22,809 bases of DNA from a virus: the IMG/VR virus record IMGVR_UViG_3300045131_002933, positions 1 through 22,809 of that record; one strand, written 5' to 3'. A program made the position numbers and the translations under genes. The first letter of the stretch is position 1; each line of letters starts with the position of its first letter. The notes below the pieces were generated by a model, which had not been told where the DNA came from, did no database searches, and saw only the letters and a list, made by a program, of their open reading frames with translations. Shown in pieces: positions 1 to 22,809 of the stretch.

Positions 1-106
1 CATCCTTTTTAAACGACGCACATGTTGACCATCTTCGGGAAATATCAGATCCTGTTTCCTTGCAAAAACCTGTATCAGGATAATATTTGCAATAAAAGCA
101 TCTCAT
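1..106 (-). CDS. Cys-rich mini-protein, partial (cut by window edge)
   Basis: Reading down from an ATG at 104-106, the frame stays open to the window edge. It starts MRCFYCKYYPDTGFC and shows a CxxC pair, then Cys residues at about 15 and 29, a spacing typical of small zinc-binding proteins. A strong Shine-Dalgarno AGGAGG (111-116) lies 4 nt upstream. The start overlaps the stop of the upstream Cys-rich gene in an ATGA, so the two are probably translationally coupled. The arrangement CxxC...C...C resembles the upstream protein, suggesting a tandem duplication. The function is unknown; metal binding is an inference from the cysteines. The C-terminus lies outside the window. Confidence 0.65.
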   Translation of the reverse strand, partial: MRCFYCKYYPDTGFCKETGSDISRRWSTCASFKKD

Positions 107-321
107 GTTACCTCCTTAAAAAAATATGGACAAGTAAGTGGTTTTTTGTCGCAAATTACTGGAATAGCTGTGTCCCAAAAACAATTGACACAACTTCTTT
201 CTTGCCAGTACCGGCATCCAATTCCAGAATCAAGATTTATCACAATCTTCTCTCTAGTTATCCTACAAACTTCCAACGAAGGATAACTTGCCCTATATGC
301 ACAGCTGTAGCAACACTTCAT
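103..321 (-). CDS. Small Cys-rich (probably zinc-binding) protein
   Basis: A 72-residue protein with many cysteines (MKCCYSC at the N-terminus, a CVNC pair near the middle and further Cys toward the end), suggesting one or two zinc clusters. An AGGAGG Shine-Dalgarno (327-332) sits 5 nt before the ATG, one of the few classical ribosome sites in the window. It lies 27 nt downstream of the HIT-like gene and overlaps the next Cys-rich gene by ATGA, so the three form a minus-strand operon. I recognise no named family. It could be a phage zinc-knuckle protein that binds nucleic acid or a host factor, but nothing in the sequence decides this. Confidence 0.65.
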   Translation of the reverse strand: MKCCYSCAYRASYPSLEVCRITREKIVINLDSGIGCRYWQERSCVNCFWDTAIPVICDKKPLTCPYFFKEVT

Positions 322-348
322 ATTTACCTCCTATAAGTTTGGAAAGAA

Positions 349-693
349 CTATTTACTCTCTAAAATCAAATGATAATGCAGATGACCAGGTATTGATTGC
401 TCGTGCGGAAAATTTAATCTTATATAGGAAAATTCAGATGATTTTTCTAATTCTCTTTCTATCTTTTCTAGCTCTATTTTTTCATCTTCTGTCAAATATT
501 CTTTTCTTTTTATGTGTCTTTTTGGGGATAGCAGATGATGTTTTTCTGTATTTTTATATGGGAATCTGTTTTCCAAAATTATCCAAAAATCATATTCCTT
601 TACCAATAAATCTTCTCGGCAAAATGGACAATAATTTTTGTCGTTTTTTTTCCTCCAGACCTGGTATTCTTTTTCTTCTTTTGCTGTTCGCAT
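349..693 (-). CDS. HIT-like (histidine triad) protein with N-terminal CxxC
   Basis: A 114-residue protein. Near the C-terminus is GHLHYHLI (103-110), the His-x-His-x-His signature of the HIT superfamily, which hydrolyses or transfers nucleotidyl groups. KHHLLSPKRH (51-60) fits the strand that precedes it in HIT proteins. C22 and C25 (CPFC) could hold a zinc ion, as in several HIT-like proteins. By family knowledge the likely substrate is a nucleotide or dinucleotide; the actual one cannot be told. The start is odd: the ATG at 691-693 directly follows the U-tract of a strong minus-strand terminator hairpin, with no Shine-Dalgarno, so expression may depend on read-through. It heads a short operon with the two Cys-rich genes. 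Confidence 0.75.
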   Translation of the reverse strand: MRTAKEEKEYQVWRKKNDKNYCPFCREDLLVKEYDFWIILENRFPYKNTEKHHLLSPKRHIKRKEYLTEDEKIELEKIERELEKSSEFSYIRLNFPHEQSIPGHLHYHLILESK

Positions 694-738
694 AAAAAAA
701 AACCCGACGGTTACGCATTAGAAAGAGGCGTGTCGGGT
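694..738 (-). terminator. Intrinsic terminator abutting the HIT start codon
   Basis: On the minus strand ACCCGAC (from 738) pairs with GTCGGGT (to 702). An inner ACGC/GCGT pairing extends the stem, and a run of nine U (702-694) follows. The next base triplet is the ATG of the HIT-like gene. It would end transcripts from the promoter at 800-828 after roughly 95 nt unless anti-terminated. Confidence 0.75.
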
Positions 739-799
739 ATTAGCTATTAAAATATTTAAACTTGATTTATTCATATTTTTTTTCTTATTATCTATATCA

Positions 800-828
800 A
801 ACTTAGCAGTTTATTTTCTATTTGTCAA
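800..828 (-). promoter_or_regulatory. Sigma70-type promoter for the HIT leader
   Basis: The minus strand shows TTGACA (823-828), a 17-nt spacer and TAAGTT (800-805). The -35 and following AATAGAAA match the promoter at 7451-7479, and the CTGCTAAG around the -10 matches the one at 6364-6392. The -10 is imperfect. Transcription would start near 793 and run into the terminator at 702-738. Confidence 0.6.
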
Positions 829-832
829 GTCC

Positions 833-1543
833 CTAATGTGTTGAAATAATTATCCCAATTTGCTCAGAACAGTCACCCAATCTGTCTATACTAAATTTTT
901 TATCAGGAGAGTTAGTAAAATCAACTCCAATAAACCCCACTAAAAAATCCTTTGAAAAAATTGGGCATACTCCTAGTTTTTTTATTCCTTGTCTTTCTAA
1001 CACATTCTTTTTTGATTCTGTGTCCGGTAGAGAATCCACATCCACTGTGATACATTCTTTTTTATCAAAAGAAACTGTCCAATCATTTATCATTGATAAG
1101 GGTTGTCTTTGCAGATTCTCCATTTCTGAACTTGTACCCAAAGAAACGACCTCATTGGTGTTGGACATATAAAAAAAATGATCACCATTTATACCAACAA
1201 TTCCATCATGAAACCTAAATAAATATGCACGATCGGCTCCTTGATTTATCAATAAAGCTTTTAATGTCGAATCAATTATCTTATTCTTATCTATAGATTC
1301 GTTTAATTTTTTACCCATTGCCTCTTCCGACGTGATTATTACTGACTCTTTTTGAGATAATTCTTGTAGTGGTGTCGCTATTTTATAATATAAAAAAACA
1401 GCTCCAAGAGTTATCGTTATTAACAAGGTTATTGTAACAAAGCCCAGCATGGTAGCTATTATATTCTTACTAACCCACAACGAAAAAGATGTGAATATGT
1501 TTAATATTTTTTTTACTTGTGACAGGGATTGAAAAAAATTCAT
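833..1543 (-). CDS. Membrane-anchored GAF-like protein
   Basis: I take the ATG at 1541-1543 (MNFFQSLS), giving about 236 residues; a longer in-frame start at 1630 would overlap the upstream gene. One strong membrane helix lies at about residues 30-53. The C-terminal part (about 95-232) reads like a GAF fold, with ADRAYLFRFHDG at 103-114, a pattern seen in GAF-like proteins of phages and bacteria, and VGFIGVDFT near the end. GAF domains bind small ligands or mediate dimerisation; here the sensor would sit on the cytoplasmic side. The stop of the upstream tail-anchored gene is 2 nt away, so the two are probably co-translated. The role is unknown. A lysis or superinfection-exclusion role is possible but only inferred. 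Confidence 0.6.
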   Translation of the reverse strand: MNFFQSLSQVKKILNIFTSFSLWVSKNIIATMLGFVTITLLITITLGAVFLYYKIATPLQELSQKESVIITSEEAMGKKLNESIDKNKIIDSTLKALLINQGADRAYLFRFHDGIVGINGDHFFYMSNTNEVVSLGTSSEMENLQRQPLSMINDWTVSFDKKECITVDVDSLPDTESKKNVLERQGIKKLGVCPIFSKDFLVGFIGVDFTNSPDKKFSIDRLGDCSEQIGIIISTH

Positions 1544-1545
1544 TT

Positions 1546-1908
1546 TTAATAATTTATAGTTTTTAATAGTAAATAAGATATAACAAAAATAATGCCCACT
1601 AAAACAAAAAAAGTTGATCCAAAAGACCAAAAAATAAATTTTTCTACGTTATTGAGTTTTTTTTTATCAGCCTTTATTGATGAAAGGCTTTCTAGTTTTT
1701 CGATAATTTTATCCAATTCAATTTTAGTCGGGGGGGAAGTGGTACAATGTGCTAAAATACTTTCTGTATGTAAAAACAACATTTCTTTTAAATCAAAAAA
1801 TCTGTCATCCAAAGCCTTATTCCTGCATTCCTCTCTTTCCTCTATGTTTTTATCCCGGATTAAGTCTCTTTCATCTAATAATTTTTTTACATCTTCCTTG
1901 CTGCACAT
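1546..1908 (-). CDS. Coiled-coil protein with C-terminal membrane anchor
   Basis: A 120-residue protein. Residues 1-90 are highly charged and helical, and residues 91-115 form one hydrophobic helix followed by KTINY. This tail-anchored layout resembles XhlA/hemolysin-type phage proteins and some holin accessories, but I see no diagnostic motif. It has no Shine-Dalgarno; the start follows an A/T-rich leader, like most genes here. It immediately precedes the membrane GAF-like gene. A C7 tract (G7 on the plus strand, 1730-1736) encodes T-S-P-P-T at residues 57-61 and would be a slippage site. Confidence 0.6.
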   Translation of the reverse strand: MCSKEDVKKLLDERDLIRDKNIEEREECRNKALDDRFFDLKEMLFLHTESILAHCTTSPPTKIELDKIIEKLESLSSIKADKKKLNNVEKFIFWSFGSTFFVLVGIIFVISYLLLKTINY

Positions 1909-2000
1909 ATATTAATCAAAAAATAATTACCTAAGAAGTGTAGCATAATCCCTTTTTCGGTGTTGGTTCGTTGCTATAATTTTAAAAATCACGAAAAATA

Positions 2001-2063
2001 GCTTCCTGCTTCCTGCTTCCTGATTCCTGCTTCCTGATTCCTGCTTCCTGCTTCCTGCTTCCT
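2001..2063. repeat. Nine tandem heptamers, GCTTCCT/GATTCCT
   Basis: Seven units are GCTTCCT and two (4th and 6th) are GATTCCT, with no spacers. Short heptamer tracts of this kind (STRR-like) occur in bacterial intergenic regions, where their copy number varies. Further diverged pieces (TTCTTGCTGGA near 2065 and 2171) flank it. The frame through it on the minus strand encodes a QEAGSR-type repeat, which I regard as chance. Confidence 0.9.
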
Positions 2064-2234
2064 TTTCTTGCTGGAGAAGAGAAGGAAATTTAAGCGATAG
2101 AAAAGCCCTGAAATTTTAAAATTACAGTTAATTACTAAAATAATGGAGTTTTCTCGCGGTTTTGAGCTTTTCTTGCTGGATTGAGAGTTAGGTATCAAGC
2201 TTTCGAAAATTTTGTGGTGGGGAATGGTTGTGTA

Positions 2235-2289
2235 TTAATATCATTTGTAAGCAATAACACGACCGCCGATATATGTTATTTGATATTAA
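2235..2289. repeat. Nested inverted repeat / cruciform
   Basis: TTAATATCA (2235-2243) pairs perfectly with TGATATTAA (2281-2289). Inside it AATAACA (2253-2259) pairs with TGTTATT (2274-2280). The two stems stack on one side and leave a 9-nt bulge (2244-2252) on the other, with a 14-nt GC-containing loop. This could be RNA structure on either strand or a protein-bound DNA site. Confidence 0.65.
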
Positions 2290-2443
2290 CTCTTGTTTTA
2301 GTAACATCGCCTGTTTTCGCCCCAACGATGCTTTGCGAGATTTGAGGAGTGGACCATCTAATGGGTCCCCATTACTCTTTCAACTATATAGCGCAACTTA
2401 GGGGACATCCCTGCGTTTTACCCAATTTAGCGCATTTTTAACT

Positions 2444-2583
2444 AAAAAAAGCAACTAAGTATCTATTATCTTGCCTTGAAAGTCCTTCCACAAAGAAAGA
2501 ATGACAAGACAATAGATACTTAATCGCCTTATAATATTCTTTGTTAGTACTATAACCGCTTTCAATCAGTATTTCTTAATTGC
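2444..2583 (-). ncRNA. Candidate small RNA ending in a long terminator hairpin
   Basis: Downstream of a good promoter, the minus strand carries no coding frame for about 140 nt and ends in a long hairpin. The arms 2502-2526 and 2451-2475 pair almost completely (AGTATCTATT/AATAGATACT plus CTTG/CAAG and GC ends), with a loop of about 26 nt and seven U (2450-2444) after it. Near the 5' end GCAATTAAG (2575-2583) could instead pair with CTTAGTTGC of the terminator arm, giving an alternative fold. I do not recognise a known RNA family. It may be a free-standing sRNA or an attenuator leader, though no gene follows closely. Confidence 0.55.
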
Positions 2584-2589
2584 ACATAT

Positions 2590-2618
2590 AGTTTATCAAA
2601 TATTCTACTTTGTGTCAA
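2590..2618 (-). promoter_or_regulatory. Sigma70-type promoter for the candidate small RNA
   Basis: On the minus strand TTGACA (2613-2618), exactly 17 nt, then TAAACT (2590-2595). It faces the non-coding region and predicts a start near 2583, where the GCAATTAAG element begins. Confidence 0.6.
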
Positions 2619-2656
2619 GTACCACATTAAAAATCACTTAACAACCACTATTCCCC

Positions 2657-3109
2657 CTATTTTTCCACTGTTATCAATTTGTGCTTATTATATAAGTGTG
2701 ATTCCAGGTGTTTATATTGAATATTACAAACAGGGCAATTGCGCCAACCTTTGTTGTTCATTTTTTTTATATTTTCTAGTTGCATTTTTATAGCCATTTG
2801 ACTCCGGTACACATTCTTCGCCCCTTTTTGACCCTTGACGAATCTGTGTTTTATACCACCTTTTTCAAAGTTTTTTAAATATTCTTCCCTGTGTTCGTTA
2901 AATCTTTCTGATTTCTTTGTGTGAACCGAGAGACTAATCAGCGCAAAATTATGCGGGAGTCCGTATGCTTCTTTGTAGTCTTTTGCCAAGATCTTGTGGC
3001 CGTGCCAGAGATGGCTTCCTAGGTGCTTGAATTTTTTTCCGCACACCTTACAAATAATTCTTTCATCTTCATTTTTGTTCTCTTTTTTTTGTCTGACGTT
3101 TATTTTCAT
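2657..3109 (-). CDS. MucR/Ros-like protein with two C2H2 zinc fingers
   Basis: A 150-residue basic protein with two fingers of the same spacing, C20-x2-C23-x9-H33-x4-H38 and C125-x2-C128-x9-H138-x4-H143. The first is followed by ILAKDYKEAYGLP (40-52), the segment that characterises MucR/Ros-type regulators and related phage proteins. A basic middle (about 85-110) links the fingers. It probably binds DNA. Whether it acts as a transcription regulator or as a partner of the SNF2 helicase encoded just upstream (11-nt gap) is not decided by the sequence. The duplicated finger at the C-terminus is unusual for MucR, which has one. It starts after an A/T-rich leader with no Shine-Dalgarno. Confidence 0.7.
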   Translation of the reverse strand: MKINVRQKKENKNEDERIICKVCGKKFKHLGSHLWHGHKILAKDYKEAYGLPHNFALISLSVHTKKSERFNEHREEYLKNFEKGGIKHRFVKGQKGAKNVYRSQMAIKMQLENIKKMNNKGWRNCPVCNIQYKHLESHLYNKHKLITVEK

Positions 3110-3120
3110 ATGATTATATT

Positions 3121-4815
3121 TTAATAATTTTTTAGAACTCTATTTAACGCTGAATCCATTGCTGTTTCAGAGTTTTTGTTTTTTTTGCCCTCTATAACTT
3201 GGTCGAATATGCCTTGTTTTGTATCTAAAATACCTTTCATATCCTCATCTATAGTATCTATGGTCACCAATTGGTATATGTTCACATTACTTGCTGTTTG
3301 ACTCGGGCGATGTAGCCTATCATGACTTTGTTGTAAATCAGCTGGGTTCCATGGGTAGTCTATCCCAATGAAATTTTGAGCCGCAGTTAGAGTTATTCCT
3401 GTCCCGGCGGATTTATATCCTCCTAAAAAAATTTTTATATTTTTATTAGTTTGAAATGCTTTTACTATTTCTCCTCTTTCTTGCACTGGAGTTTCTCCAG
3501 AAATCATAACAGCCTCTTCTTTAAAAAACTCCTTTAGAGTCTTCAGTGGCTCAATAAATGATGAGAAGATCAGAACCTTTTCACCAGAATCCGTTATGCT
3601 CGTGGCCAACTCCTTTGCTACGTTTATTTTTCCTTGTGCACACAACTTTCTTAATAAGTTTAGTTGCACAAGTTTTTCCGCTGACATAGACTTAGAAACA
3701 TCCGCTTTTTTCATTCCCATATTGTCTCTTAAATACTTAGCCAGGTCTTCCGCTACTTCTCTGTATTCCTTTTCTATGCTCCTATCTAGTTTCACAGGTA
3801 TGTCGATAAAGTTTTTCGGTGGCAACTCTTTTAAGACTTGAGATTTATCTCTTCGGATAAAATAACGTTTTATTTTTTCATGTAACTCTCCAATATTTGA
3901 CGCGCCAGACGTATCAAGTCCCCATCTTGTTTGTTTCATCGCACAGAATCTGCGTGCGTAACCATACCAATCACTCCATGTTTTTGTATCTATTATGTTT
4001 AACAAGGAGAACAACTCTGCGGGCCTAGATAACAATGGTGTTCCTGAAAGCAAAACCACAGACTTTATGTCCCTCGACAGTGCTCTAAATGCCTTTGTCC
4101 TCAATGTTGAGGTTGATTTGATATATTGGCATTCGTCCCCAAAAACTGAGCAAAAACGTGTTTTTGACAGCTGTTTAAAATGTTTTTTTAATAAGTCATA
4201 ATTTATTATCCAAAAATTTATATCTGGATCAATTTTAGATATATCTGTGTTACTGTCAATAATAACACTAGACATATTTGTCCATTTTTCAATCTCACTT
4301 TTCCATGCGAATTTTACCGAAGCAGGTGAAACAATTAATACTCTCTTAAATTTCGTGTGTTTAGCATAAGCTATCGCTTGTGCAGATTTGCCACATCCGG
4401 GGGAATCCGCTATAATAGCCCTACCACCAGAGGCGACTAAAAACTCTACTCCAATTTTTTGGTATTCATACAATTTACCTTTCAATCCTTTTATATTGAA
4501 ATCTGTTTTTTCTTTTGATTTTATTATCGAAACATCATCTTTTTTCTTTTTTATATTGTTTAACCAAATCTGTTCTTGCTCAACAATAGACCTTACTTCA
4601 TGTGAAATTTCAATTTCTGGGAATTTTTCAGCCAGGACGGGGATCAATATAGAATCAGAAAAAGCCCAGAACTTCAACTCTCCCTCAACTGAAAAAGAAA
4701 ATCTTTCCCAGCCAAAAGTATCTTTTAGTTGACGACAAAAATCTACTTTGTCTTGTGAATATTCGTAGAACAAAGCAAATCTATGGTATCTCGATTTTTG
4801 AAAAATTATTTTCAT
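3121..4815 (-). CDS. SNF2-family (SF2) DNA helicase/translocase
   Basis: A 564-residue protein with the full SF2 set: Q-type KLYEYQKIGVEFL (114-126), Walker A DSPGCGKS (137-144), motif II DECQ (227-230), motif III LSGTPLLSRP (256-265), a second RecA-like half with VLIFSSF and GTGITLTAAQ, and motif VI QSHDRLHRPSQ (496-506). The arrangement is closest to the SMARCAL1-like branch of SNF2 ATPases, which remodel forked or stalled DNA by ATP-driven translocation. Residues 1-80 are a family-specific N-terminal region. Phages often carry such enzymes in replication and recombination modules, and here it shares an operon with a PD-(D/E)XK nuclease. All key residues appear intact. Confidence 0.9.
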   Translation of the reverse strand: MKIIFQKSRYHRFALFYEYSQDKVDFCRQLKDTFGWERFSFSVEGELKFWAFSDSILIPVLAEKFPEIEISHEVRSIVEQEQIWLNNIKKKKDDVSIIKSKEKTDFNIKGLKGKLYEYQKIGVEFLVASGGRAIIADSPGCGKSAQAIAYAKHTKFKRVLIVSPASVKFAWKSEIEKWTNMSSVIIDSNTDISKIDPDINFWIINYDLLKKHFKQLSKTRFCSVFGDECQYIKSTSTLRTKAFRALSRDIKSVVLLSGTPLLSRPAELFSLLNIIDTKTWSDWYGYARRFCAMKQTRWGLDTSGASNIGELHEKIKRYFIRRDKSQVLKELPPKNFIDIPVKLDRSIEKEYREVAEDLAKYLRDNMGMKKADVSKSMSAEKLVQLNLLRKLCAQGKINVAKELATSITDSGEKVLIFSSFIEPLKTLKEFFKEEAVMISGETPVQERGEIVKAFQTNKNIKIFLGGYKSAGTGITLTAAQNFIGIDYPWNPADLQQSHDRLHRPSQTASNVNIYQLVTIDTIDEDMKGILDTKQGIFDQVIEGKKNKNSETAMDSALNRVLKNY

Positions 4816-4842
4816 ATTTTTTATTTTAAATCTCTTTATTCT

Positions 4843-5106
4843 CTACTCATATAAATCAAGAATATTGTCTTGATAGATCATATTTCTTATTTCTTCCATT
4901 ATCTCGCTGGCGGTTTTTTCTGTTCCATATTTCAAGTATCCCCTCAGCGTATTATCTATGTCCCATAGTAATCCAAAAGCATCGTCTGTTGATAAAATTC
5001 TTTTTGCTTTTTTCTTGTCGCAATTCAAAAATTTAACTTGGATATCCTCTTCCACATTCAATAATACATCTTTTTTGCTTATGTTTTTTTTATCTTGCTT
5101 GTTCAT
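4843..5106 (-). CDS. Unknown acidic-tailed 87-residue protein
   Basis: I do not recognise this protein. It has a lysine-rich first 15 residues and a helical C-terminal half (FGLLWDIDNTLRGYLKYG, then TASEIMEEIRNMIYQDN). The upstream gene's TAA overlaps its ATG by one base (TAATG), indicating translational coupling. It lies between the nuclease and helicase genes of a recombination-like operon, so a DNA-metabolism accessory role is possible. Its gap to the SNF2 gene is 27 nt. Confidence 0.6.
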   Translation of the reverse strand: MNKQDKKNISKKDVLLNVEEDIQVKFLNCDKKKAKRILSTDDAFGLLWDIDNTLRGYLKYGTEKTASEIMEEIRNMIYQDNILDLYE

Positions 5107-5387
5107 TATATTTTGAATACAGGTCTTGTTCCACTTTTCTTTATTCTCGGATCATCGACTTCTACTCCATATTGATTAAATATTTTACCTCCCATAATAT
5201 TTTGTGCTTCAAATAATATTTTATGTATCTTTTCCTTGTTTATTATATTTGTTTTTTCATACAGATATTTACAAATATTCGTATCAAGAATATGGCTATA
5301 TAGTTTAACAACCAGCCTAGCGGCCTCATGCTCTCCATTTTGCCATAAAAAAATTATTTCATTTACAACTTCTTTTTGGGTCATCAT
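5106..5387 (-). CDS. Unknown helical protein, 93 residues
   Basis: I choose the ATG at 5385-5387 (MMTQKEVVNEII), preceded by the A-rich leader typical of this window. An in-frame ATG at 5444 would add 19 lysine-rich residues and overlap the previous gene more deeply. The protein is helical (VVNEIIFLWQNGEHEAARLV) with a C-terminal segment VEVDDPRIKKSGTRPVFKI. I recognise no family. It overlaps the end of the preceding small gene by about 29 nt and touches the start of the next one. Confidence 0.55.
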   Translation of the reverse strand: MMTQKEVVNEIIFLWQNGEHEAARLVVKLYSHILDTNICKYLYEKTNIINKEKIHKILFEAQNIMGGKIFNQYGVEVDDPRIKKSGTRPVFKI

Positions 5388-5538
5388 ATTTTTTTTTATA
5401 TTCTTTATGCATGCTTTCAATTTCTCTTTCAACTTTAACATCATTTTCTATTTCCCACAATAAAAGTTCAATATTTTCAATTTGTTGCTTTAGGCATATT
5501 ATCCCCATTTCTATTTTTTGATCATCAGTTTGATACAT
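5359..5538 (-). CDS. Small coiled-coil protein, 59 residues
   Basis: An ATG at 5536-5538 opens a frame that reads MYQTDDQKIEMG and continues as a charged heptad-like helix (CLKQQIENIELLLWEIEND) to a TGA at 5359-5361. It starts one base after the stop of the nuclease gene and overlaps the next gene. Tight packing and the absence of any other reading of this gap support it as real. The function is unknown; it may be a small partner of the nuclease. Confidence 0.55.
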   Translation of the reverse strand: MYQTDDQKIEMGIICLKQQIENIELLLWEIENDVKVEREIESMHKEYKKKYDDPKRSCK

Positions 5539-5539
5539 G

Positions 5540-6097
5540 TTATTTTTTTAATTCCCATAACTTTTCAACCTCTAAATTAAATTTATATAGTTTTTGCATT
5601 TCACATTCAAACCATTTATCGTCTCTCTCAACCATTCCTAGGTGCTTCAGATATAATCCATCATCATTTTTCACTGGCTGGTAGATGTGTCCTCTTTTTT
5701 TGTTAAACATGCTACAGTATAATTTAACCTGATGCTCAGCCCAAGGTTTCATTTTGTCCATTGTTTTTTCCGATGTCTTAAATTCCCACACGTCATCAGG
5801 TAGATGCGGTGGTAGATAATCAACTTTTCCAACAAGCGTTATGCCTTTATAGGTTATTTCTCTTTTTATTTCTGAATATTTTTTATCCAATAATTCCTCT
5901 ATTTGTCCGTGCATTGCTATCCCATTCCACATCACCATCAACTCTTTCATTGTTTTTTCCGATGGGTTTATCCATTGTTCAGGAGTAACCCAGCCGTGCG
6001 TAATTGCATAAAATTCTGATGAGTTATATCTTCTCCTCACTCGTTGCCTAGTCGCCATTTTAGCCCTTAGATTAGGTCTTAAGTCTATATCGTACAT
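5540..6097 (-). CDS. PD-(D/E)XK nuclease (RecB/Cas4-like exonuclease fold)
   Basis: A 185-residue protein with the metal-dependent nuclease core: LVGKVDYL (88-95, catalytic D93), then WEFKTS (104-109, E105 and K107), then HQVKLYC (122-128), the Q-x3-Y element common to RecB/Cas4/lambda-exonuclease-type enzymes. HGQIEELL (63-70) fits the helix that carries an additional acidic ligand. By family it would cut DNA or resect ends in phage recombination or replication. I see no four-Cys iron-sulfur cluster, so it is not a typical Cas4. It starts 18 nt after the sigma-like gene and is followed by small genes and the SNF2 helicase. Confidence 0.8.
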   Translation of the reverse strand: MYDIDLRPNLRAKMATRQRVRRRYNSSEFYAITHGWVTPEQWINPSEKTMKELMVMWNGIAMHGQIEELLDKKYSEIKREITYKGITLVGKVDYLPPHLPDDVWEFKTSEKTMDKMKPWAEHQVKLYCSMFNKKRGHIYQPVKNDDGLYLKHLGMVERDDKWFECEMQKLYKFNLEVEKLWELKK

Positions 6098-6115
6098 ATT
6101 TTTAAATTTTAATTT

Positions 6116-6334
6116 TTATTTGTTCGCTTTGAATTTTATAGCTATTAAAGCTTCACTTTTTATTTGTCTTATACGTTCTCTTGTTACTTTATATTTGTCT
6201 GCAATTTCCTGTAAGGAATGTCGAACTTGTTGATCAATCCCATAAAAACGAGACACAACATCTATTTCTTTTTCCGTTAGTAGGTGCTTAAACTTCTTAT
6301 AAGCCACATATACCTTTTCTGCCTCAACTTCCAT
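6116..6334 (-). CDS. Sigma70 region 4-like HTH protein (stand-alone)
   Basis: A 72-residue protein that is almost entirely a sigma70 region-4 domain. LTEKEIDVVSRFYGI (19-33) is followed by SLQEIADKYKVTRERIRQIKSEAL (within 40-63), the HTH that normally reads the -35 element. Regions 2 and 3 are absent, so it cannot be a complete sigma factor. It could be an appropriator or anti-sigma-like protein that redirects host RNA polymerase, or a simple HTH regulator. It is the first gene after the promoter at 6364-6392, which has a very good -35, and it leads the nuclease/helicase operon. Confidence 0.8.
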   Translation of the reverse strand: MEVEAEKVYVAYKKFKHLLTEKEIDVVSRFYGIDQQVRHSLQEIADKYKVTRERIRQIKSEALIAIKFKANK

Positions 6335-6363
6335 ATTATTATTTTTTAGTTATTATAAAGCAT

Positions 6364-6392
6364 ATCTTAGCAGTCAGCTTTATATTTGTCAA
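6364..6392 (-). promoter_or_regulatory. Sigma70-type promoter for the sigma-like/nuclease/helicase operon
   Basis: On the minus strand TTGACA (6387-6392), 17 nt, then TAAGAT (6364-6369). The AAATA after the -35 and CTGCTAAG around the -10 recur at 800-828. It lies between the 93-residue gene and the sigma-like gene. Confidence 0.7.
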
Positions 6393-6398
6393 GGTTAG

Positions 6399-6680
6399 TT
6401 ACCCCCTAGCAATGTTATCTTCCAAACATTGATTAACTTCTCCCTCTATTTCATCGTCTCTCATCATTTGTGCTCTTTCTATCAAATCTTCTTTTGTGTG
6501 TGCTTCTTCTTGTATGTTTTTTACAGCTTCATCGTAACCACTATTAGTTGTTTTAACCATCAGCAAATCCTCTTGTTGTTTCCTGTCTAGGGTTGGTTTA
6601 TTTAATTTGTTTGAAATATCATCTAATCTGTCTATCACTGCCTCCAATCTTGTAATAATTTTGTCTTCAAATATGTTCAT
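6399..6680 (-). CDS. Helical protein sharing an N-terminal tag with a DGR-like target
   Basis: A 93-residue, mostly helical acidic protein of unknown function. Its start (MNIFEDKIITRLE, then SNKLNKPTLDRKQQEDLL) resembles the N-terminus of the lectin-like protein at 18601-19140 (MTIFEKKVLKKLD, then EKLNKPILTNDQAEELI), with the same order of MxIFExK, a helix and KLNKPxL...QxExL. The rest differs. The shared segment could be an assembly or docking module. It starts 14 nt after the CAP-domain gene and ends just before the next promoter, so it belongs to the transcript from 7451-7479. Confidence 0.6.
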   Translation of the reverse strand: MNIFEDKIITRLEAVIDRLDDISNKLNKPTLDRKQQEDLLMVKTTNSGYDEAVKNIQEEAHTKEDLIERAQMMRDDEIEGEVNQCLEDNIARG

Positions 6681-6694
6681 ACGGGTATTTTTAA

Positions 6695-7249
6695 TTAATT
6701 AGAAAAGAATTGAACGCAAACATTTTCGTAGCAACCAAAGCCTGCTTGCTTAAAGTCTCCAAGAATATTCATTCTATGAGTTGGCGAATTCATTAATCCC
6801 GCATGCATCAATTCAGTAGTTTCAAAGTTTTTTGCTAAATTTTCCCCCACATGGGTCCAGTTAAAGCAAGATTTAATCAAATTTTTATAAGGCGTTTCCC
6901 CGTTATAATAGTGAGAAAACTCTCCAGAAGACACAATTTGTTCAGCTCTTTCCCTCGCCCTCATTTTTAAACAATCATTATTCTTTAACTTGAATACACG
7001 CTCCTTATTTGTTAGAGCAAATAGATCATCCTCTATTTTATTTATTTTTTGATAATAGCTTCGTTTTGCCTCGCCCACGGGAGGCTCTACTTTTATTTTT
7101 TCAGCATTTTCGATTTCAATTCTTTCTTCTTCTACTGCATTTTTTAAAATATTTTTCGTGTTATATAATACAGATAATAGTAACAACAACAAACTTACAA
7201 AAAAGACTCCTAATAAAGCTATAAAAAAACTTTTTTTATTCTCTTCCAT
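6695..7249 (-). CDS. Membrane-anchored CAP/SCP-domain protein
   Basis: I take the start at 7247-7249 (MEENKKSFFIALLG), giving 184 residues; the longer frame from 7300 would begin inside the leader hairpin region. Residues 7-28 form a signal anchor. The C-terminal half is a CAP (CRISP/antigen 5/PR-1, SCP-like) domain, with MRARERAEQIVSSGEFSH and then GENLAKNFETTELMHAGLMN and SPTHRMNIL, whose His and Glu residues are the usual cavity set. Bacterial CAP proteins are extracytoplasmic. Their activity is mostly unknown, with protease, nuclease and lipid-binding roles reported for different members. In a mobile element it may act at the cell surface. It is the first gene of a minus-strand transcript with a leader of about 190 nt. 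Confidence 0.85.
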   Translation of the reverse strand: MEENKKSFFIALLGVFFVSLLLLLLSVLYNTKNILKNAVEEERIEIENAEKIKVEPPVGEAKRSYYQKINKIEDDLFALTNKERVFKLKNNDCLKMRARERAEQIVSSGEFSHYYNGETPYKNLIKSCFNWTHVGENLAKNFETTELMHAGLMNSPTHRMNILGDFKQAGFGCYENVCVQFFSN

Positions 7250-7290
7250 GTTTTTTTTATTAATAATTAATGTTTCTAAAAAGAGCAGTT

Positions 7291-7322
7291 CCGGCGTCAA
7301 ACTGTCTTAGAGTTCACGCCGG
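7291..7322. other. Strong GC-rich hairpin in the CAP gene leader
   Basis: CCGGCGT (7291-7297) pairs with ACGCCGG (7316-7322), and inside it AACT (7300-7303) pairs with AGTT (7311-7314). On the minus strand a run of five U (7282-7278) follows 8 nt later, too far for a classical terminator. It may instead be a leader structure that shields the mRNA or attenuates transcription. It sits about 40 nt before the CAP start. Confidence 0.55.
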
Positions 7323-7450
7323 AGTTTAGCTTTTCACAGCCAGTTGCCCTAGTTAATGCCACAGTCGTCAGCCGAAACCAAGACAGGGAACATTACATAA
7401 CTTACAATTTAGAGCATTAGACGATCTCTTTCTTTGTAATTTATACTTAA

Positions 7451-7479
7451 ATATTACACCCTTTCTTTCTATTTGTCAA
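7451..7479 (-). promoter_or_regulatory. Near-consensus sigma70 promoter for the leftward operon
   Basis: On the minus strand TTGACA (7474-7479), exactly 17 nt, then TAATAT (7451-7456). It is among the best promoter matches in the window. It drives a leader of about 190 nt and then the CAP-domain gene. Its -35 overlaps the palindrome at 7477-7489. Confidence 0.75.
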
Positions 7480-7489
7480 GTAACACTTG
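7477..7489. promoter_or_regulatory. Palindrome between divergent promoters (candidate operator)
   Basis: CAAGT-AAC-ACTTG is a perfect inverted repeat. It overlaps the -35 of the leftward promoter and the -35 of the proposed rightward promoter. CTTGTTTAC occurs at 7486-7494 and again at 7519-7527, 33 bp apart, which fits two sites on the same face of the helix. A dimeric repressor, perhaps an XRE-type one, could control both directions. Confidence 0.5.
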
Positions 7490-7515
7490 TTTACCCTTAA
7501 AAAAAGGACTAATGT
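7487..7515 (+). promoter_or_regulatory. Possible rightward promoter for the DUF5659-like gene
   Basis: TTGTTT (7487-7492), 17 nt, then TAATGT (7510-7515). Both boxes are imperfect, but the position upstream of the 7553 gene and the overlap with the palindrome support a divergent pair. Confidence 0.4.
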
Positions 7516-7552
7516 ATGCTTGTTTACAAATAATTAAATTAAATTATATTAT

Positions 7553-7828
7553 ATGGAAAAAAATGTTTTTTCGACAAGAGACCTGTATCTAGCCTCAACA
7601 CTCGTAACTCTTAAATTCCCAGTTATTAGAATAGATTTCCAAATAGAGGGGATCAAACCAAGGGGGATAGGTTATTTTAATTTTGACGAAACACCTGAAT
7701 TGTTAGTCGCCAGAAGCCAATACAACCAAGGTATGGTTCTAGTCGAGCCAAGGATGTATATCAACAATCTACAATCATTGAAAGCGGAAGTCATAAATAT
7801 GCAGCAAAATCCCAATAACAATAGATAA
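7553..7828 (+). CDS. DUF5659-like small protein
   Basis: A 91-residue protein beginning MEKNVFSTRDLYLASTLV. It is followed by an alternating-strand pattern (FPVIRIDFQIEG, then GIGYFNFDET) and a segment LVARSQYNQGMVLVEPRMYI. The FSTRDLYLA start and overall length fit the DUF5659 family of small proteins found in bacteria and mobile elements, whose function is unknown. It is the first rightward gene after the divergent control region. It ends in an Asn/Gln-rich tail and is followed by two 11-bp direct repeats (GATAATACCGA at 7824 and 7836). It starts without a Shine-Dalgarno after an A/T-rich leader. Confidence 0.65.
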   Translation: MEKNVFSTRDLYLASTLVTLKFPVIRIDFQIEGIKPRGIGYFNFDETPELLVARSQYNQGMVLVEPRMYINNLQSLKAEVINMQQNPNNNR

Positions 7829-7858
7829 TACCGAAGATAATACCGACTTTTTTTGTGC

Positions 7859-7887
7859 TTGACAAAAAACAACATAGCAGATATGAT
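7859..7887 (+). promoter_or_regulatory. Strong sigma70-type promoter of the replication operon
   Basis: TTGACA (7859-7864), exactly 17 nt, then TATGAT (7882-7887). The predicted start is near 7894, leaving a leader of about 130 nt before the first gene. Confidence 0.75.
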
Positions 7888-7893
7888 AGATTC

Positions 7894-8006
7894 AGGTTGA
7901 AAACTAAAAACTAACACATTGCGATTTAAAGAGCGATTTAGTCTTTATCTCAGTATGCCCTCTCCGCAATGGGGGGTTATTGGAATAAAGACTATGTCGT
8001 TTTTTT
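7894..8006 (+). promoter_or_regulatory. Structured leader RNA, possible pseudoknot/attenuator
   Basis: TAGTCTTTAT (7939-7948) pairs with ATAAAGACTA (7985-7994), a perfect 10-bp stem, with seven T at 8000-8006 shortly after. Inside it CTCTCC (7960-7965) can pair with GGGGGG (7971-7976, with two G-U pairs), exposing a loop GCAAT (7966-7970). The upstream ATTGC (7918-7922) is complementary to that loop, giving an A-B-A'-B' pseudoknot order. GCGATTTA is also repeated (7921-7928, 7933-7940). This looks like cis control of the replication genes. The known family, if any, is not recognised. Confidence 0.55.
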
Positions 8007-8026
8007 AATTATTAAGAAATAATAGT

Positions 8027-8284
8027 ATGAAACAAAGTGAGATTAGAAAAGAACTGTATGCGTATCTATACGATAACCCAGATATGCAGATAACAAACAA
8101 TAAAAAATGGAAAAACCACCAAAAAAAGATTGGTAAAATTTTAAAAAAATTTACTTCTTGTGAGCCAAATGACATTGTTAGCCAGCAAAAAAAGCAAGTA
8201 ACTGTGGCAAAAACCCCATGTTTAAGATCAAAAGAGCGTGACATAAAAAACGGGGTATGGAGACCAGCAGATTTTTATAAATAA
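8027..8284 (+). CDS. Unknown basic 85-residue protein
   Basis: The first gene after the structured leader. It is short and lysine-rich, with a helical start (MKQSEIRKELYAYLYDNP) and a basic stretch NKKWKNHQKKIGKILKKF. The C-terminal part (KTPCLRSKERDIKNGVWRPADFYK) is less regular. I recognise no family. The charge and position at the head of the replication operon suggest a DNA- or RNA-binding accessory of replication or its control, which is inference. It is followed after 10 nt by the initiator gene. Confidence 0.6.
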   Translation: MKQSEIRKELYAYLYDNPDMQITNNKKWKNHQKKIGKILKKFTSCEPNDIVSQQKKQVTVAKTPCLRSKERDIKNGVWRPADFYK

Positions 8285-8294
8285 AAAAAAATAT

Positions 8295-9344
8295 ATGGAC
8301 AAACAAGCACAAATATTAGCCTACCAGGCAATAAGCGAAAATGTGAAAGATAGCACTGCAAGACAAATAATTCGTTATGTTATGGGATGTGAGCTATGGA
8401 ACCAGGACACAATTTCACCAACTAATGCATACTTAGCAAAAAAATATGGATGGAATGAAAAAACAGCCAGAGATGCAATATCACTTGCTAAAAAAAGTCA
8501 ATTTATAACTCTTACAAATCAAAAAAAAGGAACACAAAAGGGGAGAATTTTAGAACTAAATATAAATTTTTTACGAGGCAAAATGGGTGAGTGTTTTGCC
8601 TTAAAAATAAGACCAAAAAAAACACTAAAAATTACAGAATTTAATTTTTTACCCGACAACTTACCCGACAACTTACCCGACAACTTACCCGACAACTTAC
8701 CCGACAACTTACCCGACAACTTTTTGACAAAAAATGGCTTTGTAGATAGCAAAAACGACATTTTGGAGGGGGACAATCAATATATAGTAATTAATAATCA
8801 ATTTAAACCTAGCGAACGACCCCTCCCGGGGTCAGTTCGCGGAGAGTTAAAAAAAGATTGTTTTAATAATTTTTTACCATTAGTTTTTCGTGAAGAAAAT
8901 GGCGAGATTTTAGTAACCGAAAAAAAAGATGTCACAAATATCCCAATCCCAAAAAACGATCCCATTGAAATTTCTAATGCCATAAAACTTTTTGAACCAA
9001 TTTTTGAAATAGCTTTCAAAACAACAAACCAGTATGGCAATGTTTCTACCCGAAAAAAAATAAAAGATATTCTTCTCATGATTCCTTTTGAAGACTTGCA
9101 AGAAATAACTAAAAAGTTCGTTGAACATAAACAAGATCAATTCATCCCGCGACCAAAAAATATTTATAGTTTTTGTATGGACATAGATCGTATCAGAGAT
9201 TATTTAAAAAAAGACCAGTCTAATGGCAAACACACCTTGCGACCAATCTACAGTGGGTCAGCCGAAGTGGAAGCTGCTCGCAAAAAACAAAAACAAGATT
9301 TTTATGAAAAGCGGGAAGTGTTTATAAATATTAGAAAAAATTAA
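8295..9344 (+). CDS. Winged-helix replication initiator with internal origin repeats
   Basis: A 349-residue protein. Residues 1-90 read like the helical/winged-helix N-terminal domain of phage and plasmid initiators (TNAYLAKKYGWNEKTARDAISLAKKSQFITL, about 38-68). A linker follows with six perfect LPDN repeats (119-142), which are the translation of 12-bp DNA repeats. The C-terminal region (about 225-305) is helical, with MIPFEDLQEITKKFVEHK, in the style of DnaD-like or Rep C-terminal domains. Directly downstream are a DnaC-like loader and a primase-helicase, so this is probably the protein that binds the origin and recruits them, as lambda O does. The family assignment rests on the fold-like pattern and context rather than a named motif. 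Confidence 0.7.
   Translation: MDKQAQILAYQAISENVKDSTARQIIRYVMGCELWNQDTISPTNAYLAKKYGWNEKTARDAISLAKKSQFITLTNQKKGTQKGRILELNINFLRGKMGECFALKIRPKKTLKITEFNFLPDNLPDNLPDNLPDNLPDNLPDNFLTKNGFVDSKNDILEGDNQYIVINNQFKPSERPLPGSVRGELKKDCFNNFLPLVFREENGEILVTEKKDVTNIPIPKNDPIEISNAIKLFEPIFEIAFKTTNQYGNVSTRKKIKDILLMIPFEDLQEITKKFVEHKQDQFIPRPKNIYSFCMDIDRIRDYLKKDQSNGKHTLRPIYSGSAEVEAARKKQKQDFYEKREVFINIRKN
8651..8722. repeat. Six perfect 12-bp tandem repeats (iteron-like)
   Basis: The unit ACCCGACAACTT occurs six times without a single mismatch, inside the initiator gene. A T-run precedes it and TTTTGACA follows. GC-richer than the surroundings and a multiple of three, it encodes LPDN repeats. Perfect identity, including third codon positions, argues that selection or recent expansion acts on the DNA. 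It is best read as an initiator-binding iteron array. Confidence 0.85.
8651..8840. other. Putative theta replication origin inside the initiator gene
   Basis: Three elements in order: the iteron array (8651-8722), an AT-rich stretch with only three G/C in 33 bases (8775-8807), and a strong hairpin. In the hairpin GCGAACGACCCC (8812-8823) pairs with GGGGTC-A-GTTCGC (8828-8840), a 12-bp stem with one bulged A and a TCCC loop. A TTGACA at 8725-8730, with a poor -10, could supply a priming transcript. The order of iterons then AT-rich DNA inside an initiator gene is that of lambda ori in gene O. Function is inferred. Confidence 0.6.
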
Positions 9345-9348
9345 AAAT

Positions 9349-10050
9349 ATGGCTACTAATCAAAAATTCACAACGAGAGAAAATGAAATAAGAAACATTT
9401 TGTCTAGATCCCCGCATATAAACCAAGCCGAATGCGAAGCGTATCTTGATAACCAATGGCTAGAAAAGAAAAAAGACATCAAGGATCAAATCCCAGATAT
9501 GTATAAAAACTCTAGTTTTTATGATTTCGACAAAAGTATCGTGGATCAAGTAATGTGCGTTATTTACGACATACTTTCAAATCCAAAAGGTGACAAAACA
9601 GATAAAATGGGTCTAATTCTCCATGGTCCTGTTGGGTCTGGAAAAACTAGGATGGCCTATGCCATCATAAATTATCTTATTGAAATCGATCCAGAAATGG
9701 CTTCTCGCATTGAAAACTTCTCAGTTTTAATGAAAAAAATCAGAAAAGAAATATTTTCAACCAAGGAAAACGAGTTTTCTATTTGGGATGTTATCTCAAA
9801 TGAAAATAAACGTTATAGCGGTTTTTTGCTTTTAGATGACCTCGCATCCAAAAGCACAACTGATTTCGAGTCAGATACTTTTCTTCAGTTGCTAGAAGCT
9901 AGGGTTAATAACTACCACCCGATGATTATTACAACAAACATTGACAAGTCAGAGCTTGAAAACGTATTTGGCGAAAGAATAGCTTCTCGCCTTGTTGGAA
10001 ATTTTCATTTTATAGAAATAGGCGGAGTTGATAATAGGGTCAATGTTTAA
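9349..10050 (+). CDS. DnaC-like AAA+ helicase loader
   Basis: A 233-residue AAA+ protein with Walker A GPVGSGKT (93-100), Walker B LLLDDL (160-165), sensor 1 IITTN (193-197) and an arginine-finger segment GERIASRL (208-215), which is the standard DnaC/IstB-type layout. Such proteins load the replicative DnaB-type helicase onto DNA opened by the initiator. It lies between the initiator (4-nt gap) and the primase-helicase (23-nt gap), exactly where a loader is expected in phage replication modules. A transposition-type IstB role is less likely because there is no transposase. It starts after an A-rich leader. Confidence 0.85.
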   Translation: MATNQKFTTRENEIRNILSRSPHINQAECEAYLDNQWLEKKKDIKDQIPDMYKNSSFYDFDKSIVDQVMCVIYDILSNPKGDKTDKMGLILHGPVGSGKTRMAYAIINYLIEIDPEMASRIENFSVLMKKIRKEIFSTKENEFSIWDVISNENKRYSGFLLLDDLASKSTTDFESDTFLQLLEARVNNYHPMIITTNIDKSELENVFGERIASRLVGNFHFIEIGGVDNRVNV

Positions 10051-10073
10051 AATAATAAATTAAAAATAAAATT

Positions 10074-11768
10074 ATGGAAAAAAATCTTCTCTCCCTAGCC
10101 TTGATATATCTGGCAAAAGGTTGGTCAGTAATTCCTGTGGGAAAAAACAAAATACCGCTGATTAGCTGGAAAGAGTATCAGAAAAGAAAACCTACCATCG
10201 AGGAAGTGATAAATTGGTTTTTTATTTTCCCAGACGCTCAAATTGGGATAGTAACTGGTTCTGTGAGTAATTTAACTGTAATTGATATCGAGGAGGACGG
10301 TGATTTTACTTTGTTTCCAGAGGATACTTATCGAGTTAAAACTGGTGGTAATGGCGTTCATGTTTATTTTGAATATGAAAAGGGATTTAAAAACGCTGTA
10401 CGAATATTTCCAAGTGTAGATATCCGTTCCGAAGGAGGATATGTAATCGCATCAGGTTCTGTGTCTTCAAAAGGGAGCTACACGGAAATAAATAGCCTCC
10501 ATGCTACCAGGATGTCAGAAAAGACGTTGAGACTGTTCCACGACGCAAATTTAGCCTCACAGAGGATTCTGCCTAGTAGTGCTAGCTCCGGACCAAGTCC
10601 TTTTTTAGTTAATTCAGACGACGGTTTATTTTATGACGGAGCTGGAAGTGGAAGTCGCAATGATTCTATGACAAAATTTGCGGGAGCATTGCACGCTAAA
10701 TTGCATCCAACTTTGTGGTCTTCAGTGGGCTGGAATCTATTTACCGAATCTAATTTAAAAAATACCCCTCCGCTACCAGATCGTGAGTTGGAAAATATTT
10801 GGAAATCTATAGGCGCAAAAGAATCTTCGCAAAACCCATCCGGTCGTAATTATTCGTCTCCTCAGTCAAGTCAAACTTGGGGTCCGTCTCAAAAACAAGA
10901 TTCAGATGCACCAAACGTCGTTTCAAAAGAAATTATTCCAGAAAACCAAGAAGATCCGGCAGAAACGCTACACGTATCAGAAATAGCCAGTTTACAAAAA
11001 ATAGATACTGAGCATACTTTTTCTATTGGCATGGATGTTTTTGACGATGCTCTGCTCGGTGGTTTTTCAGCGGGCGAGGTTGTGGTAGTTGCTGGTCAAA
11101 GCGGAAATGGAAAAACGTCAATTGTCCAGGACTGGACTGTTAAATTATCTAGTTTAAATTTGCCAACTCTTTGGTTTTCGTATGAAGTTTTAGCTAAGCC
11201 TTTATGGGAAAAATTTAAATTGATGGGTGCTGATGAAAATACGCCAATATACCTACCACGGTTCAATGATTCTTATGATACAGAATGGGTAATAAATGTT
11301 ATAGAAAAGTCAATAATAAAATGGGGAACTAAGGTTGTTTGCATTGATCATTTGGGCTTTCTTAGAGCCCCAAAAGGCAGATACGCAAACGCCGCTGATG
11401 CTGTCACGCATACTGTTCGTTCACTAAAAATTCTTGCTGTAAAATATGGTTTAATAATTCTTCTCCCGGTTCATGTTAGAAAAACGTTATCTAAAGTTCC
11501 TGATTTAAATGATATTCGTGAATCATTGGGAATTGCACAGGAAGCTGATTCTGTTTTTTTTATCGGACGAGAAAAAGATAAATTTGGTCAATCAACAACT
11601 GACGCAAGATTGTGGTTGGTTAAAAATAGAAAAACAGGGATAGCTGTTAATTCTTTATTAAAATTTGAATTTGGTAGGTATTTTCCACACCCAGATAGAA
11701 ATACTCAAAAAAAAGAAGAGGAAGACACCTTCACTGCACTGAAAGCTTTTGATAGTTGGATTAAGTAG
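10074..11768 (+). CDS. Prim-pol / DnaB-like primase-helicase fusion
   Basis: A 564-residue protein with two parts. Residues 1-160 form a bifunctional primase-polymerase (archaeo-eukaryotic primase type): VIDIE (69-73, catalytic D71 and E73), TGGNGVHVYF (90-99, the sG-x-H strand) and DIRSEGGYVIASGS (116-128). A PriCT-like helical piece (about 192-250) and a Ser/Gln-rich linker (about 250-300) follow. Residues 315-545 form a RecA-like DnaB helicase domain with Walker A GQSGNGKT (341-348) and Walker B VVCIDHLGF. It would unwind the fork and make primers. Such fusions are common in phages and plasmids. The operon ends here, before a terminator. Confidence 0.88.
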   Translation: MEKNLLSLALIYLAKGWSVIPVGKNKIPLISWKEYQKRKPTIEEVINWFFIFPDAQIGIVTGSVSNLTVIDIEEDGDFTLFPEDTYRVKTGGNGVHVYFEYEKGFKNAVRIFPSVDIRSEGGYVIASGSVSSKGSYTEINSLHATRMSEKTLRLFHDANLASQRILPSSASSGPSPFLVNSDDGLFYDGAGSGSRNDSMTKFAGALHAKLHPTLWSSVGWNLFTESNLKNTPPLPDRELENIWKSIGAKESSQNPSGRNYSSPQSSQTWGPSQKQDSDAPNVVSKEIIPENQEDPAETLHVSEIASLQKIDTEHTFSIGMDVFDDALLGGFSAGEVVVVAGQSGNGKTSIVQDWTVKLSSLNLPTLWFSYEVLAKPLWEKFKLMGADENTPIYLPRFNDSYDTEWVINVIEKSIIKWGTKVVCIDHLGFLRAPKGRYANAADAVTHTVRSLKILAVKYGLIILLPVHVRKTLSKVPDLNDIRESLGIAQEADSVFFIGREKDKFGQSTTDARLWLVKNRKTGIAVNSLLKFEFGRYFPHPDRNTQKKEEEDTFTALKAFDSWIK

Positions 11769-11793
11769 TTTTTTTGTCTTTATTATAAAAACC

Positions 11794-11822
11794 GAGTTAC
11801 GAATTTTTAAAATCCGTAACTC
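11794..11822. terminator. Hairpin after the primase-helicase gene
   Basis: GAGTTACG (11794-11801) pairs with CGTAACTC (11815-11822), with an A/T-rich loop. It lacks an adjacent T-run on the plus strand, so it is at best a weak terminator or an RNA 3'-end stabiliser ahead of the strong terminator at 11867-11905. Confidence 0.4.
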
Positions 11823-11866
11823 TCAACTCACTTTTGGGGACGCCATCTGCTTTTTTATTTATAGTC

Positions 11867-11905
11867 AAAAAAAAAGCCGCCACTAGTAAGTGACGGCTTT
11901 TTTTT
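11867..11905. terminator. Bidirectional intrinsic terminator between convergent operons
   Basis: AGCCG-C-CACT pairs with AGTG-A-CGGCT (11875-11898) around a four-base loop. A run of A lies on the left and a run of T on the right (11898-11905), so it works on both strands. It separates the rightward replication operon from the long leftward operon. Confidence 0.85.
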
Positions 11906-12325
11906 CTAATAAGTTATGCTATAATCTTCTACTTTTCCTTTTTCGAACTTTGATATTCCTAAATATCCTTCGCCTGTTTCTTCATATTTCAATAAAAATA
12001 TTAAATGTTTGTATTCTTCTGATATTTTTTGTAATGCTTTCATTGGCGGACTCCATGGTGTGTTGAAAAAATATTCTAAAGAAAAGTCATCTTCATAATC
12101 TAATACTGTCGAAGATAAATCCCATTTTATTCCCCAATTAGCTAAACTCCAATCATACCATTCTTCTTTCTGATTATAATCATATTTAATTGCTATAGGC
12201 ATTGGTATAAATTTTTTTAACTGGAACTCTTCTTCTTTTGTTTTCGCTTTTTCTTTAAATTCATCCACTTCATTTTGATTATTAAATCCTTTAATAATCA
12301 AAGTATTTTCTACCCAATTTGGCAT
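11906..12325 (-). CDS. Api92-like (YubB-type ferredoxin-like) phage protein
   Basis: A 139-residue protein with the conserved blocks of the Api92/YubB-like family seen in phages and plasmids: MPNWVENTL (1-9), IPMP (40-43), WYDWSLANWGIKWD (56-69) and FNTPWSPP (87-94), followed by YEETGEGYLG. The domain is called ferredoxin-like for its fold, not for redox cofactors, and no function is established. It is the last gene of the leftward operon; its stop sits at the edge of the terminator's T-run. Family assignment is firm and role unknown. Confidence 0.8.
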   Translation of the reverse strand: MPNWVENTLIIKGFNNQNEVDEFKEKAKTKEEEFQLKKFIPMPIAIKYDYNQKEEWYDWSLANWGIKWDLSSTVLDYEDDFSLEYFFNTPWSPPMKALQKISEEYKHLIFLLKYEETGEGYLGISKFEKGKVEDYSITY

Positions 12326-12329
12326 ATGT

Positions 12330-12662
12330 TTATTTTATTAATGTTAATTTTGCTTCGAAATCTTTTATTCTACTTTGTGTTTCTAATATACATTCTATTA
12401 ACTCCTTTTCGTTTTCAAAAAAATCAGCAAAATCGTAATCCCAAATAATTGTTTTTCCTATTTTGTTACTATAAAATTCTGCTTGTAACCAATAATCTCC
12501 ACTATTATCTCCTCTTAAATATATTGAGAATGCTATTTCTAATTTTGAGTCCCCTTCTAATTCGTAGAATACTCTTTCTATATTTTCTCTATCTTCCAGT
12601 GGATATGTTATTTTTTGTTCATTTAGTCCTTTTTTAATTTTATCTTTTTGTAATAATTTCAT
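12330..12662 (-). CDS. Unknown 110-residue protein
   Basis: I do not recognise this protein. It has a lysine-rich helical start (MKLLQKDKIKKGLNEQKITY), a middle of alternating strands (SKLEIAFSIYLRGD, then YWLQAEFYSNKIGKTIIWDYDF) and a C-terminal helix (ELIECILETQSRIKDFEAKL). It lies 4 nt before the Api92-like gene, and the spacing suggests co-translation. Its strand-rich, acidic character resembles small phage proteins of the same operon, but no motif can be named. Confidence 0.55.
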   Translation of the reverse strand: MKLLQKDKIKKGLNEQKITYPLEDRENIERVFYELEGDSKLEIAFSIYLRGDNSGDYWLQAEFYSNKIGKTIIWDYDFADFFENEKELIECILETQSRIKDFEAKLTLIK

Positions 12663-12677
12663 AATGTTAATATGTTA

Positions 12678-12869
12678 TTAAAGGTGGCTAATTATATTAC
12701 ATTTCATACATAACAAATATTGTTTTTGTCCTTTTTCGTGAGGATACATTAACCAATCGTGCTCTTCATCAGTTCCTCCACACTCACATTGTTCATTAAG
12801 TCCTCTTTCCTCTTCTTGTCTTTTTGTCATTGCAATTTTTGTTTCTATCATCTTAAAATATCTAGCCAT
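12678..12869 (-). CDS. Small protein with a CxC...CxxC zinc-ribbon-like tail
   Basis: A 63-residue protein. A charged helix (residues 1-26, with ATG options at residues 1, 7 and 14) leads to CECGG and, 20-odd residues later, CMKC near the C-terminus. The four cysteines (about 28, 30, 54 and 57) could form a zinc ribbon. It starts one base after the stop of the previous gene, which favours the first ATG. The function is unknown; by analogy with similar phage mini-proteins it may bind nucleic acid. Confidence 0.5.
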   Translation of the reverse strand: MARYFKMIETKIAMTKRQEEERGLNEQCECGGTDEEHDWLMYPHEKGQKQYLLCMKCNIISHL

Positions 12870-12870
12870 A

Positions 12871-13101
12871 CTATTTTTTTATTAAATTGTTAAAATCTTT
12901 TATTGCATCTAATTTATCTTCCCAACTCCATTCTTCTGCTTCATTTGTTATTATATCTACATCATACCATTCTGATACCCATTTCCAAAATTGTTTATCT
13001 GTCATTTCTTCTCTAATGATATTCGAAAATTGTGAGTGTATTTTTTCAATTTTTTTTTCTAGCTTTTCTTCTTTTGTAATTTTCTTTTTTTTATTAATCA
13101 T
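12871..13101 (-). CDS. Unknown 76-residue helical protein
   Basis: A lysine-rich start (MINKKKKITKEEKLEKKIEK) is followed by an acidic, Trp-rich half (FWKWVSEWYDVDIIT, then EEWSWEDKLDAI). I recognise no family. It starts 1-2 nt after the preceding gene's stop, as do its neighbours, so it is translated as part of the leftward operon. The Trp-rich half suggests a small folded domain rather than disordered sequence. Confidence 0.5.
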   Translation of the reverse strand: MINKKKKITKEEKLEKKIEKIHSQFSNIIREEMTDKQFWKWVSEWYDVDIITNEAEEWSWEDKLDAIKDFNNLIKK

Positions 13102-13102
13102 A

Positions 13103-13312
13103 TTATTTTGTTGTAAAAAAGTTAATTATATTTTTATTTTTTATTTCTCTATCGCAGTTTTGACAATATTTTCTACTTCTTATTGTTTCTTCTGAATTTT
13201 CTTCTCGATCATATAGCCCTTGTGGCCAAATTTTGTAAAATACTTTTTCTTCTCTTTCTTCTACTAAAAATGCTAGTTCTTCTCCGCATTTAGGGCATTT
13301 TGGCTGGTTCAT
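13103..13312 (-). CDS. Zinc-ribbon mini-protein
   Basis: A 69-residue protein with CPKC (6-9) at the N-terminus and CQNC (about 50-53) near the C-terminus, the two CxxC knuckles of a zinc ribbon separated by a charged insert. Such proteins usually bind DNA, RNA or another protein; nothing here says which. Its start overlaps the end of the upstream 106-residue gene by 23 nt, which supports translational coupling. No Shine-Dalgarno is visible. Confidence 0.55.
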   Translation of the reverse strand: MNQPKCPKCGEELAFLVEEREEKVFYKIWPQGLYDREENSEETIRSRKYCQNCDREIKNKNIINFFTTK

Positions 13313-13610
13313 ATTTTTTTAGAAAGTTATTTATTAATTTTCTCATTTCTTTTGCTTGTTGGATTTGTGTTCCTTGTGACTCTATTTCACATCTTGTTAT
13401 GTCTTTCCAAATTTTTAAATAGTTTTCAGCGGAGACTATTCCCACACTATATGAAACATTTCCCAACGGATTCATTAGTCTTAGAAACCATGAGTTTTCA
13501 GTGGTTTTTTCTGCTACTATCCATGTTCCTGTTTTTGGAATTGTGTGTATTAATATACTCTTAGATCCATGCTTTGTAATAAATTTACTCAATCTGTCTA
13601 CGTTTCTCAT
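13290..13610 (-). CDS. Unknown 106-residue protein next to the VWA gene
   Basis: A mixed protein beginning MRNVDRLSKFITKHGSKSIL, with a strand-rich middle (TGTWIVAEKTTENSWFLRLM) and a helical C-terminus (QQAKEMRKLINNFLKKYE). I recognise no family. It overlaps the end of the HExxH/VWA gene in an ATGA, so the two are coupled in translation, and a partner role with the CobS/CobT-like pair is possible. The stop lies inside the start of the zinc-ribbon gene. Confidence 0.5.
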   Translation of the reverse strand: MRNVDRLSKFITKHGSKSILIHTIPKTGTWIVAEKTTENSWFLRLMNPLGNVSYSVGIVSAENYLKIWKDITRCEIESQGTQIQQAKEMRKLINNFLKKYEPAKMP

Positions 13611-15088
13611 ATATTTTCATTTTCCTTAATATTTAATTTTAATATTTCTATAAAAGCTTCTCCTATTTCTTTCTTTGCGTTTTTTGTTAGTATGCATTTA
13701 TTTTTTTCTCTTCCAAATACGTCTCCTAATATTTGACTTGTATTTCGGTTATCTTGAAGTGTTATTCCTAAACACTCAATTCCTTGTTTCTTTGCTTTCT
13801 CATATTCTTTTTCTATTTCTTTTCTATTGCTTTGTCCATCCGTTAGGATTATTAATATTTTTCTTTCTGCTCTTGTTCTGTGTAATTCTTTTGCACATTC
13901 TCTTAGTACAATATTTATGTTTGTGCCGTTTGAATCAGCTTTGATAATTTCATCTAAATCATTTAGATCTGTCCAATTTATTTTATTTTTTCCCATTTCT
14001 TTTATTTTCACTGCGGTTTTTCCGAAAATAAAATTTATTCTTTGTATTCCTGCTATTCTTAATGCTTCTCCTGTCATCAAGGCTGCTGATAAAGCGTAGC
14101 TTATATTATTTTCAAATGACATTGAACCAGAAACATCTGTTGCTATTGCAAAGGCATAACTTTTATTGCTTTTTACAATTTTTCGCATGAATGGTTTTTT
14201 TAGTTTTTGTGTTCTTATTTTTACCAATCTTTTTGCTACTAGTTTTCCGCTTCGGAATCTTCCTTCAAATTCCATTGCGTTGTTTCTTTTTATTATTGTT
14301 CTTAATTTTTTTCCTATTTGTTCTGCTTGTTCTATTATTTCATCTATATATTCGATCTCCGTATTTTTTGTTTTTATTGTTTCTCCTTCTTGTTTTTCTT
14401 TTAATTTTTTTATTACTTGTTTTTCTGTTTTTTCTTTTTCAATTTCTGTTGTCCCCCCCCCGTGGTCATTTTGTTTGTATTGTTCTTTTTGCTTATCTGT
14501 TAATTCTCCTAATTCAGTTATTAATAAATCTACTATTTCATCTGTTAATGGAACTAAACTTTGCGTTTCTTTCCTAGTTAGTATTAATTTTTTATTTTTT
14601 TCCATTATTTTTGCTATTTTTTCTCCTACTATTTCATATTTATTTATATTACTATTAAAGCCTCTATTTTCAAATCTTATTGCTGCGAATAGCAATGCCT
14701 TTTCGTGTTCATTTGTTTCGCTTTTTGGTAGAACACTAACCAACGTTCCTATAAATTCGCTTCTTGTTGATTCAAGAATTTCTTTTGCGTTTGGGTAATA
14801 ATTACCCATAATCTCTTCTATTGAGATGTCTTCTAACATATTTAAACAGGAATGATGTAATTCTTCATGTTTAATAGGATCTGTTGTTGAAGTTGTGTAG
14901 TGTATATGAGCTGTTTCATGTAACAATAGCCCTAGAAGAATATCTTCTTCTAGGCTATAAATATCATTTTTTACATAGAAAATCTTTTTATTTTTTATAT
15001 TAGCTGCCCATCTCTCCCCTTCTTCTATTCCTATTTTATATTCTCTCTTTATTACATTTGCTACTTTATTAAATTCTTTTAGTTTCAT
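13607..15088 (-). CDS. CobT-like protein: HExxH peptidase-like region plus VWA domain
   Basis: A 493-residue protein. Residues 50-100 carry LLLHETAHIHYTT with a HExxH motif (57-61), followed by NMLEDISIEEIM (83-94), whose glutamates could complete a zinc site. Residues 205-260 are a Lys/Glu-rich linker. Residues 310-485 form a von Willebrand A domain with an intact metal site (DVSGS 318-322, T389, D417 in ILTDGQS). This plan resembles the CobT-type/VWA proteins that partner with AAA+ ATPases of the CobS/MoxR type, and the gene right upstream (6-nt gap) encodes one. Such pairs act as chaperone-like remodelling machines. The target here is unknown, and the HExxH may or may not be active. A G9 run falls in the linker. 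Confidence 0.8.
   Translation of the reverse strand: MKLKEFNKVANVIKREYKIGIEEGERWAANIKNKKIFYVKNDIYSLEEDILLGLLLHETAHIHYTTSTTDPIKHEELHHSCLNMLEDISIEEIMGNYYPNAKEILESTRSEFIGTLVSVLPKSETNEHEKALLFAAIRFENRGFNSNINKYEIVGEKIAKIMEKNKKLILTRKETQSLVPLTDEIVDLLITELGELTDKQKEQYKQNDHGGGTTEIEKEKTEKQVIKKLKEKQEGETIKTKNTEIEYIDEIIEQAEQIGKKLRTIIKRNNAMEFEGRFRSGKLVAKRLVKIRTQKLKKPFMRKIVKSNKSYAFAIATDVSGSMSFENNISYALSAALMTGEALRIAGIQRINFIFGKTAVKIKEMGKNKINWTDLNDLDEIIKADSNGTNINIVLRECAKELHRTRAERKILIILTDGQSNRKEIEKEYEKAKKQGIECLGITLQDNRNTSQILGDVFGREKNKCILTKNAKKEIGEAFIEILKLNIKENENI
14453..14461. repeat. C9/G9 homopolymer in the VWA gene
   Basis: Nine C on the plus strand (G9 in the gene) in an otherwise very AT-rich sequence. It encodes glycines at residues 210-212, between the HExxH half and the VWA half. 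A one-base slip would cut off the VWA domain. Such tracts in contingency genes cause phase variation; here it may also be a sequencing weak spot. Confidence 0.7.
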
Positions 15089-15094
15089 ATATTT

Positions 15095-16363
15095 TTATTT
15101 AATTTCTACTAGGTTGCTTATAATATCCATTGATGTCCCCAACTCTGGGTGGTGAATAATTATTGCTTTTTTCTCTTTATTTTGTCCTTCTACTATTGAT
15201 ATTGCACTTGCCACCTTTACTCCCATATTGGTTATTTCAGTTTTTGAAATTCCATTTTCCATATTTTCATAATAAATTCCTTCGATTATGAATTTATCTC
15301 CTTTTATTGCGTTTTCTTTATTTTCTATGCCTAGTTTAATTACCTCTCCTAAGTCTTTTTTAATTATTTCTTCAAATTTTTCTTTATCCGTTGTTATCGC
15401 AATGTATGTGTTTTGTGTGTCTACATCTACTGTGTAAGTTTTTCCAATTATTAATTGCTCTACTGTTGTTATTTTTTCTCTTTGTTCGCTTGCTCCCTTT
15501 TTAGTTAGCGGTAAATGCAACTTTGCTAGCATTTTCAAAGCTTTATTATCTGCTGACTCCAATTTATTCGAGAAAGCTAAGCTTAATGCTTCCATTGGGT
15601 TCATATTTTCACATAACCTTAATACATTTAATATGTCTCTTGTATTAATTGCGTAATCTACTGATCCTTTTTCTTTTTCCAATCTTGTTTCGTTTGCTAA
15701 CTCTACCAGTTTATTTGCCATTTCACTTTGGGCAATTTTTTGCCCTAGGTGGCTTTTTATTATGTCCATTTCCTTATTCTTTGGTGGAAATTCTGCATTT
15801 ATGCAAATTACAAATCTTGATAAGAGTGCTTTATTCATTTCTTTGGTTCCTGCATATTCAGGAGGATTGCAAGTAGCAAATATTCTAAAGTTTTCATGTT
15901 TGATTACTAATTCTTTGTCATCTTTTTCTGTTAGTACTAAATAGCCATCATCATCCATTACTGATTGCAATACAAATAAAACTTCTGGCAATGCCGCATT
16001 AATTTCGTCAAAAACAATCCATTCTCCATTTCTCATCGCTTCTGTTAGTATTCCATCTACCCAATATGTTCCTTTATCATTAATGAGTAATCTTCCTACT
16101 AATTCATCCGCTGTTGTTCCTCCATTTAGGTTAATTCTTCTCAATCCATTTTGAGTTTTTGCTGCTAAGTATCTGATGGCGCTCGTTTTCCCCGTTCCTG
16201 ATTCTCCGGTTAGTAGTGTTGGTAGATTATCTCTTATAGCTATAGCTAATGTTTTTAATATATTTCCGTGATCTATAAAGTTTCCTCCGTTTTTTGGAAC
16301 ATATTTATTTTTTCCGTCTGCCATTTCTAATTCTACTTTTTCTACTTTAATTGTTTTTTGCAT
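15095..16363 (-). CDS. CobS/MoxR-like AAA+ ATPase
   Basis: A 422-residue AAA+ ATPase. Walker A GESGTGKT (53-60), Walker B WIVFDEIN (115-122), sensor 1 FATCNPP (162-168) and arginine finger LLSRF (180-184) are all intact, in the MoxR/CobS pattern. Residues about 300-422 form an extra strand-rich C-terminal domain not usual for MoxR. MoxR-type ATPases work with VWA proteins to insert metal ions or remodel protein complexes. The VWA/HExxH gene follows after 6 nt, so the pair is almost certainly one machine. Phages carry CobS/CobT-like pairs whose function is not established. Cobalt chelation itself is unlikely here because no cobalamin genes are present. Confidence 0.85.
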   Translation of the reverse strand: MQKTIKVEKVELEMADGKNKYVPKNGGNFIDHGNILKTLAIAIRDNLPTLLTGESGTGKTSAIRYLAAKTQNGLRRINLNGGTTADELVGRLLINDKGTYWVDGILTEAMRNGEWIVFDEINAALPEVLFVLQSVMDDDGYLVLTEKDDKELVIKHENFRIFATCNPPEYAGTKEMNKALLSRFVICINAEFPPKNKEMDIIKSHLGQKIAQSEMANKLVELANETRLEKEKGSVDYAINTRDILNVLRLCENMNPMEALSLAFSNKLESADNKALKMLAKLHLPLTKKGASEQREKITTVEQLIIGKTYTVDVDTQNTYIAITTDKEKFEEIIKKDLGEVIKLGIENKENAIKGDKFIIEGIYYENMENGISKTEITNMGVKVASAISIVEGQNKEKKAIIIHHPELGTSMDIISNLVEIK

Positions 16364-16370
16364 ATTGTTT

Positions 16371-16395
16371 TTTAATTTAATTTAATTTAATTTAA
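16371..16395. repeat. Five TTTAA tandem units between genes
   Basis: TTTAA occurs five times in a row just upstream of the AAA+ gene's start (TTAAA on the coding strand). It overlaps the stop of the 61-residue gene. It is a simple A/T spacer, possibly part of the non-Shine-Dalgarno leader. Confidence 0.6.
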
Positions 16396-16577
16396 TATCT
16401 ATTATTTTCTTCTTCTTCTTTTTGCCAATCTTCATCTTGTTCTCTTTCAAAAGCTAGGTTTGCTAAAAAACCTTCTTCTAAAATTCTTATTTGTTTTTTA
16501 TTTATTTTAAATGGATCTTTTCTTTTTTCTCTTCTATCTTTTTCTTCTAATTCTTCGTCATAACTTTTTTTTCTCAT
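16392..16577 (-). CDS. Highly charged 61-residue protein
   Basis: A protein made almost wholly of charged helix (MRKKSYDEELEEKDRREKRK at the start, FEREQDEDWQKEEEENNRY at the end). I recognise no family. Good packing (24 nt from the upstream gene, the same A/T leader) is the main support. It may be an adaptor or a DNA-mimic-like acidic protein, which is speculation. It precedes the CobS/CobT-like pair. Confidence 0.5.
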   Translation of the reverse strand: MRKKSYDEELEEKDRREKRKDPFKINKKQIRILEEGFLANLAFEREQDEDWQKEEEENNRY

Positions 16578-16601
16578 AAATTTAATTTTTTTTTAATTTG
16601 A

Positions 16602-16937
16602 TTAATTATCTTCTATTGATATTGTTGCGTTTAGTGCTGTTGCTATGCTCATTAGTGCTGATATTGAAATATTTCCATTCTGGTTAGTTTCTGCTCTCCC
16701 AATTGTTCCTTGAGATAAATTGCTTTTTATTGCAAGTGTTCTTTGCGTCCATCCTAATTTTTTTCTTTTTTGTTGTATCTGATCTTTTAATGATTGTTTG
16801 TTGCTTTCTTTTTTTTCTTGGTTTTCCTCATTTTCTCTTTCCTCCTTTTTTTTATTTAATTCGTTTAATATGTTTGAAACGTGTTCTTTGTCCTCTTTCT
16901 GGGCTAACACGTTTAATGCTTTTTGTAAGTTTGACAT
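16602..16937 (-). CDS. XRE-family HTH protein with N-terminal coiled coil
   Basis: A 111-residue protein. Residues 1-48 are charged helix with a predicted coiled coil. Residues about 52-108 form a Cro/C1-type HTH (LKDQIQQKRKKLGWTQRTLA, then LSQGTIGRAE), which is the part that binds operator DNA. With the coiled coil it may dimerise or join a partner. It lies 24 nt upstream of the charged gene and in the same run as the AAA+ pair. It could bind the palindrome at 7477-7489 and act as the switch regulator of the element, but that is a guess. A type II antitoxin role is also possible; no toxin neighbour is evident. Confidence 0.75.
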   Translation of the reverse strand: MSNLQKALNVLAQKEDKEHVSNILNELNKKKEERENEENQEKKESNKQSLKDQIQQKRKKLGWTQRTLAIKSNLSQGTIGRAETNQNGNISISALMSIATALNATISIEDN

Positions 16938-16958
16938 ATTTTCTATATTTTTAATTTT

Positions 16959-17333
16959 TTAAATCCATGCTTGATTCAAAATATATCCTTTGTCTGTGTC
17001 TTTTTTTGTGTTTATTCCTTCAAACAAAATATTTGATAAAGAGTAAACTATACTAAATCCCATATCCATTCCACACCCACCTACTACTAAATAATCATTT
17101 TTTAGTTTAGTTCCTATTAATATACTTACAGATCTTGTGATATCTAAGATTGCTGGTTCTTTTTTATAATCTGATATTATTGCTATGTAAACTGACATAT
17201 GTCTTACTGTTCCTTGTTTGTTTATTTTTCTTATTGCTGTATATACCATTGATCCTTCTTTTAAGAATTTTAATAAAAATTTTTTATTTTCTAAAATTCT
17301 TTTTTCTTTTTCTATCAATTGTTTTTTATTCAT
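16959..17333 (-). CDS. Phage protein of the GGCGMDMGF family
   Basis: A 124-residue protein with LVVGGCGMDMGFSIVYSLS (82-100) and GYILNQAW near the C-terminus, the two blocks that mark a small protein family recurring in phage genomes. VYTAIRKINKQGTVRHMSVY (30-49) matches its N-terminal half. The function is unknown. It sits downstream of the first lectin-like variable gene (gap about 22 nt) and upstream of the XRE gene. This is one of the clearer signs that the region is phage-derived. Confidence 0.75.
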   Translation of the reverse strand: MNKKQLIEKEKRILENKKFLLKFLKEGSMVYTAIRKINKQGTVRHMSVYIAIISDYKKEPAILDITRSVSILIGTKLKNDYLVVGGCGMDMGFSIVYSLSNILFEGINTKKDTDKGYILNQAWI

Positions 17334-17355
17334 AATATTGTTTAATATTTAATTT

Positions 17356-17826
17356 CTAGTTCCTGAGACACCGCACCGAAAACCCGTCCGCCTTGGAATC
17401 GGTGTCCCTGACGACCGTGGCGTACGACGAATTCAAGTACCGGTGCCAAGCATTAGCACCACTCTGAGAAGACGACCAGATGCCGGCGTACGTGGTGCGA
17501 CCGGCGAAACTACCATCGGCAGATCGGTAGCCAGAAAAGGCAATGTTTTTCATATCTTCTTTTGTTTTTAATAGTATAGAAAACTCCTCATCTGTTGGAA
17601 TTCTTTTGCCGGCTTTTTTAGTTTCACGCATTGCGGCGTCCCAAGTGAAAAGTTGTTCACCGATATATTTACCATCTAAAAATTCCCAAATATCTTTTTC
17701 AGGATTTTCTAAATAACAATTTTTATGTATTTTAATTTTATTCCAATCTTTTGAATCTACCTTAAAAGTATAATCTTCCAATATTGGAAACATTTTATTA
17801 TACATTCTTATTATTTTTTTATTCAT
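17356..17826 (-). CDS. DGR-type target protein with lectin-like variable C-terminus (copy 1)
   Basis: I take the ATG at 17824-17826 (MNKKIIRMYN), giving 156 residues; a longer frame from 17898 runs into the upstream gene. A constant N-terminal part (1-98) includes WNKIKI and KYIGEQLFTWDAAMRETKKA. The C-terminal part (99-154) reads GYRSADGSFAGRTTYAGIW, then SQSGANAWHRYL and KADGFSVRCL. It is of the FGE-sulfatase/C-type-lectin type used by diversity-generating retroelements. It is a close paralogue of the protein at 18601-19140. The 3' end is strongly GC-rich against an AT-rich gene body. Such proteins usually bind cell-surface or phage-receptor ligands; here the ligand is unknown. Confidence in DGR targeting is high, but the RT is not in the window. 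Confidence 0.8.
   Translation of the reverse strand: MNKKIIRMYNKMFPILEDYTFKVDSKDWNKIKIHKNCYLENPEKDIWEFLDGKYIGEQLFTWDAAMRETKKAGKRIPTDEEFSILLKTKEDMKNIAFSGYRSADGSFAGRTTYAGIWSSSQSGANAWHRYLNSSYATVVRDTDSKADGFSVRCLRN
17366..17532 (-). repeat. Variable region VR1 of a diversity-generating retroelement target
   Basis: The segment aligns without gaps to 18608-18774. By hand I count about 26 differences over 167 nt, almost all at first and second codon positions. At about 17 of them at least one copy has A, as expected for adenine-specific mutagenesis from a shared template. A 34-nt tract at the coding 3' end (17366-17399) is identical in both and is the candidate initiation-of-mutagenic-homing site. 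Confidence 0.7.
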
Positions 17827-17831
17827 AATTT

Positions 17832-18254
17832 TTATTGTTTTTGTGTGTTGATTATTTCCATATTTCTTTTCATTATTGTCATGTTGTCTTTTACCCAATC
17901 TTCTTGCGCTATTTCATTTGCCTCCTCTATGTCGCTGGCGAGTACTTTTGTTTCTATTTTCATACAAACGGTATAATATTCTTTAGGGCCTGCTCTTTTA
18001 AGTGCTTTTGCTGCTGCTGCTAAATTATTTATTTTAGGTAGCATTTCTAAATCATTTTCTTCATAGTTATTTTCTTTCCCATTTTCCCATAAAACTTTAA
18101 CATCCATTTCTCCACCGTCTTTATTTTTATTGTGTTCTTGTGTAACTGTTCCTTTTATATGCCCTTCTTTTCCTCCCCAAACTGGATTAGCATCAGTTTC
18201 TCCGTGTCTTCTTGTTATTAATTTTACTTTGTCTTTTAGTTTAAATTTATTCAT
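17832..18254 (-). CDS. SH3/KOW-like phage protein, 140 residues
   Basis: Residues 1-72 look like a small beta-barrel: MNKFKLKDKVKLITRRHG, then NPVWGGKEGHIKGTVT, then DVKVLWENGKENNYEENDL, the pattern of an SH3-like or KOW-type domain with a conserved GxxGxVxW-like core. Residues 75-140 are helical with an AAAAKAL stretch. I see no catalytic motif. It probably mediates binding. It lies between two lectin-like variable genes and just upstream of the first one's start (stop at 17832, ATG at 17826). Confidence 0.6.
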   Translation of the reverse strand: MNKFKLKDKVKLITRRHGETDANPVWGGKEGHIKGTVTQEHNKNKDGGEMDVKVLWENGKENNYEENDLEMLPKINNLAAAAKALKRAGPKEYYTVCMKIETKVLASDIEEANEIAQEDWVKDNMTIMKRNMEIINTQKQ

Positions 18255-18277
18255 GTTTTTACTTTAATTTATTATTT

Positions 18278-18469
18278 TTATCCGAAATTTATATTTTTGA
18301 AATCCTGTGGTAAATATTCTTTTCCGCATTCATTGCACATTATCATTACCACTTCTCCTTCCCCTGAAGATGTACTTACATCCAATATACCCTCTTCGTC
18401 GATTGTTGCGCTTGATGTTATTGTCTCTTTCACCATGAAATTATTTTTCTTACAAATACATTTTTTCAT
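18278..18469 (-). CDS. Small Cys-rich (zinc-ribbon-like) protein
   Basis: A 63-residue protein with MKKCICKKN at the N-terminus and CNECGKEYLP at about 45-54, so four cysteines in two pairs. The middle is Ser/Thr/Glu-rich (TSSATIDEEGILDVSTSSGE). It probably forms a zinc ribbon; I cannot name the family. It lies in the tight leftward run, 23 nt upstream of the SH3-like gene. Confidence 0.55.
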   Translation of the reverse strand: MKKCICKKNNFMVKETITSSATIDEEGILDVSTSSGEGEVVMIMCNECGKEYLPQDFKNINFG

Positions 18470-18478
18470 AATTTTTAT

Positions 18479-18583
18479 TTAATAATTAAATAATTGTTTT
18501 ATTAGCCAAATTAGTAGTAGACCTTTAATAAGCCCGTTCAAAAAAAGAACAATAACAGTTGCAACATTTCCTATTGTTTCCAT
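18479..18583 (-). CDS. Tiny single-pass membrane peptide, 34 residues
   Basis: An ATG at 18581-18583 opens METIGNVATVIVLFLNGLIK and continues with GLLLIWLIKQLFNY to a TAA at 18479-18481. Two short hydrophobic stretches cover most of it. It fills the gap between the Cys-rich gene and the second lectin-like gene, with the same A/T-rich start context as its neighbours, which is why I believe it. A phage small membrane protein of unknown role. Confidence 0.45.
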   Translation of the reverse strand: METIGNVATVIVLFLNGLIKGLLLIWLIKQLFNY

Positions 18584-18600
18584 ATTTTTAATCTTAATAA

Positions 18601-19140
18601 TTATTTTAGACACCGCACCGAAAACCCGTCCGCCTTGGAATTAGTGGCCCTGTAGACCCTGGCGAACGATGAACCCAAGAGCCGGTGCCAAGCAGAATCA
18701 CCACTCTGGGACGACGACCAGATGTAGGCGTACGTGGAGCGAGGGGCGAAACTACCATCGGTATTGCGGTAGCCAGAAAAGGCAATGTTTTTCATATCTT
18801 CTTTTGTTTTTAATAGTATAGAAACTTCATCATTAGTTGGAATTTTTTTGCCGGCTTTTTTAGTTTCACGCATTGCAGCGTCCCAAGTGAAAAGTTGTTC
18901 ACCGATATATTTACCACTTACAAATTCCCAAATATCTTTTTCAGGATTTTCTAAATAACGAGTTTTATTTATTTTAATTTTATTCCATCTATCAGAGTTG
19001 ACCTTGAAATTATAATCTTCAAGTTCCAATTCTTTTCCAGCTATCAATTCTTCTGCTTGGTCATTTGTTAGAATTGGTTTGTTTAATTTTTCTAAAATTT
19101 CATCTAATTTTTTTAATACTTTTTTTTCAAATATTGTCAT
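18601..19140 (-). CDS. DGR-type target protein with lectin-like variable C-terminus (copy 2)
   Basis: A 179-residue paralogue of the protein at 17356-17826. An added N-terminal helix (MTIFEKKVLKKLDEILEKLN) resembles the start of the gene at 6399-6680. Residues 65-122 are nearly identical to copy 1. The C-terminal variable part (123-178) differs at many exposed positions while framework residues (GYR, DGSFA, IWSSSQSG, AWHR, KADGFSVRCL) are kept, the pattern of a C-type-lectin scaffold under DGR diversification. It would be a ligand-binding protein, perhaps on the virion or host surface. No signal peptide is visible. Two copies with identical flanks imply a recent duplication. Confidence 0.8.
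   Translation of the reverse strand: MTIFEKKVLKKLDEILEKLNKPILTNDQAEELIAGKELELEDYNFKVNSDRWNKIKINKTRYLENPEKDIWEFVSGKYIGEQLFTWDAAMRETKKAGKKIPTNDEVSILLKTKEDMKNIAFSGYRNTDGSFAPRSTYAYIWSSSQSGDSAWHRLLGSSFARVYRATNSKADGFSVRCLK
18608..18774 (-). repeat. Variable region VR2 of a diversity-generating retroelement target
   Basis: The counterpart of VR1, also 167 nt, gapless to 17366-17532 and sharing the 34-nt GC-rich tract at 18608-18641. Variable codons fall at AAY-type sites in one or the other copy (for example AAT against TCT and AAT against GGT). It is GC-rich compared with the AT-rich body of the gene. Confidence 0.7.
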
Positions 19141-19179
19141 ATTTTTAAATTTATAAATTATCTAATTTTACTTTAGAAG

Positions 19180-19656
19180 CTAGTTGCTCTTTCGAACACA
19201 ACGCACCCGACAGCTAGCGGAGCTAGTCTTAAGAGAGTAGTGCGTGTTTCCGCTGTCCAAGTTCACATACCAAGCGAGCTGAGTGGTACTTGAGGTCGTA
19301 GTCGCCGACCAATGGTAGTAGCCGGCTGGATTTTCGCCTAACATTTTTTGCATTTCTTCAAAATTATTATCAAACAAACTGATTAGTTCACTCCTATCAG
19401 GGAGTCTTCCTCCCATTTCTTTGCAGATTTTTTCAGCTGCAAAGAAATCCATTTCTCCTAAGTCTTCGCTCCATTCTAAGTTTCCGATTTTAGTCCATCT
19501 TGTTTCTTCTTTTCTGTTTTCTGTCAAATAGATCATGAAGTCATAGAAACATGGCTTTTTCATTATTTTTTTACCCATTTTATCTTCTATCATATTTTCT
19601 TTTATTGTTTTCCAATCCTCTATAAATGCTTTGAATAGTGTTATTATATTTTCCAT
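19180..19656 (-). CDS. DUF1566/Lcl-type protein, probable third DGR-like target
   Basis: A 158-residue protein of the Lcl/DUF1566 type: FAAEKICKEMGGRLPDRSEL, then a C-terminal lectin-like strand set HWSATTTSSTTQLAWYVNLD ending RVRCVRKSN. The body is AT-rich but the last 140 bases are GC-rich, like the two lectin-like targets. Its variable end is not alignable with VR1/VR2, so it would need a different template. DUF1566 proteins are common DGR targets and bacterial surface binders. There is no signal peptide. It lies directly upstream of the second lectin-like gene in the same operon. Confidence 0.7.
   Translation of the reverse strand: MENIITLFKAFIEDWKTIKENMIEDKMGKKIMKKPCFYDFMIYLTENRKEETRWTKIGNLEWSEDLGEMDFFAAEKICKEMGGRLPDRSELISLFDNNFEEMQKMLGENPAGYYHWSATTTSSTTQLAWYVNLDSGNTHYSLKTSSASCRVRCVRKSN
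19192..19329 (-). repeat. GC-rich variable-region-like end VR3
   Basis: The gene's last ~140 bases are sharply GC-rich against an AT-rich body. They encode the DUF1566 C-terminus with many Ser/Thr/Asn/Tyr positions. No paralogue in the window lets me align it, so DGR targeting is inferred from composition, position and family. Confidence 0.4.
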
Positions 19657-19666
19657 ATTAATTTTG

Positions 19667-19930
19667 TTAATTTATTAAACATTTTTCTATCCATTTTTTA
19701 TTTTCCTTCAAAATTTCTCCTCTTCCGATCCATTTTCCTGTTCCATAATACCCATCTTCTTTAGGCATTTCTTTTCTCGTGTTTAATGTTTGTAATAGTT
19801 TTGTTATTTGTTTTCTTATAAATAGCTTTATTTTTTTATCTGCGTTTTTGTGTGGATATTTTTCTCTTAAAAATTTCATTATTTCAGGAAGCTCATTCTC
19901 TAATTCTTCTTCTATTGTTTTTATTGTCAT
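19667..19930 (-). CDS. Unknown 87-residue protein
   Basis: An acidic helical start (TIEEELENELPEIMKFLREK), a basic middle (NADKKIKLFIRKQITKLL) and a C-terminal segment with GYYGTGKWIGRG. I recognise no family. Its start overlaps the stop of the DpnD/PcfM-like gene (ATGA type), so the two are coupled. The next gene, 10 nt downstream, is the DUF1566 protein. Confidence 0.5.
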   Translation of the reverse strand: MTIKTIEEELENELPEIMKFLREKYPHKNADKKIKLFIRKQITKLLQTLNTRKEMPKEDGYYGTGKWIGRGEILKENKKWIEKCLIN

Positions 19931-20115
19931 ATGTTTATTTCTTTATAATCTTCTACATAAATTTTACTTAATTCTTCTTCTTCTATGTCAATTTCTCCAT
20001 CGTCTATCATTTTTGCGTAGATTTCTTCCGCCTCATCTTCATCTTCTGCTTCTATTGTTTCTGCGTTATAGTGTAATATTTTATCTATATATACTCTATA
20101 TTTCTTTTTTGCCAT
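19927..20115 (-). CDS. DpnD/PcfM-like small acidic protein
   Basis: A 62-residue protein: MAKKKYRVYIDKILHYNAET, then EAEDEDEAEEIYAKMIDDG and a short acidic end. The YRVYIxxxLxYxxExxAxxxxEAEE pattern is that of the DpnD/PcfM-like family, small proteins found in phages and conjugative elements with no proven function. Length and order fit the family. It is translationally coupled to the next gene by a 4-base overlap. Confidence 0.7.
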   Translation of the reverse strand: MAKKKYRVYIDKILHYNAETIEAEDEDEAEEIYAKMIDDGEIDIEEEELSKIYVEDYKEINI

Positions 20116-20135
20116 AAAGTTTTTTATTTAATTAA

Positions 20136-20300
20136 TTATATTTCATCTCTTATTGCGTCTCGTACGTGAAAACATGCAAAATCAGTTCCATCTGTTATGT
20201 CATTTAAAATTGTTTCTGCATTACTTTTAACGTTTTCTTTGCTCATATCTCCAGCAAAGACTGTTAATTCTACTGTTACTGTCCAAGTGTCTCCATACAT
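20136..20300 (-). CDS. Unknown 54-residue protein
   Basis: An ATG at 20298-20300 opens MYGDTWTVTVELTVFAGDMS and runs to a TAA at 20136-20138. A strand-like start is followed by a helix and HVRDAIRDEI. It was found by reading the gap between neighbouring genes. The A/T-rich start context and fit between neighbours (21-nt gaps) support it. I recognise no family. Confidence 0.5.
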   Translation of the reverse strand: MYGDTWTVTVELTVFAGDMSKENVKSNAETILNDITDGTDFACFHVRDAIRDEI

Positions 20301-20321
20301 AAGTTTAATTTAATTAATTAA

Positions 20322-20480
20322 TTATTTATTCCTTCTTTTAATTAATTGGTGAATTGTTTCTTTTAAAAATCCAATCAAAAAGCAACTTAAACAATACAAA
20401 AAAATAAAACATATAGTGAAGTCAAAATGATTTCTATTAAAATACTCAGTTAATTTTTGTCCTAATATAAATTCTATCAT
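20322..20480 (-). CDS. Small membrane protein, 52 residues
   Basis: An ATG at 20478-20480 opens MIEFILGQKLTEYFNRNHFD, then a hydrophobic helix (FTICFIFLYCLSCFLIGFL, about 21-39) and a basic tail ending IKRRNK, to a TAA at 20322-20324. A single-pass protein with an inside-positive C-terminus, so the N-terminus would be outside. It lies 9 nt downstream of the KTSGGAEYL-type gene. The function is unknown. Confidence 0.5.
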   Translation of the reverse strand: MIEFILGQKLTEYFNRNHFDFTICFIFLYCLSCFLIGFLKETIHQLIKRRNK

Positions 20481-20489
20481 ATTAATTAT

Positions 20490-20798
20490 TTATTTAATTA
20501 TTCCCATCTTTTTTAATGTCTCATCGTTCAACCCCGCTATATTATAACCGCAACTTGGGCAAAGATAATGCTTCAAAGTTAATTCGGCGTCCTTTGTTAT
20601 ATCGCCGTCAATTCTGATAATATATTTAGTTTTGTTGTTCAAAACTCCCTCCTTGTGTTTTTCATCTCCACAACAAAAGCATTTTTTGTTTCCATCGTTT
20701 GGCGTTTCACATTTACACTTATTGCAATAATCGCATAATAAATAAGTGTCAAAAAGATATTCTGCGCCTCCACTTGTTTTGTGATGATATAGTTTCAT
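20490..20798 (-). CDS. Phage protein (KTSGGAEYL type) with Cys-rich insert
   Basis: A 102-residue protein that begins MKLYHHKTSGGAEYLFDTYL and later has YIIRIDGDITKDAEL, a recurring pattern in small phage proteins of unknown function. Between them is a Cys-rich block (CDYCNKCKC, then CFCCGD) and at the C-terminus CPSCGYN, so it probably carries an extra zinc module. I know of no established role. It sits in the middle of the leftward operon. Confidence 0.6.
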   Translation of the reverse strand: MKLYHHKTSGGAEYLFDTYLLCDYCNKCKCETPNDGNKKCFCCGDEKHKEGVLNNKTKYIIRIDGDITKDAELTLKHYLCPSCGYNIAGLNDETLKKMGIIK

Positions 20799-20847
20799 AT
20801 TATTTTAATTTATTTATTAATTTATATACATCATAAGCATTCCATCC

Positions 20848-20958
20848 CTATAAATACGACAAAGGAGCAAGCAAAATAAGATAGTGTGGAATAAATAATA
20901 CTGCGAAAACAAATAACCAAGGGTAACATAAAATAAATATAATTTTAGTTTTTTTCAT
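20848..20958 (-). CDS. Tiny hydrophobic peptide, 36 residues
   Basis: An ATG at 20956-20958 opens MKKTKIIFILCYPWLFVFAV, followed by LFIPHYLILLAPLSYL and TAG at 20848-20850. Two basic residues precede a hydrophobic stretch, so it is a membrane peptide or short signal-like peptide. It is 5 nt from the gene upstream (20964). The role is unknown. Confidence 0.45.
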   Translation of the reverse strand: MKKTKIIFILCYPWLFVFAVLFIPHYLILLAPLSYL

Positions 20959-20963
20959 AATTT

Positions 20964-21548
20964 TTATTTAATATATTTATTAAGATCTTCTTTTTTCCAG
21001 CTTTTAGGCAAATAGGCTCTAATATCTTCTATTTCATAAAATCCTGACATAGATGCTTTTTCTTCGCCATTGTTTTTATAAAGAATGAAAGCGTAAATTT
21101 CATTATTTACCCACTGGTTATATTCTTTTAGTTCACTCTCTATAATTTCTTTCTTTTTCTTTTTAGTAGTGGCCGATAAGAGCTTTGCTCTATCTTTTTC
21201 AATGAAATAAAATCCATTATTAGAATAATCAAAACCTTTTGTTGTCCCTAAACTATAACTAATATTACCATGTTCATGTTTTGTAATTGGGAAAATATCA
21301 CTGATAGTTAGTTTTTGTTCTTTTATAGCTTTTTTCATTAAAGCAATATGATCTTCAATGTCCTCAGCCGCATCCCCACAAGAAATCATAATTTCCTTTA
21401 ATTCAGGATGCTCATCTGGGCTAAAATGCTTTTCATCTTTCACTAAAAAGAAACCTAATGTTTCTTGGGTTTTCCTAGGAGAATCAGCAGTTTCGTCGGT
21501 AAAGATTTCTAGCTTATTAACAGTTATATTTTTTTGTATTGTTTTCAT
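20964..21548 (-). CDS. Phage hypothetical protein, 194 residues
   Basis: I choose the ATG at 21546-21548 (MKTIQKNITVNKLEIF), because an in-frame ATG at 21584 lies in a terminator hairpin. The C-terminal half has EYNQWVNNEIYAFILYKNNG and GFYEIEDIRAYLPKSW, a pair of blocks I know from conserved phage proteins without known function. The N-terminal half is acidic. The start codon follows a terminator's U-run directly, so expression from the upstream run needs read-through, or a local promoter is missing from my reading. Confidence 0.65.
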   Translation of the reverse strand: MKTIQKNITVNKLEIFTDETADSPRKTQETLGFFLVKDEKHFSPDEHPELKEIMISCGDAAEDIEDHIALMKKAIKEQKLTISDIFPITKHEHGNISYSLGTTKGFDYSNNGFYFIEKDRAKLLSATTKKKKKEIIESELKEYNQWVNNEIYAFILYKNNGEEKASMSGFYEIEDIRAYLPKSWKKEDLNKYIK

Positions 21549-21554
21549 AAAATT

Positions 21555-21592
21555 AAAAAAAAATGGGGGATAGAGAAACTCCATCCCCCATT
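21555..21592 (-). terminator. Intrinsic terminator ahead of the 20964-21548 gene
   Basis: On the minus strand AATGGGGGAT (from 21592) pairs with ATCCCCCATT (to 21562), with an inner GAG/CTC stem. Nine U follow (21563-21555). The ATG of the next gene lies a few bases further. It is placed like the terminator before the HIT-like gene. Confidence 0.75.
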
Positions 21593-21598
21593 GTGTTA

Positions 21599-21694
21599 TT
21601 ATTTCTTAGTTGTCTTCTTAACTACTTTCTTAGTTGTCTTCTTAATTACTTTTTTAGCTGTTTTCTTAGTTGCTTTTTTAGCTGTAGGTTTCAT
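21599..21694 (-). CDS. Lys-rich repeat peptide (histone H1-like), 31 residues
   Basis: An ATG at 21692-21694 opens MKPTAKKATKKTAKKVIKKT and continues with repeats of KKTTKK to a TAA at 21599-21601. Lys-Lys-Thr/Ala/Val triplets are typical of the H1-like tails that bind and compact nucleic acid. An AAAGGGG tract at 21700-21710 may serve as a weak Shine-Dalgarno. The hairpin terminator lies just downstream. It would coat DNA or RNA. Coding repeats alone would be weak evidence, but the start, stop and context are consistent. Confidence 0.55.
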   Translation of the reverse strand: MKPTAKKATKKTAKKVIKKTTKKVVKKTTKK

Positions 21695-21722
21695 ATATCC
21701 ACGCCCCTTTCTAGTTAATATG

Positions 21723-21806
21723 TTATTTTTTAATTGTATTAATCATTAATTTGCCAAGGAATTTAAAGGTAACTGACATAACTATGATAATTAAAAAAGT
21801 ATTCAT
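21723..21806 (-). CDS. Tiny membrane peptide, 27 residues
   Basis: An ATG at 21804-21806 opens MNTFLIIIVMSVTFKFLGKL and ends MINTIKK with a TAA at 21723-21725. The N-terminal half is a single hydrophobic helix. Its start follows the stop of the upstream gene by two bases, the same tight spacing seen in this operon, which is my main reason for listing it. Unknown role. Confidence 0.4.
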   Translation of the reverse strand: MNTFLIIIVMSVTFKFLGKLMINTIKK

Positions 21807-21808
21807 AA

Positions 21809-22090
21809 TTATTTTTTATCTGTACTTTCTTTATCTTTATTCTCTTTCCCGGAAATTAATGCAAGCAGATATGTTTCATGGTCATTTACAACCTTGTCGA
21901 AAACAAGATCAATAGCAATACGTGTAAACTCTCCATTTTCGTCCTTCAAACCATATTTACGAAGAGACACTTCGTTTTCAGAAAGTTCTCTTTCTAAGGC
22001 GAATTTAATGAGGTCGTTACTTAAGGAATTTCTACTAGTTTCTGCTCGTTCAAGCAATAAGTCCAATAAAGTTTTTTTGTCGTCGTTCAT
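21809..22090 (-). CDS. Unknown acidic helical protein, 93 residues
   Basis: Mostly helical and charged: MNDDKKTLLDLLLERAETSR, a middle with SENEVSLRKYGLKDENGEF and a C-terminal LISGKENKDKESTDKK. I recognise no family. It lies downstream of a terminator (22123-22164), so it needs read-through or a promoter of its own near 22095-22120. The tail is lysine- and glutamate-rich and probably disordered. Confidence 0.5.
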   Translation of the reverse strand: MNDDKKTLLDLLLERAETSRNSLSNDLIKFALERELSENEVSLRKYGLKDENGEFTRIAIDLVFDKVVNDHETYLLALISGKENKDKESTDKK

Positions 22091-22122
22091 AGTTTTTATA
22101 ATTAATTGATTAAGTGAGGAAC

Positions 22123-22164
22123 AAAAAAAGCCGTATAATCCTAGTAATAGGACATATACGGCTT
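22123..22164 (-). terminator. Intrinsic terminator after the 22194-22526 gene
   Basis: On the minus strand AAGCCGTATA (from 22164) pairs with TATACGGCTT (to 22128), and inside CCTA/TAGG extends the stem. Seven U follow (22129-22123). It makes the upstream gene monocistronic. Confidence 0.85.
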
Positions 22165-22193
22165 AGAATGTTAATACAGATGAAATGAATAGA

Positions 22194-22526
22194 TTATTTG
22201 TTTGATTCTTTCCAAGCTAAAGCTCCAGCCTTTGTAGCGGAGATAATTAGGTTAGCTTCTTCTATAGGTAGACAAACTGAAACAGAGAAATCAGCATCTT
22301 TATGGTCAGGTCTCTTTTTGTTGGCGTAAAGAGAAAGACTTTCCCCAGCCTTGATTGTTACAGGTGAAGTAAGATTACGATCAGTGCGGAAGGTAAGGTT
22401 ACCGAGGAGGAAAGATTGATTAGCACTGAAAGTAGTATCCGCTGTCATAACGAAGGAAGCAGGAGTTAACTCTTTAGAACCATTAGACCAAGCTTTACCA
22501 ATAATTGCGTTTTTAATTTGTTGCAT
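22194..22526 (-). CDS. Unknown 110-residue protein, own transcription unit
   Basis: A strand-rich protein: FVMTADTTFSANQSFLLGNL, then FRTDRNLTSPVTIKAGESLS and FSVSVCLPIEEANLIISATK. There is no signal peptide or helix. It is GC-richer than its neighbours, with an abundance of common codons, which suggests strong expression. A terminator follows and an A/T-rich leader with promoter-like boxes precedes it, so it is monocistronic. I do not recognise the family. Candidates are a nucleic-acid-binding or minor structural protein, but no motif decides. Confidence 0.55.
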   Translation of the reverse strand: MQQIKNAIIGKAWSNGSKELTPASFVMTADTTFSANQSFLLGNLTFRTDRNLTSPVTIKAGESLSLYANKKRPDHKDADFSVSVCLPIEEANLIISATKAGALAWKESNK

Positions 22527-22618
22527 ATGTTTATAGTGTTATAAATTAGTTAATAATGTTTATACTTAAGAAATCTCTATTGTTTATCTAGCTATAAGCT
22601 AAATCTTTTATTAGCTGG

Positions 22619-22703
22619 ATTATAATTTATAGTAATAATCGCTTGTAATAAGACTATCTATTCAAACATGTTATTATACGATACATGGAAACGCTTAATT
22701 CAA
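22619..22703 (-). promoter_or_regulatory. Promoter region of the 22526 gene (two candidates)
   Basis: Minus-strand TATAAT at 22619-22624 with TTACAA at 22643-22648 (18 nt apart), and a second TATAAT at 22673-22678 with TTGAAT at 22698-22703 (19 nt apart). The perfect 14-bp palindrome TTCAAT-AA-ATTGAA (22699-22712) overlaps the second -35 and could be an operator. Both -35 boxes are imperfect. Confidence 0.5.
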
Positions 22704-22718
22704 TAAATTGAAAAACGC

Positions 22719-22809
22719 AATTGTATAATTCTAGACGCCGTCCAATAATGGGCTTAAACTGCCATTATCGCATTTTGCATGCTTTGAACGGCTAGTGAAT
22801 TATACAATT
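22719..22809. repeat. Large imperfect palindrome at the window's right edge
   Basis: AATTGTATAATTC (22719-22731) is the exact inverse of GAATTATACAATT (22797-22809). Inside, CCGT/ACGG, CAA/TTG and ATAATGG/CCATTAT arms add a second layer of stem with asymmetric bulges. The whole 91 bases could fold as a long cruciform. Candidates are a recombination site, an origin, a hairpin end or an assembly end; the sequence stops with the repeat, so the true right side is not visible. Confidence 0.6.

Follow-up and report, generated by a model that had tools for sequence, protein, structure and literature searches.

Diversity-generating retroelements (DGRs) of Patescibacteria/CPR cells (DGR clade 2, Roux et al. 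2021, PMC8144416) hold the reverse transcriptase (RT), the template repeat (TR) and the variable repeat (VR) at one cellular locus and act on large targets. The targets described here lie on the virus record IMGVR_UViG_3300045131_002933, whose whole 22,809-bp length is referred to as the window. They resemble the cellular DGRs in their homologous VR/TR, their Fib_succ_major-type target domain and their A-directed variation, and the closest templates found come from Patescibacteria genomes. In contrast to those systems, the gene is small and virus-borne, with neither RT nor TR beside it, and it is likened to the clade, not assigned to it.

Targets located away from their RT and TR are described in Thiohalocapsa PB-PSB1 (PMC10907252) and Trichodesmium (PMC8867640), and some of the Thiohalocapsa VRs agree with a TR located elsewhere at every site that is not an adenine (PMC10907252). 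There the TR resides in the same genome, whereas the present targets are virus-borne and have no known cognate TR. The partial DGRs of Nanoarchaeota (PMC4372165) share with the present genes a composition of target gene, VR and cis sites only, along with adenine-directed changes; whether those RT-less targets are fossil or remote was left open (PMC4372165). They are cellular and confined to two loci in one genome, whereas the gene studied here occurs, apparently as a mobile cassette, on ten or more distinct viruses, of which two are closed circles. The crAss-like phages likewise carry VR-bearing genes, with many genomes showing a VR but no TR (PMC7290462); those targets, however, are tail-linked and keep an intact or truncated RT at the locus, whereas the present ones are stand-alone small genes in unrelated viruses with no RT remnant. 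A partial literature search turned up no account of unrelated viruses that carry such targets while lacking all cis machinery.

Target genes and their 3' repeats

The window has no end repeats and is treated as a fragment because none of the scanned ORFs was recognised as a structural gene. Its content comprises a Prim-Pol/DnaB-type replication protein, an SNF2 helicase, numerous small genes and a phage gene pair (13607-16363) in which a MoxR-type AAA ATPase gene precedes one for a VWA-domain protein. A further gene (8295-9344), which precedes an AAA ATPase gene, contains a tandem repeat (about 8650-8725) encoding (NLPD)n.

Target gene 1 (17356-17826, minus strand) encodes 157 aa from an ATG at 17826 and ends in a Fib_succ_major/FISUMP (C-type-lectin-like) domain; if translated from an alternative TTG at 17898, it would run into the upstream gene. 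Its Pfam match (E=8e-8) falls slightly below the curated cut-off, and the family alignment also supports the assignment. The paralogous target gene 2 (18601-19140, minus strand, 179 aa) scores above the cut-off for PF09603 (35.6 against 33.9 bits). In these C-type-lectin-like target genes the VR is 3'-terminal and the domain match spans it. An AlphaFold model of the gene 2 product, built from 22 sequences, is confident (pLDDT 88) and β-rich in the C-terminal half, an earlier model from 11 sequences having been weak in the VR. The only significant match in a fold search with the target model is a phage FISUMP-domain protein, and the search of the PDB returned no significant match. By inspection, the target protein has no obvious signal peptide.

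The repeats VR1 (17366-17532, minus strand) and VR2 (18608-18774, minus strand) align without gaps at an offset of 1242. Their 3' tracts of 34 nt (17366-17399 and 18608-18641, both on the minus strand) are identical, as the initial annotation stated, and line up with the conserved 3' end of the reference VRs and TRs; each tract is, by its position alone, a candidate IMH. That annotation also counted about 26 differences in 167 nt. The number holds over 160 nt (17366-17525), but with the 7 nt past the tract that the 167 nt include, the differences number 31. The 26 differences are distributed 10/11/5 over codon positions 1, 2 and 3, so that 21 fall at positions 1 and 2, and one copy has A at 17 of them; both tendencies had been noted before, and the second proves specific to A. 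Columns containing A vary in 17 of 32 cases and those without A in 9 of 128 (Fisher p=2e-8; this and the other p-values assume independent columns and are approximate), with little or no comparable effect for C, G or T (p=0.15, 0.12 and 0.04). In the upstream part of genes 1 and 2 the A effect is absent (A 17/114, T 13/80). The share of A among conserved columns is 15/134 in the VR, compared with 97/230 upstream. Within this window of 32% GC, just three islands exceed 50% GC, namely VR1, VR2 and the 3'-terminal part of the gene at 19180-19656, and no further near-copy of VR1/VR2 was found there.

Genes 1 and 2 could be ordinary paralogues shaped by diversifying selection or gene conversion and not DGR targets at all, a reading to which their divergence of about 10% upstream of the VRs, with several amino-acid changes, lends some support. 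Selection alone, however, is not expected to produce a base specificity restricted to A, a match to the adenines of independent templates (see below), a depletion of A at the other columns or GC islands confined to the repeats. Ordinary paralogy was rejected on base specificity and is regarded as highly improbable.

Directly upstream of the VRs, a 57-nt A-rich stretch (17526-17582 and 18768-18824) is identical in both paralogues despite the divergence of the genes. Its adenines are unmutated and it would not be template-copied; gene conversion is perhaps responsible.

A third target gene (19180-19656, minus strand, 158 aa), overlooked in the initial annotation, carries an Lcl_C domain (PF07603, 45.7 bits, cut-off 34.9). 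Its GC-rich 3' island forms a probable variable repeat, VR3 (19192-19326, minus strand), in which mismatches to the G176 TR are enriched at the TR adenines (21/44, against 21/91 elsewhere, p=0.004). In the cognate TR/VR pair of G176, mismatches occupy 13 of 44 adenines and 0 of 91 other sites. On this comparison gene 3 is very probably a DGR target. Since it is homologous to another template class (G176) than VR1/VR2, the window virus probably carries two template classes of target. No relatives of gene 3 were found in viral contigs, and searches of phage collections with genes 2 and 3 gave no match.

Homologous templates in cellular genomes

A search of genome collections recovered canonical DGRs, with RT and TR, whose repeats are homologous to VR1/VR2 in seven genomes, six of them Patescibacteria. 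One locus, in genome G012, contains target, Avd-like ORF, TR and RT; its TR and VR differ at 12 positions, 10 of which are TR adenines and the remaining two of which are located at the 3' edge. The six further TR/VR pairs come from Patescibacteria genomes in the phylum to which G009 belongs and the order to which G011 belongs, G009 and G011 both being Ca. Paceibacterota MAGs. Each of the seven cognate pairs shows 0-2 non-A mismatches and 7-24 at A. The TR in the canonical DGRs found here is situated within about 0.7-2 kb of the VR.

These templates, which are homologous to the window repeats and not cognate to them, place the VR1/VR2 differences at template adenines. Against the G012 TR alone, differences occupy 17 of 45 adenine columns and 9 of 125 others (p=6e-6, or p=1.6e-5 when restricted to codon positions 1 and 2); against the adenines of all seven TRs, the proportions are 17/37 and 9/128 (p=2e-7). 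The TR-adenine columns include VR codons 4, 12, 20, 38, 40, 43, 47, 49 and 51. Because the differences fall at the TR adenines of homologous canonical DGRs, the identification of VR1 and VR2 as DGR variable repeats, proposed initially from the repeat pattern, is strongly supported by these independent templates. At the other VR columns the virus-borne copies have A in only 3-7% of cases, in AT-rich genomes, as expected of copying from a template that avoids A.

The initial annotation had suggested looking for a template repeat and RT elsewhere. Homologous canonical DGRs were indeed found, but in no genome searched was a cognate TR or RT found for the window VRs, or a cognate TR for any other viral VR. 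When the viral and genome collections were searched for exact patterns of the window's template, nothing matched. A TR-specific degenerate pattern matched 0 viral contigs, against 10 for its VR-type version, although by inspection that pattern fits only 3 of the 7 reference TRs. The best non-cognate TRs differ from the window VRs by at least 37 non-A mismatches. The template closest to any viral VR is in genome G714, with 18-19 non-A mismatches in 128 to the VRs of the virus records G002 and G005; a search of the G714 family for the template of the G005 VR yielded nothing beyond chromosomal targets and the G714 pair already known. Two other candidate loci were set aside, L001 as a chance peptide match and L002 as a distant primase.

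Virus-borne copies and the search for cis machinery

The same small target gene, of 157-182 aa, is present on ten further virus records (G002-G008, G773, G774 and G776). Two of these, G004 and G008, represent one virus, giving ten distinct viruses including that of the window. By tblastn (1e-4), the window and seven compared records have no other gene in common. Around the target, G002 and G005 have nothing in common but a 541-nt island containing the gene; since their similarity there is limited to this island, the target gene appears to move as a mobile single-gene cassette. Within the island, the VRs differ at 23 of 171 positions, 21 of them with A, and the rest at 21 of 370, 13 with A.

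Two records, of 44.3 and 36.6 kb, close as circles, each with genes for a large terminase and a head protein. G774 closes through a 114-nt end repeat whose junction restores a 389-aa head protein, and G776 through a 123-nt end repeat whose junction restores an intact 172-aa target. The G776 record begins and ends inside the target gene (L096 and L098, respectively). The break follows the final invariant base ahead of VR codon 4, the first variable codon, which is AAY in all seven templates. In a common metagenome assembler setting, k-mers reach a maximum of 123. Branching of the assembly graph at a hypervariable VR would yield exactly such a break, which suggests that VR variants co-existed in the sample.

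The initial annotation reported neither RT nor template repeat in the window, and none was found in this analysis. A Pfam profile detected no RT in the 11 target-bearing virus records (the window and ten others), and an HMM trained on eight RTs from the DGRs recovered in this analysis gave nothing significant in the ten non-redundant records. Likewise, a TR/VR pair finder, which detects each of the seven reference DGRs and another two in genome G694, returned nothing in the ten non-redundant records. Neither a DGR-type RT nor a TR that closely matches the VR outside the A sites is seen in cis in the window fragment or the other records.

These results bear on the view that the virus possesses an ordinary cis DGR, with RT and TR on the part missing from the 22.8-kb fragment. 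The window is linear and without recognised structural genes, as such a view would have it, and some phage DGRs do act in cis, linked to tail genes (PMC7290462). However, RT and TR are equally absent from ten other records with the same gene, including the two closed circles. Moreover, the target genes are flanked within the window by more than 3 kb to one side and 17 kb to the other, which exceeds the TR-VR spacing of the canonical DGRs found here. A cis DGR is accordingly considered distinctly unlikely. The lack of cis machinery in 11 records, two of them closed circles, supports the earlier proposal that the enzyme is located elsewhere to this extent; its action in trans remains the part for which no cognate TR or RT was found.

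Supply of the machinery from another genome

The host of the window virus probably belongs to the Patescibacteria, judging from sequence homology, and would be a member of Ca. Paceibacterota, since the closest template (in G714) comes from a family with chromosomal copies of the small gene. That family of 11 genomes includes G009, G011 and G628, all three carrying such copies; those of G011 sit among housekeeping genes resembling recR, dnaB and cysS. No RT was found in G009, G010 or G011, three of the genomes with chromosomal copies. In G628 an RT is encoded about 20 kb from the chromosomal small-target copy (L106, on contig C30), but it is retron-like (St85-type) and was rejected as the DGR enzyme. 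The Paceibacterota MAG G694 (about 1 Mb) contains the small target gene and three separate DGRs with TR/VR pairs (L064, L107 and L108), which were rejected as template for its own small target, no near-copy of the VR of that target being present.

The explanation given a little better than an even chance is that the virus-borne genes are DGR targets without cis machinery, rewritten in trans by a cellular DGR, most likely that of a Ca. Paceibacterota host. RT, Avd and template RNA would be supplied during infection from a DGR in another genome, most likely the host chromosome. The template RNA would be reverse transcribed with errors at adenines, and the mutagenised cDNA would replace the viral VR next to the 3' tract, altering about 14 codons and yielding a small lectin-like binder varied at these positions. 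Trans supply is favoured because the A-specific variation coincides with seven independent TRs while 11 records lack cis machinery, because the closest template falls in the family with chromosomal copies, and because the G002/G005 VR differences are mostly with A and G776 breaks at the first variable codon. Also in its favour, DGR activity in trans from one locus to another has been documented within a single cellular genome (PMC10907252). Against it weigh the lack of a cognate TR for every viral VR, the candidate genomes with no RT, a retron-like RT or DGRs without a near-copy, the frozen look of the G011 copies, and the fragmentary window with its homology-based host assignment.

Some of these points would equally fit frozen captured targets, genes diversified in cellular DGRs, then taken up and passed on as ordinary cassettes with no rewriting now, their A-biased differences being a record of past DGR activity. 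The missing cognate TR agrees with this, as do the two G011 chromosomal copies, which show no adenine enrichment and look frozen; the identical VRs of G004 and G008 also agree but say little, as the whole first 7 kb of both records is identical. However, the virus-borne VRs keep their depletion of A, whereas the frozen-looking copies have gained A at the other columns (11% in G011, 17% in G628). The G002/G005 differences are nearly all of A type, as recent rewriting would give, and the G776 break suggests co-existing variants. Frozen capture is therefore held to be rather unlikely.

Under rewriting in trans, the system may be active at present in the window virus, and the target protein would bind a ligand. 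Known phage DGR targets are tail-tip proteins. The small targets, unlike these, have no obvious secretion signal, a hint that the protein binds inside the cell and is not a receptor-binding fibre; conceivably it is used in counter-defence or superinfection exclusion. More tentatively, at slightly less than even chance, unrelated Patescibacteria phages may trade this tiny hypervariable gene and rely on the host DGR for its diversification during infection.

DGR surveys start from the RT, and the presence of RT-less targets on ten distinct viruses means that viral DGR use is probably undercounted. The largest survey itself states that remote targets would escape detection (PMC8144416). Assembly breaks like that of G776 could serve to find active VRs. 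In conclusion, the diversification of a viral gene by machinery supplied from another genome becomes directly testable and, if true, would mean that the virus exploits its host's protein-diversification system.
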